NCBI RefSeq assembly: GCF_010731715.1
Contig: NZ_AP022587.1
Coordinates: 4,402,001-4,466,000 of the forward strand
Reading direction: 5' to 3'
Length of the DNA: 64,000 nucleotides
From: Mycobacterium stomatepiae
GTDB taxonomy: Bacteria; Actinomycetota; Actinomycetes; Mycobacteriales; Mycobacteriaceae
Every line of letters starts with the position of its first letter. Within the stretch, counting starts at the first letter, position 1. Below the pieces are notes generated by a model. The model saw only the letters and a list, made by a program, of their open reading frames with translations. It made no database searches and had not been told where the DNA came from. Shown piece after piece: positions 1 to 64,000 of the stretch. A program made the translations under genes and the position numbers.

Positions 1-362
1 AAGTAGTCGTTGCTGCCGAAGACGAAGACCCCCGGGCGCGACAACAGATCTCCCAGAGCTTGGACGACCGCCGGGACCGCTTTGGGGTGGGCCAGGTTGT
101 CGCCGGTGTTGACGACCAGGTCGGGCTCCCAGCCGGACAGCTCACGCAGCCAAGCCTGCTTGCGGCGCTGGTTGGGCAGCATGTGCAGATCGCTGATATG
201 CAGCACGCGTAGCGGCGTGGAACCCGGCGACAAGACGGGCATCGTTATCTCGCGTAGCACGAAGGCGTTGCGCTCGACGACCGCGGCGTAACCGATGCCG
301 GCGACGGTCGAACCGATCGCCAGAGCGCCGGTGCGGATCAGAGCGGGCAAGACATCAGCCAT
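1..362 (-). CDS. Metallophosphoesterase, 3' part beyond left edge (Rv3683-like)
   Basis: The minus-strand reading frame opens with ATG at 360-362 and runs off the left edge, so only about 120 N-terminal residues are present. A hydrophobic N-terminal stretch is followed by the calcineurin-like signatures HISDLH, NTGDN and GSND, which hold metal ligands in this superfamily. This is the arrangement of the membrane-anchored phosphoesterases next to ponA2 in mycobacteria. Substrate is unknown. It precedes no other gene in the window and is read away from ponA2's 3' end, 56 bp apart. Confidence 0.9.
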   Translation of the reverse strand, partial: MADVLPALIRTGALAIGSTVAGIGYAAVVERNAFVLREITMPVLSPGSTPLRVLHISDLHMLPNQRRKQAWLRELSGWEPDLVVNTGDNLAHPKAVPAVVQALGDLLSRPGVFVFGSNDY

Positions 363-418
363 GCGTGCAGTTTACTGCCGTGCGCCGAATCAGGAGCGTC
401 TGTAGCGCTCCTGCGGGC

Positions 419-2845
419 CTACGGAGGCGGCTGTCCGGGCGGCGGCGGCGGTGCCAGCAGCGGAATGGTGATTGGCGGCAGCCCGGGGATTTCAATCACC
501 TGCGAACCGACCGGCAGCGGCACACCCTCCGGCGGCGTCGGCGGTGGCGGCGGGATGCCGTTACTGATCTGAATGGTGACGACCGAGCCGGGAATCGTGT
601 TGCCGGAGGGCGACGTTCCGACCACCTCGCCCAACTTCGCCGTGCTGTTGACCGAATTGGGCTGGTCGGCGACCTGGAAGCCGGCCTCCTTGAGGCGCGA
701 GCGCGCGGCGTCCACATCCATGCCCGCCACACTGGGCACCCGTGAGCCGGGTGAACCCTCCACGTAGCGCGGATCCGTGGGCGGCAACTTGATGTCGCCG
801 AAGCTCAGGGCGATCGGTTTCATGGCGGTGAACCAGGTTCGTGCCGGCTCGTTACCGCCGTACAGGTCGCCGTCGCTGCAATGGCGCAGCGGCGACGAAC
901 ACAGGTCCGTCGGCGAGGTGGAGTCGTCATAGATGTAGTTCGCGGCCGCGTAGCGACTGGTGAATCCGACGAACCCGGAGGAGCGGTGGGCCTCGGTGGT
1001 GCCGGTCTTACCGGACACCGGCAGGTCCCACCCCGCTGCGCCGGCCGAACCGGACGCGGTCCCGCCACCCGTCGCGTCCTTGCTCATCGCGTTGGCCAGG
1101 GTGTTGGCCAGTCCTTCGGGCACCACCTGGTCGCAGGTCTGGGTGGTCACCGCGACTTCATTGCCGTTGCGGTCGATCAGCTTGTCGATCGGGTTCGGCG
1201 GGCACCACACGCCGCCGGAGGCCAGCGTCGCGGCGACGTTCGACAGCTCCAGCGCGTTCACCTCGATCGGGCCCAGCGTGAACGACCCGATGTTCTGCCG
1301 CTTGACGAAGTCGGCCAGGCTCTCGTTGCTGTCGGGGTTGTAGTCGCGGGCGGTGCCGGGATCGGCGTAGGACCGCAGCCCGAGCTTGACCGCCATGTCC
1401 ACCGTGCGCGTCACCCCGACCTGTGAGATCAGCTTGGCGAACGCGGTATTGGGTGAAGTGGCCAACGCCTCGGTCACGTTCATCGACCCGCGGTAATTAC
1501 CCGCGTTGACGACGCACCAGGTGTCCTTTGGGCAGCCTTTGGCGCCACCGCTACCTAGGCCCTTGGACTGGAACCGCGGCGGCACGTCGAGGTTGGCGTT
1601 GATGCCCATGCCCATGTCCAACGCGGCGGCGGTGGTGAAGATCTTGAACACCGAACCCGCACCGTCGCCGACGAGCGAGAACGGTTGCGGCCGCATGGTC
1701 TGGCCGGCATCGACGTCGAGTCCATAGGTGCGGTTGCTGGCCATGGCCATCACCTTGTGCGAATCCTTGCCCGGTCGGATCACGCTCATCACACTCGAGA
1801 TTCCGGGCAGGGTCGGGCTGGCGAACCTGTCGATGGCGGCCTTGACCGGGTTCTGTACGTCCGGGTCCAGCGTGGTGCGGATCAGGTAGCCGCCCCTGGC
1901 CACCTGTTCCTTGCTGATACCGGCGCGGGAGAGGTACTCCTGCACGTAGTCACAGAAGAAGGCGCGGTCGCCGGCGGCGATGCAGCCGCGCGGTAGCTCG
2001 TTGGGCTGCGGCAGTATCCCCAGCGGCGTCGCCTTAGCGGCGCGCAGCGCGTCGGCCTCCTGCGGCAGGTTGTCGATCATTGTGTCGAGGACGAGGTTTC
2101 GCCGGGCCAGCGCACCGTCGGGGTTGATGTAGGGGTTGAGCGTGCTGGTCGACTGCACCATGCCCGCCAGCAGGGCCGCCTGCTGCCAGTTCAGGTCGGA
2201 CGCATTGATACCGAAGTAAGTCTGCGCCGCGTCCTGCACCCCGAACGAGCCGTTACCAAAGGAAACGAGATTGAGGTAGCGAGTCAGGATCTCCGGCTTG
2301 GTGAATGTCTTGTCGAGCGTCAGCGCCATCCGGATCTCGCGCAGCTTGCGCGCCGGGGTGGTTTCGACGGCCGCGCGCTTTTCCGCGTCGGTCTTCGCGG
2401 TCACTAAAAGTTGGTAGTTCTTTATGTACTGCTGCTCGATCGTCGAACCGCCCCGGGTGTCCACGTCACCGGACGCGTAGCCCGCCAGCCCGGTCAGGGT
2501 GCCCTTCCAGTCCACACCGTTGTGCTCGGCGAAGCGCTTGTCCTCGATCGAGACGATCGCCAGCTTCATCGTGTTGGCGATCTTGTCCGTGGGAAACTCG
2601 AACCGCCGCTGCTCGTAGAGCCACGCGATGGTGTTGCCCTTCGCGTCGACCATCGTCGAGACGGCCGGCACCTGTCCCTCGAGAAGTTGGGCGGAGCCGT
2701 TGGCAACCACTTCGGAGGCCCGGTTGGACATCAGTCCTAACCCGCCGGCCATAGGGAACATCAGCGCCGTGGCGACCACACCCGCCAGCAGACAGCAGCC
2801 AGCAAGCTTAAGAATCGTGAGAGCTGCCGGAGGGCGGTCTGACAT
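419..2845 (-). CDS. ponA2: Class A penicillin-binding protein PonA2 with PASTA domain
   Basis: Bifunctional peptidoglycan synthase of 808 residues anchored by one N-terminal membrane segment (about residues 10-38). The glycosyltransferase 51 domain shows the catalytic EDKRF at 101 and GGSTIEQQ at 132-139. The transpeptidase domain has S398-x-x-K401, SPN at 464-466 and KTG at 613-615. One PASTA domain lies at about 702-763, followed by a proline-rich tail, as in mycobacterial PonA2 (about 810 residues). It polymerises glycan strands and cross-links stem peptides outside the membrane. The ATG at 2843-2845 is chosen because it directly precedes the cytoplasmic tail. It is divergent from whiB4. 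Confidence 0.97.
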   Translation of the reverse strand: MSDRPPAALTILKLAGCCLLAGVVATALMFPMAGGLGLMSNRASEVVANGSAQLLEGQVPAVSTMVDAKGNTIAWLYEQRRFEFPTDKIANTMKLAIVSIEDKRFAEHNGVDWKGTLTGLAGYASGDVDTRGGSTIEQQYIKNYQLLVTAKTDAEKRAAVETTPARKLREIRMALTLDKTFTKPEILTRYLNLVSFGNGSFGVQDAAQTYFGINASDLNWQQAALLAGMVQSTSTLNPYINPDGALARRNLVLDTMIDNLPQEADALRAAKATPLGILPQPNELPRGCIAAGDRAFFCDYVQEYLSRAGISKEQVARGGYLIRTTLDPDVQNPVKAAIDRFASPTLPGISSVMSVIRPGKDSHKVMAMASNRTYGLDVDAGQTMRPQPFSLVGDGAGSVFKIFTTAAALDMGMGINANLDVPPRFQSKGLGSGGAKGCPKDTWCVVNAGNYRGSMNVTEALATSPNTAFAKLISQVGVTRTVDMAVKLGLRSYADPGTARDYNPDSNESLADFVKRQNIGSFTLGPIEVNALELSNVAATLASGGVWCPPNPIDKLIDRNGNEVAVTTQTCDQVVPEGLANTLANAMSKDATGGGTASGSAGAAGWDLPVSGKTGTTEAHRSSGFVGFTSRYAAANYIYDDSTSPTDLCSSPLRHCSDGDLYGGNEPARTWFTAMKPIALSFGDIKLPPTDPRYVEGSPGSRVPSVAGMDVDAARSRLKEAGFQVADQPNSVNSTAKLGEVVGTSPSGNTIPGSVVTIQISNGIPPPPPTPPEGVPLPVGSQVIEIPGLPPITIPLLAPPPPPGQPPP

Positions 2846-3206
2846 GCGTACTACAGTAACCGGCCCCTGTCGCGCGACGCGCCGATGATCCGCACAGCGG
2901 ACCCGAAACTCGTGACCTGCAGCTTTGCTGACGATCGGTAGAGGATGTTTTCGCGCGCGTTACATATCAGCTATCCAAAAGGGGTGCCCAATCGCATGAT
3001 TGCGCCTACGCTCATCTACAAGACGGCACGCCCGTCCCAAAAAAAGCGTTATCAGACTGTTGCGCAATTGGCCCCTGACCACCTAACTTATACAGACGGT
3101 GAGATTCAGGTAACGCCGATCGGCGCAGTGTGGTGTAGATCGCAAGGATGATCTGCTACCCCAGGAGGGCGGTCGTTAATAGCGACCGGGAGGAAGGAAA
3201 CAGCTC
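2846..3206. promoter_or_regulatory. Divergent ponA2/whiB4 intergenic region
   Basis: This 361-bp stretch separates two divergent genes and must hold both promoters. The segment from about 2940 to 3180 is visibly richer in A and T than its surroundings. A strong ribosome binding site (GGAGGAAGGAA) ends shortly before the whiB4 GTG at 3207. A short open frame inside (2945-3151) has no recognisable domain and I do not regard it as a gene. No precise promoter hexamers could be assigned. Confidence 0.5.
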
Positions 3207-3557
3207 GTGTCAGGAACACGACCGGCGGCACGCCGTACCAACATTGCAGCGGCACAGGGGGTGCTGCGCAGTGTGGATGCTGAAGAACGAATTGCCTGGG
3301 TGTCCCAAGCGCTATGCCGGACCACTGACCCCGATGAACTCTTTGTTCGGGGCGCTGCCCAGCGTAAGGCGGCGGTGATTTGTCGCCACTGCCCCGTGAT
3401 GCAGGAGTGCGGAGCCGACGCGCTGGACAATAAGGTGGAGTTCGGTGTCTGGGGCGGAATGACCGAGCGCCAGCGCCGGGCACTGCTCAAGCAGCACCCC
3501 GAGGTTGTCTCGTGGTCCGATTTCTTCGACAAGCGGCGGAATCGCGGCGTCAGCTGA
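3207..3557 (+). CDS. whiB4: WhiB4, iron-sulfur redox-responsive regulator
   Basis: A 116-residue WhiB protein. Four cysteines that bind the 4Fe-4S cluster are C37, C59, C62 and C68 (the last three in a CRHCPVMQEC motif), followed by the GVWGG turn at 80-84 and a basic C-terminus for DNA contact. In M. tuberculosis WhiB4 senses oxygen and NO and condenses DNA. The GTG start is supported by a GGAGGAAGGAA ribosome binding site. The gene is monocistronic: it is followed 14 nt later by a strong hairpin and then by convergent genes. Confidence 0.96.
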   Translation: MSGTRPAARRTNIAAAQGVLRSVDAEERIAWVSQALCRTTDPDELFVRGAAQRKAAVICRHCPVMQECGADALDNKVEFGVWGGMTERQRRALLKQHPEVVSWSDFFDKRRNRGVS

Positions 3558-3571
3558 CGCTTTCACAGCGG

Positions 3572-3595
3572 GTGCGCCGCAGCGTTGCGGCGCAC
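3572..3595 (+). terminator. Hairpin after whiB4
   Basis: Perfect inverted repeat GTGCGCCGCA / TGCGGCGCAC with a GCGT loop, 14 nt after the whiB4 stop and before the convergent bagB gene. No long T-run follows, which is usual for mycobacterial hairpin terminators. The remaining bases to 3839 hold nothing recognisable. Confidence 0.65.
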
Positions 3596-3839
3596 TGTTA
3601 GGCCGAAACTCACTATTACAAAACTGTTACAGCGCTCGAAGGATTGGTCGCATGTACAATAGCAACTCTAGCGTCAACTCGCTTGTGCGAGAACGCAATT
3701 CGCGGAAATAGCTCCGCATGTGTCAAATTGAGACACACCGGCCCAAATTTTGGCAGCCGCTCAGCTCCCTGTTGAACAGCCCTATCAGCCCCTTGAGCTG
3801 GGCAAATGCTCTCGAACGGGCGTATCTGTAAGACCGCGC

Positions 3840-4991
3840 TCAACGGTCCGCAGCGCGGGCTTCACCGACGGCGGTGATCTGATCGGCCAGCGCGCGCAAT
3901 GCTTCCAGGTCCGATACGTCGAACGGCAGCGACGGAACCCCCACCACCGGGACGTTCGGGTTGGCCCCGGTGAATCGCGACAGCAGCCTGATCTCACGCT
4001 TGGCGGTCTGGCCCCGGTCGGCGTGAATCTCGAGCACGGCCGTCGCCAGCGAGGCGGCATCGGTGTCTGCGTCGGACTTCAGCGACTCGATCCCGTCGAT
4101 CGCCCGTTCCACTGGTAGCGAGCACAGCGGGGGATGCGTGCGGTTCAAGATCAGCCCCGCCAGCGGCATGCTCTCCTGCGAAAGCCGGTCGACGAAGAAG
4201 GACGCCTCGCGCAGTGCATCGGGCTCGGCCGCCGACACCACCACGAACTGCGTGCCACGTCTTTTCAGCAGCGCGTAGGTGCGGTCCGCCTTCTCCCGGA
4301 AGCCGCCGAATGTGGCATCCAGTGATTGTACGAAGGCCGCGGCGTCGCCCAGCATCTGCGAGCCGAGCACGGTCGAGAGCGCCTTCATCGCCAAACCCAT
4401 TGCACCCGTGACTAATTTGCCGATTCCTCGGCCTGGCGCGAGCAGCAACCGCCACAATCGGCTATCCATGAAGCTGCCCAGGCGTTTCGGTGCGTCCAGG
4501 AAGTCCAGCGCGTTGCGTGACGGCGGAGTGTCCACCACAACCAGGTCCCAGCGGTCCTCGCTCAGCAGCTGGCCAAGCTTCTCCATCGCCATGTATTCCT
4601 GCGTGCCGGCCAGCGACGTGGCGACCGTCTGGTAGAACTGGTTGTCCAGAATCGCTTGCGCCCGAACGTCTCCGGAGTACTGGATCACCATCTCGTCGAA
4701 CGTTCGGCGCATATCGAGCATCATCGCGTGCAGCTCACCGGAGACCTCGGGCGCCAGTGGCACCCGCTGCGGCGTATTGCCGAGGTCGTTGACTCCCAGT
4801 GCCTGTGCCAGCCGTTTGGCCGGGTCGATTGTCAAAACACATACGGTGCGGCCATATTCGGCCGCGCGTAATGCCATCGCCGCCGCGGTTGTCGTCTTGC
4901 CCACACCGCCGGCGCCGCAGCACACCACGACTCGGTTCGCGCGATCGGCCAGGATTGCGGCCATATCAAGGGTTTTCGGTGTGATACTCAT
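3840..4991 (-). CDS. Get3/ArsA-like ATPase, second of pair (BagB, Rv3680-like)
   Basis: Cytoplasmic P-loop ATPase of 383 residues in the ArsA/Get3 family, with the Walker A segment GAGGVGKTT at 26-34 and a switch region VVVDTPPS. It is translationally coupled to the upstream gene: its ATG overlaps the stop of that gene (ATGA at 4988-4991). The M. tuberculosis pair Rv3679/Rv3680 is described as BagA/BagB, homologues of the Get3 ATPase that delivers tail-anchored membrane proteins. Arsenite export is unlikely, because there is no arsB or arsD partner nearby. The function here is inferred from the family. Confidence 0.9.
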
Positions 4992-6013
4992 CGAACTCCC
5001 TGCTGCGCTAGCGATTCCGACAGCTCATAGAGGCTACCAAGGTCGACACCGTCGGAGATCGCCGGCAGCTCCAGCCGCGGGACCTTCAAGGCGTCGAGCT
5101 GTTGCGCGGTCTCGGCTCGCGCGGTGATGCGGGTCGCATGCTGAATGGTTTCGGTCAACAAGCCGGCAAAGTCGTTGTCGTTCAACTCGATTCCGGCCTT
5201 CTTCAGACCGGCGCGCACCGAGTCGGCATCGACGTCGCCTTCCGCGGCCTTGGCCAGGTCGCGAGGCTCCAGATAGGTCGGGATGTTGCGGTTCACGATC
5301 ACGCTGCCGATTGGCAGCTCCATCTCGGCGAGCTCCTCGATGGCTTCCATCGTCTCCTGCACCGGCAGCGCTTCGAGCAGCGTGACCAAGTGGATGGCGG
5401 TCGTATCGGAGTGCAGCAGCTTGACCACGCCCTCGCTCTGCGAGTGCACCGGCCCGCCCTTGGCCAGATCGGACACCGCCTTGGTGACGTCCAGGAAGCG
5501 CGCGATGCGCCCGGTCGGTGGTGCGTCGACGACGATCGCGTCGTAAACCGGGTTCTTGGCCCCCTTGTTCAGGCGGACCACGGTCTCCTTGATCTTGCCG
5601 GTGAGCAGCACGTCGCGCAGGCCGGGTGCGATCGTCGTCGCGAACTCGATGGCACCGATGCGGCGCATGGCCCGTCCCGCGATCCCGAGGTTGTAGAACA
5701 TGTCGAGGTATTCCAGAAACGCGGCCTCAATATCGATCGCCAGGGCGTTGACCTGACCGCCGCGCTCGGCGGTGGCGATCTTGACCTCTTGGTAGGGCAG
5801 CGGCGGAACGTCGAAGAGTTGCGCAATTCCCTGGCGGCCCTCGACTTCCACGAGCAGGACCTTGCGCCCGCCGGCCGCCAGGGTCAGCGCCAGCGCGGCC
5901 GCGATCGTCGATTTACCCGTGCCGCCTTTGCCGGTGACGAAGTGCAAGCGGGCTTTCGACAGTCGTGCCGGCCAGCCGACGGCAGCGTTGCCGCTAGAAG
6001 TGGTTGCCACCAT
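4988..6013 (-). CDS. Get3/ArsA-like ATPase, first of pair (BagA, Rv3679-like)
   Basis: Paralogue of the downstream ATPase, 341 residues. It has the deviant Walker A motif GKGGTGKST at 28-36, whose first lysine is the signature lysine of the dimeric SIMIBI ATPases, and the switch segment VVDAPPTGR. It starts at ATG 6011-6013 and overlaps the second ATPase by 4 nt, so the two probably form a heteromer, as reported for BagA/BagB. No C-terminal hydrophobic client-binding groove could be judged from sequence alone. It is divergent from the DUF4177 gene 109 bp away. Confidence 0.9.
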
Positions 6014-6122
6014 CGCATGCTAGCCCGCGCCCCGCGGGGCCTCCGCAAATCGGGTCGCTACATCGGATCGCGGTCCACCGGGCTGGCCCGAGCGGTTCAC
6101 ACCCGACCGATAAGCTCGCGTC

Positions 6123-6284
6123 ATGAGCCAACCGACGCCATGGGAATACGCCACGGTTCCGCTGCTGACGCACGCCACCAAACAGATCCTCGACCAATGG
6201 GGCGCCGACGGCTGGGAGTTGGTGGCCGTGCTGCCCGGGCCCACCGGCGAGCAACACGTCGCCTATCTGAAACGCCCCAAATAA
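6123..6284 (+). CDS. DUF4177 microprotein (Rv3678A-like)
   Basis: A 53-residue frame from ATG 6123 to TAA 6284, reading MSQPTPWEYATV to YLKRPK. It matches the small DUF4177-type proteins found between the Get3-like pair and the RidA gene in mycobacteria. It contains the typical core WEYATV...ILDQWGADGWELV. It is 15 nt from the next start codon and probably co-transcribed with the RidA-like and MBL genes. No function is known. Confidence 0.85.
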   Translation: MSQPTPWEYATVPLLTHATKQILDQWGADGWELVAVLPGPTGEQHVAYLKRPK

Positions 6285-6299
6285 GAGGACTCGCCACAG

Positions 6300-6755
6300 A
6301 TGAATGCTTCGGCCCGGCTTGGGCAGCTTGGCGTCGCGCTTCCGGAATTGGTTGCGCCGCTGGCGTCTTACGTTCCCGCCGTCCGGACCGGCAATCTGGT
6401 CTACACCTCGGGTCAGTTGCCGATCGCGGACGGGAAGTTGGCGGGCACCGGCAAGGTCGGCGCGGATGTGAGTCCCGACGACGCCAAGGCGATGGCGCGG
6501 ATCTGCGCGCTCAACGCGCTGGCGGCGGTGAACTCGCTGGTGGGTATCGACGCGGTCACCCGGGTGGTCAAGGTCTTCGGGTTCGTTGCCTCGGCCCCCG
6601 GCTTCAACGGACAGCCCGGCGTCGTCAACGGAGCCTCCGACCTGCTCGCCGAGGTGTTCGGCGACCAAGGCGCGCATGCGCGTTCGGCGGTGGGCGTCTC
6701 CGAGCTGCCGCTGGATGCGCCGGTCGAGGTCGAATTGATCGTGGAGGTCGGCTAA
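6300..6755 (+). CDS. RidA/YjgF-family protein (Rv3678c-like)
   Basis: A 151-residue protein of the RidA superfamily, which hydrolyses reactive enamine/imine intermediates released by PLP enzymes. The fold is recognised by the VRTGNLVYTSGQLP segment near residue 30 and the C-terminal VEVELIVEV strand. The canonical archetypal arginine (RNhQ/RxE) near the C-terminus is not obvious, so this belongs to one of the divergent Rid subgroups and its substrate is uncertain. It sits 15 nt after the DUF4177 gene and 5 nt before the MBL-fold gene, which suggests one operon. Confidence 0.88.
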   Translation: MNASARLGQLGVALPELVAPLASYVPAVRTGNLVYTSGQLPIADGKLAGTGKVGADVSPDDAKAMARICALNALAAVNSLVGIDAVTRVVKVFGFVASAPGFNGQPGVVNGASDLLAEVFGDQGAHARSAVGVSELPLDAPVEVELIVEVG

Positions 6756-6760
6756 CGGCC

Positions 6761-7555
6761 GTGACCGAGAGTGTCGAGCCACTGACCCATCCCGCATACG
6801 GCAGTCTGCGGGCGGTCACCGACACTGCCTCGGTGCTGCTGGCCGACAACCCCGGCCTGCTGACCCTGGAGGGCACCAACACCTGGGTTTTGTGCGGTCC
6901 ACGCAGCGACGAGCTGGTCATCGTGGATCCCGGGCCCGACGACGACGAGCACATCGCCCGGATCGCATCGCTGGGCCGCATCGCGCTGGTGCTGATCAGT
7001 CACCGGCACAGTGACCACACCGACGGCATCGACAAGCTGGTCGAGCTCACGGGCGCGACCGTGCGCTCGGCGGGCAGCGGTTTCCTGCGCGGCCTCGGCG
7101 GTGAGCTGGTCGACGGCGAGGTCATCGATGCGGCCGGCTTGAAGATCAAGGTGATGGCGACGCCGGGGCACACCGCCGATTCGCTGTCGTTCCTGCTCGA
7201 CGACGCGGTATTGACCGCCGACAGCGTGCTCGGTCGCGGCACCACCGTCATCGACAACGAGGACGGCAGCCTGGCCGACTACCTGGAGTCGCTGCGGCGG
7301 CTGCGCGGCCTGGGCCGTCGCACGGTGTTGCCCGGGCATTGGCCCGACCTGGCCGACCTGGAGGCCGTCACCTCGGGCTACCTGACGCACCGCCATGAGC
7401 GGCTGGAGCAGGTCCGCGCCGCGCTGTGGGACCTCGGCGGCGACGCCACCGCCCGTGAGATCGTCGAATACGTCTATGTCGACGTCGACGAGAAGCTGTG
7501 GGACACGGCCGAATGGTCCGTGCAGGCGCAGCTGGACTACCTACGGCGAGAGTGA
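6761..7555 (+). CDS. MBL-fold metallohydrolase (Rv3677c-like)
   Basis: A 264-residue beta-lactamase-fold hydrolase of the LACTB2-like group. It shows the binuclear metal motif HRHSDH, then TPGHT and LPGHW, and a C-terminal winged-helix-like tail. The GTG at 6761 lies 5 nt after the RidA stop and leaves an N-terminus that aligns with the family. Relatives are endoribonucleases or general hydrolases; the substrate cannot be read from the sequence. It is convergent with crp. Confidence 0.92.
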   Translation: MTESVEPLTHPAYGSLRAVTDTASVLLADNPGLLTLEGTNTWVLCGPRSDELVIVDPGPDDDEHIARIASLGRIALVLISHRHSDHTDGIDKLVELTGATVRSAGSGFLRGLGGELVDGEVIDAAGLKIKVMATPGHTADSLSFLLDDAVLTADSVLGRGTTVIDNEDGSLADYLESLRRLRGLGRRTVLPGHWPDLADLEAVTSGYLTHRHERLEQVRAALWDLGGDATAREIVEYVYVDVDEKLWDTAEWSVQAQLDYLRRE

Positions 7556-7616
7556 ACTCCGCGCGGGTGGCCGTTGGCGCCGAGGCTGAAATTTCGCAGG
7601 AGAAGTGCGAGTAGAG

Positions 7617-7634
7617 GCCTGCAAAATTGCAGGC
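7617..7634. terminator. Hairpin between convergent MBL and crp genes
   Basis: Inverted repeat GCCTGCAA / TTGCAGGC with a 2-nt AA loop, 6 nt beyond the crp stop and 61 nt beyond the MBL gene stop. Its placement between two converging genes fits a shared terminator, but the stem is short and has no T-run. Confidence 0.4.
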
Positions 7635-7640
7635 TCGACG

Positions 7641-8315
7641 TCAGCGTGCCCGGCGGGCCAGTCTCTCGGAGTCCGAGATCAGCACGCTCTTGCCCTCCAG
7701 CCGGATCCATCCACGGTGGGCGAAATCGGCGAGCGCCTTGTTGACCGTCTCCCGGGAAGCGCCGACCAGCTGGGCGATCTCCTCCTGGGTCAGGTCGTGG
7801 GTGACCCGCATCGCGCCACCCTCCTGGGTGCCGAAACGCTGGGCGAGCTGCAGCAGCTGCTTGGCCACCCGGCCGGGCACGTCGGTGAAGATGAGGTCTG
7901 CCAGGTTGTTGTTGGTGCGCCGCAACCGGCGGGCGAGCACCCGCAGCAACTGTTCTGCGATTTCGGGCCGATCGGCGATCCACGCCCGCAACGCGTCGCG
8001 GTCCATCGATACCGCGCGCACCTCGGTGATCGTAGTGGCGCTCGACGTCCGGGGTCCGGGGTCGAAGATCGACAATTCGCCGAACATGTCCGACGGCCCC
8101 ATGATCGTCAGCAGATTCTCCCGGCCATCGGGTGATCGGCGACCGATCTTGACCTTCCCCGAGACGATGATGTACAGCCGATCGCCTGGTTCCCCTTCCG
8201 CGAAAACAGTGTGTCCACGCGGGAAGTCGACGGGTTGTAATTGCTTGGTCAGTGCGGTGACTGCGCCGGGTTCAACCCCTTGGAAGATTCCTGCCCTTGC
8301 CAGGATCTCGTCCAC
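7641..8315 (-). CDS. crp: CRP/FNR-family cAMP receptor protein Crp (Rv3676-like)
   Basis: A 224-residue transcription factor. The N-terminal cyclic-nucleotide domain carries the phosphate-binding cassette [17 protein letters not shown]. The C-terminal winged helix contains [21 protein letters not shown] as the recognition segment. Sequence agreement with M. tuberculosis Rv3676 is near complete as recalled. It controls a cAMP regulon including rpfA and whiB1. The Rv3645-type cyclase at 41177-42934 is a possible source of its ligand. It lies downstream of the small membrane protein gene in the same direction. Confidence 0.97.
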
Positions 8316-8361
8316 TTTGACCTTCAGCTTTCCAACGAAGTGATATGCATAACCTACCTAG

Positions 8362-8374
8362 CTCGTGTGACGAG
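8362..8374. promoter_or_regulatory. Candidate operator upstream of crp
   Basis: A short inverted repeat CTCGT-GTG-ACGAG lies about 50 bp upstream of the crp start and contains the half-site GTGTGA seen in CRP boxes. The other half-site is not well matched, so autoregulation is only suggested. Confidence 0.3.
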
Positions 8375-8400
8375 TCTAGAGGTAGACCAACGTGCCAACG

Positions 8401-8793
8401 CTACACACGATTGACGTGTCTAGTCGCCTCATATTGCGGATTTGCGGCCGAATGCGCGTGTATTCGCATCGGCATCGGCATCGCGCGCGCGGGTGGATCG
8501 GTGAAAGCGGTCGCGAGCAGCGATTCGGCGCGATGGCGACCGCTGGGCGGCGCGGACAGCGCAAGTTGCTGGGCCTGGCGACGATGCAGGTATTCCAGCG
8601 CCTCGGGCATCCCTTCCCGGGCCAGCGTGTGCATATCCATGGCCTGCGCCTGCTCGAGGAATTCGTCGACGTCGGTCGACGTGATCGACTCACGGGCGAG
8701 CTCCTTTTCGAGCCGACCCAGGCCGAGCGCAGCGAGCATGAGCAGCCCCGGTACGCACGCCACCAGCAACCACGACACAAGAAGAGTAAACAT
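8401..8793 (-). CDS. Small membrane protein (Rv3675-like)
   Basis: A 130-residue protein starting MFTLLVSWLLVACV, with a single N-terminal membrane segment (about residues 3-25) followed by a soluble charged region and a proline/methionine-rich tail. A TTG two codons upstream is an alternative start. It corresponds in position and length to Rv3675, a conserved mycobacterial membrane protein of unknown function. It is read toward crp (85-bp gap) and is divergent from nth. Confidence 0.8.
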   Translation of the reverse strand: MFTLLVSWLLVACVPGLLMLAALGLGRLEKELARESITSTDVDEFLEQAQAMDMHTLAREGMPEALEYLHRRQAQQLALSAPPSGRHRAESLLATAFTDPPARAMPMPMRIHAHSAANPQYEATRHVNRV

Positions 8794-8837
8794 GGCCAAG
8801 GTCTCAGTGAGATTACGAAATCAGTACTCTGTTGTAG

Positions 8838-9647
8838 GTGACAGTGGCAAGGCCGTCCGGGCGCTCCAAAACCACCGCGGCTATGCCTGATTCCGAGCCT
8901 GATTCCGCCGCTGCCCGGCGCTGGGCTTCCGAAACTCGCGTCGGTTTGGTGCGTCGCGCGCGTCGGATGAATCGCGCACTGGCACAAGCATTTCCGGACG
9001 CGCATTGCGAGCTGGATTTCAGATCGCCGCTGGAACTGACGGTGGCCACCATTCTTTCGGCGCAAAGCACCGACAAACGGGTCAACCTGACGACGCCCGC
9101 TTTGTTCAAGCGATATAAGTCGGCACTGGATTATGCGAAAGCCGATCGCGATGAGCTGGAAAACCTCATTCGCCCCACTGGTTTCTTCCGCAACAAGGCG
9201 ACCTCGCTGATCGGCCTGGGGCAGGCGCTGGTCGAGCGGTTCGACGGCGAGGTGCCGTCGACCATGGACGAGCTGGTGACGCTGCCCGGCGTGGGTCGCA
9301 AAACCGCCAACGTCGTCTTGGGCAATGCCTTCGACATCCCCGGGATCACTGTCGACACGCACTTCCAGCGGCTCGTGACCCGATGGCACTGGACCACCGA
9401 AAAGGACCCGGTCAAGATCGAGCACGCCGTCGGCGAACTGGTCGAACGCAAGGAATGGACCCTGCTGAGCCATCGCGTGATCTTCCACGGCCGCCGGGTG
9501 TGCCACGCCCGCAAGCCGGCCTGTGGGGTCTGTGTGCTGGCCAAGGACTGCCCGTCGTTCGGCCTTGGCCTCACCGAGCCGGAGCTGGCCGCGCCCCTGG
9601 TACAGGGCCCCGAATCCGAACACCTGCTCTCCCTGGTCGGGCTCTAA
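8838..9647 (+). CDS. nth: Endonuclease III
   Basis: DNA glycosylase/AP lyase for oxidised pyrimidines. It has the helix-hairpin-helix [17 protein letters not shown] with the Schiff-base lysine, the catalytic aspartate in TVDTHFQRL, and a C-terminal 4Fe-4S loop of four cysteines ([17 protein letters not shown]). The GTG at 8838 gives 269 residues. An in-frame ATG at 8883 gives 254, nearer the usual 245, and the extra N-terminus is low-complexity, so the internal start is possible. It opens a rightward run with the thioredoxin, NUDIX and marP genes. Confidence 0.95.
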
Positions 9648-9660
9648 CACGGCCGGGACG

Positions 9661-10305
9661 TTGACCCCGAGAACTCGCTGGACCATCGCGATCTTGGCGG
9701 TGGTGGTGGCGCTGGTGGCGGCACTGGTCGCGCAGCTGCACGACGACTCCCAACCGGCCGCGACGAGTCCGGCCAGCCCGCGTACGCCCGATCGCGAGCA
9801 CCGCGACGCCGATACCCCGGCCGCGCTGGCCGGGCCCCGGGCACGAGCGAACCTGATGCCCTGCCCCGCACCCGGCAACGGCCCCGGCCCCGCGGCCCTG
9901 CGCGGCGTGCTGGTCGAATGCGCGGCCGACGGATCGACCGTCGACGTCGCCCGGGCGCTGGCTGGACGCCGGGTGGTCATCAACCTGTGGGAGTACTGGT
10001 GTGCGCCGTGCGCGGCCGAACTGCCCGCGATGGCCGAGTATCAGCGGCGGGCCGGGTCCGGCGTTTTGGTGGTCACCGTGCACCAGGACGAGAACGAGAC
10101 CGCCGCGCTGCTGCGGTTGGCGGAGCTGGGTGTTCGGCTCCCGACCTTGCAGGATGGACGGCGGCTGATCGCCGCGGTACTCAAGGTGGCAAATGTGGTG
10201 CCCGCGACCGTGGTGCTGCGACCGGACGGTAGCGTTGAGCAGACGCTGCTGCGCGATTTCGCGAGTGCCGACGAGATCGCGGCCGCGGTCGGTAACGACG
10301 GATGA
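9661..10305 (+). CDS. Membrane-anchored thioredoxin-like protein (Rv3673c-like)
   Basis: A 214-residue protein with one N-terminal membrane segment (about residues 8-25), a proline/alanine-rich linker, and a thioredoxin-fold domain with the redox motif WCAPC (preceded by INLWEYW). This is the TlpA/DsbE-like arrangement and places the active site outside the membrane. The TTG at 9661 is chosen because it lies 13 nt after the nth stop and yields a proper signal anchor. Its stop overlaps the next gene (ATGA). It may help form or reduce the disulfide of MarP encoded two genes on; that is inference. Confidence 0.88.
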   Translation: MTPRTRWTIAILAVVVALVAALVAQLHDDSQPAATSPASPRTPDREHRDADTPAALAGPRARANLMPCPAPGNGPGPAALRGVLVECAADGSTVDVARALAGRRVVINLWEYWCAPCAAELPAMAEYQRRAGSGVLVVTVHQDENETAALLRLAELGVRLPTLQDGRRLIAAVLKVANVVPATVVLRPDGSVEQTLLRDFASADEIAAAVGNDG

Positions 10306-11144
10306 CCGCATTCGGCGGTCCGAAGCTCAGCTGGGTAGGTGGACCCGACAAGGAGGCGCCGGTGAGTGCTGGGGGTGCCGCCCGAGCGCAGGGGACGGTT
10401 CCTCTGACGCCCGACGCCTGCCCGTCGTGGTTGCGTCCGTTGGTCGACAACGTCGGACAGATCCCGGAGGCCTACCGACGTCGGTTGCCGCCCGATGTGC
10501 TGGCGATGGTATCCGCTGCCCGGGATGCATCCGAGCACGACGACCGCGAGGCCGCTGTGCTGGTTCTGTTTTCCGGTCCGGACTCGGGACCGGCCGATGG
10601 TGGCGTGCCCGACGAGGCCGACTTGCTGCTCACCGTGCGGGCATCGTCGCTGCGGCATCACGCGGGCCAGGCCGCGTTTCCCGGCGGTGCGTCCGACCCG
10701 GGCGATCGTGGGCCGGTCGCCACCGCACTGCGAGAAGCACACGAAGAGACCGGGATCGACGTCACCCGGCTGCACCCCCTGATCACGATGGAAAAGGCAT
10801 TCATCGCACCGTCGCAGTTCCACGTCGTCCCGGTGCTGGCCTACTCGCCGGACCCCGGACCCGTTGCCGTGGTCAACGAAGCCGAGACGGCGATCGTGAC
10901 GCGGGTTCCGGTGCGAGCGTTCATCAATCCGGAAAACCGGCTGATGGTCTACCGCGGCGACCTCGGCAATCGTTGGGCAGGTCCGGCGTTTCTGCTCAAC
11001 CAGATGCTGGTTTGGGGATTCACTGGCCAGGTGATTTCCGCCGTACTCGACGTCGCCGGCTGGGCCCAGCCGTGGGACACCGACGACGTCCGCGAACTCG
11101 ACGACGCGATGGTGCAGGTCGGCAAGCGGGGTGGCGCCCGATGA
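10302..11144 (+). CDS. NUDIX hydrolase, CoA pyrophosphatase-like (Rv3672c-like)
   Basis: A 280-residue protein with a complete NUDIX box, beginning GGASDPGD and ending REAHEETGI, preceded by HHAGQAAFPGG, which resembles the CoA-diphosphatase (NUDT7/8, UPF0035) subgroup. It probably hydrolyses CoA or a related nucleotide diphosphate in the cytoplasm. It is translationally coupled on both sides: ATGA overlaps with the thioredoxin gene upstream and with marP downstream. Confidence 0.9.
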   Translation: MTAFGGPKLSWVGGPDKEAPVSAGGAARAQGTVPLTPDACPSWLRPLVDNVGQIPEAYRRRLPPDVLAMVSAARDASEHDDREAAVLVLFSGPDSGPADGGVPDEADLLLTVRASSLRHHAGQAAFPGGASDPGDRGPVATALREAHEETGIDVTRLHPLITMEKAFIAPSQFHVVPVLAYSPDPGPVAVVNEAETAIVTRVPVRAFINPENRLMVYRGDLGNRWAGPAFLLNQMLVWGFTGQVISAVLDVAGWAQPWDTDDVRELDDAMVQVGKRGGAR

Positions 11145-12343
11145 ACTCGATGTCACCGTCGCAGTGGCTGGATATCGCCGTTCTCGCCGTCGCTTTCATC
11201 GCGGCCATCTCGGGCTGGCGATCGGGCGCGGTGGGTTCGCTGTTCTCGTTCGTCGGCGTGCTGCTGGGCGCGATCGCCGGTGTGCTGCTGGCGCCCCACA
11301 TCGTCAGCCACATCGCGGCGCCACGCGCCAAGCTGTTCGGCGCGCTGTTCCTGATTCTCGCGCTGGTCGTCGTCGGCGAGGTCGCCGGTGTGGTGTTGGG
11401 CCGGGCGGTGCGCGGCGCGATCCACAGCCGCACGATCCGCACCATCGATTCGGTGATCGGGGTGGGGGTGCAGCTCGTGGTGGTGCTCACTGCGGCGTGG
11501 CTGCTGGCGACACCGCTGACCCAATCGAAGGACCAACCGGAGCTGGCCGCCGCGGTCCGGGGTTCGCGGGTGCTGGCCGAGGTCAACAACATCGCGCCCC
11601 CGTGGTTGAAGACTGTCCCCAAACGTCTTTCGGCGCTGCTGAACACCTCGGGGCTGCCCGCGGTGCTGGAGCCGTTCAGTCGCACGCCGGTAGTCCCGGT
11701 CGAATCACCGGATCCCGCGCTGGCCACCAATCCGGTGGTCACGGCGGCCGCGCCCAGCGTCGTCAAGGTGCGCAGCCTGGCGCCCAGCTGCCAGAAAGTG
11801 CTGGAGGGCACCGGATTTGTCATCGCCCCGGATCGGGTGATGACCAACGCGCACGTGGTGGCCGGATCCAGCAGCGTCCAGATCTACGCCAGCGGTAATC
11901 CGTTGGACGCCACCGTGATTTCCTATGACCCGTCGCTCGACATCGCGATTCTCGCCATTCCGAACTTGCCACCGCCGCCGCTGGCCTTCAGTGATACCGA
12001 GGCGAAAACCGGAACCAACGTGGTCGTGTTGGGTTACCCCGGCGGCGGCAACTTCACCGCCACCCCGGCCCGGATTCGCGAGGCCATCAAACTCAGCGGC
12101 CCCGACATCTACCGGGACCCGCAGCCGGTTAGCCGCGACGTCTACACCATCAGAGCCAATGTGGAACAAGGCAATTCGGGCGGACCGCTGATCGACCTCA
12201 GCGGTCACGTGCTCGGCGTGGTGTTCGGCGCGGCCGTCGACGACCCCGATACTGGGTTCGTGCTGACCGCCGGCGAGGTGGCCGGTCAGATGGCCAAGAT
12301 CGGTGACACCCAACAGGTGGGCACCGGGACCTGCGTCAGCTGA
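11141..12343 (+). CDS. marP: Membrane-anchored periplasmic serine protease MarP
   Basis: A 400-residue protein: four N-terminal membrane helices of the CvpA type (about residues 10-125), a linker, and a chymotrypsin-fold protease domain. The catalytic triad is H238 (TNAHVV), D267 (LDIAIL) and S346 (GNSGGP). C217 and C398 match the stabilising disulfide known from the M. tuberculosis enzyme. MarP is needed for survival in acid and cleaves the peptidoglycan hydrolase RipA. It is the last gene of the nth run and is convergent with ephE. Confidence 0.97.
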   Translation: MNSMSPSQWLDIAVLAVAFIAAISGWRSGAVGSLFSFVGVLLGAIAGVLLAPHIVSHIAAPRAKLFGALFLILALVVVGEVAGVVLGRAVRGAIHSRTIRTIDSVIGVGVQLVVVLTAAWLLATPLTQSKDQPELAAAVRGSRVLAEVNNIAPPWLKTVPKRLSALLNTSGLPAVLEPFSRTPVVPVESPDPALATNPVVTAAAPSVVKVRSLAPSCQKVLEGTGFVIAPDRVMTNAHVVAGSSSVQIYASGNPLDATVISYDPSLDIAILAIPNLPPPPLAFSDTEAKTGTNVVVLGYPGGGNFTATPARIREAIKLSGPDIYRDPQPVSRDVYTIRANVEQGNSGGPLIDLSGHVLGVVFGAAVDDPDTGFVLTAGEVAGQMAKIGDTQQVGTGTCVS

Positions 12344-12349
12344 CCCGCT

Positions 12350-13300
12350 TCAATGCACCTGCTCGAAAAACCTCGTCAGTTGTCTGTTGATTTCCTCGGG
12401 CGTCTCTTCGTGGCTGTAATGCCCTGCGCCGGTGATGGATACATAACGGCCCTGCGTCGCGTAACGCTGGCTGTGGTCGACCGGGTCGGCCAGCACATAG
12501 GGATCCGCATCGCCGCGCAGATGTAGCAGCGGCACCCCGAGTTGGCGCGACGTCGATTTCATGAACCGGCGGCCTTCACCGCGCAGCTGGCTGCGCACCG
12601 CCCAGCGCTGGTACTCCAGTGCGCAGTGCGCCGCCCCAGGTATCTGGATCGCCGTGCGCAGATAGCCGATAATTTGTGAGAAGTCTTCGGAGGCAATCCA
12701 TTTCGCGGAGCTACGGGCCTTGACCAGACGTTCGATCTCGGCACCGTTGTCGCGGGTCAGCAGGCGTTCGGGCCACACCGGAAGCTGATAACGCAGCAGG
12801 GTCGGCAGCAGTGCGGAGCTCTGATCGCGGCGCGTCAACGCCGATCGCCGCAATGCGGCCGGGTGCGGCGAGCTGATCAGCGCGATGGCGCGCACCAGCC
12901 TCGAATGCAGCAGCGCCGTGGTCCAGCAACACAGCCCGCCGTCGGCGTGGCCGACCAGCGTCGCTTGCGAATGACCAAGCGCGCGAATGAGTCCGGCGGT
13001 ATCGCCGGCCAGTGTCCAGCCGTCGTAACCGCGCGGTGGCTTGTCGCTGCCGCCGTAGCCGCGTAGGTCGACCGCGACCACCCGCGCATCCGTGAGCCCG
13101 CGTAGCTGATGACGCCAGGACCACCAGAACGAACCGAAACCATGTAACAGCATCACCAGCGGCCGTGCCGCCGCCGCCGCGGGAGCGCCTCCGCCGGACG
13201 GTAGCGCCTCGACGACGTGGAATCGAATGCCGTTGGCGTGCACGTCCAAATGGCGCCACGGTCCGTCGATGCGGACTACCGACGGATCAGGTACTGCCAT
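12350..13300 (-). CDS. ephE: Alpha/beta hydrolase, probable epoxide hydrolase EphE
   Basis: A 316-residue alpha/beta hydrolase. It shows the oxyanion segment LLHGFGS, nucleophile D120 in VGHADGG, an acid residue in RGDADPYVLAD, and the base histidine in TGAGHYSHEE. An aspartate nucleophile is the mark of epoxide hydrolases and dehalogenases; this agrees with the EphE assignment of Rv3670. The true substrate is unknown. The start ATG abuts the stop of the upstream holin-like gene, so the two are probably co-transcribed. Confidence 0.88.
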   Translation of the reverse strand: MAVPDPSVVRIDGPWRHLDVHANGIRFHVVEALPSGGGAPAAAAARPLVMLLHGFGSFWWSWRHQLRGLTDARVVAVDLRGYGGSDKPPRGYDGWTLAGDTAGLIRALGHSQATLVGHADGGLCCWTTALLHSRLVRAIALISSPHPAALRRSALTRRDQSSALLPTLLRYQLPVWPERLLTRDNGAEIERLVKARSSAKWIASEDFSQIIGYLRTAIQIPGAAHCALEYQRWAVRSQLRGEGRRFMKSTSRQLGVPLLHLRGDADPYVLADPVDHSQRYATQGRYVSITGAGHYSHEETPEEINRQLTRFFEQVH

Positions 13301-13843
13301 CTACCAACCTGAGGGGTCGCTGGGGTTGCCGTTCTCGGGCTTGGCGTGCTTGCCGGGCGCTTCGGTGAGCTGCTTGGCCGGGGCGGGGGACTTGTCGTGG
13401 CCGGGGGTAAGCGCGGTGCGCGTCTCCTTGACCGATTCGATGGTTTCTCGCGGTCCGCGGATCCGGCGCACCTTCAAATAGCCCAGCAGCGCCAGCACGG
13501 CTCCGACCACAACCATGATCGCGAACACGATCAGGAAAGCCACCCAGCGCCACAGCCAGTTGTCGAGCAGCTCGGCGAGGAAGAAGAAGAAAAAGAAGGT
13601 GGAGTAAAAAAGCACCACCAGCGCGGCGATGAAGAAGACGCTGCCGGTCAGGCCCTTCTTGACGTCGCGGACGATCTCGGCGCGGGCCAGCTCGACCTCG
13701 GCTCGCACCAGGGTGGACGCCTGTGTCGTCGCATCTTTGATCAGGTCACCGATCGACGGTTCGCCGTGGGTGGCATGCGGGTCGGCCAACGGAATCGTGG
13801 TCAGGGTGCTCGGCACCCCGTTTTTCCGATCGACTTTGCTCAC
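13301..13843 (-). CDS. Phage-holin-superfamily membrane protein (Rv3669-like)
   Basis: A 180-residue protein. An amphipathic helix (IGDLIKDATTQ...LARAEI, residues about 28-52) precedes two long membrane helices; the first ends in six consecutive phenylalanines. A charged C-terminal tail is rich in proline and lysine. The GTG at 13841-13843 is preferred over upstream codons because a GGAGAGG ribosome binding site lies 8 nt before it and the N-terminus VSKVDRKNG matches Rv3669 as recalled. It is the first gene of a two-gene unit with ephE. Confidence 0.85.
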   Translation of the reverse strand: MSKVDRKNGVPSTLTTIPLADPHATHGEPSIGDLIKDATTQASTLVRAEVELARAEIVRDVKKGLTGSVFFIAALVVLFYSTFFFFFFLAELLDNWLWRWVAFLIVFAIMVVVGAVLALLGYLKVRRIRGPRETIESVKETRTALTPGHDKSPAPAKQLTEAPGKHAKPENGNPSDPSGW

Positions 13844-13868
13844 AGACGGTCCTCTCCGTTCAATTGCC

Positions 13869-13909
13869 CGGCTCCTCGTCGAGCCGCTGCACGGCTCGAC
13901 GAGGAGCCG
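13869..13909. repeat. Perfect 18-bp inverted repeat
   Basis: Arms of 18 bp (left arm 13869-13886, right arm 13892-13909) flank a 5-nt CTGCA loop in the divergent region between the holin-like gene and the protease gene. The arm contains CTCCTCGTCGAG. There are no mismatches. It lies upstream of both genes, so it is not positioned as a terminator for either. Confidence 0.85.
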
Positions 13910-14087
13910 AGCCCGTTCGCTGTCGCCGCGGTTCATGTTGCCATGTGCCGCGATGCCAGACGAGGCCAGCCGAACACCGGGCCCGGCGACAAACGACGCC
14001 ATTCGCACAGCAAGAGGGGGACGAGCCTGATCATCTAGACTGGTGCAGCTGTTCTCCGACATCCGGCGCGCTGATGGGAGTTACGCA

Positions 14088-14786
14088 TTGCAGACGGCAC
14101 GTCGGTGTTTTGTAGCGGTGCTGGTGTCCCTGCTTCTCGTTCAGCCGGGATTACCGGCGGACGTCGCGGCCGCTGACGACCGGGTCCCGATGGGTGGCGG
14201 CGCGGGCATCGTCATCAACGGCGACACCATGTGCACCCTGACGACCATCGGCGGCGATGCCGCCGGTGAGCTGATCGGTTTCACCTCCGCGCACTGCGGC
14301 GGCCCCGGCGCGCAAGTCGCCGCCGAGGCTGCCGAGGGCAGGGGCGTGCTGGGAACGATGGTCGCCGGCAACGACGCCCTCGACTACGCCGTGATCAAAT
14401 TCGATCCGGCCAAGGTGGCACCGGTGGCCAACTACGGTGGCTTCATCATCAACGGCATCGGACCGGAACCGGTGTTCGGTCAGATCGCCTGCAAGCAGGG
14501 CCGTACGACCGGCAATTCGTGCGGCGTCACCTGGGGGCCGGGCCAGGATCCGGGAACCATCGTCATGCAGGTGTGCGGCCGGCCGGGGGACTCCGGCGGC
14601 CCGGTGACCGTCGACAACCTGCTGGTCGGGATGATCCACGGCGCTTTCAGCGACAACCTGCCGACCTGCATCATCAAATACATCCCACTGCACACCCCGG
14701 CAGTGGTGATGTCGTTCAACGCGGTGCTGGCCGACATCAACGCCAAACACCGCCCCGGCGCGGGCTTCGTACCGATACCGGCCTGA
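14088..14786 (+). CDS. Secreted chymotrypsin-like serine protease (Rv3668c-like)
   Basis: A 232-residue exported protein. The signal peptide runs from the basic MQTARR through a hydrophobic core to an Ala-x-Ala-like site near DVAAADD. The mature domain has the S1-type triad: His in TSAHCGG, Asp in ALDYAVIKF and Ser in GRPGDSGGP, with six cysteines that could form disulfides. The TTG at 14088 is preferred because GGGAG precedes it by 8 nt and the length equals that of Rv3668c; a GTG at 14043 would add a charged leader. The substrate is unknown. Confidence 0.88.
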   Translation: MQTARRCFVAVLVSLLLVQPGLPADVAAADDRVPMGGGAGIVINGDTMCTLTTIGGDAAGELIGFTSAHCGGPGAQVAAEAAEGRGVLGTMVAGNDALDYAVIKFDPAKVAPVANYGGFIINGIGPEPVFGQIACKQGRTTGNSCGVTWGPGQDPGTIVMQVCGRPGDSGGPVTVDNLLVGMIHGAFSDNLPTCIIKYIPLHTPAVVMSFNAVLADINAKHRPGAGFVPIPA

Positions 14787-14793
14787 GCCCGCG

Positions 14794-16752
14794 CTACTTC
14801 GACGCGCGGATCGCGTCGAACACGCCCGGGTCGAGCAATGTCGACGTATCACCGAGGTCGCGGTTCTCGGCGATGTCGCGCAGCAGCCGCCGCATGATCT
14901 TGCCGCTGCGGGTCTTCGGCAGCTCCGGCACCACATGGACCTCGCGGGGCTTCGCGATCGGTGAGATCTCCGTGGCCACCTGGATGCGTAGCTCGTCGAC
15001 GATGCCGTCGTGAACCTGGAAGTCGGCGCACAAGACCACGAACGCGCAGATGGCCTGGCCAGTGGTTTCGTCGGACATCCCGACCACGGCAGCCTCCGCC
15101 ACCCCGATGTGGCCGACCAGTGCCGACTCGACCTCGGCGGTCGAGAGCCGGTGCCCAGACACGTTCATCACGTCGTCGATGCGGCCCACCACCCAGATTG
15201 CGCCGTCGCGGTCGTAATAGGCGCTGTCGCCGGCGAAGTACCAGCCCTGCTCGGCGAACCTGGACCAGTAGGTCTCGACGTAGCGCTCCTCGTCGCCCCA
15301 AATGCCGCGCAACATGGACGGCCACGGTTGATCCAGCACCAGATATCCGGTGACGTGTTCGCCGTGATGGACGGCCGGCACCAGCTCGTCGCCGTGGTCG
15401 TCGACGATCTTCGCGGAGATGCCCGGTAGCGCCCTCATCGCCGAACCCGGTTTGGCCGCAGCGACTCCCGGCAACGGCGAGATCATCGCCGAACCCGTCT
15501 CGGTCTGCCACCAGGTGTCCACGATCGGCAGGCTGTCGGCCCCGATCACCTTCCGGTACCAGCGCCAGGCCTCGGGGTTGATCGGCTCGCCGACCGATCC
15601 GAGCAGCCGCAGGCTGGTCAGGTCGTGCGCGTCTGGGATCTCGCGGCCCCACTTCATGAACGTTCGAATCAGCGTGGGTGCGGTGTAATAGATTGTCACA
15701 CGGTACTTTTCGATGATTTCGAAATGCCGGTGCTGGCTGGGCGAGTCGGGAGTGCCTTCGTAGAGCACCTCGGTGACGCCGTTGGACAGCGGCCCGTAGA
15801 CACCGTAGGTGTGCCCGGTGACCCAGCCGATATCCGCGGTGCACCAGAACACGTCGCGGTCCGGTTTGACATCGAAGATGTTGTAGTGCGTGTAGGAGGC
15901 CTGAGTCAGGTAGCCGCCGCTGGTGTGCACGATGCCCTTGGGCTTGCCGGTGGTGCCCGAGGTGTACAGCAGGAACAAGGGGTGCTCGGCGTCGAACGGC
16001 TGCGGCTGGTGTTCGGGCGACGCGGAATCCACGACATCGTGCCACCACACGTCGCGGTCGTCGTTCCACGACACGTCAATCCCGGTGCGCCGCACTACCA
16101 AAACCTTCTCGACCGGGCTGTCGGGGTCTGCGACCGCTTCGTCGGCCGCATTCTTCAGCGGCGCGGGCTTGCCGCGGCGGAACTGGCCGTCGCTGGTGAT
16201 CACCAGCTTGGCCTCGGCGTCGGCGATGCGGGCACGCAGCGCGTTGGCGGTGAATCCGGCGAACACCACGCTGTGCATGGCGCCCAGCCGTGCACAGGCC
16301 AGCATCGCGATCACGGCTTCCGGAATCAGCGGCAGGTAGATCGCGACACGGTCACCGGCGACCAAGCCGAGATCGGTCAGTGCGTTCGCCGCTTTGCAAA
16401 CCTCGGCCTGCAGATCGGCGTAGGTCAGGTCGCGGCAGTCGCCGACCGGCTCGCCCTCCCAGTGAATGGCGACCCGATCGCCCAGGCCGGCCTCTACGTG
16501 GCGGTCCACGCAGTTGTAGGAGACGTTGAGCTTTCCGTCGGAAAACCACTTGGCGAAGGGTGCGTTCGACCAGTCCAGCACCTCGGTGAATGGCGTCGCC
16601 CAGGCCAACCGGTTGGCCTGCTTGGCCCAGAACGCCAGCCGATCTTTTTCGGCTTCGAGGTATCGGTCCTCACCCGCGTTGGCCTGCTCGGCGAACTGCG
16701 CCGGCGGCGGATACGAAGACGGGCCTTCAGTGTGCGTGGCGGTCACTGACAT
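14794..16752 (-). CDS. acs: Acetyl-CoA synthetase
   Basis: AMP-forming acetate-CoA ligase of 652 residues, the usual family length. It has the P-loop YTSGTTGKPKG, the TWWQTETG acetate/adenylate motif, a YFAGDSAYYD hinge region, and the C-terminal PKTRSGKIMRR containing the lysine that is reversibly acetylated in this family. In mycobacteria that lysine is acetylated by a cAMP-dependent acetyltransferase, linking acetate activation to cAMP. It is convergent with the protease gene and divergent from the DUF4232 pseudogene. Confidence 0.97.
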   Translation of the reverse strand: MSVTATHTEGPSSYPPPAQFAEQANAGEDRYLEAEKDRLAFWAKQANRLAWATPFTEVLDWSNAPFAKWFSDGKLNVSYNCVDRHVEAGLGDRVAIHWEGEPVGDCRDLTYADLQAEVCKAANALTDLGLVAGDRVAIYLPLIPEAVIAMLACARLGAMHSVVFAGFTANALRARIADAEAKLVITSDGQFRRGKPAPLKNAADEAVADPDSPVEKVLVVRRTGIDVSWNDDRDVWWHDVVDSASPEHQPQPFDAEHPLFLLYTSGTTGKPKGIVHTSGGYLTQASYTHYNIFDVKPDRDVFWCTADIGWVTGHTYGVYGPLSNGVTEVLYEGTPDSPSQHRHFEIIEKYRVTIYYTAPTLIRTFMKWGREIPDAHDLTSLRLLGSVGEPINPEAWRWYRKVIGADSLPIVDTWWQTETGSAMISPLPGVAAAKPGSAMRALPGISAKIVDDHGDELVPAVHHGEHVTGYLVLDQPWPSMLRGIWGDEERYVETYWSRFAEQGWYFAGDSAYYDRDGAIWVVGRIDDVMNVSGHRLSTAEVESALVGHIGVAEAAVVGMSDETTGQAICAFVVLCADFQVHDGIVDELRIQVATEISPIAKPREVHVVPELPKTRSGKIMRRLLRDIAENRDLGDTSTLLDPGVFDAIRASK

Positions 16753-16850
16753 CGCTCCTATGTAGAGGGCCGGGGTTCGAGCTCGTCAACCGTTTGTGAG
16801 CCTAGACCCGCCAGTTGAAGCTGTGCGATTCAATCCGGGGGTAATCACGG

Positions 16851-17420
16851 TTGTCATGGCGCATAATCACCGTTGTGCGGGAATCTCGCCGGCAGCGTGG
16901 CCGTTGCGTACTTCGCAGCTTTGCCGCGGCCGCAACGAGTTACGCGGTGCTCGTCGTGGTGGCATCGCACGCCGCGGCGGTGCCGGTCGGGGAGCAGGCG
17001 GAGCCGTGCCGCTCCGACCAGGTCGCCGTCACCGCTGGCCCGACGGAGGCCGCCGTCGGCCACCGTTCGGTGACCCTGATGTTCAGCCTCGCCGGCGGCG
17101 CGGAGCCGTGCACGCTGACCGGTTACCCCGCGATCGAGACGAGTGACGGCGGGCCGGACATTCACGCCAAGCCCACGCTGCGTGGCTACATGGGCGGGTT
17201 GCCCAACGACGGCGACGTCCCGCCCACCGTCACCCTGGCGCTGGCGGCACAGGGACAGGCAATCGTGGAGGGGGTGGCCGTCGACCGTGCGGGCAACCCG
17301 TGACCCACCTACACCGCGCTACAGGTCAACCCGCCTAATACGGTCATCGTGCTCACCGTGCCGGCCACCATCGACGCCTGCGAACTACAGGTGCATCCGG
17401 TCACCGCGTTGGAGCAGTAG
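16851..17420 (+). pseudogene. DUF4232 secreted protein with in-frame TGA
   Basis: The frame reads a signal-peptide-like N-terminus and a DUF4232 domain with cysteines in EPCRSDQ and EPCTLTGYP. It is stopped by TGA at 17301-17303, yet continues in the same frame for 39 more codons with the expected family ending (PTYTALQVNPP...TIDACELQVHPV) to TAG at 17418-17420. Relatives have a cysteine where the TGA stands, so one TGC to TGA change explains it. The start is TTG 16851 or, more likely, GTG 16875. If translated to the early stop, the product would be a truncated exported protein lacking two cysteines. Confidence 0.75.
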
Positions 17421-17423
17421 GGC

Positions 17424-17561
17424 CTAGTAACGGCTCGCCCGCTGCAGGCAATAGCCGACGGGCGGAGGCGGGTAGCTGACCCCGTTGACGCCCGCCGGGC
17501 AGTCGGAACTGTTTGTGGTGCCGTCGATGCACTGCACCACCTTCAGCTGCGGGTGCGGATC
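17424..17561 (-). pseudogene. 3' remnant of a small secreted protein gene
   Basis: About 45 codons in one minus-strand frame encode a cysteine- and proline-containing tail (DPHPQLKVVQCIDG, then SYPPPPVGYCLQ) ending at a stop at 17424-17426. Upstream the same frame continues only as nonsense out of frame with the dioxygenase gene, and no start codon fits. It looks like the end of a short exported mycobacterial protein whose 5' part was lost when the adjacent cluster arrived. Family assignment is by resemblance only. Confidence 0.5.
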
Positions 17562-17568
17562 CCTGGGT

Positions 17569-18612
17569 TTAGTCGTTCGCGGCCAACGCCCGACTGCTCT
17601 CGCGGTCGGTGCCGTCGGTGTTGACGACGAGTTCTTGGGCGCCACGCAGCTTGTGATTGATGTGCTGGCCGATGGTGATGGGGGGATACAGGGGTGAGGT
17701 GCCTGCGGGAACCAGGCTGGGCAACGGCGCGATGACGGCGTCGACGTTGCCGCCGGTGAAGAACGCCGCCGAGCGGCGGCGCCGGACGACGTTGTCGATG
17801 ATCGGCGGCTTGACCCGATGCAGAGTCGACCTCCAGGTGTCGTTGGTCCACCGTGCCATCGCGTCACCAAAGTTGATCAATAGTGCCCCGGGCGCAGGCG
17901 AGACGTCGCGCCAGGTGTGGTCGGGGCCTAAGACCTGAAGGCCTTTGACATCGTCGGCCCACAGGATCGTGAAAATGCCGAAGTCGGTGTGTTCCCCCAC
18001 GCCGATTAGATCGTTGTCGACGGTGACCTTTTCGCCGACGGGCAGCGCATAGTTGTTGAGCCGCAGGATGTATCGGGAATGGTCCAGATAGGGATCGAAG
18101 TATCCAGGTTCGAGGCTCAACGCGTTGGCAAAGATCTGCATCAGCAGCGTCGACGTCACTGTCATCTGGGAAAACCACGCCTCCGCCGCAGCCCGGAAGC
18201 CATCGGAGTCGTTGGGCCACGCGTTTTCTGGGTAATCTTTCGAGTCTAGGTCGGCGCCTGGATAGTCAGCCCTCGTGCTGCCGACGTTGAACGCTTCGAA
18301 AAAGTCGTTCAGCCGATGCGCTTTATCGACGCCAAGGCTCAGCGCTAATCGTTCGGACTTGGGCGGCGTGTAGCCGCGGTTGGTGGGAGACTGCAGCATC
18401 TTCTTGTACTCGATATCCCGGCTGAAAAACTTGTCCATCGCGTCAGCAAGTTGATCGCTGAGTCCGCTGGCAACCCCGTGGCCAACGATCTGAACGAAGC
18501 CGACAGTGCGAGCGGCAGCATCGATTTTGCGGGGTACCACGGCTTTCCGGTTGGGATTTGCGTCGTCCAGGTATGGCGAGATGTCGATTGTCGGGATGTC
18601 AAAGCCGTTCAT
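17569..18612 (-). CDS. 2-oxoglutarate/Fe(II) oxygenase, isopenicillin-N-synthase family
   Basis: A 347-residue cytoplasmic non-haem iron oxygenase. It has the N-terminal DIOX_N segment (IPTIDISPYL...GFVQIVGHGV) and the double-stranded beta-helix core with iron ligands H208, D210 (GEHTDFG) and H265 (STLHRV). The 2-oxoglutarate-binding R-x-S is present as RRS at 279-281. All catalytic residues are in place, so it should be active on a small molecule, but the substrate is not predictable. It is the last gene of a leftward set with the VOC and FAD-oxidase genes; an 80-bp gap precedes it. It is absent from this place in H37Rv as recalled. Confidence 0.9.
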   Translation of the reverse strand: MNGFDIPTIDISPYLDDANPNRKAVVPRKIDAAARTVGFVQIVGHGVASGLSDQLADAMDKFFSRDIEYKKMLQSPTNRGYTPPKSERLALSLGVDKAHRLNDFFEAFNVGSTRADYPGADLDSKDYPENAWPNDSDGFRAAAEAWFSQMTVTSTLLMQIFANALSLEPGYFDPYLDHSRYILRLNNYALPVGEKVTVDNDLIGVGEHTDFGIFTILWADDVKGLQVLGPDHTWRDVSPAPGALLINFGDAMARWTNDTWRSTLHRVKPPIIDNVVRRRRSAAFFTGGNVDAVIAPLPSLVPAGTSPLYPPITIGQHINHKLRGAQELVVNTDGTDRESSRALAAND

Positions 18613-18691
18613 AATGAAAATCTTTCAACCGGGGGAGAGGGAGAGAGTGCGTGCAGCAGTGCGCCTGGGCGCACGCCTTTTTGGGAGGAGT

Positions 18692-19064
18692 TCATATGTC
18701 GGGGCTGTCGGCGTCGTAGGCGATCAGCTGGATTTGGAATCCGAATTCGTCGGATAGCAGTGCGCTGCGCGCCTTGGCCGCTTCCAGCCGATGCGGTATG
18801 CGTTCAGCGGCAAGGCCGATCCGCAGCAATTCGGTGAACGTGTCGTCGACATCGTCGGCCGCCATGGCCAAGTGGGCCAGGCCATCGGTGGGTGATTCGA
18901 TCAGCTCGATCTTGAATTCGATCACTATCTGAGAGCATTACGATGCGGCGCGTCGGGTCTGAGCTCAAGGTTCCCCGGCGGCGCACCACCATGCCGAGTT
19001 CACAAAAGGTGGCGACCCGTTCGTCCAGATTCGTCACGTTGAGGGCAAGGTGATCGACCTTCAT
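18692..19064 (-). pseudogene. VOC-family protein with frameshift
   Basis: Two overlapping minus-strand frames together encode one VOC (glyoxalase/bleomycin-resistance fold) domain. The first, from ATG 19064, reads MKVDHLALNVTNLDERVATF to RIVMLSD. The second, from about 18925, reads IEFKIELIESP to the end at 18692. Removing one A near 18926 would restore a 123-residue protein with the typical junction RIVMLSDVIEFKIELIE. The ATG overlaps the FAD-oxidase stop (ATGA), so it was translationally coupled. Either a real +1 frameshift or a sequencing error is possible. Confidence 0.75.
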
Positions 19065-20386
19065 CTTATCGCTCGTGTCGTTACGAAAGCTGAGATTGGC
19101 CTGCCGGAGGCTGGCAGCTTTCCGGGATTGAGCAGGCCAAGGGGATCGTGTTGTGCGGATGCTGCTTGATAATGTTCGAGCCCACCGTGGCTGCCGACCA
19201 TCCACGTGTGCGGACTGACCACTCTGACTCCCAGCTCGCGCAGCGCGCCGATGCCTCGAGCGAGGGTAGCGTCGTCGATCCATTGCGAAAAGAGCAGTCC
19301 GGAAAAGCCCTTGCCGTACCCAGCGGGGGCATTGCCATCGAGGTGAATGCAGACCTCAGGCAATACCCGACGAACGTCCTCCTCGTGATCGATGATCGCG
19401 TTGCCCCTGATCTGCACCGCGGTTGTCCCCGGGCGCCCGCGGGCGACCATGACCGTGGTGTGGTTGTACACCGAACGCGAAATAGCCCCAATGGCTTTGA
19501 CATCGGTCGCAGTGACTTGTCCGCCGGCGGCGACAACGATGGCCCGCGCGGCGTCGACCTGGTCCACATCCAGGATCGTTCGCAGCAGCACAGCACCAAC
19601 CATTCCGCTGTGTTGCGGATAATGCCGGTATGCCGCCTCGTCGTCGACGCTGATCGCACGTGGCAGCTGGGGAAGATCCATCAACTGCTGGCCTGCATGT
19701 GCCGCTTGTTTCATGGTTGTGAACGACCCGAACAGGGCCGTGCGGTCGCGCTTTGCGCTGTGCCGCAGTGTCACCGTCGTGATCACACCGGTGGTACCGA
19801 ACGCGTGCAAATGGCGGCGAAGACCTTCGCCGCTGACCTGTAGTGGCTGGGGCTGGGGCTGGCATCCCACGATAGTGAGTTCATGCACCCAGCCGTCCCA
19901 GATGGAACCGTGCTCGATAGAGCCAATTCCCTGGTTGCCACCGGACAGAAAGCCGCCGATGGTGCTGGTAGCGGTTGAAGGCATGACCGCTACCTCGCGT
20001 CCGACAGCGGTGAGTTCGGATTCGAGTTGTTCGAACGTACATCCCGCTTCGGCGATCACGAATTCGTCATCGATGGAAAGCACGGTGCGACAGTCGGATA
20101 GATCCAACACGATCCCACCGTGCAGCGGCACCGCCTGCCCGTAATTGCCCGTCCCTCGCCCACGAGGGACTAGAGGTATTCGGTGTCGGTAGGCCACGGC
20201 GAGTATCGCTGGAATCTGCTCGCGATGTCTGGGCCGCACAACGACATCGGCGATGACGTCCGGAAGATCCCGGGCCAATATCGGTGAAAGCCATGCGAAG
20301 TCTTTCGACGCTCGCTGGCGGGCAGCAAGGTCGATCCGCACCGAGTCCTCGCCAGCTGCACCGACAAGCTCGTCTACGTAGTTCAT
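19061..20386 (-). CDS. FAD-linked oxidase/dehydrogenase, GlcD/VAO type
   Basis: A 441-residue flavoprotein with a PCMH-type FAD-binding domain: PLVPRGRGTGNYGQA binds the pyrophosphate, and TSTIGGFLSGGNQGIGS the flavin. The C-terminal substrate domain ends in HDPLGLLNPGKL, the usual family end. No signal peptide is seen and no cysteine/histidine pair for bicovalent FAD is evident. The ATG is chosen because the domain starts shortly after it and a promoter-like AT-rich region precedes it. Substrates of relatives are hydroxy acids or sugars; here it is open. It heads the unit FAD oxidase - VOC - dioxygenase. Confidence 0.88.
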   Translation of the reverse strand: MNYVDELVGAAGEDSVRIDLAARQRASKDFAWLSPILARDLPDVIADVVVRPRHREQIPAILAVAYRHRIPLVPRGRGTGNYGQAVPLHGGIVLDLSDCRTVLSIDDEFVIAEAGCTFEQLESELTAVGREVAVMPSTATSTIGGFLSGGNQGIGSIEHGSIWDGWVHELTIVGCQPQPQPLQVSGEGLRRHLHAFGTTGVITTVTLRHSAKRDRTALFGSFTTMKQAAHAGQQLMDLPQLPRAISVDDEAAYRHYPQHSGMVGAVLLRTILDVDQVDAARAIVVAAGGQVTATDVKAIGAISRSVYNHTTVMVARGRPGTTAVQIRGNAIIDHEEDVRRVLPEVCIHLDGNAPAGYGKGFSGLLFSQWIDDATLARGIGALRELGVRVVSPHTWMVGSHGGLEHYQAASAQHDPLGLLNPGKLPASGRPISAFVTTRAIR

Positions 20387-20402
20387 GGCCGCCCTATCAC
20401 AT

Positions 20403-20426
20403 ATAATACTGACTATTGTATACGAT
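20403..20426 (-). promoter_or_regulatory. Promoter/operator of the FAD-oxidase unit
   Basis: On the minus strand a TATTAT hexamer (20408-20403) lies about 17 nt before the FAD-oxidase ATG and would leave almost no leader. Just upstream is the near-palindrome ATTGTATACGAT (20415-20426), one mismatch, which resembles the GTATAC cores of GntR-type operators. No good -35 hexamer is visible, so control by an activator or repressor is suggested. Confidence 0.4.
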
Positions 20427-20457
20427 TTGCCGACCTGACGAAGTTCGGTGTGGTTTT

Positions 20458-21228
20458 TTATCGCTGACGCGCGGCGAAATGCTTGTCCGTCTCTGCGGCG
20501 AGTACTCCGGGGAGGGCGAGCTCTGGGCGGTAGAGCTGGTGGGCACGCGCGATTGCCTCGATCGCAGAGATTTCGAATTGCGGGATATCGGAACGCAGGA
20601 CAGTAGCAATAGAACTTGCCCACACTATCCGCGGAATTCCTACTAAAGCTATTGCACCACAGCACATTACGCATGGCTCGGCGGTGGAGTATAACGAGAC
20701 CTGGTCCCAGTCCGCGTTGCCGTGGCGGCTGATGTAATCGCTGATCGCCACCATTTCGCCATGTGATGTCGGGTTTGCCGAACGATTGTTTACGCCCTGT
20801 GCAAGCACCTCACCACTCGTGTGATCCACAATGACCGCCGCGAACGGGCGAGATGGATTGTTGTTCGCCAGCTCGATAGCTAGCCGCATGAACTGCTCGT
20901 GCCTGTGCAATTCCTCGGCGCCGGGGGTGGCTGCCAGTAGCGAGCGAGCGACCTGTTGGGCTTGAGGATCCCCGTCGAAAAGATACGGAAGGTCAAGGGG
21001 TGCGGTGGCGTCGACCGGGTGCGTTGTCGGCGAAGCCTTCGTGGCTCCATCGGTTCCGGAGCATGCGGCGGTAATCGCCCCGGCACCGATACCGGCGAGT
21101 CGCAAAAAGCGTCGTCGGGTGGAAGCTTCAGCGCTGGCCACAATCTTCTGCATTCTGCGGGGCCTCGGGCATACGGCCATCGTACCCAGCTGATCGGCGA
21201 CATCGGGGTGCTCGGACAGGTCCCGCAT
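20458..21228 (-). CDS. Tat-exported lipoprotein with nucleoside/guanine deaminase fold
   Basis: The cytidine/deoxycytidylate-deaminase-like domain (about residues 105-235) carries the zinc motifs HGE at 156-158 (the family norm is H[A/C/P]E) and PCVMC at 185-189, so the catalytic glutamate and three ligands are present. Before it is a twin-arginine segment TRRRFLRLAG (residues 37-46) and a lipobox ending at C56 (AACSG). This predicts folded export and lipid anchoring, unusual for a deaminase. The first 25 residues look non-native; ATG at 21180 or 21153 is the more likely start. It is upstream of the FAD-oxidase unit, same strand. Confidence 0.85.
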   Translation of the reverse strand: MRDLSEHPDVADQLGTMAVCPRPRRMQKIVASAEASTRRRFLRLAGIGAGAITAACSGTDGATKASPTTHPVDATAPLDLPYLFDGDPQAQQVARSLLAATPGAEELHRHEQFMRLAIELANNNPSRPFAAVIVDHTSGEVLAQGVNNRSANPTSHGEMVAISDYISRHGNADWDQVSLYSTAEPCVMCCGAIALVGIPRIVWASSIATVLRSDIPQFEISAIEAIARAHQLYRPELALPGVLAAETDKHFAARQR

Positions 21229-21281
21229 CCGAACTTGCTAGTCGTGAGAAACCGCAACGCAAGGCCTTAAGGTCGTAGCTG

Positions 21282-22904
21282 ATGTGTCGAGTAAGAGTTG
21301 CGGCCACGATGGCTGCCGTCGTTGTGCTGACGGTCGCGTCGACGGCCGGCTGTGGTGGCGGCGCGCTGAGCCCCGAACTGGTCGTGGTGAACGGCGGCGA
21401 ACCGCCCAACCCGCTGATACCGACCGGGACCAATGACAGCCTCGGCGGGCGGATCCTGGACCGGCTGTTCGCCGGTTTGGTGTCCTACGACGCCGACGGC
21501 AAACCGGCGCCGGAGGTCGCCCAGTCGATCGAGACCACCGACAACGTCAACTACCGGATCATCCTCAAACCCGGCTGGAAGTTCACCGACGGCTCCGCGG
21601 TGACGGCACACTCGTTCGTCGACGCATGGAACTACGGTGCTCTGAGTGCCAACGCCCTACTGCAGCAAGAGTTTTTCAGCCCGATCGCAGGATTCGACGA
21701 CGTCGCCGGGGCGCCGGGTGACGGCAGGCCAACCACGATGTCCGGCTTGCAGGTGGTCAACGATCTCGAGTTCACCGTGCGGCTCAAGGCGCCCACCGTC
21801 GATTTCAAATTGCGACTGGGCCACAGCGCGTTCTATCCCCTGCCGGACATGGCATTTCGCGACATGGCGGCCTTCGGGCGCAACCCGGTGGGCGACGGTC
21901 CCTATCGGCTGGCCGACAGTCCCGACGGGCCGGCCTGGGAGCACAACGTGAAGATCGACTTGAAACCCAATCCCGAGTATCACGGCAACCGCATGCCGCA
22001 CAACAAGGGCCTGAGGTTCGAGTTCTACGGCAACCTCGACACCGCCTATGCCGACCTGCTGTCCGGCAACCTCGATGTCCTGGACACCATTCCGTCCAGC
22101 GCGTTGACGATCTACAAGCGCGACCTGGGCGGCAACGCCGCCAGCGGACCGGTCGCGGTCAGCCAATCTCTCGACACTCCGCTGCGGCTGCCGCATTTCG
22201 GCGGTGAGGAGGGACGGCTGCGGCGGTTGGCCCTGTCGGCGGCCATCAACCGCCCGCAGATCTGTCAGCAGATTTTCAATGGCACCCGCAGCCCGGCCCG
22301 CGATTTCACCGCCCGCTCCCTGCCGGGGTTCGACCCGAACATCCCGGGAAACGACGCCCTGGACTTCAATCCCGAACGGGCACGGCAACTCTGGGCGCAG
22401 GCCAACGCGATCTCGCCGTGGAGCGGGCGATACGCCATCGCCTACAACGCCGACAGCGGCCATCAAGAGTGGGTGGACGCGGTGGCCAACAGCATCAAAA
22501 ACGTGCTCGGCATCGACGCCGCCGGCGCGCCGCAGCCCACCTTCGCGGGGTTCCGCACCCAGATCACCAATCGCACCATCGACACCGCCTTCCGTGCCGG
22601 CTGGATCGGTGACTATCCGTCGATGATCGAGTTCCTCGCCCCGCTGTACGCCACCGGCGCGGGATCCAACGACGTCGGATACTCCAGCCGAGAGTTCGAC
22701 GCCGGTCTCGCGGTCGCCGAGGCCGCGCCGAGCCTGCGGCAGGCTGACGTTCTGGTCAACGTCGCGCAGCGAATCCTGTTGCACGACATGCCCGCTGTGC
22801 CGCTCTGGTATTACATTGCCGTGATCGGGTGGTCGCCTCAGGTCGGCAAAGTCAAGGTCACGTGGAACGGGCTGCCCGACTACGAGAGCATCGTCAAGGC
22901 CTAA
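21282..22904 (+). CDS. dppA: Dipeptide/haem ABC transporter substrate-binding lipoprotein DppA
   Basis: A 540-residue extracytoplasmic solute-binding protein of family 5. The lipoprotein signal ends at STAGC near residue 24. The mature part has the family hallmarks of an N-terminal NPL...LFAGLVSYDADG region and LKPGWKFTDGSAVTAHSFVDAW. M. tuberculosis DppA binds peptides and is implicated in haem uptake. It is the first gene of a compact dppABCD operon, with dppB starting 3 nt after its stop. The ATG at 21282 gives a length equal to Rv3666c within one residue. Confidence 0.95.
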   Translation: MCRVRVAATMAAVVVLTVASTAGCGGGALSPELVVVNGGEPPNPLIPTGTNDSLGGRILDRLFAGLVSYDADGKPAPEVAQSIETTDNVNYRIILKPGWKFTDGSAVTAHSFVDAWNYGALSANALLQQEFFSPIAGFDDVAGAPGDGRPTTMSGLQVVNDLEFTVRLKAPTVDFKLRLGHSAFYPLPDMAFRDMAAFGRNPVGDGPYRLADSPDGPAWEHNVKIDLKPNPEYHGNRMPHNKGLRFEFYGNLDTAYADLLSGNLDVLDTIPSSALTIYKRDLGGNAASGPVAVSQSLDTPLRLPHFGGEEGRLRRLALSAAINRPQICQQIFNGTRSPARDFTARSLPGFDPNIPGNDALDFNPERARQLWAQANAISPWSGRYAIAYNADSGHQEWVDAVANSIKNVLGIDAAGAPQPTFAGFRTQITNRTIDTAFRAGWIGDYPSMIEFLAPLYATGAGSNDVGYSSREFDAGLAVAEAAPSLRQADVLVNVAQRILLHDMPAVPLWYYIAVIGWSPQVGKVKVTWNGLPDYESIVKA

Positions 22905-22907
22905 GAC

Positions 22908-23834
22908 ATGGGTTGGTATATCGCACGGCGGATCGCCGTCATGGTGCCCGTCTTTTTGGGCGCCACGTTGCTGATCTACGGCATGGTCTTCCTATTGCCC
23001 GGTGACCCCTTGGCCGCGATCGCCGGTGACCGGCCGCTGACTCCGGCGGTGGCCGCGCAGCTGCGGGCGCGCTACCACCTCGACGATCCGTTCCTGCTGC
23101 AATACCTGCGCTACATCGGCGGCGTGCTGCACGGCGACCTGGGTCGCGCCTACTCCGGCCTACCGGTCAGCGCCGTCCTGGCACACGCGTTTCCGGTCAC
23201 TATCCGGCTGGCGCTGATCGCGTTGGTGGTGGAGGCGGTGCTGGGAATCGGGTTCGGCGTGATATCCGGGCTGCGCCAGGGCGGGCTATTCGATTCGGCG
23301 GTGCTGATCACCGGACTGATCATCGTCGCGATACCGATCTTCGTGCTGGGTTTTCTGGCCCAGTTCCTGTTCGGCGTCCAGCTGGGTATCGCGCCGGTCA
23401 CCGTCGGCGAACGGGCGACGTTCGCGCGCCTGTTGCTGCCCGGAATAGTCTTGGGGTCAGTATCATTCGCTTACATTGTGCGGCTCACCCGATCGGCGGT
23501 GGCCGCCAATGCGCACGCCGACTATGTGCGCACCGCCACCGCAAAGGGGCTGTCGCGGCCGCGGGTCGTGACCGTGCACATCCTGCGCAACTCGCTGATC
23601 CCGGTGGTGACGTTCCTGGGAGCCGACGTGGGTGCGCTGATGGGCGGAGCCATTGTGACCGAAGGCATCTTCAATATTCACGGCGTCGGCGGTGTGCTGT
23701 ATCAAGCTGTCACCCGGCGGGAGGCGCCGACCGTGGTGTCGATCGTGACCGTGCTGGTGCTGATCTACTTGATCACCAACCTGCTGGTCGATCTGCTCTA
23801 CGCGGCGCTGGACCCGAGGATCCGCTATGGCTGA
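22908..23834 (+). CDS. dppB: Dipeptide ABC transporter permease DppB
   Basis: A 308-residue inner-membrane permease of the DppB/OppB type with six predicted helices. It begins MGWYIARRIAVMVPVFLGA, and the cytoplasmic EAA loop is visible as DYVRTATAKGLSRPRV, the contact site for the ATPase. It follows dppA after 3 nt and overlaps dppC by 8 nt, so the stoichiometric pair is translationally coupled. Confidence 0.95.
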   Translation: MGWYIARRIAVMVPVFLGATLLIYGMVFLLPGDPLAAIAGDRPLTPAVAAQLRARYHLDDPFLLQYLRYIGGVLHGDLGRAYSGLPVSAVLAHAFPVTIRLALIALVVEAVLGIGFGVISGLRQGGLFDSAVLITGLIIVAIPIFVLGFLAQFLFGVQLGIAPVTVGERATFARLLLPGIVLGSVSFAYIVRLTRSAVAANAHADYVRTATAKGLSRPRVVTVHILRNSLIPVVTFLGADVGALMGGAIVTEGIFNIHGVGGVLYQAVTRREAPTVVSIVTVLVLIYLITNLLVDLLYAALDPRIRYG

Positions 23835-24686
23835 GCACTCGGGCTTTTGGGGTGAGACGTGGCGCAAGTTGCACCGGCGCCCGAAGTTCGTCGTCGCCGC
23901 GGCACTGATGTTGCTCATCCTGCTGGTCGCACTGTTTCCGGCGCTTTTCACCGGCGTGGACCCCACCTACGCCGATCCCAGCCAAAGCCTGCTCGATCCG
24001 TCGGCCGCGCACTGGTTCGGTACGGATCTGCAGGGCCACGACATCTACGCGCGCACCGTCTACGGGGCGCGCGCGTCGGTGACGGTCGGGTTGGGCGCGA
24101 CCCTGCTGGTGTTCGTCGTCGGCGGGGCGGTGGGCGCGCTGGCCGGCTTCTACGGCGGCTGGATCGACGCGGTGGTCTCGCGCGTCACCGACGTGTTCTT
24201 CGGGCTGCCGCTGCTGCTGGCCGCCATCGTGCTGATGCAAGTCTTGCACCATCGGACGGTGTGGACGGTGATCGCCATCCTCGCATTGTTCGGCTGGCCG
24301 CAGGTGGCCAGGATCGCCCGCGGCGCGGTGCTCGAGGTCCGGGCCAGCGACTATGTGCTCGCGGCGAAAGCATTGGGATTGAGTAGGTTTCAAACCCTGC
24401 TACGGCACGCGCTGCCCAACGCCGCGGGCCCGGTGATCGCGATGTCCACGATCGCGCTGGGCGCTTTCATCGTCACCGAGGCGACGCTGTCCTACCTGGG
24501 CGTCGGACTGCCGACCTCAGTGGTGTCGTGGGGCGGCGACATCAACCTGGCGCAGACGCGGCTGCGGGCAGGCTCGCCGATCTTGTTCTATCCCGCCGGC
24601 GCGCTGGCGGTGACGGTGCTGGCGTTCATGATGATGGGCGACGCCCTGCGCGACGCCCTGGACCCGGCCTCGCGAGCGGAGCGGGC

Positions 24687-24690
<4 letters not shown>
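23827..24690 (+). CDS. dppC: Dipeptide ABC transporter permease DppC
   Basis: A 287-residue permease. The OppC-type N-terminal extension (KFVVAAALMLLILLVALFP) is followed by GTDLQGHDIYARTVYGAR and an EAA loop ASDYVLAAKALGLSRFQ. It overlaps dppB upstream by 8 nt and dppD downstream by an ATGA. It forms the second half of the transmembrane channel. Confidence 0.95.
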
Positions 24691-26303
<1,613 letters not shown>

Positions 26304-26314
26304 GTTTGCAACCT

Positions 26315-27076
26315 GTGACGGCAGACCCGCTGGCTCCGCTGATGGACCTCCCCGGCGTCGCCGAGGCAAGTGATCGGGCCCGCGACGCGTTGGGCCGCGC
26401 GCACCGGCATCGGGCGAACCTGCGCGGCTGGCCGGTGACCGCCGCCGAGGCCGCGTTGCGGGCGGCACGCGCTTCTTCGGTGCTCGACGGTGGCCCGGTG
26501 CGGTTCGAGGACTTGGCCGACAGCTCGGGGGTGAGCGATCCGGTGTTCGGCGGAGCACTGCGGGTGGCCCAGGCGCTAGAGGGCGGCGGGGGAGCGCTGG
26601 TCGGCGTCTGGCGGCGATCTCCGTTGCAGGCGCTGGCGCGGCTGCACATGCTGGCGGCGGCCGACCAGGTCGACGACGAACAATTGGGCCGCCCGCGCTC
26701 CGATCCCGAGATCTCTCCGCGTCTCGAGTTGCTCGGCGAGTTGGTGACCGGTCGCACGCGGGTGCCGGCGCCGGTGGTCGCCGCGGTCACGCACGGAGAA
26801 CTGTTGACGCTCATGCCCTTTGGCAGCGCCGACGGAGTGGTCGCGCGGGCGGTATCTCGGCTGGTGACGATCGCCAGCGGTCTAGATCCGCACGGGCTGG
26901 GTGTGCCGGAGGTGAGCTGGATGCGCAAACCGGGCGATTATCGTGCTGCCGCAAGCGGATTCGCCGAGGGCACGCCGGCCGGTGTCGGAGCCTGGTTGGT
27001 GCTGTGCTGCCGGGCCATGCAGGCCGGCGAACAGGAAGCGTTGTCGATCGCGGAGTCGTTGCCAGGCAAGGGATGA
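26315..27076 (+). CDS. Degenerate Fic-like protein (Rv3662c-like)
   Basis: A 253-residue protein from GTG 26315 (TTG 26306 would add three residues). It is annotated in relatives as conserved hypothetical. I see a Fic-like layout: an N-terminal RAARASSVLDG at the place of the Fic_N segment (usually EALASSxIEG), and HGELLTLMPFGSADGVVARA where Fic enzymes have HPFxxGNGRxxR. The catalytic histidine of HPF is methionine and the GNGR is lost, so AMP transfer is unlikely. It follows dppD by 11 nt and ends before a strong terminator. Confidence 0.75.
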   Translation: MTADPLAPLMDLPGVAEASDRARDALGRAHRHRANLRGWPVTAAEAALRAARASSVLDGGPVRFEDLADSSGVSDPVFGGALRVAQALEGGGGALVGVWRRSPLQALARLHMLAAADQVDDEQLGRPRSDPEISPRLELLGELVTGRTRVPAPVVAAVTHGELLTLMPFGSADGVVARAVSRLVTIASGLDPHGLGVPEVSWMRKPGDYRAAASGFAEGTPAGVGAWLVLCCRAMQAGEQEALSIAESLPGKG

Positions 27077-27108
27077 GCGACACTCGCGAAAGAGGTCCAG
27101 ACATGTAG

Positions 27109-27147
27109 AGCGGGCGGCGCTCCGAAAAATTCGGTCCGCCGCCCGCT
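27109..27147. terminator. Bidirectional terminator between Fic-like gene and Ms1-type RNA
   Basis: An 11-bp perfect stem (AGCGGGCGGCG / CGCCGCCCGCT) encloses a 17-nt loop that itself pairs (CTCCGAA...TTCGGTC). It lies 32 nt after the Fic-like gene's stop and at the expected 3' end of the minus-strand RNA, so it can serve both. Confidence 0.7.
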
Positions 27148-27402
27148 AGCAGGGAACTCGGTTACCAAGCGTGCATGTTCGAGGTGCGTGGGTGGCCTCG
27201 GCGATCTTGCGACGCTTCAAGTTACAACCCCACCCAAAGGGCTGTTCATACTTTCTGCATTTTCGCAATTACGCAGGCCCGCAACACTTCTGCCATTATC
27301 GCGGCTATGACTCCGCGTGGGTGCCGAGTACCGTGCTGGGCGCCCGGGCTGGGAGAACGAACCTTCTCTTCCGGATCGACCTAGGCCTTACCGGGCTTCC
27401 GT
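27109..27402 (-). ncRNA. Probable Ms1/MTS2823 RNA (6S-like, RNA polymerase-binding)
   Basis: A gene-free stretch of more than 400 bp lies between the Fic-like gene and the HAD phosphatase. In M. tuberculosis and M. smegmatis this same junction (Rv3661/Rv3662c) carries the abundant RNA MTS2823/Ms1, which binds core RNA polymerase. The strand follows from synteny: it is read in the direction of the HAD gene. A promoter-like pair ends at 27409 and a strong hairpin lies 290 bases on, giving about 294 nt, close to the known length of about 300. The sequence itself was not aligned. Confidence 0.65.
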
Positions 27403-27408
27403 GGTTCC

Positions 27409-27437
27409 TTTGTACTCCTAGAGCCTTAGCACAGCAA
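27409..27437 (-). promoter_or_regulatory. Candidate promoter of the Ms1-type RNA
   Basis: On the minus strand TTGCTG (27437-27432) and TACAAA (27414-27409) are separated by 17 nt. Transcription would start near 27402. It lies 63 bp downstream of the HAD gene's stop. Confidence 0.45.
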
Positions 27438-27499
27438 GGTCCAATTCTGCGAACGTTGCGAATTCACAGGAAGTTGCGCGCTCGGCAGGTTTGCTGGAA

Positions 27500-28354
27500 T
27501 TAGAACGCGAAGCGGCGCAGCAGCGAGTAGGTGACGGCACCGGCGGCCAGCGCGGTGATACTCACCGCGGCCGTGGTGGCGATCGCCGCCCCCGACGGCG
27601 CCGGGATCCGGTCGCACAGCGAGATCGGTCGCGAGAAACTCAGCACGGGCCAACCACGTTCGGTCGCTTCCTTGCGCAAGCCGCGATCGGGGTTGACCAC
27701 GCTCGGATGCCCGACCGACTCGAGCATCGGCAGGTCGGTGATCGAGTCCGAGTAGGCGTAGCAGTGTTCCAGCGGATAGCCCTCGCGGGCGGCCAGTTCG
27801 CGGATCGCCCGGACCTTGCCCTCGCCGAAGCAGTAGAAGGCGACGTCGCCGGTGTACTTGCCGTCTTCGACGACCATCCGCGTCGCCATCGCATGCGTGG
27901 CGCCCAGCGCGCGGGCGATCGGGGCGACGATTTCCTCGCCGGAGGCGGACACCACGACCACATCGCGGCCGCACAATTTGTGCGCGGCGATCAGGTCTGC
28001 AGCCTCGGCGAACACCAGCGGAGTCACGATGTTGTGCAGGGTTTCGTTGACGATCGATTTGACCTGAGCGACGTCCCACCCGGTGCACATGTTGGTCATG
28101 TGAGCGCGCATTCGGTCCATCTGGTCATGATCGGCACCGGACAGCAGAAAGATGAATTGAGCGTAGCTGGACTTGAGCACGGCGCGGCGATTGAGCAGTC
28201 CCTGGTTGAAGAACGGTTTGCTGAATGCCAGGGTGCTGGACTTGGCGATGATCGTCTTATCCAGATCGAAAAAGGCCGCGGTGCGGGCGTGCGGCGTGCC
28301 GTTTGCGGCTGTCTGCGCCGAGGTTTGCTGATGCGCTTCCGGGTCCGAGACGGT
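27500..28354 (-). CDS. HAD-IB phosphatase with C-terminal membrane anchor (Rv3661-like)
   Basis: A 284-residue HAD hydrolase of the SerB/IB type. It shows the nucleophile motif FFDLDKTI, VVVSASGEE as motif II with the threonine/serine, and YSDSITDLPML as motif IV. A hydrophobic helix near the C-terminus (AAIATTAAVSITALAAGAVTY) suggests membrane attachment. The GTG at 28352-28354 is chosen because its product MTVSDPEAHQQ matches the recalled start of Rv3661. The substrate (phosphoserine or a lipid phosphate) is not settled. Confidence 0.88.
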   Translation of the reverse strand, partial: TVSDPEAHQQTSAQTAANGTPHARTAAFFDLDKTIIAKSSTLAFSKPFFNQGLLNRRAVLKSSYAQFIFLLSGADHDQMDRMRAHMTNMCTGWDVAQVKSIVNETLHNIVTPLVFAEAADLIAAHKLCGRDVVVVSASGEEIVAPIARALGATHAMATRMVVEDGKYTGDVAFYCFGEGKVRAIRELAAREGYPLEHCYAYSDSITDLPMLESVGHPSVVNPDRGLRKEATERGWPVLSFSRPISLCDRIPAPSGAAIATTAAVSITALAAGAVTYSLLRRFAF

Positions 28355-28511
28355 CACCGACACAGCATAGGTCGGTGACTCGACGCGTCCGGGGGTTGCC
28401 GGCAAAATCATCCGTGAGCAGGGGGTAACAGACCAGGCCAGCGGTATTTTTGCGGCTCAAACTGTTTCTTTGAAAAAAACAACCACTTGCGGCACCGCCC
28501 ACTGTCGTGTG

Positions 28512-28571
28512 TATAGTAAGCATTACTCGGCCTGAGCCGAGGGTGTATCAGCCCGACCCCCCGGGGCTGAT
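28512..28571 (+). promoter_or_regulatory. Promoter and structured leader upstream of ssd
   Basis: A TATAGT -10 hexamer (28512-28517) is preceded by TTGCGG 19 nt upstream. The leader then carries two stems: CTCGGC-CTGA-GCCGAG (28526-28541) and ATCAGCCC/GGGCTGAT (28547-28554 with 28564-28571). The second stem contains the start codon of a 19-codon frame. A G/C-tract pair follows further on. This looks like an attenuator-type leader. Confidence 0.45.
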
Positions 28572-28629
28572 GCACGACGACCTCCGCCTCCTCCCCCCAC
28601 TGGCGGGGGTCGTCCCATTTCTGGGGTAA
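28570..28629 (+). CDS. Possible 19-residue leader peptide
   Basis: ATG 28570 to TAA 28629 encodes MHDDLRLLPPLAGVVPFLG. It begins within the right arm of a stem-loop and contains two prolines in a row, a known ribosome-slowing feature. The ssd start follows 108 nt later. It is too short to prove by coding statistics. Confidence 0.3.
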   Translation: MHDDLRLLPPLAGVVPFLG

Positions 28630-28737
28630 TTTTCCCGGTATTCAGACCATTTGACGCAGCCTTCGCGCGTTGCGGGCACAGTGTTATCCGTCGGGGCAGG
28701 CGCGCGTCGCACCCCGAGCTGCCCGCACGGTGGTGGG

Positions 28738-29811
28738 GTGACTATTGCGACCGGCGCCGAAGCGAGAGGTTCCGCGGGTGTGCTCGCGGTGTTGACCGAC
28801 CCGATCCTGCGCGACGAGCTGGACCGGGTGGCCGCCGCGGTCGGCGTTCGCGTGGTGCACGCCGGTGGTTCGGCGGTCGGTCGGAAAACGTGGTTGGCGG
28901 CCGCGGACCGTTGCGGGCGCGCCGCGCTGCCGCGTCGCACTCACGTCAGCGTGCTGACTGCCGCCGAACCCACGACGGCAACCTGGGCGGCCGCCGTTGC
29001 GGTCGGCGCCCAGCATGTGCTGCTCGTGCCCGGGCAGGAACACGAATTAGTCCGCGAACTCGCCGAATCCGCTGACTCGATCCGGGACGACGGGTCGCGC
29101 GGCGCGGCCGTCGCGGTGATCGGGGGTTGCGGTGGGGCCGGCGCCTCGCTGTTCGCGGCCGCGGTGGCGCGGGCCGCGCCCGACGCACTACTGGTGGATC
29201 TCGATCCCTGGGGTGGCGGCGTCGACTTGTTGCTCGGCGGTGAGGCCACACCGGGTGTGCGCTGGCCCGACTTGGCACTGCAGGGCGGCCGGCTGAACTG
29301 GTCGGCGGTGCGCGACGCGCTGCCGCGCGTGCACGGCGTCAGCCTGCTGTCGGGCACGCGGCGCGGCTACGAGCTGGACGCGGGGCCGGTGGACGCGGTC
29401 ATCGATGCGGGCCGGCGCGGGGGAGTCACGGTTGTCTGCGATCTGCCCCGTCGGCTGACCGACGCCACCCAGACTGCACTGGATGCCGCCGACCTTGTCG
29501 TCGTCGTCAGCCCGTGCGATGTGCGGTCCTGCGCGGCGACCGCCGCGATGACGCCGGTGCTGGCCGTGATCAATCCCAACCTCGGGTTGGTGGTCCGGGG
29601 CCCGTCGCCGGGCGGGTTGCGCGCGGCGGAGGTCGCTGACATCGCCGGCCTGCCGCTGCTGGCGTCGATGAAGGCTCAACCGCAACTTGCCGAGCAGCTC
29701 GAGCATGGTGGCCTGCGCCTGGGGCGGCGATCGGCGCTGACGGCGGCGGCTCGCCGGGTGCTGGCGGTGCTGCCTCCCACGGGCTCGGGACCGAAGGCCA
29801 GGGCGGCGTGA
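28738..29811 (+). CDS. ssd: Ssd, septum-site-determining MinD/CpaE-like protein
   Basis: A 357-residue protein of the MinD/CpaE superfamily. The receiver-like N-terminal half precedes a P-loop region GGCGGAGAS. The normal KGGxGKS lysines are absent, so ATP turnover may be weak or lost, as noted for the M. tuberculosis Ssd, which inhibits septum formation when overproduced. The GTG at 28738 is chosen because the coding pattern becomes typical there. It overlaps tadA by 4 nt (GTGA) and heads the tad-like cluster. Confidence 0.88.
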   Translation: MTIATGAEARGSAGVLAVLTDPILRDELDRVAAAVGVRVVHAGGSAVGRKTWLAAADRCGRAALPRRTHVSVLTAAEPTTATWAAAVAVGAQHVLLVPGQEHELVRELAESADSIRDDGSRGAAVAVIGGCGGAGASLFAAAVARAAPDALLVDLDPWGGGVDLLLGGEATPGVRWPDLALQGGRLNWSAVRDALPRVHGVSLLSGTRRGYELDAGPVDAVIDAGRRGGVTVVCDLPRRLTDATQTALDAADLVVVVSPCDVRSCAATAAMTPVLAVINPNLGLVVRGPSPGGLRAAEVADIAGLPLLASMKAQPQLAEQLEHGGLRLGRRSALTAAARRVLAVLPPTGSGPKARAA

Positions 29812-30971
29812 GCGGATCGCTTATCGAGCGGGTACGCGAGCGGCTGGCGACGGAGTCGGCGCCGCTGCGGCCCAATGTGGTCGCCGCCGCGATCCGCGCC
29901 GAATCCGGCGGGATGCTCGGCGACACCGAGGTTCTGGCCAACCTCCGGGTGCTGCAGACCGAACTGACCGGCGCCGGGATCCTCGAGCCGTTGCTGTGCG
30001 CGGACGGCACCACCGACGTCCTGGTCACCGCGCCGGATGCGGTGTGGGTCGACGATGGAAACGGTTTGCGACGCAGCCAAATCCGATTTGCCGACGAGGG
30101 CGCGGTCCGGCGGCTGGCTCAGCGGCTGGCGTTGGCCGCCGGTCGTCGGCTCGATGACGCGCAGCCCTGGATCGACGGCCAGCTGACCGGCATCGGCGCC
30201 GGCGGGTTCGCGGTTCGGCTGCACGCGGTGTTGCCACCCGTGGCCGCCGGCGGTACGTGCGTGTCGTTGCGGGTCCTGCGTCCGGCCACACAGGATTTGG
30301 CGGCGCTGACCGCGGCGGGCGCAATCGAGCCCGCGGGTGCCGCACTAGTGGCCGACATCATCGCGGCCCGGTTGGCCTTCCTGGTGGGCGGCGGCACCGG
30401 TGCGGGCAAGACAACTTTGCTGGCGGCGATGCTCGGCGCGGTATCGCCGACCGAGCGGATCGTGTGCGTCGAGGATGCCGCCGAATTGGCGCCCCGGCAT
30501 CCGCATCTGGTCAACTTGGTCGCCCGGTGCGCGAATATCGAAGGCGTGGGCGAGGTTCCGGTGCGCCAGCTCGTCCGGCAGGCGCTGCGGATGCGGCCCG
30601 ACCGCATCGTGGTCGGTGAGGTCAGGGGCGCCGAAGTGGTTGACCTACTCGCGGCGCTGAACACCGGGCACGACGGCGGCGCGGGCACGGTGCATGCCAA
30701 CAGCCCGGGTGAGGTCCCCGCACGGCTCGAGGCGTTGGGCGCGCTCGGCGGATTGGACCGGGCCGCGTTGCACAGCCAGCTCGCCGCGGCGGTCCAGGTG
30801 CTGCTGCACGTCGCCCGGGACCGCGGCGGTCGGCGCCGGCTCGCCGAGATCGCGCTGCTGCGCCAGGTAGGTGCGCGGGTCCGCGCGGTGCCGGTGTGGA
30901 GCGCGGATCAGGGGCTGACCGACGCTGCCGACGAGCTGCATCGCCTACTGCGAAGCCGGTTGCCGGCATGA
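29808..30971 (+). CDS. TadA/CpaF-type secretion ATPase (Rv3659c-like)
   Basis: A 387-residue hexameric ATPase of the type II/IV secretion family. It has Walker A GGGTGAGKTT, the Asp box region VCVEDAAEL and RPDRIVVGEVRGAEV as the Walker B. It would power assembly of Flp-type pili in the inner membrane. It is coupled by overlap to ssd upstream and to tadB downstream (ATG 30968 inside its end). It appears intact, in contrast to the genes after it. Confidence 0.93.
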   Translation: MSGSLIERVRERLATESAPLRPNVVAAAIRAESGGMLGDTEVLANLRVLQTELTGAGILEPLLCADGTTDVLVTAPDAVWVDDGNGLRRSQIRFADEGAVRRLAQRLALAAGRRLDDAQPWIDGQLTGIGAGGFAVRLHAVLPPVAAGGTCVSLRVLRPATQDLAALTAAGAIEPAGAALVADIIAARLAFLVGGGTGAGKTTLLAAMLGAVSPTERIVCVEDAAELAPRHPHLVNLVARCANIEGVGEVPVRQLVRQALRMRPDRIVVGEVRGAEVVDLLAALNTGHDGGAGTVHANSPGEVPARLEALGALGGLDRAALHSQLAAAVQVLLHVARDRGGRRRLAEIALLRQVGARVRAVPVWSADQGLTDAADELHRLLRSRLPA

Positions 30972-31764
30972 ACCACATATCCGCCGCCGCGATGTTGACG
31001 GCGCTGGCGCTCTTGGTCTTTCCGGCATCGCCGCGGCGGCGACTGGCCGCTTGCACCTCAGCACGGCGGCTCGTCGTCGGCGCGCGCGGGGTGGTTTGCC
31101 TCGCGGCGTGCGCCGCTGTCGCGGCCGCGGTGGTGCTGCCGCCGACGACAGTTCTGGCCGCCGCAATCGTGGCCGCCACGGCGAGCGTGCGCTACCGCCG
31201 GCGTCGTCGGCTCCGCCGTGCGATCGAGGAGGGCCAAACATTGGAAGCCGCGCTCGATGTGTTGGTCGGCGAGCTGCGAGTGGGTTCGCATCCGGTGCGG
31301 GCGTTTGGTGTGGCGGCCGATGAAACCCTTGGTGCGGTTTCGATGTCGCTGCGCGGGGTCGCGGCGCGGGCGCGATTGGGCGCAGACGTGACGGCGGGCT
31401 TGCGCGCCGTGGCGGGCTGTTCGGCGCAGCCCATCCATTGGCACCGACTGGCGGTGTGCTGGCAGCTGGCCAGTGATCACGGCCTTGCGATCGCCACGCT
31501 GATGCGTACCGCGCAACGCGATATCGTTGAACACCAGCGCTTCTCGTCGCGGGTTGATTCGGGCATGGCTGGGGCGCGTGCCACCGCGGCGATATTGGCG
31601 GGGCTGCCGCTGCTGGGAGTCTTGCTGGGCCAACTGATCGGGGCGCGGCCGCTAAGTTTCCTGCTGAGTGGGCACGCGGTGGGTGGCTGTTGGTGGTCGG
31701 GTCGGTGTTGGCATGCGGCGGGCTGCTGTGGTCGGACCGAATCATCGATAGAGCCGGGTCATGA
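30968..31764 (+). pseudogene. tadB-like membrane protein with -1 frameshift (Rv3658c-like)
   Basis: From ATG 30968 the frame encodes a TadB/GspF-like membrane protein to about 31680 (...LSFLLSGHAVG). The expected ending WLLVVGSVLACGGLLWSD follows in another frame and reaches TGA at 31762-31764, overlapping the next ATG. One missing G in the GTGGGTGG tract at 31679-31686 explains it; restoring it gives 265 residues, within one of the M. tuberculosis protein. As it stands, translation runs on into the next gene's 3' frame. Confidence 0.8.
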
Positions 31765-32326
31765 GTATCGCGGCGGTACTGCTGGCCGCGGCGTTGTTGA
31801 TCGGGCCGCGCCCGTCTGTGGTGCGAATACGGGCCGGCACAACACTTCCCGCGCATCGGCCAGACCCGGCTGGGCCGGCGAGTCCGGGCAGGGGTCTGAC
31901 CCGCTGGCCGTGTGCCTGCAAGCCGGGATGGCGGTGTCGACCGCGACCGCCGCGATCGCGGGGTCGGCACCGCCGAAACTAGCCCGGGTATTGCGGCGGG
32001 CCGCTGATCTGCTCGCGCTGGGCGCCGATCCCGCTGTCGCATGGTCGATCTCGCGCGACAAATCGGTCGATGTGCAAACCGATGCGCTGCTGCGGCTGGC
32101 CCGGCGTTCGGCCTCGTCGGGTGCCGCGCTGGCCGACGGCGTCGCCGAACTGGCCGACCAGGCTCGACACGACGCCGCGCACGCCGCCGCGGCGGCCGCC
32201 GAGCGGGCGGGTGTGCTGATCGCCGGACCACTGGGGCTCTGCTTCCTGCCGGCGTTCGTCTGCCTCGGCATTGTCCCGCTGGTGGCGGGGCTGGCCGGAG
32301 ATGTGCTGCAGTCGGGCTTGCTGTGA
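31761..32326 (+). pseudogene. tadC-like membrane protein, disrupted (Rv3657c-like)
   Basis: ATG 31761 begins correctly (MSIAAVLLAAALLIGP). After about 31810 the frame becomes arginine/proline-rich nonsense and stops at 31982. The typical TadC body (AVCLQAGMAVSTATAAIA...) resumes in the frame shared with tadB from about 31905 and ends at 32326. A short segment after DPLA also seems missing. The two frame changes cancel, so a 452-residue TadB-TadC fusion with a scrambled middle is encoded from 30968 to 32326. Confidence 0.75.
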
Positions 32327-32359
32327 ACGTCGGACAAAGACCACAACAGAGAGAATGTA

Positions 32360-32563
32360 TTGGTGATAAACATGTTTCGCGTAGCCATGGCGCGGATGCC
32401 GGTGCTGGCCGCCGACGAGTCGGGGATGTCCACTGTCGAGTACGCCATCGGCACGATTGCCGCGGCCGCCTTCGGCGCGATTCTCTACACGGTCGTCACC
32501 GGCGATTCAATCGTATCGGTGTTGACCAACATCATCGGTCGTGCACTCAACACCAAGGTCTAG
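32360..32563 (+). CDS. Flp-type pilin-like protein, DUF4244 (Rv3656c-like)
   Basis: A 67-residue prepilin-like protein. DESG|MSTVEYAIGTIAAAAFG shows the glycine cleavage site, glutamate at +5 and the following hydrophobic helix. A TTG at 32360 or ATG at 32372 may start it. It is the probable major subunit of the Tad machinery and has no disruption. It lies between the damaged tadC and tadE genes. Confidence 0.85.
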   Translation: MVINMFRVAMARMPVLAADESGMSTVEYAIGTIAAAAFGAILYTVVTGDSIVSVLTNIIGRALNTKV

Positions 32564-32889
32564 CCGGCTGCGCCGGCGCGAGCACGGTGGAAGCGGCGTT
32601 GGCGATCGCCGCACTGGTCGTGGTTCTGGTGGGATGCCTGGCCGGTATCACGGCCGTGTCGATGCAGGTTCGCTGCGTCGATGCCGCTCGCGAGGCCGCC
32701 CGACTGGCCGCGCGTGGTGACGAACGGTCGGCGATCGGCGCGGCACGCCATATCGCCCCGGGCGGCGCGCAGGTGCAGGTGCGGCGTGACGGCGACTTCA
32801 TCGTGGCGACCGTCGTCGCCCACTCAAAGATATTGCCCGCGTTGGATATCAGCGCCAGGGCGGTTTCCGCGGCGGAGCCGTCGGGATGA
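32541..32889 (+). pseudogene. tadE-like pseudopilin with lost start frame (Rv3655c-like)
   Basis: The TadE domain reads ASTVEAALAIAALVVVLVG...AVSAAEPSG and ends at TGA 32887-32889. In this frame no start codon lies upstream of GTG 32587, inside the pseudopilin motif. A GTG at 32541 in another frame reads a basic leader ending RRREHG, exactly what should precede ASTVEAA. If GCGAGCACGGT, present once at 32577, had been present twice in tandem, the two frames would join. Loss of one 11-bp unit is therefore the likely cause. Confidence 0.65.
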
Positions 32890-32905
32890 CCGCGGCGCGG
32901 CGACC

Positions 32906-33217
32906 GTGGTCGCGGCGGCGATGGTCGCCGTGCTGCTGTGTGTCACCGGCGCGAGCGTCTACATCGGCGCCGTGGTGGTGGCACGTCATCGTGCGCAGGC
33001 AGCTGCTGATCTGGCCGCGCTGGCCGCCGCGGCGCGGTTACCTTCCGGAGCCGCGGCGGCGTGCGCGCGGGCGACTACGGTAGCCCGCGGGATGCGAGTC
33101 GACGATATCGGCTGCCGGGTGGATGATCTCGATGTCGTCGTGACCGTGCGGGTGGCGGTGCCGTTCGGTGGTGTGGCCCAAGCCGCCGCGCGGGCCGGAC
33201 CCTTTGACGCGGCGTGA
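32906..33217 (+). CDS. TadE/F-like pseudopilin (Rv3654c-like)
   Basis: About 103 residues from GTG 32906, or 98 from ATG 32921. A hydrophobic helix (VVAAAMVAVLLCVTGASVYIGAVVVARHRAQAAADLAALAAAA) with the TadE/Flp-like QAAADLAAL segment is followed by a small domain with two cysteines. In-frame sequence before the GTG reads RRDDRGAAT, which belongs to the same motif but has no start codon, so the 5' end may be affected like that of tadE. Last gene of the cluster; its stop abuts the stop of the opposite-strand gene. Confidence 0.7.
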   Translation: MVAAAMVAVLLCVTGASVYIGAVVVARHRAQAAADLAALAAAARLPSGAAAACARATTVARGMRVDDIGCRVDDLDVVVTVRVAVPFGGVAQAAARAGPFDAA

Positions 33218-34255
33218 TCAGCCGTTGTCGTCTGGGGCTTTTGGCAACCCGGCGTTGGTGAGCTCCTCGTCGCTGGGCAAGCGCAGCGACACCAGCCCGA
33301 CGAAGGTCTCCGGTTCGAGTTCCACGCGGTTCGCCGTGACGTGCACCGGCACCCAGTTGCCGTCGAAGCCACGCATCCGCAGCACGCGGTTGGTCGACCC
33401 CTTGCCGAATTCCTTAGTCATGGCTGACATCTGGGACACGTCGTCGGGATGGACATGCGGCCTGTCCTTGTCGGCACCACGCCAGTCGTAGAAGGTGCAG
33501 GGTTCGTCGAGCCATTTCAGCAGCGTCCAGTTGTTGAGGTCGACGAGTGCCCGGTGAACGCCCGCTTGGCGCAGGCCGTTGAGGATGCGCAGGGCCAGAT
33601 CGTCGGTGGAGACCAGTGGGCCTTTCAGCTCGGCACGCCAGTTCATCGCCCGCGCAACGAGGTTGTCCTTGCTGTCCGCGCCGGACTCCAGCCCGCTGCG
33701 GCCGACGAAACCGATTCGGATGGGATTTCCCTGCCAATCGGTGAGATCCCAAGTGCTGCAAATTGTTTGGCCAGGCTCTGCCTTGACCGCCATCGCGAGT
33801 ATCTTGGTTTCGTTCGGATTGAGTTCGCGCGACGGAAGGTCTTCGGCAAACGCTCTGCCGAACGTGACTTCGACTTCCGGATTCTTTCCGCTAATGGCCA
33901 GCGACTCCCGCGTGTCGGTCGCGACACCCAGGGTCAGGTCCCACTTCAGCGGGCCCGCGGTGGGCCGCTCGGGCGGATCGATGTCGGTCGGGCCGGTCCA
34001 CACGTACACGCCGTGGATACAGCCGTCGGACATCACCACCGGCTCGGTGCGGATCACCCGGTCGTGCTTGGGAGTGATGCTGCTCAGGCTCTGTCCGGTG
34101 CGCATCGTCTCAGCGATGGCGGTGCGCACCGCGGCGAGATGGGGACTGCGGCGGAGGAAGGTGGTGATGGGGACAAGGTTCTTGAGCTGCCGCCCCTGTG
34201 CAACGACGGCAGGCTCGTCCCCCAGTGTCTCCACGAGCAACCAGTCGTGGGCCAT
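33218..34255 (-). CDS. PAS/GAF-like sensory protein (Rv3651-like)
   Basis: A 345-residue soluble protein, the same length as Rv3651. I recall a crystal structure of that protein showing tandem PAS-like and GAF-like domains without an output domain. Nothing in the sequence identifies a ligand or an enzyme activity. It starts at ATG 34253-34255 and converges with the last tad gene. The PE/PE_PGRS genes found beside it in H37Rv are not present here. Confidence 0.8.
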   Translation of the reverse strand: MAHDWLLVETLGDEPAVVAQGRQLKNLVPITTFLRRSPHLAAVRTAIAETMRTGQSLSSITPKHDRVIRTEPVVMSDGCIHGVYVWTGPTDIDPPERPTAGPLKWDLTLGVATDTRESLAISGKNPEVEVTFGRAFAEDLPSRELNPNETKILAMAVKAEPGQTICSTWDLTDWQGNPIRIGFVGRSGLESGADSKDNLVARAMNWRAELKGPLVSTDDLALRILNGLRQAGVHRALVDLNNWTLLKWLDEPCTFYDWRGADKDRPHVHPDDVSQMSAMTKEFGKGSTNRVLRMRGFDGNWVPVHVTANRVELEPETFVGLVSLRLPSDEELTNAGLPKAPDDNG

Positions 34256-34568
34256 GAGGTCGATTTTAGGGCGCTCCGCGGCAACTGTGGATCCCCGGGC
34301 ACGCCGTCATCGCTCCAGCAAAGCCCATCGCGACATCAGTTCGGCGATACCGCGAATCGACTTCGCCGCCGCTAAGTGACTGGTAAGTTTGCAAACGCCA
34401 TCACAGCCTTGGTAGGTTTTGTGCTCCGGCCGTTGGTCGCGCTTTGAGACAGCACGCTGGCGTTTCTTCAGCCACTAGGAAGCGCATTCGGCGGTTGTTA
34501 TATGCGGTTCCGTCGAGGTCGACCGTCGAGGGGTCGGTCGCCGTCCTTCGGTTTGCTCAGCGCGATCT
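34256..34568. other. Intergenic region, no gene seen
   Basis: A 313-bp gap between the Rv3651-like start and the helicase stop. H37Rv carries a PE gene at about this place, but no PE motif is found here in any frame. The region has a mix of AT-rich and ordinary sequence without repeats that I can recognise. Confidence 0.5.
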
Positions 34569-36872
34569 CTACGGCAACTCGTCAAGTACCAGTCTGAGCA
34601 CCTGCACAGCGCCCGCTTTATCCAGCGGGTCGTTGCCGTTGCCGCACTTGGGAGACTGCACGCAGGACGGACAGCCCATCGAGCATTCGCACGCCTCGAT
34701 CGCCGCCGCGGTGGCACTCAGCCAGGTCCGCGCTTGCCGGAAACCGCGTTCGGCGAAGCCCGCCCCGCCCGGATGCCCGTCGTAGACGAACACGCTGGGC
34801 ACACCGAGCGGGCCGACCGCCGTGGACATTCCGCCGATGTCACCGCGGTCGCAGCTGGCCACCAACGGCAGCAGCCCGATCGCCGCATGTTCGGCCGCGT
34901 GCAACGATGCGGGAATCCGTGGTCCGTCAATCCCCTTGTATGCCAATGCTTCCTGCGTGATGGTGTACATGACCGCGGTGGTGTCGAGGACATGCTCGGG
35001 CATGTCCAGCTCGATGAAATCGATGACCTCCCCGGACAATCGCCGGCGCAGGTAGCCCACCACCTGATGAGTGACCCGGACCGGCACCACGCCCAGGGTC
35101 ACCGGACCGAACCTCGACTGCTCGCCGCCGCCGGTGACCTTGATGTCGGTGGTTTGGCGCGCGAACGTCGCGTAACCGGGATCCTCGGCGTGCACGAACG
35201 CCATTGCGCCCTCGAGATCCAGCGAATCGACAACGTACGTGTCGCCCTGATGGAGGTAAACCGCTCCCGGATGCACCGAGGCGGGGGCCTGGCCGAGCCC
35301 GGTGCTGCCCAGCAGTCGGCCGGTGTCGGCCTCCACGATGACGATCTGGCCTCCCGCCGAGCCCCTGATGTCCACCGCGCCATGGGGTTCTAGACCGGGT
35401 ACGGGAAAGTACTTGCCGCCCCGGCGACGCAGTAGCCCGTCGTCGACCAGCCCCTCGGCTACCTGCCCGGCGCCCATTTCTCGAACCTCTGCCTCCTCGA
35501 GCGGCAATTCCGTTGCGGCACAGAGCAGTTGGGGACCCAAAATGTATGGGTTGGACGGGTCGATCACCACGCGTTCGACCGGTTTGTCCAGCAGGGCCGC
35601 GGGATTGTGCACCAGATAGGTGTCCAGCGGGTCGTCGCGGGCGATCAGCACCACCAGGGCGCCTTGCCCCCGGCGCCCGGAACGGCCGGCCTGCTGCCAG
35701 AACGAGGCCACCGTCCCGGGGAAACCGGCGAGCACCACCGCATCCAGCCCGGCGATGTCGACACCCAGCTCCAGCGCGTTGGTGGTGGCCAGGCCCCGCA
35801 ATCGGCCCTCGGCCAGCGCGCGCTCCAGCGCGTTGCGGTCCTCGGCGAGGTAACCGGCCCGATAGGACGCCACCGTCTGGGCAAGGTCCGCGGCAATGTC
35901 GCCCAGTCGCGCCCGGGCGCCAAGCGCGGTCAATTCGGCCGCCCGCCGCGACCGGACGAACGTCAGCGTCTGTGCTCCCTCGGCGACCAGGTCGGCCATC
36001 ACCCGCGCCGCCTCGACGCCGGCCGAACGGCGCACCGGGGCGCCATGCTCGCCGGTGACGTCGGTGCGCAACGCGGGTTCCCACAACGCCACGGTCCGCT
36101 CACCCTGCGGTGAGCCGTCTTCGGTGACCTCTTCGACGGGCAGGCCGATCAGTTCGGACGCCGTCGTTCCGGGCGAATCCGTCGTCGCACTGGCGAAAAT
36201 CACCGTCGGCGCGCTCGAGTAGCGCGCACACAACCGCAGCAGCCGGCGCAACACCATCGCCACGTTGGAGCCGAAAACGCCGCGGTAGTAATGACATTCG
36301 TCGACGATCACGAAGCGCAGGCCGCGCAGCAGGACGGCCCAGCGCGGATGGTTGCGCAAGATCGACAAATGGATCATGTCGGGATTGGAGAACAGCCAGC
36401 GCGAGCGCTCTCGCGCGAAGCGGCGCACCTCGGCGGGACTGTCGCCGTCATAGGCGGTGGGCACGACGTCAGCCAGTCTCGGCACGGCGGCCGTCAGCGC
36501 GTGCGCGGCGCGCAATTGGTCGTGACCGAGCGCTTTCGTCGGCGACAGGTACAGCACCCGGGCCAACGGGTCCGTCGCCAGCGCATTGAGCACCGGCAGT
36601 TGATAGGCCAGCGATTTGCCCGACGCGGTGCCGGTGCTGACCACGACATGACGCCCCGCGTGGGCCAGCTCCGCGGCCTCAAATTGATGTGACCACGGCG
36701 CGCTGATACCCCGGTCGGCAAAGGCGGCGATGACGTCGGATTCGGCCCATTCCGGCCAAATGTGGGGCCGGCCGCCGCGGGCCGGCAACTCCGCGACGTG
36801 GCGCAGCGGATGCTCGTCGGGCGCGGTGCCGGCGAGCGCGACGGCCAGCAGGTCGCTGCCGAAACTCGCCAC
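34569..36872 (-). CDS. DEAD/DEAH-box helicase with DUF1998 zinc domain, MrfA/Hrq1-like
   Basis: A 767-residue superfamily 2 helicase. Motif I is STGTASGKS, motif II is DECH (IVDECHYYRG), motif III is SAT and motif VI is QQAGRSGRRGQG. The C-terminal DUF1998 region ends in a four-cysteine cluster (CECSMGCPSCVQSPKCGNG). Related proteins (MrfA of Bacillus, Hrq1 of yeast) act in repair of mitomycin or cross-link damage. Length agrees with Rv3649. It is divergent from cspA. Confidence 0.93.
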   Translation of the reverse strand: MASFGSDLLAVALAGTAPDEHPLRHVAELPARGGRPHIWPEWAESDVIAAFADRGISAPWSHQFEAAELAHAGRHVVVSTGTASGKSLAYQLPVLNALATDPLARVLYLSPTKALGHDQLRAAHALTAAVPRLADVVPTAYDGDSPAEVRRFARERSRWLFSNPDMIHLSILRNHPRWAVLLRGLRFVIVDECHYYRGVFGSNVAMVLRRLLRLCARYSSAPTVIFASATTDSPGTTASELIGLPVEEVTEDGSPQGERTVALWEPALRTDVTGEHGAPVRRSAGVEAARVMADLVAEGAQTLTFVRSRRAAELTALGARARLGDIAADLAQTVASYRAGYLAEDRNALERALAEGRLRGLATTNALELGVDIAGLDAVVLAGFPGTVASFWQQAGRSGRRGQGALVVLIARDDPLDTYLVHNPAALLDKPVERVVIDPSNPYILGPQLLCAATELPLEEAEVREMGAGQVAEGLVDDGLLRRRGGKYFPVPGLEPHGAVDIRGSAGGQIVIVEADTGRLLGSTGLGQAPASVHPGAVYLHQGDTYVVDSLDLEGAMAFVHAEDPGYATFARQTTDIKVTGGGEQSRFGPVTLGVVPVRVTHQVVGYLRRRLSGEVIDFIELDMPEHVLDTTAVMYTITQEALAYKGIDGPRIPASLHAAEHAAIGLLPLVASCDRGDIGGMSTAVGPLGVPSVFVYDGHPGGAGFAERGFRQARTWLSATAAAIEACECSMGCPSCVQSPKCGNGNDPLDKAGAVQVLRLVLDELP

Positions 36873-36973
36873 GTCACACCCTCCAAGGATCAGTCAGGGA
36901 CACAAGTCTGTCGCCGAGACCATGAACATGGTTGACTGTTTGCGGTCGTAGCTTCTGTGTTCGTGTCAAAACT

Positions 36974-37009
36974 TCGCAGGATCGACGTTGCGACCCGCGG
37001 TTCCTGCGA
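36974..37009. repeat. Inverted repeat in the cspA upstream region
   Basis: TCGCAGGA (36974-36981) and TCCTGCGA (37002-37009) are separated by 20 nt, about 110 bp before the cspA start. It could be a leader hairpin of the kind that makes cold-shock mRNAs temperature-sensitive, or an operator between the divergent helicase and cspA genes. Confidence 0.35.
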
Positions 37010-37120
37010 GGTTAACGGTCGGGTGAAGTTCCGACTACTCCGTGAGGTATGGCGGTGACAACGGGCCCGGGGCACCGAAAAGCGGTGCTCCGAACCTTGA
37101 AGAAAAGGAAAGATCGAGAA

Positions 37121-37324
37121 ATGCCACAGGGAACTGTGAAGTGGTTCAACGCGGAGAAGGGGTTCGGTTTCATCGCTCCTGAAGATGGTTCCGCGGACGT
37201 TTTTGTCCACTACACGGAGATCCAGGGTTCGGGCTTCCGCACCCTCGAAGAAAATCAGAAGGTCGAGTTTGAGATCGGCCACAGCCCTAAGGGGCCCCAG
37301 GCCACCGGAGTCCGCTCCGTCTAA
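37121..37324 (+). CDS. cspA: Cold-shock protein CspA
   Basis: A 67-residue single cold-shock domain that binds RNA and single-stranded DNA. It contains RNP1 KGFGFI and RNP2 VFVHY. The ATG at 37121 gives the family's standard N-terminus [10 protein letters not shown] and is preceded by AAGGAAAGA. The gene has a long leader and its own terminator, so it is monocistronic. Confidence 0.97.
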
Positions 37325-37341
37325 ATCGAGCAGATTCTGAC

Positions 37342-37389
37342 GAAAACCCCCCGTGCAACCCGCTTTGTGGGTGTCGCCGGGGGGTTTTC
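37342..37389 (+). terminator. Intrinsic terminator of cspA
   Basis: The stem GAAAACCCCCC / GGGGGGTTTTC is perfect over 11 bp. An inner ACCC/GGGT pairing extends it, and the descending arm ends in TTTTC. It starts 17 nt after the cspA stop. Confidence 0.85.
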
Positions 37390-37502
37390 ACTATCTATTC
37401 ACACGTCCGCTACCTTGGGGCGCAATCGGCCGACACGCCACGTGCGGCGCCGCGCCGAATGCCTCGAAGCGGGGACGGGCGGCCTGGCTTACTGTCGGTG
37501 TG

Positions 37503-38093
37503 GTGAGCCAGCTTTCCTTCTTCACAGCGGAGGCGGTGCCGCCCGCCGTCGCAGACCTGTGTGGAGTGCTGGCGGCCTCTGGCCAAATCGTGACGGTGGG
37601 GGCTCCGGAGTCCCGTGGTGCCCGGCTGTCGGTCGTCGTGGATCAGCTCTGGCGCGCCTCGGCTCTGGCCGAGATGATCGCCGAGGCCGGCTTGGTCCCC
37701 GAGATCGGCCGCACCGACGAGGACACGCCCCTGGTGCGCACCGCGGTCGACCCGTCGCTGACCGCGATCGCGGCCGAATGGACCCGCGGCGCGGTCAAGA
37801 CGGTGCCGCCGCGCTGGCTCCCCGGCCCGCGCGAGTTGCGGGCCTGGACGATCGCGGCCGGCACGCCCGAGGGGGAGCACTACCAGCTGGGTTTGGATCC
37901 ACACGCCCCCGACACCCATTCGCCGCTGGCGTCGGCCCTGATGCGGGTCGGGATCGCGCCCACCCTGATCGGCACCCGCGGCGGGCGTCCGGCGCTGCGG
38001 ATCAGCGGCCGTCGCCGGCTATCGCGGCTGGTAGAGAACGTCGGGGAACATCCTGACGGCGCCGAAGCGTTGGCGCTCTGGCCCCGGATTTAG
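37503..38093 (+). CDS. Conserved hypothetical protein (Rv3647c-like)
   Basis: A 196-residue soluble protein beginning VSQLSFFTAEAVPPAV; an adjacent GTG one codon earlier is equally possible. It has no signal peptide or membrane segment. Position and length match Rv3647c, between cspA and topA, which has no known function. A basic stretch near the C-terminus (GGRPALRISGRRRLSRL) could bind nucleic acid; that is speculation. Confidence 0.8.
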   Translation: MSQLSFFTAEAVPPAVADLCGVLAASGQIVTVGAPESRGARLSVVVDQLWRASALAEMIAEAGLVPEIGRTDEDTPLVRTAVDPSLTAIAAEWTRGAVKTVPPRWLPGPRELRAWTIAAGTPEGEHYQLGLDPHAPDTHSPLASALMRVGIAPTLIGTRGGRPALRISGRRRLSRLVENVGEHPDGAEALALWPRI

Positions 38094-38362
38094 CCGCGCG
38101 GCCTCCGAAATGCGAGCGGTCCGGAGTCAGGATTCGCGGACGCGCGGGACAACACCCGCCCCCGGGGTCGGCGTTGGCCAGGACCTGCCCTTTCGGGGAG
38201 TCGGTTTGCGTCGGCCCGCCTCCGGGTGCGAAATTGTGAGGTGCTCGAAGGGAAGGAACGCCGACGTATCTGAATTTCAGCGGAATTTCAGACGTCCGCC
38301 TGTCATTCTTCCTGCAGGGCGGTCTCGAGTGAGGCCGGAGAAGAGATGGAGCGTAAGCGCAG

Positions 38363-41164
38363 GTGGCTGACCCGACAACAGGCCGCGACAGCAGCGGCAA
38401 TGGCAGCCGGAGGCGACTTGTCATCGTCGAGTCGCCGACTAAAGCGCGCAAACTCGCGGGCTACCTAGGCTCCAGCTACGTCGTCGAATCTTCCCGGGGC
38501 CACATCCGCGACCTGCCGAGAGCCGCCGCCGACGTGCCCGCCAAGTTCAAGTCGGAGCCCTGGGCGCGGCTCGGGGTCAACGTCGACGCCGACTTCGAAC
38601 CGCTCTACATCATCAGCCCTGAGAAGAAGAGTACGGTCACCGAGCTCAAGGGCCTCCTGAAGGGCGTCGACGAGCTCTACCTTGCCACGGATGGTGACCG
38701 CGAGGGTGAGGCCATCGCCTGGCACCTGATGGAGACGCTGAAGCCGCGTATCCCGGTCAAGCGGATGGTGTTCCACGAGATCACCGAGCCGGCGATCCTC
38801 GAGGCCGCGCAAAACCCCCGCGACCTCGACATCGATCTGGTCGACGCGCAGGAAACCCGTCGCATCCTGGACCGGTTGTACGGCTACGAGGTCAGTCCGG
38901 TGCTGTGGAAGAAGGTCGCGCCCCGACTGTCGGCGGGCCGGGTGCAGTCCGTGGCCACCCGCATCATCGTGCAGCGCGAACGCGACCGCATGGCGTTCCG
39001 CAGCGCGTCGTACTGGGACATCGTCGCCCAGCTCGACGCCAGCGTGTCCGACGCGAACGCGCAGCCGCCCACCTTCACCGCCCGGCTGACCTCGGTCGAC
39101 GGCCTGCGGGTCGCCACCGGCCGTGATTTCGACTCGCTGGGCACCCTGCGCAAGGCCGACGAGGTCGTGGTGCTCAACGAGGCGCGGGCCACACAGCTGG
39201 CCACCGGGTTGCGGGGCGCACAGCTGTCGGTGGCCTCCGTCGAGGAGAAGCCCTACACCCGGCGGCCGTATGCGCCGTTCATGACGTCGACCCTGCAGCA
39301 GGAGGCCGGCCGCAAGCTGCGCTTCTCGTCGGAGCGGACGATGAGCATCGCCCAACGGCTCTACGAAAACGGCTACATCACGTATATGCGTACCGACTCG
39401 ACGACGCTGTCCCAGTCGGCGATCAGCGCGGCGCGCACGCAGGCCAGTCAGCTCTACGGCGACGAGTATGTGTCCCCGTCGCCGCGTCAGTACACCCGGA
39501 AGGTCAAAAACGCTCAGGAGGCGCACGAGGCGATCCGCCCGGCGGGGGAAACCTTCGCGACCCCGGACGCCGTGCGCCGCGAGCTCGACGGCGACGAGTT
39601 CCGCCTCTACGAGCTGATCTGGCAGCGCACCGTGGCCTCGCAGATGGCCGACGCGCGCGGGACCACGCTGAGTCTGCGGATCGCCGGCACCGCGAACGGC
39701 GCCGACGGCGACCAACAGGTGGTGTTCTCGGCCAGCGGTCGCACCATCACCTTCGCCGGCTTCCTGAAGGCCTACGTGGAAACCGTGGACGAGCTGGCCG
39801 GCGGCGAGGCCGACGATGCCGAGCGCCGGCTGCCTCAGCTCACCGAGGGCCAGCGGCTGGCGGCCCTCGAGCTCACCCCCGACGGCCACGCCACCAGCCC
39901 GCCGGCGCGCTTCACCGAGGCCTCGCTGATCAAGACCCTCGAGGAGCTGGGCATCGGCCGCCCGTCGACGTATACGTCGATCATCAAGACCATCCAAGAT
40001 CGGGGCTACGTGCACAAGAAGGGCAGCGCGCTGGTGCCCTCGTGGGTCGCGTTCGCCGTAACCGGGCTGCTGGAACAACATTTCGGCCGGCTGGTCGACT
40101 ACGACTTCACCGCGGCGATGGAAGACGAGCTCGACGCGATCGCCTCCGGCAGCGAGCAACGCACCAACTGGCTCAACAACTTCTACTTCGGCGGCGAGCA
40201 CGGTGTGCAGGATTCGGTGGCACGCGCCGGTGGGCTCAAGAAGCTCGTCGGCGTCAACCTCGAGGGCATTGACGCTCGAGAAGTCAACTCCATCAAGCTC
40301 TTTGACGACGCCGAGGGTCGCCCGGTCTACGTGCGGGTTGGCAAGAACGGGCCGTACCTGGAGCGCACGATCGTCGGCGACGACGGTGAGACCAAGCCGC
40401 AGCGGGCCAACCTCAAGGACGAACTAACACCCGACGAGCTGACCATCGAGGTGGCCGAGGAGCTTTTCGCCACCCCGCAGGAGGGTCGCGTGCTGGGCGT
40501 CGACCCGGAGACCGGCCACGACATCGTCGCCAAGGACGGCCGCTACGGACCGTACGTGACCGAGGTGCTGCCCGAGCCGCCCCCGGAAGACGGCGAGGCG
40601 GCTCCGGCGAAGAAAGGCAAGAAGCCCACCGGTCCCAAGCCCCGAACCGGCTCGCTGCTGCGCAGCATGGACTTGCAGACTGTCACGCTTGAGGACGCGT
40701 TGAAACTGCTGTCGCTGCCGCGGGTGGTCGGTGTCGACCCTGCCTCCAACGAGGAGATCACCGCGCAGAACGGTCGCTACGGTCCATACCTGAAGCGCGG
40801 CACGGACTCTCGCTCGCTGGCGACCGAGGATCAGATGTTCACGATCACGCTGGACGAGGCGCTGAAAATCTACGCCGAGCCGAAACGTCGTGGCCGGCAA
40901 GCCGCTTCGGCGCCACCCTTGCGCGAGCTGGGCAACGACCCGGCGTCGGGCAAGCCGATGGTGGTGAAGGACGGCCGATTCGGGCCGTATGTCACCGACG
41001 GCGAAACCAACGCCAGCCTGCGCAAGGGCGACGACGTGCTGTCGATCACCGACGAGCGTGCCTCCGAGTTGTTGGCCGACCGGCGGGCTCGGGGTCCGGT
41101 CAAACGGCCCGCGAAGAAGTCCACGCGTAAGGCCCCGGCGAAAAAGGCCGCCAAGCGCAGCTAG
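38363..41164 (+). CDS. topA: DNA topoisomerase I
   Basis: A 933-residue type IA topoisomerase that relaxes negative supercoils. The TOPRIM domain shows LVIVESPTKARK and ATDGDREGEAIAWHL. The catalytic tyrosine lies in ENGYITYMRTDST. The C-terminus contains repeated GRYGPY/GRFGPYV modules typical of actinobacterial enzymes instead of zinc fingers, then a lysine-rich tail. The GTG at 38363 matches the length (934) and start (MADP) of the M. tuberculosis protein. Confidence 0.98.
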   Translation: MADPTTGRDSSGNGSRRRLVIVESPTKARKLAGYLGSSYVVESSRGHIRDLPRAAADVPAKFKSEPWARLGVNVDADFEPLYIISPEKKSTVTELKGLLKGVDELYLATDGDREGEAIAWHLMETLKPRIPVKRMVFHEITEPAILEAAQNPRDLDIDLVDAQETRRILDRLYGYEVSPVLWKKVAPRLSAGRVQSVATRIIVQRERDRMAFRSASYWDIVAQLDASVSDANAQPPTFTARLTSVDGLRVATGRDFDSLGTLRKADEVVVLNEARATQLATGLRGAQLSVASVEEKPYTRRPYAPFMTSTLQQEAGRKLRFSSERTMSIAQRLYENGYITYMRTDSTTLSQSAISAARTQASQLYGDEYVSPSPRQYTRKVKNAQEAHEAIRPAGETFATPDAVRRELDGDEFRLYELIWQRTVASQMADARGTTLSLRIAGTANGADGDQQVVFSASGRTITFAGFLKAYVETVDELAGGEADDAERRLPQLTEGQRLAALELTPDGHATSPPARFTEASLIKTLEELGIGRPSTYTSIIKTIQDRGYVHKKGSALVPSWVAFAVTGLLEQHFGRLVDYDFTAAMEDELDAIASGSEQRTNWLNNFYFGGEHGVQDSVARAGGLKKLVGVNLEGIDAREVNSIKLFDDAEGRPVYVRVGKNGPYLERTIVGDDGETKPQRANLKDELTPDELTIEVAEELFATPQEGRVLGVDPETGHDIVAKDGRYGPYVTEVLPEPPPEDGEAAPAKKGKKPTGPKPRTGSLLRSMDLQTVTLEDALKLLSLPRVVGVDPASNEEITAQNGRYGPYLKRGTDSRSLATEDQMFTITLDEALKIYAEPKRRGRQAASAPPLRELGNDPASGKPMVVKDGRFGPYVTDGETNASLRKGDDVLSITDERASELLADRRARGPVKRPAKKSTRKAPAKKAAKRS

Positions 41165-41176
41165 CGCCCGGGGCGA

Positions 41177-42934
41177 TCACATGATTTCGCTGGCCACATC
41201 TTCGATGGCCGGCCGTGGTGGCGAAACCGTAGGCGGGGCAGCAAGATTCAGCGGCCGGGCCAGCTGAGTGGGCGCGGCGCGACCGCGTAGCTCGACAACC
41301 TCGCCGACGTCCCAGCACAAGGCTTCGGCGTCCAGCGCGCCACTCACCGCGATCGCCGAGGCCAGCACGTGGCCGGCCTCGAGCTTGGCCAGCTCGGTCA
41401 GCCGCGCGGCCTCGTTGACCGGGTCGCCTATCACGGTGTACTCGAAACGGGCCTGCGCGCCGATATGGCCGGCGATGGCCCGGCCTGAGGACACCCCGAC
41501 GCCGAACTCGGCCGCGCCGATCACCGGCAGGAGTTCGTCGTGCAGCTCGCGGGCGGCCGCCAGCGCTCCGCCGGAGGCGTCCGGGTGTTCGATCGGTGCG
41601 CCGAAGATGGCCAGCGCGGCGTCACCCTGGAACTTGTTGACGAAGCCGCCGTGCCGGCCGACGGTGTCGACCACCACCCGGAAGAACTCGTTGAGCAGGT
41701 GGACCACCTCGGCGGGCGGCCGGGTCGCGGCCAGCTGCGTCGAGCCGACCAGGTCGACGAACAGCACCGCGACGTCTCGTTCCTGGCCGCCCAGCTCGGT
41801 GCCGCGCTCTAGCGCCCGGCGGGCCACGTCTTCGCCGACGTAGCGGCCGAACAGGTCGCGCAGCCGTTGCCGCTCGGACAGGTCGCGAACCATGTCGTTG
41901 AATCCGGCCTGCAGCAGGCCCAGCTCGCTGGCGTCGTAGATCTGCATGTGCGCGTTGTAGTTACCGCGCTGCACCTCCGAGAGCGCCCAGCGCAGCTGGC
42001 GCAGTGGGTCGGCGATCGACATCGCCACCAGCAGGGTGCTGATGAGCCCAACGCCCAGCGCTGTGAGGGCCAGCAGCAGGATCGGATTGAACAGGCTCTC
42101 CGGCGCGGCATGCAGCAGCGATACCTTGTCGGCCACCACCGCCAGCACGATCGCCAGCAGCGGCACCGCGGTGGAGAGCATCCACGTCAGGATCTGGCGC
42201 AGGATGACGCCCGGCGCCCTGACGTTCTCCGGCACGCCGCTGCGCAGGGCGGCGACGGCCACCGGACGCAGTACCCGTTCGGATTGCAGGTAGCCGATGA
42301 TCGCGGTAGCCGCCGCACCCAACGCGGTGGCGACCGTGACGACGGGCGCGGCGAACCGGGCCACCGACCAGCTGGCCACGACGAACACCACGCCACCGAT
42401 GCACCAGTACACGACCGTGCTCAGGGTGCGGTAGTACGGCATGCGCAGGGCGCGGCTGCGGGCCAGCTCGGTGGCGGCCGGATCGGCCTCGGCGAGCATG
42501 TTGTCGCGGCGCTGCCAGCGGAACACCGGCATCAGCAGTCTGAGGTTGACCACCACGCCGACGAGAAACAGGATCACCAACGAGCTTGCGAAGATCGCCA
42601 GGTTGAGCGTCGGCAGATCCTGCAGTTGAATACGGTCCTGGGGTGGGAGGCCGTAGCGCAGGAAGCCGAGCACGAACAGTGCGCCGATGATGTCGGCCTG
42701 CAGCATGCTCAGCGAGAACAGCGGCCACGGAGTGCGCACGACCCACCGGACGAACGCGCTGATTCGCCCGGGCAGATCACCCGGTGTTGGCACCAACCCA
42801 CCGTATCGGTCGGCGGGGACATGCCGGTAACCCTTAATGGCATCGGCAAGTCGCCGGTTCCTGGCGAAACGGCGCAGAAGATCACCGAATTGTAGCGATA
42901 CGGTAGCCGTCGGGTAGACGTCGGTCTGTCTCAC
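41177..42934 (-). CDS. Membrane class III adenylate cyclase with HAMP domain (Rv3645-like)
   Basis: About 585 residues from GTG 42934; the M. tuberculosis protein is 549, so the real start may lie about 36 codons further in. Six membrane helices are followed by a HAMP linker (ADPLRQLRWALSEVQRGNY) and a cyclase domain. The domain has metal aspartates in LFVDLVGST and FQGDAALAIFG, the substrate lysine in VNKFQGD, and DPVNEAARL with the transition-state residues. It makes cAMP for Crp and the acetyltransferase that controls Acs. It is convergent with topA and divergent from the clamp-loader gene. Confidence 0.93.
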   Translation of the reverse strand: MRQTDVYPTATVSLQFGDLLRRFARNRRLADAIKGYRHVPADRYGGLVPTPGDLPGRISAFVRWVVRTPWPLFSLSMLQADIIGALFVLGFLRYGLPPQDRIQLQDLPTLNLAIFASSLVILFLVGVVVNLRLLMPVFRWQRRDNMLAEADPAATELARSRALRMPYYRTLSTVVYWCIGGVVFVVASWSVARFAAPVVTVATALGAAATAIIGYLQSERVLRPVAVAALRSGVPENVRAPGVILRQILTWMLSTAVPLLAIVLAVVADKVSLLHAAPESLFNPILLLALTALGVGLISTLLVAMSIADPLRQLRWALSEVQRGNYNAHMQIYDASELGLLQAGFNDMVRDLSERQRLRDLFGRYVGEDVARRALERGTELGGQERDVAVLFVDLVGSTQLAATRPPAEVVHLLNEFFRVVVDTVGRHGGFVNKFQGDAALAIFGAPIEHPDASGGALAAARELHDELLPVIGAAEFGVGVSSGRAIAGHIGAQARFEYTVIGDPVNEAARLTELAKLEAGHVLASAIAVSGALDAEALCWDVGEVVELRGRAAPTQLARPLNLAAPPTVSPPRPAIEDVASEIM

Positions 42935-42948
42935 TAGTGTTGCCGGTG

Positions 42949-44175
42949 ATGTCCGGAGTGTTTACGCGGCTGGTAGGCCAGGAGGCCGTCGAGGCCGCCC
43001 TGCTCGCCGCCGCGAGAGCCGCGCGAAGTGATCCCGGTCACAGTGATGGGGCCCACGGGACTATGACACATGCGTGGCTGATCACCGGCCCGCCGGGGTC
43101 GGGGCGTTCGATCGCTGCGCTGCGCTTCGCGGCCGCGCTGCAGTGCACATCCGCCGCCGAGGACGGTGGCCCCGGGTGCGGGCAGTGCCGGGCCTGCACG
43201 ACGACGATGGCCGGCACCCACGCCGACGTCCGCCGGGTGATCCCCGAAGGCTTGTCCATCGGCGTGGACGAGATGCGCGCCATTGTGCAGACCGCGTCGC
43301 GGCGCCCAACCACCGGCAACTGGCAGATCGTGGTCGTCGAGGATGCCGACCGGCTGACCGAAGGTGCCGCGAACGCGCTGCTGAAGGTGGTCGAGGAACC
43401 GCCGCCGTCGACGGTGTTCCTGCTGTGTGCGCCGTCAGTGGATCCCGAGGACATCGCGGTGACGCTGCGGTCGAGGTGCCGGCACGTCGCGTTGGTGACC
43501 CCGTCGACCGAGTCGATCGCGCAGGTGCTGATCGACAGCGACGGGCTCAGCGCCGACACGGCGAGCTGGGCGGCATCGGTCAGCGGTGGTCACGTGGGGC
43601 GGGCGCGCCGGCTGGCGACGGATCCCGAGGCCCGGGAGCGGCGCGAACGCGCGCTGAGCCTGGTGCGCGATGCTGCGACTCCGGCGCGCGCCTACGCCGC
43701 CGCCGAAGAGTTGGTCGCCGCGGCCGAAACCGAGGCCACCGTATTGACCGCTGACCGCGCCGAGGCCGAGAACGAGGAGCTGCGGACTGCACTGGGGGCC
43801 GGCGGCACCGGTAAGGGCACCGCGGGGGCTATGCGGGGCGCCACGGGTGCGATCAAGGATCTCGAGCGGCGGCAGAAATCCCGTCAGACCAGGGCCTCGC
43901 GCGACGCGCTGGACCGGGCGCTGATCGACTTGGCGACCTACTTCCGCGATGCGCTGGTCGTTTCCGCGCAAGCGGGTGAGGTACGGGCCAACCACCCGGA
44001 CATGGCCGAACGGGTCACGGCGTTGGCCGCGCATGCCCCACCCGAGCGGCTGCTGCGCTGCATCGAGGCCGTGCTGGAATGCCGCGAAGCGCTGGCGGTC
44101 AACGTCAAGCCCAAGTTCGCCGTCGACGCGATGGTGGCCACCATCGGGGTGGAACTGAAGACTGAACGGGATTGA
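42949..44175 (+). CDS. DNA polymerase III delta-prime/tau-like subunit (Rv3644c-like)
   Basis: A 408-residue AAA+ clamp-loader-like protein. It has GPPGSGRS at the Walker A place (the lysine is arginine, as in delta-prime), cysteines in GCGQCRACTTT for a zinc module, and SRC (SRCRHVALV) for the arginine-finger motif. The missing P-loop lysine indicates a non-hydrolysing delta-prime (HolB) role in the replisome. ATG 42949 is used; TTG 42937 is an alternative. It precedes a tRNA gene. Confidence 0.88.
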   Translation: MSGVFTRLVGQEAVEAALLAAARAARSDPGHSDGAHGTMTHAWLITGPPGSGRSIAALRFAAALQCTSAAEDGGPGCGQCRACTTTMAGTHADVRRVIPEGLSIGVDEMRAIVQTASRRPTTGNWQIVVVEDADRLTEGAANALLKVVEEPPPSTVFLLCAPSVDPEDIAVTLRSRCRHVALVTPSTESIAQVLIDSDGLSADTASWAASVSGGHVGRARRLATDPEARERRERALSLVRDAATPARAYAAAEELVAAAETEATVLTADRAEAENEELRTALGAGGTGKGTAGAMRGATGAIKDLERRQKSRQTRASRDALDRALIDLATYFRDALVVSAQAGEVRANHPDMAERVTALAAHAPPERLLRCIEAVLECREALAVNVKPKFAVDAMVATIGVELKTERD

Positions 44176-44230
44176 AATTGGGTCAGTGCGCCCGGCTGCC
44201 GTAGACTCGTGCCGCCCAGCTTGAGGGTGC

Positions 44231-44306
44231 GCCGCCTTAGCTCAGTCGGTAGAGCGATTCACTCGTAATGAATAGGTCGGGGGTTCGATTCCCCCAGGCG
44301 GCTCCA
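44231..44306 (+). tRNA. tRNA-Thr (anticodon CGT)
   Basis: A complete cloverleaf of 76 nt. The acceptor stem is GCCGCCT/AGGCGGC, the D arm GCTC...GAGC, the anticodon loop CTCGTAA with anticodon CGT, and the T arm GGGGG-TTCGATT-CCCCC. The terminal CCA is encoded. The genes downstream of it differ from those of H37Rv, which suggests an integration site. Confidence 0.97.
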
Positions 44307-44380
44307 TGTAAATCGCCGTGCTTCGTGCTCGATTCCGTTTGCCAGGTCTGCCGACCGATACTCCGGTATCATCACGCGCG

Positions 44381-45181
44381 ATGACGAGCGTCAGCGTTAT
44401 TTGCCCGACCTATCAGCGCAGCGCCCAGTTGAGGCAGATGATCGGCTACTACCGGGCGCAGACATTCGACGGCCCCTTGCAATTGCTGATCCTCGATGAC
44501 AGTCCGCAATCCGACGAATCCCTTGGCAGCGATGAATACCGAAGCGACGGTATCCATTACATCCACTGGGCGAGAGACCGCATGTCGATCGGAGCGAAGC
44601 TCAACGTGCTGATGGAACAGGCGTGCGGCGATGTCCTGATGCGGTTCGACGACGACGACTATTACTCACCGGCTTACGTGGACCGCATGCTGGCGCTGCT
44701 CGGCGACGACGACTACCTCACCTTGAGCGGATGGTTCGCCCACAGCCCGATACTCGGAAGATTCTGCTACTGGGAATCAGATGTGTTGTGGCCCATGCAC
44801 TACGTCCTGTCACCGCACGATCCGTTCGTGCCGGTGTCGACGCAAGGTGTGCTGCCGGCGTCGGCGCATCTGCAGGCCACCGGTTACGGGTTCGCCTCCG
44901 CGTGGCGCCGGACACTGGCCGAGGCGGTCCGCTTCCCGGATCGGGACCACGGTGAGGACGCGCAATTCTTCGAGGATGCTGTCAATGCGGGTTTCCGGGC
45001 GCGGTATGTCGCCGACACCGAGGGCCTGGCGCTGCATATCGTCCATCGCAACAACATCTCTCGGGCTTTTCCGCAGTACGTGCTGCCGGGCTTCATGCTC
45101 GGCCATTATTTCCCCGGCTACACCCCATTCACTGGCGACAACGGATTAGCCGGAGTTTCATTCGCTGATCGCGTTGAATGA
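44381..45181 (+). CDS. Family 2 glycosyltransferase
   Basis: A 266-residue GT-A fold protein, starting MTSVSVICPTYQRSAQ at ATG 44381. It has the nucleotide-sugar motif DDDDYY (residues about 90-95), a preceding LILDDSPQ, and a DRDHGEDAQFF acceptor/base segment. It has no membrane helix. The donor and acceptor are unknown. It begins 74 bp after the tRNA gene, and no other sugar gene is adjacent, so it looks like acquired cargo. Rv3631-type PpgS, 6 kb away, is not closely similar. Confidence 0.85.
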   Translation: MTSVSVICPTYQRSAQLRQMIGYYRAQTFDGPLQLLILDDSPQSDESLGSDEYRSDGIHYIHWARDRMSIGAKLNVLMEQACGDVLMRFDDDDYYSPAYVDRMLALLGDDDYLTLSGWFAHSPILGRFCYWESDVLWPMHYVLSPHDPFVPVSTQGVLPASAHLQATGYGFASAWRRTLAEAVRFPDRDHGEDAQFFEDAVNAGFRARYVADTEGLALHIVHRNNISRAFPQYVLPGFMLGHYFPGYTPFTGDNGLAGVSFADRVE

Positions 45182-45321
45182 CGCCGGTATCAGCCCGCCG
45201 GGTCGGCCCACCGTGAGTTGGGTCACGTTTGCCCCGTATCGGGGCAGCCTTTTCGTCGCGACTGCGTTGAGACGCTTAGTCACCGCATCAGCAGGTGGCA
45301 TGGATCTTGAGCGAGGCCCAG

Positions 45322-45594
45322 ATGCTGCACAACAACGAAACCCACTACCCGATCGGTGAGGCGGTTTGGGCCGTGGCGGGCATCGTGCTGTTGTTCGCGT
45401 TCGGTGACGTCCTGGTCCTGATGGCTCTCGCAGTCGCGATCGCGGGCGCGGCCGCCGCCTGGTGGTCCTACCGCCAGGTGCGGCGCGACGAGCGCGGCGA
45501 TGACGACCTGGCCCCGGTCACCCAGATACGGACCGCGGCGGTGGTCCAACGCGACCTGAAGGCAGCGCCGTGGCAGGGGCCCAGCGCCGCGTAG
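45322..45594 (+). CDS. Small membrane protein of unknown function
   Basis: A 90-residue protein from ATG 45322 with GCGAGG just upstream. Two close hydrophobic segments (AVWAVAGIVLLFAFGDVLVLMALAVAIAGAAAAWW taken together) are followed by a soluble charged tail with VRRDERGDDD. No known domain. Located in the variable region after the tRNA gene. Confidence 0.65.
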   Translation: MLHNNETHYPIGEAVWAVAGIVLLFAFGDVLVLMALAVAIAGAAAAWWSYRQVRRDERGDDDLAPVTQIRTAAVVQRDLKAAPWQGPSAA

Positions 45595-45665
45595 CCGCAG
45601 CGCTCCTTAAAAACACCAGTGCTCTAAATTCTGGTGCGGCGGCGGCGCAGATGACATAGTTGGCC

Positions 45666-46037
45666 ATGTTTCGTCTGCTCGTCATCGGTATGATTTTCGC
45701 CGGAATGGCTTCTGCGTCAAGCGATCTCGCAATGGCTGATGCCGCGCCAGTCAAGATCGACAGCAGCTTCGCGGCCGTGACCTATGACTGTGGTAACCAA
45801 TCCCCGATTCGGGTCGTGGGTCAGGGCTCGACGATCACCTTGAACGGGTCGTGCGGCGAGGTCGACGTTAGCGGCGCGGCCAACACCGTGAACCTGCAGG
45901 CCGTTGTCGTCATCAATGCCACCGGTGCGGGCAGCCACATCACCTGGGAGAGAGGGCCCGCGGGCGGTGTCCCGCGAATCAGCAACCCGGGGCACAACAA
46001 CGACATCCGGGGACCCGGCGGCCTACAGCTCGGCTAG
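45666..46037 (+). CDS. Secreted DUF3060 protein
   Basis: A 123-residue exported protein. A signal peptide (MFRLLVIGMIFAGMASASSDLAMADA) precedes a DUF3060 repeat domain of short beta strands. Its pattern is CGNQSPIRVVGQGSTITLNGSCGEVDVSGAANTV, with two cysteines about 20 residues apart. Such proteins are common in mycobacteria and have no known role. ATG 45666 is preferred over TTG 45660 for the signal peptide. Confidence 0.8.
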   Translation: MFRLLVIGMIFAGMASASSDLAMADAAPVKIDSSFAAVTYDCGNQSPIRVVGQGSTITLNGSCGEVDVSGAANTVNLQAVVVINATGAGSHITWERGPAGGVPRISNPGHNNDIRGPGGLQLG

Positions 46038-46294
46038 TGCGCCCCGAGCGTGGCGTTCGGCATCTTGTGCCACGCTGCGGTGACGCTGGCGGCTATATAG
46101 GCGGGTTCCTCTACGCGTGGTAAGTCTTGCTGCCACCTGCATTCGCGAATGGTCTGCCAATTCTGGCCACCGCGTTGTCGGCTGCGATCAACGCTCTAGC
46201 CAGGAAATTGGTAGCGAAATTACTCCGTGGACCACCCCCGTGACGCCTCTGCCACGGCACCGGGTTATTGGCTCCGCCTTCAGTCATTCTTCCC

Positions 46295-47047
46295 TCACTT
46301 CCATATTGTTATAAAACTTACGAGCAGTACGATTTCGACCATCAACAATGTTGCTGCGCAGCGGAAGGCGCGCTGCTTGGCTTCCAGAGCAGCTTGGTTT
46401 TGCGTGATTCCTTGAGTCAGCTCCCGGAGGAGGTACGCCTGCAACTCCTCCTTGGTGTCAGAATTGCTCTGCAGCATTAGCTTTCGCGCCGAAATTGAGA
46501 AAATCCAAAAGTCTACCGGCCACAAAACGGATAAAACACATACTCCGAGCGTCAGGACGACCAACAAGAGCACGATTGCCTTCGGGGCAGACAGGACTGG
46601 CCCCTTCGTGTGGTCTGCGCTGATCAAGCCAAGTCCGGCGGAGAAAGAAACGAACAGGGCTGAGGTGGATAGCAACGTGTTGGCGCGAGTTCTTATATTG
46701 CCAAGGGTTGTATCCTGTGCGCTCAGTGCGTTCTGCCCGGCCTCATAAGCAAGGTCAAGCTGCTGTGGTGACGGCGTCGTCTTCGGCTGCGATATCTTGC
46801 GCAGCTTGTCGCGCCTGATGCCCCATGTATCCGTGCCGAAAATTTTTACGATAACGTCAAACCCGTCGCCGTCGTCGACAATTGCCACGACCCGCCCGGC
46901 CTTGCCATTAAAATTGTCGCGCGGGGCAACGACCTCAACCCAGTCGCCGGGCTGTGGGTCCTTTGAGCTCTCTTGCATCGCATTTCGACTCACAGGATCT
47001 CCGATCGAGATTTTAATTGCGACCAGATGGCACCTTACTGCGATCAC
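46295..47047 (-). CDS. Membrane protein with N-terminal KOW-like domain, foreign-looking
   Basis: A protein of 250 residues or, from ATG 46978, 227. An N-terminal KOW/SH3-like segment (PGDWVEVVAPRDNFNGKAGRV) is followed by a charged stretch with RANTLLSTSALFVSF, three hydrophobic helices and a coiled helix. The layout resembles small two- to four-helix membrane proteins sometimes found in defence islands, but no family can be named. Base composition is clearly lower in G and C than its neighbours, and codons such as TTT, AAA and ATA are frequent. Confidence 0.7.
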   Translation of the reverse strand: MIAVRCHLVAIKISIGDPVSRNAMQESSKDPQPGDWVEVVAPRDNFNGKAGRVVAIVDDGDGFDVIVKIFGTDTWGIRRDKLRKISQPKTTPSPQQLDLAYEAGQNALSAQDTTLGNIRTRANTLLSTSALFVSFSAGLGLISADHTKGPVLSAPKAIVLLLVVLTLGVCVLSVLWPVDFWIFSISARKLMLQSNSDTKEELQAYLLRELTQGITQNQAALEAKQRAFRCAATLLMVEIVLLVSFITIWK

Positions 47048-47088
47048 GAGCTAAGAGGGAGTCGTTTCGTCCATCCATGAGGCGTCGA

Positions 47089-50190
<3,102 letters not shown>

Positions 50191-50194
<4 letters not shown>

Positions 50195-50892
50195 CTCGGA
50201 ATCCTCCCTCGCAGGAACCCGTCGAAAATGATGTTGACACCGTTGAGTAACGGCTGTCCCTTCGACTTCGAGTAGTCGGTGTAGAGCACCTCGACCGGCT
50301 GTTCGATTACGCGCCAATGGTTTTCGGCGGCCAGCATGATGAATTCGTTGGCGTGGCTCATGCCACTCATCGTGATGTCGAGCCCGTCGGCGACCCTTTT
50401 GTTGAACACCCGCAGCCCGTTGTTCGTGTCGGTCAGGCCGAGCCGGCGACCGCGCGGGCTCAACCGCGCCGCGGTCTGCAGCACGATCCGTTTCAGGAGC
50501 GGTGGCCGGCTGCTCTCCAGCCCGCCGAACCGCGTCCCGATCACGATGTCTACGTCTTCGGCGACGAGCCGGTCGATCATCGCGCACAAGTCCTTGACGC
50601 GATGCTGCCCGTCGGCGTCGAACGTGGCGAAGATCTGCGCGCCGGGCTGCTTGCGCGCGTACTCGACGCCGGTCTGAATGGCCGCACCCTGCCCCAGATT
50701 GACCGGATGGCGCACCAGATGTGCCCCTGCCCGCCGGGCGATTTCCCCAGTGCCGTCGGCGCTGCCGTCGTCGACGCACACGACGTGGTCGAAGACCGAA
50801 CGGACATCGGCGACCACCTCACCGATGACCGTGGCTTCGTTGAAGGCGGGAATGACGATCCAGGCGCCCTGGTATTGCGGTTCAGTAACCAT
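50191..50892 (-). CDS. ppgS: Polyprenol-phosphate GalNAc synthase PpgS (Rv3631-like)
   Basis: A 233-residue GT2 enzyme of the dolichol-phosphate-mannose-synthase type. It shows VIPAFNE, VDDGSADGT, the DXD motif FDADGQH and the acceptor segment DTNNGLRVF. It transfers GalNAc-1-phosphate units to polyprenol phosphate for the galactosamine substituent of arabinogalactan. The ATG at 50890-50892 (MVTEPQ) is preferred to a TTG four codons upstream. It lies 24 bp after the flippase-like gene. Confidence 0.9.
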
Positions 50893-50916
50893 CTCAGCCC
50901 ACAAGGTTAGCCAGGA

Positions 50917-52212
50917 TCAGCCGGTTAAGCGTCCGGCGCGCGCTAGGGCCACCAGGTGTACGCCGATTCCCACCAGCGGGCCGCACAGCAGCGCGACCAC
51001 AGTGCGGGTCTCCAGCGGTAGCGGCAGCAGCAACAACAGGCCCGACGCCGCGGTGGCCCCGACCCAGCCCAGCGCGTAGGCGCGATGCAGCGCGGCGGCC
51101 ACGGCAGCGGCACCGGTAAGCGTCAGGATGGCGATCGACAACGCCGCGCCCGTCAGCCACGCCAACAGGGCGCCGTCGGCGTCGTACTGGGCACCGAAGG
51201 CGACCCGCAGCAGCCACGGGCCCACCAGGCCGGCGGCCAGCACCCCGATGGCGCCGATGCCGCCGATGATCGCCGTCGGGGCGAGCAGCGCCCGCAGCCG
51301 GTCGCGGCCCGCGTCCACGAAATGCGCGATCAGGTTGCCTTGCATGGCGGTCAACGGCACCAGCAGCGGCGCCCGCGTCAACGTCACCGCCAGGATGATC
51401 ACACCGCCTTGTGCCCCAAGCTGATTCGACGTCAGCTTGAGCAGTACCGGGAATCCCATCACCAGGATCGCGCTGGCGCCGGCCGCGGTGACCGAGTGCG
51501 CGGTGCCCCGCAGGAACGTCGCGGTGTTGCCGGGTGTCAGCAGTCGGGCCGCCGCGCGGGCGGTCGGCGAGGCGACCAGGATGACCAGCCAGGCCACCGC
51601 GCCGGCCACCGTCGCCCACAGGAAACCGGTCAAGCCCCAACCGAGCACGAAGGTGGCCGCGGCGATCGTCACCCGCATCACCGCGTCGGTCACCATCAGC
51701 GCCCCGTACTGGGTCCACTGATCGGTGCCGGCCAGCATGCCGAGCAGGGTAGCGTGCAGGCAGAACCCGGCCAGGCCGACGCACAGCAGCGCCACCGACA
51801 GCCAGCGTTCCTCCACGAACACCCGCCCACTCCACAGCGGCGAGGTGCCCGCGATCACGACCGCCGCGGCGACACCGACCATCGCGGCGACCCGCAGCGG
51901 GTGGGTGCGGAATTCGGGACCCGGCAGCGCCTCGATGTAGCGGGTGGCGCGGACCTCCCGGGTGGTTTCCTGCAGCAGGCCGAAGGCGGCGCCGGTGACC
52001 AGGCCGAACGCCCCCCAGAACACGCCGAACACCGAGAATCCGCTCGGCGCCAGGTCGCGGGCCGCCAGATAGATCACCGCGTAGCCGCACACCGCGGTCA
52101 GTGCGGTCGCGGCGCCGACGCGGGCCACGCTGCCGCGCGCGACCGGTCCCTGGGACGCTCCCGCGCCGCCGGGAACGCCCAGGGGGGATGTCGCACCACC
52201 GACTTCGGTCAT
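50917..52212 (-). CDS. Polysaccharide flippase-like membrane protein (Rv3630-like)
   Basis: A 431-residue protein with about 12 hydrophobic helices in a Wzx/MOP-like pattern; the length equals that of Rv3630. It leads a three-gene unit with ppgS and the DUF2304 gene. The context suggests it turns over polyprenol-linked GalNAc or a similar lipid intermediate; the transported lipid is not shown by sequence. No charged pore motif is distinctive. Confidence 0.85.
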   Translation of the reverse strand: MTEVGGATSPLGVPGGAGASQGPVARGSVARVGAATALTAVCGYAVIYLAARDLAPSGFSVFGVFWGAFGLVTGAAFGLLQETTREVRATRYIEALPGPEFRTHPLRVAAMVGVAAAVVIAGTSPLWSGRVFVEERWLSVALLCVGLAGFCLHATLLGMLAGTDQWTQYGALMVTDAVMRVTIAAATFVLGWGLTGFLWATVAGAVAWLVILVASPTARAAARLLTPGNTATFLRGTAHSVTAAGASAILVMGFPVLLKLTSNQLGAQGGVIILAVTLTRAPLLVPLTAMQGNLIAHFVDAGRDRLRALLAPTAIIGGIGAIGVLAAGLVGPWLLRVAFGAQYDADGALLAWLTGAALSIAILTLTGAAAVAAALHRAYALGWVGATAASGLLLLLPLPLETRTVVALLCGPLVGIGVHLVALARAGRLTG

Positions 52213-52241
52213 CGGGGCGGCGCTATCGGCAGGCCGCCCCG

Positions 52242-53429
52242 ATGACCCGCGAGTATCGCCACAATTTGAAAATAGTAAGTGCGCCGTCGCCTTGGCTGGC
52301 GGTGACGACCGCGTTCGCTCTAATGTGGGCGGCTGTCGAGGAAGGACCCATGGCCGCCGCTCGTATCTTCGGGATTTCGCTGTTAGTCACGTTGGCTGCC
52401 CTCGCGGTCGGATTTGCCCACGGCGGACTCCATGCGCTGTTTCTTCTGGTCGCTCTGGGCGTCCTCGAGGTGTCGTTGTCCTTCGACAACGCGATCATCA
52501 ACGCCTCCGTGCTGAAGCGGGTGAGCCAGTTCTGGCGGCAGATGTTCCTGACGCTCGGGATTTTGATCGCCGTATTTGGAATGCGATTGCTCTTCCCGTT
52601 ACTGATTGTGTGGGCGAGCGCGGGCATCGACCCGGCTCGCGCGCTGCGACTGGCACTGAATCCGCCGGCGCACGGCGCACTGGAATTCCCGGACGGTTCG
52701 CCCAGCTACGAAAAGCTGGTCATGTCGGCCCACCCGCAGATAGCGGCCTTCGGTGGAATATTTCTACTGATGCTGTTCCTCGATTTCATCGTTTATGACC
52801 GAGATATCAAGTGGCTGAAGTGGATTGAAGTCCCATTCGCCCGGATTGGCCGGCTTGGGCACGTCTCGGTGGCGGCCACAGCCGTCGTGCTGGTGTTGGT
52901 TGGCACGCAGCTGACCCACTCCAGCGAGGACTGCGCGACGGTGCTGACGGCCGGGCTGCTGGGTCTGGTGACGTATCTGATCGTCAACGGTTTAAGTCAG
53001 GCGTTCAAGCCGTCGGGTGGCGACGACGGCGATGCCGGTGCGCCGTCCCTCGCGGGGGGCAAGGCCGGCCTCACGCTGTTCCTGTACCTCGAGGTGCTCG
53101 ACGCCGCATTCTCGTTCGACGGGGTCACCGGCGCCTTCGCGATCACGTCGGATCCCATCATCATCGCCCTGGGTCTGGGGTTCATCGGTTCGATGTTCGT
53201 CCGGTCGATCACCATTTATTTGGTCCAGCAGCAGACGCTGGACCGCTACGTGTACCTCGAACACGGCGCGCACTGGGCCATTGGTGCGTTGGCGGTGATC
53301 ATGCTGCTGTCCATTGAGCACCGCTACCAGATTCCCGAAGTCGTCACCGCTTCGGTCGGCGTGCTCTTCATCGGCGCGGCGTTAGGGTGGAGCGTGCTGC
53401 GCAACAGGCGCGAGGCCGCAACCGCCTGA
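52242..53429 (+). CDS. DUF475 (TerC-like) integral membrane protein (Rv3629c-like)
   Basis: A 395-residue protein from ATG 52242 with about 9-10 membrane helices. It carries the DUF475 hallmark acidic motifs in two repeats, LEVSLSFDNAI and LEVLDAAFSFDGV, which are also found in TerC and probably bind a metal. A cytoplasmic loop with a Gly/Asp-rich stretch (GGDDGDAG) separates the halves. The transported or bound ion is unknown. It is divergent from the flippase-like gene. Confidence 0.85.
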   Translation: MTREYRHNLKIVSAPSPWLAVTTAFALMWAAVEEGPMAAARIFGISLLVTLAALAVGFAHGGLHALFLLVALGVLEVSLSFDNAIINASVLKRVSQFWRQMFLTLGILIAVFGMRLLFPLLIVWASAGIDPARALRLALNPPAHGALEFPDGSPSYEKLVMSAHPQIAAFGGIFLLMLFLDFIVYDRDIKWLKWIEVPFARIGRLGHVSVAATAVVLVLVGTQLTHSSEDCATVLTAGLLGLVTYLIVNGLSQAFKPSGGDDGDAGAPSLAGGKAGLTLFLYLEVLDAAFSFDGVTGAFAITSDPIIIALGLGFIGSMFVRSITIYLVQQQTLDRYVYLEHGAHWAIGALAVIMLLSIEHRYQIPEVVTASVGVLFIGAALGWSVLRNRREAATA

Positions 53430-53506
53430 GGCCGCTGGACTTGCAGCTATGCCTCGATCCGCCCGACTTCTCAGCGGGCCGTTGGGCGGCCCGCATCGTC
53501 GCCGGG

Positions 53507-54208
53507 CTATGCCTCGATCTGCCCCGCGATGCGACGTTCGATGCCGGCCCGCGCAGGTGCCGGCAGCACGATCAGGCCGTCGAGTTCCTTGCCGGCCCGC
53601 GCGTAGGCGTTCTGGCGCTCCTCGCGGGTGGCACCCTCGTCCTGCGCCAGGTCCAGCAGGTGCTGGGCCCGGGCCAGCCGCTGCTGTTCGTCTGCGGAGA
53701 AATCGCTGCGGCGCCGCCGGATTGCCTCGGCCTCGGCGATCTCGAATGCGCTGATGTACTCGTGGACCGCATCGCGGTAGTCCAGGTATGCCGACCGATC
53801 GGCAGCGACGGCCTGCACGTCCTGGGGCCGTTCCGGGCGCAGCAGATCGGCATGTCGCTTCGCCTTCTGGAAGGCGACGGTCAGTGGATCGCGCAAGTTC
53901 GTCATCAGCGGGAAATCCAGCAGTTTGGCGATGTCGACCTCGTACTCCAGCCACCGTGCGTCCGTACGGGCATGTGCCGCAAGGAGTTTCGTGAGATCGC
54001 GGCGGGAGCTCTCCTCATCGCCGCGCGCCCGCGCCGCCGCCTGAGCGACGGCGATCTTGGTCTGTTGCTTGAGCCGGTACCGTTCCAGGCGTCGCTGTAC
54101 CCGGCGCTCGTTGGCGGCGGCCACCGCCCGAACGCCGGTTCCGATCGCACCCGCGAACGGGAAGATCAGCCACCAGAAGTTCGCGGCGAAATGCAGCACC
54201 GGGGTCAC
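53507..54208 (-). CDS. Membrane-anchored coiled-coil protein of unknown function
   Basis: A 233-residue protein from GTG 54206-54208. One N-terminal membrane helix (FWWLIFPFAGAIGTG) precedes a long, highly charged region of predicted coiled helices rich in arginine, alanine and glutamate (RRLERYRLKQQTKIAVAQAAARARGDEE). No catalytic motif. I do not recall a counterpart between Rv3629c and ppa in H37Rv. It follows ppa on the same strand with a 58-bp gap. Confidence 0.7.
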   Translation of the reverse strand: MTPVLHFAANFWWLIFPFAGAIGTGVRAVAAANERRVQRRLERYRLKQQTKIAVAQAAARARGDEESSRRDLTKLLAAHARTDARWLEYEVDIAKLLDFPLMTNLRDPLTVAFQKAKRHADLLRPERPQDVQAVAADRSAYLDYRDAVHEYISAFEIAEAEAIRRRRSDFSADEQQRLARAQHLLDLAQDEGATREERQNAYARAGKELDGLIVLPAPARAGIERRIAGQIEA

Positions 54209-54266
54209 CCCGCCAGGATGCCACCGAGAATCGGCGCGCGGGATAGGCGCGATTACGCCAGCAGCG

Positions 54267-54755
54267 TTAGTGCCCCTCGGTCTTGAACCGCTCGATCGAG
54301 CGCTGCACCTCGGCCTCGGCCTCGGCGCGGCCGACCCAGTCCGCCGCCTTGACGTACTTGCCCGGCTCCAAAGCCTTGTACTGCGAGAAGAAATGCTTGA
54401 TGACGTCCAGCTCGTAGGCCGGCACGTCGCCGATGTCCTGGATGTGCTCCCAGCGGTGGTCGCCGGCCGGAACACACAGCACCTTGTCGTCACCGCCGGC
54501 CTCGTCGACCATCTTGAACATTCCCACCGGCCGCGCCTCGACCAGCACGCCGGGAAACACCGACTCGGGCAGCAGCAGCAGCACGTCCAGCGGGTCGCCA
54601 TCCTCGCCGAGGGTGTTCTCGATGAAGCCGTAGTCGGTCGGGTAGACCATCGAGGTGTACAGGTAGCGGTCCAGCTTCACCCGCCCCGTTTCATGATCGA
54701 CCTCGTACTTGTTCCGCTGGCCTTTCGGGATCTCAATGACTACGTCGAATTGCAC
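54267..54755 (-). CDS. ppa: Inorganic pyrophosphatase
   Basis: A 162-residue family I soluble pyrophosphatase. The signature [14 protein letters not shown] contains the metal-binding aspartates, and further ligands are in [11 protein letters not shown] and [10 protein letters not shown]. It removes pyrophosphate from biosynthetic reactions. The length equals that of the M. tuberculosis enzyme. It is divergent from the dacB-like gene, with a 122-bp region holding both promoters. Confidence 0.97.
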
Positions 54756-54877
54756 TGTCTGAAGCTCCTTCGTCGAGAAGTAAGTCTGGCGGACCCGGCT
54801 AGATCGGTTCGTCGCGGATCACCCTAGTCGAGCGAGTTTTCGCAGATTCGGCAGAATAGGAACAAACAGTCAGGAGA

Positions 54878-56266
54878 GTGATGGGTCGTACTCGCTGGCG
54901 GAAATCCACCCAGGTGCTCATCGGATTGGCCGTGTTGGCGTTCGTCGCCGCCGTGGTGGCCGCGGCCACCTTCTTCACCACGGGTGGACACGGCAGCAGC
55001 GGCACACATGTTGCGGTGCCGCCCCCGCGGGCACCGATCGTGAAGGCGGGAATGGTGCCCGTCGCCGACACCGCCGAGACGCCCTCGCCCGGTGCGTTGG
55101 CGGCCGTGCTGGCCCCGGTGGCCGCCGATCCCAATCTCGGCCGGTTGGGCGGCCGGATCACCGATGCGCTCACCGGCAAAGAGCTCTGGCAGGTGGCCGA
55201 CGACGTGCCCCTGGTGCCGGCGTCGACCAACAAGGTGCTGACCGCAGCCGCGGCGCTGCTGACGCTGGATCGTCAGGCCCGCATCAGCACCCGCGTCGTG
55301 GCCGGCAGTCAGAATGCCCAGGGACCGATCGTGCTGGTGGGCGCCGGTGATCCGACGCTGTCGGCGGCGCCGCCCGAGGTGCCGACCTGGTACCGCGGCG
55401 CGGCACGCATCAGCGACCTAGTCGAGCAGATCCATCGCAGCGGCATGACGCCGACGGCCGTGCAGGTGGACACCTCGGCGTTCACCGGCCCGACGATGGC
55501 GCAGGGCTGGGATCCCAGCGACATCGACAACGGCGACATCGCGCCGATCGAGTCGGTGATGATCGACTGCGGACGCATCCAGCCCAGCACCGTCAACTCG
55601 CGGCGGTCGAAGACCCCCGCGCTGGACGCCGGGCGCGAACTGGCCAAGGCGCTCGGCCTGGATCCCGCCGCGGTGACCATCGCCACGGCCCCGTCCGGGG
55701 CCCGGCAGCTGGCGGTGGTGCAATCGGCGCCGCTGGTCCAGCGGGCCGGCGAGATGATGGATCACTCCGACAACGTGCTGGCCGAATCGATCGCCCGTGA
55801 GGTGGCCGCGGCGATCAACCGGCCGCGCAGCTTCGCGGGCGCGGTCGACGCGGTGACCAACCGATTGAGCACCGCGCACGTCGACACCACCGGCGCCACG
55901 TTGGTGGACTCCAGCGGGCTGTCGGTCGACGACCAGTTGACGGCCAAGACCCTGGACGGCACCGTGCAGGCCGCCGCGGGGCCGGATCAGCCGTCGCTAC
56001 GGGCGCTACTGGATCTGCTGCCGATCGCCGGGGGCAGCGGGACGCTGGCGGACCGCTTTCTCGACCAGGCCACCAATCTGGGCCCGGCCGGCTGGTTGCG
56101 TGCCAAGACCGGGTCGTTGACCGCCATCAACTCGCTGGTCGGGGTCGTCACCGACCGCACCGGACGCGTGCTCACGTTCGCGTTCATCTCGAACGGGGCC
56201 GGCCCCAACGGACGCAACGCGATGGACGCGCTGGCCACGCGCCTGTGGACCTGCGGGTGTACATGA
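54878..56266 (+). CDS. D-Ala-D-Ala carboxypeptidase/endopeptidase, PBP4 family (Rv3627c-like)
   Basis: A 462-residue penicillin-binding protein of class C (DacB type). The N-terminal membrane anchor (VLIGLAVLAFVAAVVAAATFF) is followed by SXXK in VPASTNKVLT, SxN in DHSDNVLAE and KTG in AKTGSLTAINS. It trims or cleaves peptidoglycan stem peptides outside the cell membrane. The ATG at 54878 gives the length of Rv3627c within one residue. It overlaps the next gene by ATGA. Confidence 0.93.
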   Translation: MMGRTRWRKSTQVLIGLAVLAFVAAVVAAATFFTTGGHGSSGTHVAVPPPRAPIVKAGMVPVADTAETPSPGALAAVLAPVAADPNLGRLGGRITDALTGKELWQVADDVPLVPASTNKVLTAAAALLTLDRQARISTRVVAGSQNAQGPIVLVGAGDPTLSAAPPEVPTWYRGAARISDLVEQIHRSGMTPTAVQVDTSAFTGPTMAQGWDPSDIDNGDIAPIESVMIDCGRIQPSTVNSRRSKTPALDAGRELAKALGLDPAAVTIATAPSGARQLAVVQSAPLVQRAGEMMDHSDNVLAESIAREVAAAINRPRSFAGAVDAVTNRLSTAHVDTTGATLVDSSGLSVDDQLTAKTLDGTVQAAAGPDQPSLRALLDLLPIAGGSGTLADRFLDQATNLGPAGWLRAKTGSLTAINSLVGVVTDRTGRVLTFAFISNGAGPNGRNAMDALATRLWTCGCT

Positions 56267-57309
56267 GCGCCCCGCCCGACCTGACCCTCGGAACCGCCGT
56301 CGACTGGCGGTTCGCGGCAACGATCGGCGTTCGGCTGGCCCGGCCCGGTCCACCCGCCAGCGACTACACCCGCCGTCAGGCGATCGACGAGCTCGCGGGT
56401 GCGGCGACGAAGTCCGAACCGCTGGTGCGCGACGTGACGGGCCTGGCAACCAGTGGCGACGTGCCGGCCGCCCGCATCGTGGACCGCGCGGAGTGGGTCC
56501 GCGCCGCGGCGGACTCGATGCGGGTGATGACGAACGGGACCGAAAAGCCGCGCGGGCTTCTCACCGGCCGCCTCACCGGTGCGCAGACCGGCGCCGTGCT
56601 GGCGTTCGTGTCGGCCGGGATTCTTGGTCAGTACGACCCGTTCTTCGCCGACAAAGCGGGCTGCCTGCTGCTGGTGTATCCGAATGTCATCGCCGTCGAG
56701 CGCCAGCTGCGGCTCGATCCGGCCGATTTCAGGCTGTGGGTTTGCCTGCACGAGGTGACGCACCGGGTGCAGTTCACCGCCAACCCCTGGCTACCCGACT
56801 ACATGTCGGACGCGCTCGCGCTGCTGACCCGCGACGCGGGCGACAACATCGGCGAAGTCGCCGGCCGGCTGGCCGAGTACGTGCGCAACCGCGGTCTCGG
56901 CACGCCCGACGCGTCCGCCACGGGCATCGTCGGTCTGGTGCGCGCCGTTCAGTCCGAGCCGCAGCGCCAGGCCCTGGACCGGCTGCTGGTGCTCGGCACT
57001 CTGCTGGAGGGCCACGCCGACCACGTGATGGATGCCGTCGGCCCCAAGGCGGTGCCGTCGGTGGCCACCATCCGCGGCCGGTTCGACGACCGCCGTCATC
57101 GCAAGCCGCCGCCGCTGCAGCGCCTGATGCGCGCCCTGCTGGGCCTGGACGCCAAGCTCAACCAGTACACCCGTGGCAAGGCGTTCGTCGACCACGTGGT
57201 GGGCCGGGTCGGGATGGAACGGTTCAACCTCGTCTGGTCCGGCCCCGAGACGCTGCCGCTGCCCGCCGAGATCGAAAACCCCGAGCGATGGATCGACAGG
57301 GTCCTGTAG
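56263..57309 (+). CDS. Zinc-dependent protease-like protein, DUF2342 (Rv3626c-like)
   Basis: A 348-residue cytoplasmic protein of the actinobacterial DUF2342/zincin-like family. The metal-binding HEVTH (CLHEVTHRVQF) matches HEXXH, and a second group GHADHVMD lies about 90 residues on. No substrate is known. It is coupled upstream to the carboxypeptidase by ATGA overlap, and tilS starts within its last codons, so it sits inside a tight operon. Confidence 0.9.
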   Translation: MSAPPDLTLGTAVDWRFAATIGVRLARPGPPASDYTRRQAIDELAGAATKSEPLVRDVTGLATSGDVPAARIVDRAEWVRAAADSMRVMTNGTEKPRGLLTGRLTGAQTGAVLAFVSAGILGQYDPFFADKAGCLLLVYPNVIAVERQLRLDPADFRLWVCLHEVTHRVQFTANPWLPDYMSDALALLTRDAGDNIGEVAGRLAEYVRNRGLGTPDASATGIVGLVRAVQSEPQRQALDRLLVLGTLLEGHADHVMDAVGPKAVPSVATIRGRFDDRRHRKPPPLQRLMRALLGLDAKLNQYTRGKAFVDHVVGRVGMERFNLVWSGPETLPLPAEIENPERWIDRVL

Positions 57310-58259
57310 GGCAGCTGCGTGCCGCTGTCGAGGCGTTCGCGAAGACCTATCTGGCCACCGGCGACCAGTGGGGGGTGGCGCTATCGGGCGGGCCGGACTC
57401 GCTGGCGCTCACCGCGGTCGCGGCGCAGCTGCGACCCACTACCGCGCTGATCGTCGACCACGGCCTGCAGCCTCAGTCGGCCGCCGTCGCCGAAGCCGCG
57501 CGCGCCCAGGCCGTCGCGCTGGGATGTGTTGACGCTCAGGTCATTTGCGTAAAGGTCGGTGGCCCGTTTGGTCCCCAGGGCGGTCCCGAGGCGGCGGCGC
57601 GCACGGCGCGCTACGCCGCGTTGAGTGCCTACCAACTCGGCCCGGTGCTGCTCGCGCACACCCTCGACGATCAAGCGGAGACGGTGTTGCTGGGGCTGGG
57701 CCGCGGCTCCGGAGCGCGCTCGATCGCCGGGATGCGCCCGCACGATCCGCCGTGGTGCCGGCCGCTGTTGGGTGTCCGGCGGGCCACCACCCACGCCGCC
57801 TGCCTCGAGCTGGGCCTGAGCGCGTGGCAGGACCCGCACAACAGCGACCGGCGCTTCACCCGAACCCGGCTGCGGCACGAGGTGCTGCCGCTGCTCGAGG
57901 ACACCCTCGGCGGCGGGGTGGCCGAGGCGCTGGCCCGGACCGCGACGTCGCTGCGGGAGGACACCGAATTCATCGACACGCTCGCGGCCCAGGCGCTTCC
58001 CGGCGTGCGGGCCGACCCCGGGCTGCGGGTTCAGGGACTGGCCGAGCTGCCCGACCCGGTGCGGCGCCGGGTGATCCGCGGCTGGCTGCTGGCCGGCGGG
58101 GCGACCGGCCTGACCGACAAGCAGATCCGCGCGGTGGACGTGCTGGTCACCGCTTGGCGCGGGCAGGGCGGGGTGGCGGTCGGCTCGGATTTGCGCGGCG
58201 AGCGGCTGATCGCGGGGCGGCGCGACGGCCTGCTCACCTTGCGACGCGAACCTGTGTAA
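57288..58259 (+). CDS. tilS: tRNA(Ile)-lysidine synthetase
   Basis: A 323-residue PP-loop ATPase that modifies C34 of tRNA-Ile(CAU), so it is essential. The SGGPDS P-loop lies at about residue 35; [19 protein letters not shown] and the C-terminal [10 protein letters not shown] region follow the family. The ATG at 57288 overlaps the previous gene by 22 nt and gives exactly the length of the M. tuberculosis protein. Confidence 0.95.
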
Positions 58260-58312
58260 AAATCGAGGAATTGTCGCCGCCGTTGGTTGTTCGGCCGCCG
58301 ACATGGCACGCT

Positions 58313-58924
58313 GTGGGCGTGGCCCAGACCTCCTCGGCGATAACCCCCGAGCAGCCCGTGGACCTTTACCCGGGGGACATCAAGTCTGTGCTGCTCACGA
58401 CCGAGCAGATCCAGGCCCGCATCGTCGAACTCGGCGGGCAGATCGCCAACGACTACCGCGAGCCCGTGGCCGAGGCTGGACAGGATCTGCTGCTGGTTAC
58501 CGTGCTCAAAGGCGCCGTGATCTTTGTCACCGACCTGGCCCGCGCGATACCGGTGCCGACGCAGTTCGAATTCATGGCCGTCAGCTCGTACGGGTCCTCG
58601 ACGTCATCGTCGGGTGTGGTCCGCATCCTCAAGGATCTGGACCGAGACATCAACGGTCGCGACGTGCTGATCGTCGAAGACGTCGTCGACTCCGGTCTGA
58701 CCCTGTCCTGGCTGCTGCGCAATCTGAAGACCCGCCATCCGCGCTCGCTGCGGGTGTGCACGTTGCTGCGCAAGCCCGATGCGGTGCGCACCAACGCCGA
58801 GATCGCCTACGTCGGCTTCGACATTCCCAACGACTTCGTCGTGGGCTACGGCCTGGACTATGACGAGCGCTATCGCGACTTGTCGTACATCGGCACCCTG
58901 GACCCCAGGGTCTACGAGCAGTAG
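58313..58924 (+). CDS. hpt: Hypoxanthine-guanine phosphoribosyltransferase
   Basis: A 203-residue purine salvage enzyme. The PRPP-binding loop [14 protein letters not shown] and the N-terminal [14 protein letters not shown] are the two classic motifs; the DE-type base-binding region [16 protein letters not shown] is complete. The GTG at 58313 aligns with the start of the M. tuberculosis protein; a second GTG at 58319 is possible. It lies downstream of tilS, a common arrangement in bacteria, and is convergent with the SIMPL lipoprotein gene. Confidence 0.95.
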
Positions 58925-58942
58925 CCAGCAGTAGGCCGGCGG

Positions 58943-59689
58943 CTAATCCAGCTCCCACGCCGCGGTCACCGAGAAGCTCACCGTCTGCTGCCCCGGCTCC
59001 AGCGGTACCGCGGTAGCCATCGCTTTGGGCGGTGCCGGTGGCGTCCCGGCTATCGGTGAGCTCCCGGACGCCTCCGAGACGGACAGCACCTTGCCCAGCC
59101 GGAGCCCGGACAGCTGAGCGTACTGGTCGGCACGGTTCTTGGCGTCGTTGAAGGCCCGCGCCCGCGCATCCTTGACCAACTGCGAGTCGTCGGCGATGGA
59201 GTAGCTGACCGAACTGATCCTGGTGGCGTCGCCGCCGGTGCTGACGATCAGCGCGAGCATCCGCGACGCGGCATCGGTCGGGTGGATCTTGACCTGGATG
59301 GCGTTGGTGGCGCGGTAGCCGGTGATCGTGGTCTCGGGAGTGCCGTATTGCGGCTGCAGCGACACCTGGGTGGTGCTGATGTCCTTGCGATCGATGCCGG
59401 CACCGACGAGCGCATTGATGACGGCTTGCTGACGGTCGTTGGTCTGATTCATCGCCGAGGTGACGTCGGGTGCGCTGAATTCGATGCCGACGTCGGTGGT
59501 CAACGTGTCCGGAACGCCTTGCACCTGGCCCGATCCCACCACGGTGACCTGACGAGGATTCGCGACCGGCGGTGCCGCATTGTGCGAATCACACGCCGAC
59601 ACCGTAGCCATGGCCAGGCCGATCACGGCCACTACAATCGAGCGTCCGACGATGCCCCGAGCGCGCTTTTCGATCGCCATGCCTGGCAA
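58943..59689 (-). CDS. lpqG: SIMPL-domain (DUF541) lipoprotein, LpqG-like
   Basis: A 248-residue exported protein. The signal peptide ends in a lipobox TVSAC near residue 33. The SIMPL domain (VTVVGSGQVQGVPDTL...) with its typical RA.AFNDAKNRADQYAQ helix fills the rest. The function of the family is unknown; in bacteria it is linked to oxidative stress. The start may be ATG 59689 or an internal ATG three codons on. Position matches Rv3623 (LpqG). Confidence 0.88.
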   Translation of the reverse strand: MPGMAIEKRARGIVGRSIVVAVIGLAMATVSACDSHNAAPPVANPRQVTVVGSGQVQGVPDTLTTDVGIEFSAPDVTSAMNQTNDRQQAVINALVGAGIDRKDISTTQVSLQPQYGTPETTITGYRATNAIQVKIHPTDAASRMLALIVSTGGDATRISSVSYSIADDSQLVKDARARAFNDAKNRADQYAQLSGLRLGKVLSVSEASGSSPIAGTPPAPPKAMATAVPLEPGQQTVSFSVTAAWELD

Positions 59690-59691
59690 CC

Positions 59692-59961
59692 CTAGCCGCT
59701 TGACGGCTCAGTGCTCCAGGGGTCGCTCGTCGTCCGGCCGCCGTGGTCGCCGTGGTTTAACTCGCGAAATCGAAACAGCTTGCTTAACAGCAGTTTTGAG
59801 ATTAATCCCATGACGACTAGCTGCAAGATCACCAGGGCGAGAGGGCCATTCGCGGCAATCGTCGTCCAAATCAGCGCTGGCGTGATGGCCAGTGCCACCA
59901 GCGCTCCGGCGATCATGCCCAGCAGTTGTATTGTGCCGTACTGGGTGCTGTTTTCGTTCAT
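59692..59961 (-). CDS. Small two-helix membrane protein coupled to P450
   Basis: An 89-residue protein with two hydrophobic helices (LLGMIAGALVALAITPALIWTTIAA and LALVILQLVVMGLISKLLL). Its ATG overlaps the stop of the P450 gene (ATGA at 59958-59961), so the two are translated together. No known domain. It could anchor or assist the P450; this is inference from coupling only. Confidence 0.65.
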   Translation of the reverse strand: MNENSTQYGTIQLLGMIAGALVALAITPALIWTTIAANGPLALVILQLVVMGLISKLLLSKLFRFRELNHGDHGGRTTSDPWSTEPSSG

Positions 59962-61205
59962 GGGTACTCGTGCAGACGAACGGGAAGCGCGGTCAGGCCG
60001 CGCATCAGTGTGCTGTGTCGGTATTGCAGAATGCTGTTGCTGTCCAACGTGATTCGTTCAAAGCGGGCAAGAAGGCGGCCGATGGCAATCTCGCCTTCGA
60101 GGCGGGCCAGCGGTGCGCCGAGGCAGTGGTGAATGCCGTGCCCGAATGCCAGGTGTGGGTTGGGCGTCCGGGACACGTCAAGGCGGTCCGGATCGTCGAA
60201 CTGCCGGCTGTCGTGATTGGCGCCGAGCAGGGCGACCAAGACGAGTTCACCCGCGGGTATCTCGACATCGCCGACCCGGATCGCCTCGGCGGTGAACCGC
60301 ATGGTGGCCGTGTTGAGCGGGCTCTCCAATCGCAGGAACTCTTCGATCGCCGACGGCATCAACGACGGGTCGGTGCGCAACGCAGCGAGTTGAGATATGT
60401 TGCGCAGCAGCACAAGTACGCCGTTGCCGATCAGGTTCACCGTCGTTTCGTAGCCCGCCACAATCAGCAGGTAGGCAGTCGACAGCAACTCGTTTGAGCA
60501 GAGTTTGCCATCGACGTCGGACGCGTGCACCAATGCGGCGAGCAGATCGTCAGCCGGCCGTGCGCGTTTGCGGTCGATCAACCCGGTCAGCAGGTCGACC
60601 AACGCATCTTCGGCCGCACCCAATACGGTCGGGTCGCTGCTGGTGAGCAACGGCTCGACGTGCGTGCGAAACCGGTCGCGATCGTCGGAGGGCACGCCCA
60701 GCAGCCGGCCGATGACGCCCAACGGCAGCTGAACCGCGTACGACGGCATCAGATCCACGACGGCATCGTTGCGCGCGGCAACCGCAACGCCGTCGAGCAA
60801 CTCGTCGGCGATCCCGACGACGTCGCGTCGCATCTTTCGCACGCTGGCGGCGGTGAACGGCCTGGTGAGCAGTTTGCGCAGCCGGGTGTGGTCGGGCGGA
60901 TCCTGCAGCAACATATGGCTGTTGAGCAGTGACCGGTACGGATCATTGGTGTTGGCCGGAAAGAACCGGGTGAGCCCCTGCCAGTTCTTGCTCAGTCGCG
61001 GGTCGGCCAATAGTGCCCGCGCCTCGTCGTAACGCGTGACCAGCCAGGCGTGTGCCTCGCCCCAGATCTCGACACGATGCGCCGGGCCGGCGGTGTTCAG
61101 CCGGCGATAAAGGACGTGCGGGTCCTGAATGAAGGCCCGGTCGAGCCGCGGCGAGTTTTCGGCCGGCGCCGATTCCGTGTCGATCTGGAACGCATTCTCG
61201 CTCAC
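59958..61205 (-). CDS. Cytochrome P450
   Basis: A 415-residue bacterial class I P450. The haem motif is FGHGIHHCLGAPLAR with the thiolate cysteine; the I-helix reads AGYETT, with glutamate where aspartate is usual; the K-helix ExxR is EEFLR, and the PERF-like region follows. The layout resembles the CYP105/107 groups acting on secondary metabolites or fatty acids; the family number cannot be set by eye. No ferredoxin is adjacent. H37Rv has no P450 at this place as recalled. Confidence 0.9.
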   Translation of the reverse strand: MSENAFQIDTESAPAENSPRLDRAFIQDPHVLYRRLNTAGPAHRVEIWGEAHAWLVTRYDEARALLADPRLSKNWQGLTRFFPANTNDPYRSLLNSHMLLQDPPDHTRLRKLLTRPFTAASVRKMRRDVVGIADELLDGVAVAARNDAVVDLMPSYAVQLPLGVIGRLLGVPSDDRDRFRTHVEPLLTSSDPTVLGAAEDALVDLLTGLIDRKRARPADDLLAALVHASDVDGKLCSNELLSTAYLLIVAGYETTVNLIGNGVLVLLRNISQLAALRTDPSLMPSAIEEFLRLESPLNTATMRFTAEAIRVGDVEIPAGELVLVALLGANHDSRQFDDPDRLDVSRTPNPHLAFGHGIHHCLGAPLARLEGEIAIGRLLARFERITLDSNSILQYRHSTLMRGLTALPVRLHEYP

Positions 61206-61277
61206 ATCACAAATAGTGCGGAGGCAAGCGTGAGCTATCCAGGACGCGTGCTTCCTGGTTGTTCGACTCCCAGCCTC

Positions 61278-62132
61278 TCACCCGACGCTGAGGCGGCGCA
61301 TGCCCTCTTCCGACGCGGACCCTGGTTCGGCCCAATAGGCCACCAGCACATGACCGGTCGTCGGCAACGCCATCTGCTGATAGTTGAGGTCGAGGTTGCC
61401 CACCCGCGGGTGGTTGACCAGCATTAGCCCGGCGGGTTCGTACTTGACGTCGTGGCGCTCCCAAAGCTGACGGAACCGTGGGCATTGATCGACCAGCTCG
61501 TCGACCAGACTGATCAGGGCGGGGTCGGGGCGCTGGCCGTACAAGACGCGAACCAGGGCAACTGCCCACGCGGCCAGCTTCTTCCAGTTGCGATAGAAGT
61601 TCGGCGTCTCGGGGTCGCGGAACAATTCCCGCATTGTGTTGGCCCCGACTCCGAAGCTGGGCAGCAGGGCGTCGGCCAGATGGTTGGTGGCGATCACGGT
61701 CAACCCGGGATCGACCACGTGCGCCGCCGTCAGCGGCCACCCGTCGATCAGGCCGCGAATACCCGGGTGTGGGTCCCGCAGTGGCTCGACGGCGTCGGTG
61801 GACTTATGGCGCATCAGGTTTCGCAGGTACGACACGGCGTCGTCGTCGAGTTTCAGGGCACGGCTCAGCGCAATGAGCACCTGGTCCGACGGATGCTCCT
61901 CGCGGCCTTGCTCGAGGCGCAGGTAGTAATCGGTGCTGATATTGGCGAGTATCGCCACTTCTTCCCGGCGTAGTCCGGCGACCCTGCGACGGCCGCCGGC
62001 CGGCAAACCAACGTCGGCGGGCTGGACCAGACTTCGGCGGGCGCGCAGAAACTGCGCCAGGGCGGTTCCTTCGGTCACGGTGGTCAGCCCGCAGGGGATT
62101 CGCGCGTCGGCATTGGCTCCGTCCCGTCGCAT
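61278..62132 (-). CDS. XRE-type regulator with MmyB-like ligand domain
   Basis: A 284-residue regulator. An N-terminal helix-turn-helix (LRREEVAILANISTDYYLRLEQG) is followed by a C-terminal MmyB-like (PAS-fold) domain with FRDPETPNFYRNW. In the family the ligand is a fatty acid-like molecule. ATG 62132 is given, but a GTG at 62078 starts exactly where family members begin (MTEGTALAQFLRARR). It lies upstream of the P450 on the same strand with a 72-bp gap, so control of the P450 is plausible. Confidence 0.85.
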   Translation of the reverse strand: MRRDGANADARIPCGLTTVTEGTALAQFLRARRSLVQPADVGLPAGGRRRVAGLRREEVAILANISTDYYLRLEQGREEHPSDQVLIALSRALKLDDDAVSYLRNLMRHKSTDAVEPLRDPHPGIRGLIDGWPLTAAHVVDPGLTVIATNHLADALLPSFGVGANTMRELFRDPETPNFYRNWKKLAAWAVALVRVLYGQRPDPALISLVDELVDQCPRFRQLWERHDVKYEPAGLMLVNHPRVGNLDLNYQQMALPTTGHVLVAYWAEPGSASEEGMRRLSVG

Positions 62133-62550
62133 TGCTAATGAGCTGCCTTAACCAGCATAGCCAGCAACTAGCTGGCACCTGCCGGGCTACGAGGCCCAGG
62201 ACGGGAGACTTGGACGGGGCGGGCGGAGTTGGGGTGCGGCGCGGCTTTCGGGCGTGGAGCATAACTGCCACCCGGGAAGTCGCGCATAAACTCATATAAA
62301 TCTCCAATCATATTTGTTTGCAGACTTTTTCATGCAAAAAGCCAAATTTGCAGCAGCTAAGACCAGAAATGTGAACAGTTTTCGACTCAGCAATGAATTG
62401 GCCAGTCCAGGGCTGTTATTTACGGGCTTACCACGCCTAACGTGTCCAGTCGGCTGATTCGAGAGCCCGCGATTGGTACCGAAAGCCTCGAATGCCGAGA
62501 GTTATTGATCACCGAAAGCCGTTGTATCGAAGCTTTTTTGAGGAGGAGTT
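62133..62550. promoter_or_regulatory. Upstream region of the PE/PPE pair
   Basis: A 418-bp stretch between divergent genes. The part from about 62290 to 62530 is AT-rich compared with the window and should hold the promoter of the PE/PPE operon. A clear AGGAGGAG ribosome binding site stands just before the PE start. No coding frame is convincing. Confidence 0.5.
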
Positions 62551-62850
62551 ATGTCTTTCGTAAGGGCACAGCCTGAAGTGCTGAATGCGGTTGCCGCCGA
62601 GCTGCATAGCGTGAATGAGGCGGTGCGGGAGGGAAGTTCGGCTGCGACAATGCCGACGACGGGAGTTGCGCCCGCCGCGGCCGATGGTGTGTCGACATTA
62701 ACTGCGGCGCAATTCGTTTCGCACGCACAGCTCTTTCAGGGGATCAGCGCCGAGGCCGCGGCAGTCCGAGAGCAGTTGGCGGCAACGCTCAGCGTCAGTG
62801 CCGGCTCGTATGCCGCCACTGAGTTCGCCAACGCCACCACGGTCGATTAG
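62551..62850 (+). CDS. PE family protein (PE32-like)
   Basis: A 99-residue PE protein. It begins MSFVRAQPEVL with the Pro-Glu pair at residues 8-9, forms the helical hairpin of the family, and has a C-terminal YAATE signal matching the type VII secretion YxxxD/E motif. It pairs with the PPE gene 12 nt downstream for export through an ESX system. AGGAGGAG precedes the ATG. Confidence 0.93.
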   Translation: MSFVRAQPEVLNAVAAELHSVNEAVREGSSAATMPTTGVAPAAADGVSTLTAAQFVSHAQLFQGISAEAAAVREQLAATLSVSAGSYAATEFANATTVD

Positions 62851-62862
62851 GCGGATACGTCC

Positions 62863-64000
62863 ATGCTGGATTTCGCGCAGTTGCCGCCGGAGATCAACTC
62901 CACGCTGATGTATTCGGGCGCGGGCTCGGGGCCCCTGGTGGCCGCCGCGGCGGCCTGGGACGGGTTGGCGGCCGAGCTGTACGCCGCGGCGGCTGCCTAT
63001 GGGGCGTTGATCGGAAGCCTCTCCGATGGGCCCTGGGAGGGGCCGTCTGCCGCGATCATGCTCGCCGCGGCCATGCCGCAAGTGGCGTGGCTGCAGAGCA
63101 CGGCCGGGCAGGCGGAGCTGGTCGGTGCGCAATCCGCGGCGGCGGGTGCCTTCGAGGCGGCCTTCGCTGAAACGGTGCCCCCGCAGGTCGTCGCGGCGAA
63201 CCGGTTGTTGCTGATGGAGTTGTTGGCGACGAACTTCCTCGGTCAGAACACCGCGGCAATCGCGGCCGCCGAGACGGAGTACGGCGAGATGTGGGCGCAA
63301 GACGCGGTCGCGATGTACGGCTATGCGGGTGCGTCGTCCGCGGCGGCGACGTTGCCGCCGCCCCAACCAGCGGCCCCGGCCACCAACGCCGCCGGGACCG
63401 CCGGCCAGGCCGCGGCGGTCGCGCAGGCGGCCGGAGCCAACGCGGGCGCCAATGCGCAGACGCTCGACGCGGTGCCGCACGCGCTGTCGGCGCTGGCCGG
63501 CAATCCGCAGCAGAATGCCGGGTTCAACTTCGGTGGGATCGGCATGAACTCCGACGGAGATGGGATTCAGTTCAACGGCTTGCTGGGCGATATTTTCGAG
63601 GGTCTGACGGGTTCGCAGGTTCTGGATGGCAGCTCGCCATTCGATGCGCTCATCAAATTGGTTTCGCCGACGCGGCTGTTCACCACCTCGTTCAGAGACG
63701 TCCAGCAGCTCGCGCAGGGCTTCGCGCCCCAGGCCGCCAAGGCCGCGACCGAGGGGGCCGCCCAGGCAGCGGAGGGTGCAACCCGGGCCGTCGAGGCTGT
63801 GCCGCGCGCGCTTTCGGGAGCGTTGGGCAATGCCGCGGCGTCGGTGGGCCGGGCCGCATCCGTTGGGGGCATGTCCGTTCCGGCGTCATGGGCGGCGACC
63901 TCGCCGCCAGTAAGCCCGGCTGTAGTGACGCTCAACGGCGTTGGTGCGGCCGCGGCCCATTTCGCGCCTCCCCGATACGGTTTCAAGCCCGTGGTCATCG
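62863..64000 (+). CDS. PPE family protein, SVP subgroup, cut by right edge (PPE65-like)
   Basis: At least 379 residues are present. The N-terminal domain starts [17 protein letters not shown], with PPE at residues 8-10, and contains the GPWEGPSA turn (WxG) near residue 58. The GGMSVPASW motif near the window's end defines the SVP subgroup. The middle is rich in alanine and asparagine. The frame is open to the last base, so the stop lies beyond. It is the export partner of the PE protein 12 nt upstream; in H37Rv esxW/esxV follow. Confidence 0.92.

What the first reader, a model, noticed from the sequence alone, without database searches (positions are those of the whole stretch)
17569..21228. 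Accessory enzyme set: 2OG-Fe(II) oxygenase, VOC protein, FAD-linked oxidase and exported deaminase
Four minus-strand genes sit between acs and dppA, where H37Rv has none as recalled. Two oxidative enzymes of different chemistry, a VOC-fold protein and a zinc deaminase outside the membrane suggest a small-molecule pathway, catabolic or biosynthetic, that I cannot match to a known cluster. The FAD-oxidase and VOC genes are coupled by ATGA. Motifs of all but the VOC protein are intact. The substrate and even the order of reactions are unknown.
Basis: partly seen in the sequence, partly recalled or inferred. Interest (0 to 1): 0.75.

Follow-up and report, generated by a model that had tools for sequence, protein, structure and literature searches.

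The report
Acquired N-heterocycle oxidation gene set
A mycobacterium has picked up a block of four neighbouring genes, and relatives of two of them often sit beside genes for taking up and deaminating DNA-base-like molecules, so the block probably helps break down such a ring compound, although one of the four genes is broken in this genome.

Summary
The four genes exist, run in one direction with gaps of at most 79 bases, and fill a foreign 3.76-kb block (17550-21309; GC 60.8% against 66.5% for the window) that cut off a membrane-protein gene still whole in the closest relative examined. One correction: the VOC gene is frameshifted; 47 codons and, in another frame, 74 codons resemble VOC proteins. 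VOC and FAD genes are truly linked: fused in two natural proteins and close together in three other mycobacterial loci. 2OG oxygenase, FAD oxidase and VOC recur together beside a nucleoside hydrolase and an ABC importer in one other mycobacterium (L094). Relatives of the 2OG enzyme lie within 6 kb of nucleobase permeases, deaminases or a nucleoside hydrolase in 21 of 32 loci (0 of 15 controls; search seeds came mostly from those loci). The FAD enzyme's nearest solved structure is a folate-catabolism flavin oxygenase; the 2OG enzyme's is thymine hydroxylase, tied with others. The deaminase was not beside the other three in either other locus examined. Best reading: oxidative breakdown of a nucleobase- or pteridine-like ring; exact substrate unknown.

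The parts
20458..21228 (-). Probably exported zinc-dependent deaminase of the cytidine/guanine deaminase (CDA) fold; longest ORF 256 aa, probable true start 21153 (231 aa); Tat-like RRRFLRL and lipobox-like TAAC at the N-terminus
   Evidence: Pfam PF00383 E 7e-21; HGE and both Cys of PCxxC invariant in 18 aligned sequences, own included; N-terminal signal shared by close relatives (by eye)
19061..20386 (-). FAD-linked oxidase/oxygenase (FAD_binding_4), 441 aa
18692..19064 (-). VOC-family metalloenzyme gene, frameshifted near 18916-18930; ORF from ATG 19064 ends at 18804 after 86 codons
   Evidence: Two pieces searched apart: 47 aa 58% and 74 aa 53% identical to the intact VOC of L061; H/E/H/Q ligand pattern (by eye) and YDxDSPD ending kept
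17569..18612 (-). Fe(II)/2-oxoglutarate oxygenase of the thymine-hydroxylase/isopenicillin N synthase type, 347 aa
17550..21309 (.). Foreign block holding all four genes (GC 60.8% over 17430-21260, window 66.5%)
   Evidence: Homology to the closest relative examined (L111) stops at 17549 and resumes at 21310; composition
17424..17549 (-). Remnant: last ~41 codons of a 271-aa membrane-protein-like gene whose front part the block replaced
   Evidence: Matches the C-terminus of L111:3074-3889

Best explanation
The block is a horizontally acquired catabolic operon (deaminase, FAD enzyme, VOC enzyme, 2OG oxygenase) for a nitrogen-containing ring compound of nucleobase or pteridine type. Proposed working: (1) the lipoprotein deaminase removes an exocyclic amino group from the ring outside the membrane; (2) the product enters the cell by a carrier not in the block (the genome has one NCS1 nucleobase permease elsewhere); (3) the 2OG oxygenase hydroxylates or dealkylates a substituent on the ring, as thymine hydroxylase does; (4) the FAD enzyme oxidises the ring or its oxidised side group; (5) the VOC metalloenzyme acts on the FAD enzyme's product, for example by opening or rearranging it. 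Shown by sequence: gene layout, foreign origin, intact catalytic motifs in the 2OG enzyme and the deaminase and an intact FAD-binding family match, recurrence of 2OG + FAD + VOC, and neighbourhood with nucleobase genes. Inferred: substrate class, direction, order of steps, location of the deaminase. Because the VOC gene is frameshifted here, its step is probably lost in this strain, unless the frameshift is an assembly error.
For: Layout and origin. FAD-VOC link: fusions P0012 and P0013 and loci L061, L062, L094. 2OG-FAD-VOC with nucleoside hydrolase, ABC importer and GntR regulator in L094. 2OG relatives: nucleobase gene within 6 kb in 21 of 32 loci (15 of 26 without the loci that gave seeds), 0 of 15 controls. 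FAD relatives, 9 loci outside the own genome: an ABC binding protein in 9 of 9 (one family in 7, an NMT1-type one in 2), CodA-like deaminase in 4, guanine-deaminase-like enzyme in 2, 2OG in 3, VOC in 3 (names). Structures: 6v42 is titled a flavin oxygenase of folate catabolism; T7H is the top 2OG match, and its residues R190, Y217 and F292, critical for the ring (PMC4787775, abstract and passages), correspond to R184, F211, F285.
Confidence: 0.53

Rival explanations
1. Only the FAD, VOC and 2OG genes form a pathway; the deaminase is a passenger with its own job (for example scavenging nucleobases outside the cell) that happened to arrive in the same block.
For: Deaminase relatives in G080 and G245 sit beside acyl-CoA-type genes (by eye) without FAD, VOC or 2OG; the trio recurs without it in L094.
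Against: All four genes share one GC level (60.3-61.6%), one strand and short gaps; FAD loci elsewhere often carry a deaminase of another fold (6 of 9), so a deaminase fits the theme.
Confidence: 0.25
2. The set makes or tailors a secondary metabolite; isopenicillin N synthase-like oxygenases and FAD-linked oxidases are common tailoring enzymes.
For: Family-level resemblance to biosynthetic 2OG enzymes (IPNS, TropC, SpoC).
Against: No NRPS, PKS, carrier or export gene in the block; relatives sit with importers, permeases, nucleoside hydrolase and deaminases.
Confidence: 0.1
3. The block is a dying remnant: the frameshift has killed the VOC step and the rest has no present function.
For: VOC frameshift; of 39 neighbouring genes compared with the relative, 2 were flagged for a possible frame change, so breaks are uncommon in this stretch and this one may be real.
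Against: The 74 codons after the break keep their ligands and lack stops, and the other genes are open, so any decay is recent; an assembly error is not excluded.
Confidence: 0.2

Closest known systems
Flavin oxygenase of folate catabolism (PDB 6v42/6v43)
   Different: About 30% identical; no folate gene was recognised in the block; whether it acts on a pteridine is untested; no paper naming 6V42 or describing it was found in the library
Fungal thymine 7-hydroxylase (T7H, PDB 5c3p-5c3s)
   Same: Iron ligands, 2-oxoglutarate Arg/Ser, stacking Phe, Tyr/Phe lid, Arg near the ring
   Different: 29% identical; T7H's E122 and N294 not kept; bacterial; neighbours are permeases and deaminases of several base types, not thymine genes specifically
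Guanine/cytosine/TadA-type deaminases (CDA fold)
   Same: HGE and PCxxC zinc motifs
   Different: Carries an export-like signal; belongs to a small family of about 25 close relatives; best solved relative only 44.8 bits
FAD-VOC-ABC importer loci of Mycobacterium sp. PO1 and M. vanbaalenii BC8_1 (L061, L062)
   Same: FAD enzyme 57% and 55% identical; VOC pieces 47-58% identical
   Different: They have an ABC importer and GntR-type regulator (by reading), a guanine-deaminase-like amidohydrolase 4-7 kb away, and no 2OG match within the 10 kb held on each side; the window has the 2OG gene and a different kind of deaminase

Membership tests
Thymine 7-hydroxylase | 2-His-1-Asp iron site and Arg/Ser 2-oxoglutarate site | tested here: met
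   H208, D210, H265, R279, S281
Thymine 7-hydroxylase | R190, Y217 (or Phe), F292 around the base | tested here: met
   R184, F211, F285 by alignment; importance of the T7H residues from PMC4787775 passages
Thymine 7-hydroxylase | E122 and N294 polar contacts to the base | tested here: not met
   Asn109 (by eye) and Gly287 at these places
Thymine 7-hydroxylase | Turns thymine into 5-hydroxymethyluracil and beyond | not testable with these tools
   Needs an enzyme assay
Folate-catabolism flavin oxygenase (6v42) | Same full-length fold and sequence family | tested here: met
Folate-catabolism flavin oxygenase (6v42) | Acts on folate or a pterin | not testable with these tools
   No substrate data
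Folate-catabolism flavin oxygenase (6v42) | Neighbouring folate or pterin catabolic genes | tested here: inconclusive
   Guanine-deaminase-like amidohydrolases near L061/L062 could act on guanine or pterin; nothing specific to folate was recognised
CDA-fold zinc deaminase | H-x-E and PCxxC motifs | tested here: met
   H131-G-E133, C161 and C164 invariant, P160 nearly so, in 18 sequences
CDA-fold zinc deaminase | Export as Tat lipoprotein (this subfamily) | tested here: inconclusive
   RR and AAC motifs read by eye; a weak Tat-signal Pfam match below cut-off; no predictor was run
VOC metalloenzyme | One open frame with two modules and metal ligands | tested here: not met
   Both halves and the H/E/H/Q pattern are present but in two frames

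The most novel reading that the evidence does not exclude
Actinobacteria hold an undescribed modular oxidative pathway for modified nucleobases or pteridines: a thymine-hydroxylase-like 2OG enzyme and a folate-oxygenase-like FAD enzyme with its own VOC partner oxidise and open the ring, while the deamination module is interchangeable (CodA-, ADA- or guanine-deaminase-like inside the cell, or an exported CDA-fold lipoprotein as here).
Probability: 0.3. Interest if true: 0.7.

Novelty: new variant of a known kind. Interest (0 to 1): 0.48.

Why it matters
If right, it gives a testable substrate class to families now named only by fold (isopenicillin N synthase-like dioxygenase, FAD-binding oxidoreductase, VOC protein, nucleoside deaminase) that occur in several actinobacterial families, and it would add a bacterial oxygen-dependent route for base-like rings. 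It also shows a gain of a pathway, with a gene cut at the entry point, between two loci that lie side by side in other mycobacteria.

Tried and rejected

Led nowhere: literature searches on 6V42, folate catabolism, bacterial thymine hydroxylase and 2OG-nucleobase clusters listed no paper on this gene set (I saw listings only); the one paper I read in passages is PMC4787775. Flanking repeats: none convincing at the block edges. PDB search with an intact VOC relative: best E 0.0088, no guide to its reaction. NCBIfam had no match for the 2OG enzyme. In one search the L120 query gave no family because I gave the wrong strand; one search shows the guanine-deaminase-like match there on the minus strand (61% over 458 residues).
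Full report
What is there. Between acs and dppA the window carries four minus-strand genes. In the likely order of transcription they are a deaminase (20458-21228; probable start 21153), an FAD-linked enzyme (19061-20386), a VOC gene (18692-19064) and a 2OG-Fe(II) oxygenase (17569-18612). The gap from deaminase to FAD gene is 71 bases; FAD stop and VOC start overlap as ATGA; VOC to 2OG is 79 bases. Pfam supports three of them strongly; the second VOC piece matches the glyoxalase family only weakly (E 0.0017, below cut-off) and the first not at all.

The VOC gene is broken. The frame that starts at 19064 resembles VOC proteins for 47 codons and then leaves them; it stops after 86 codons. Another 74 codons lie in a second frame, from about 18916 to the stop at 18692. 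The pieces are 47-58% identical to the intact VOC of L061 and L062. The second piece keeps its ligand pattern and has no stop, so the break is recent or an assembly error. Of 39 genes of the relative G001 that could be compared with the window, 2 were flagged for a possible frame change.

The block is foreign. Its GC is 60.8% (17430-21260) against 66.5% for the window; the four genes lie at 60.3-61.6%. In G001, the closest by dppA (89% identity) of the 37 genomes searched, acs is followed by a DUF4232-like gene, a 271-aa membrane-protein-like gene and dppA. Homology with the window stops at 17549 and resumes at 21310. The last 41 or so codons of the 271-aa gene remain in the window at 17424-17549. 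So 3.76 kb stand where the relative has about 750 bases. Of the 9 genomes with a dppA match at E up to 1e-120 (own included), none of the other 8 matched the block in the stretch held. H37Rv was not tested.

How rare are the genes? In 297 genomes drawn from the genus (own included), the FAD family was found in 4 at E up to 1e-30, the deaminase family in 3 at 1e-25 and the 2OG family in 26 at 1e-60. At these thresholds only the own genome has all three; G079 and G107 have FAD and 2OG. The VOC family was not searched across genomes. A scan of named genomes for close FAD relatives found two (Mycobacterium sp. PO1, M. vanbaalenii BC8_1).

FAD and VOC belong together. Among the protein hits for the FAD enzyme, P0012 and P0013 are 573-aa fusions with the VOC domain in front. 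In L061 and L062 the order, by reading the ORFs, is ABC binding protein, FAD gene, GntR-type regulator, ABC ATPase, permease, VOC. In L094 the run is nucleoside hydrolase, ABC binding protein, ATPase, permease, 2OG, GntR, FAD, VOC: the same trio as in the window, with a nucleoside hydrolase at the other end of the cluster; its FAD and VOC proteins are remoter (29% and 36% to the window's). In L055 and L058, from another family of the order, FAD and 2OG genes are again about 1 kb apart, with (by reading) an XRE-cupin regulator, a SnoaL-like gene and an importer.

Each FAD locus has an importer, and two thirds have a deaminase. I took the 5 non-own FAD places at E up to 1e-60, the 3 non-own places and both (one shares its contig length with the G202 contig, so counted once): 9 loci. 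An ABC binding protein is in 9 of 9: of one family in 7, of the NMT1/THI5 type in L055 and L058 (3 of the 9 loci gave the seeds). A CodA-like amidohydrolase is in 4, a guanine-deaminase-like amidohydrolase in 2, 2OG in 3, VOC in 3. NCBIfam names these deaminases mostly below its own cut-offs; the L061 guanine deaminase passes one (364 against 351 bits) and the L093 adenosine-deaminase-like protein, from a 2OG locus, passes one (226.1 against 216.6).

The 2OG family often keeps company with nucleobase genes. I examined 32 loci: 27 from mycobacteria (27 of the 28 non-own rows) and 5 from other families. With a strict rule (at least 40% identity, half the length, within 6 kb) 21 of 32 have an NCS1 or NCS2 permease, an ADA-, CodA- or guanine-deaminase-like enzyme, or a nucleoside hydrolase; 11 have none. 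Of 15 control loci around remoter 2OG paralogues 0 do by the strict rule and 5 by a weak one, all NCS1; five 20-kb pieces of the G001 contig orthologous to the window had no seed match. Caveats: all seeds but the guanine deaminase came from loci in the set. Without the 6 loci that gave them the count is 15 of 26. A 40% rule favours the focal side, and related species repeat the same locus.

The deaminase. It belongs to a small family of CDA-fold proteins with export-like N-termini (roughly P0244-P0270; two named as Mycobacterium MAG proteins). Its two other mycobacterial loci above threshold lack FAD, VOC and 2OG matches. It joins the set by shared GC, strand and spacing only, and by analogy: other FAD and 2OG loci carry deaminases of a different fold. 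I read this as a swap of the deamination step to an enzyme outside the membrane; that is inference.

Mechanism. My proposal is deamination outside, uptake by a carrier elsewhere in the genome (one NCS1 permease at 394595; no match to the L094-type binding protein; NCS2 not searched), oxygenation by the 2OG enzyme, oxidation by the FAD enzyme and a VOC step on its product. Order and substrate are inferred. Pteridine is favoured by 6v42, purine or pyrimidine by the neighbours; both are flat nitrogen rings.

Verdict. Real, foreign, and a coherent set for three genes of four, with one gene broken. I file it as a new variant of nucleobase-like ring catabolism, not a new kind of system. Searches of the held library listed no paper on it, which does not show that none exists.

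Noticed in passing
window 16887-17420: The DUF4232-like gene beside acs carries an in-frame TGA at 17301-17303; the relative G001 has one open frame of 180 aa there.
   Followed up: partly
window 42687-44160: The orthologue of a 489-aa ORF of G001 shows its first 47 codons in another frame (87% identity), a possible frame change.
   Followed up: no
L090, L092, L093, L098, L123 (mycobacteria): A recurring cluster: XRE-cupin regulator, NCS1 permease, two different 2OG oxygenases and an adenosine-deaminase-like enzyme. It looks like a base-oxidation cluster in its own right.
   Followed up: partly
L091, L095, L099, L122, L126-L129 (mycobacteria): A second recurring cluster: CodA-like amidohydrolase, ABC binding protein and two 2OG oxygenases.
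   Followed up: partly
L056:7729-12178 (G060): 2OG oxygenase with NCS1 permease, adenosine-deaminase-like enzyme and a Rieske-type oxygenase, which recalls N-demethylation of methylated purines (recalled, not tested).
   Followed up: no
L151:5659-7649: 8-oxoguanine-deaminase-like and creatininase-like genes (both below NCBIfam cut-offs) beside an FAD-family locus.
   Followed up: no
L120:9423-12049: Two guanine-deaminase-like stretches (61% and 26%) in a row beside a 2OG oxygenase.
   Followed up: no
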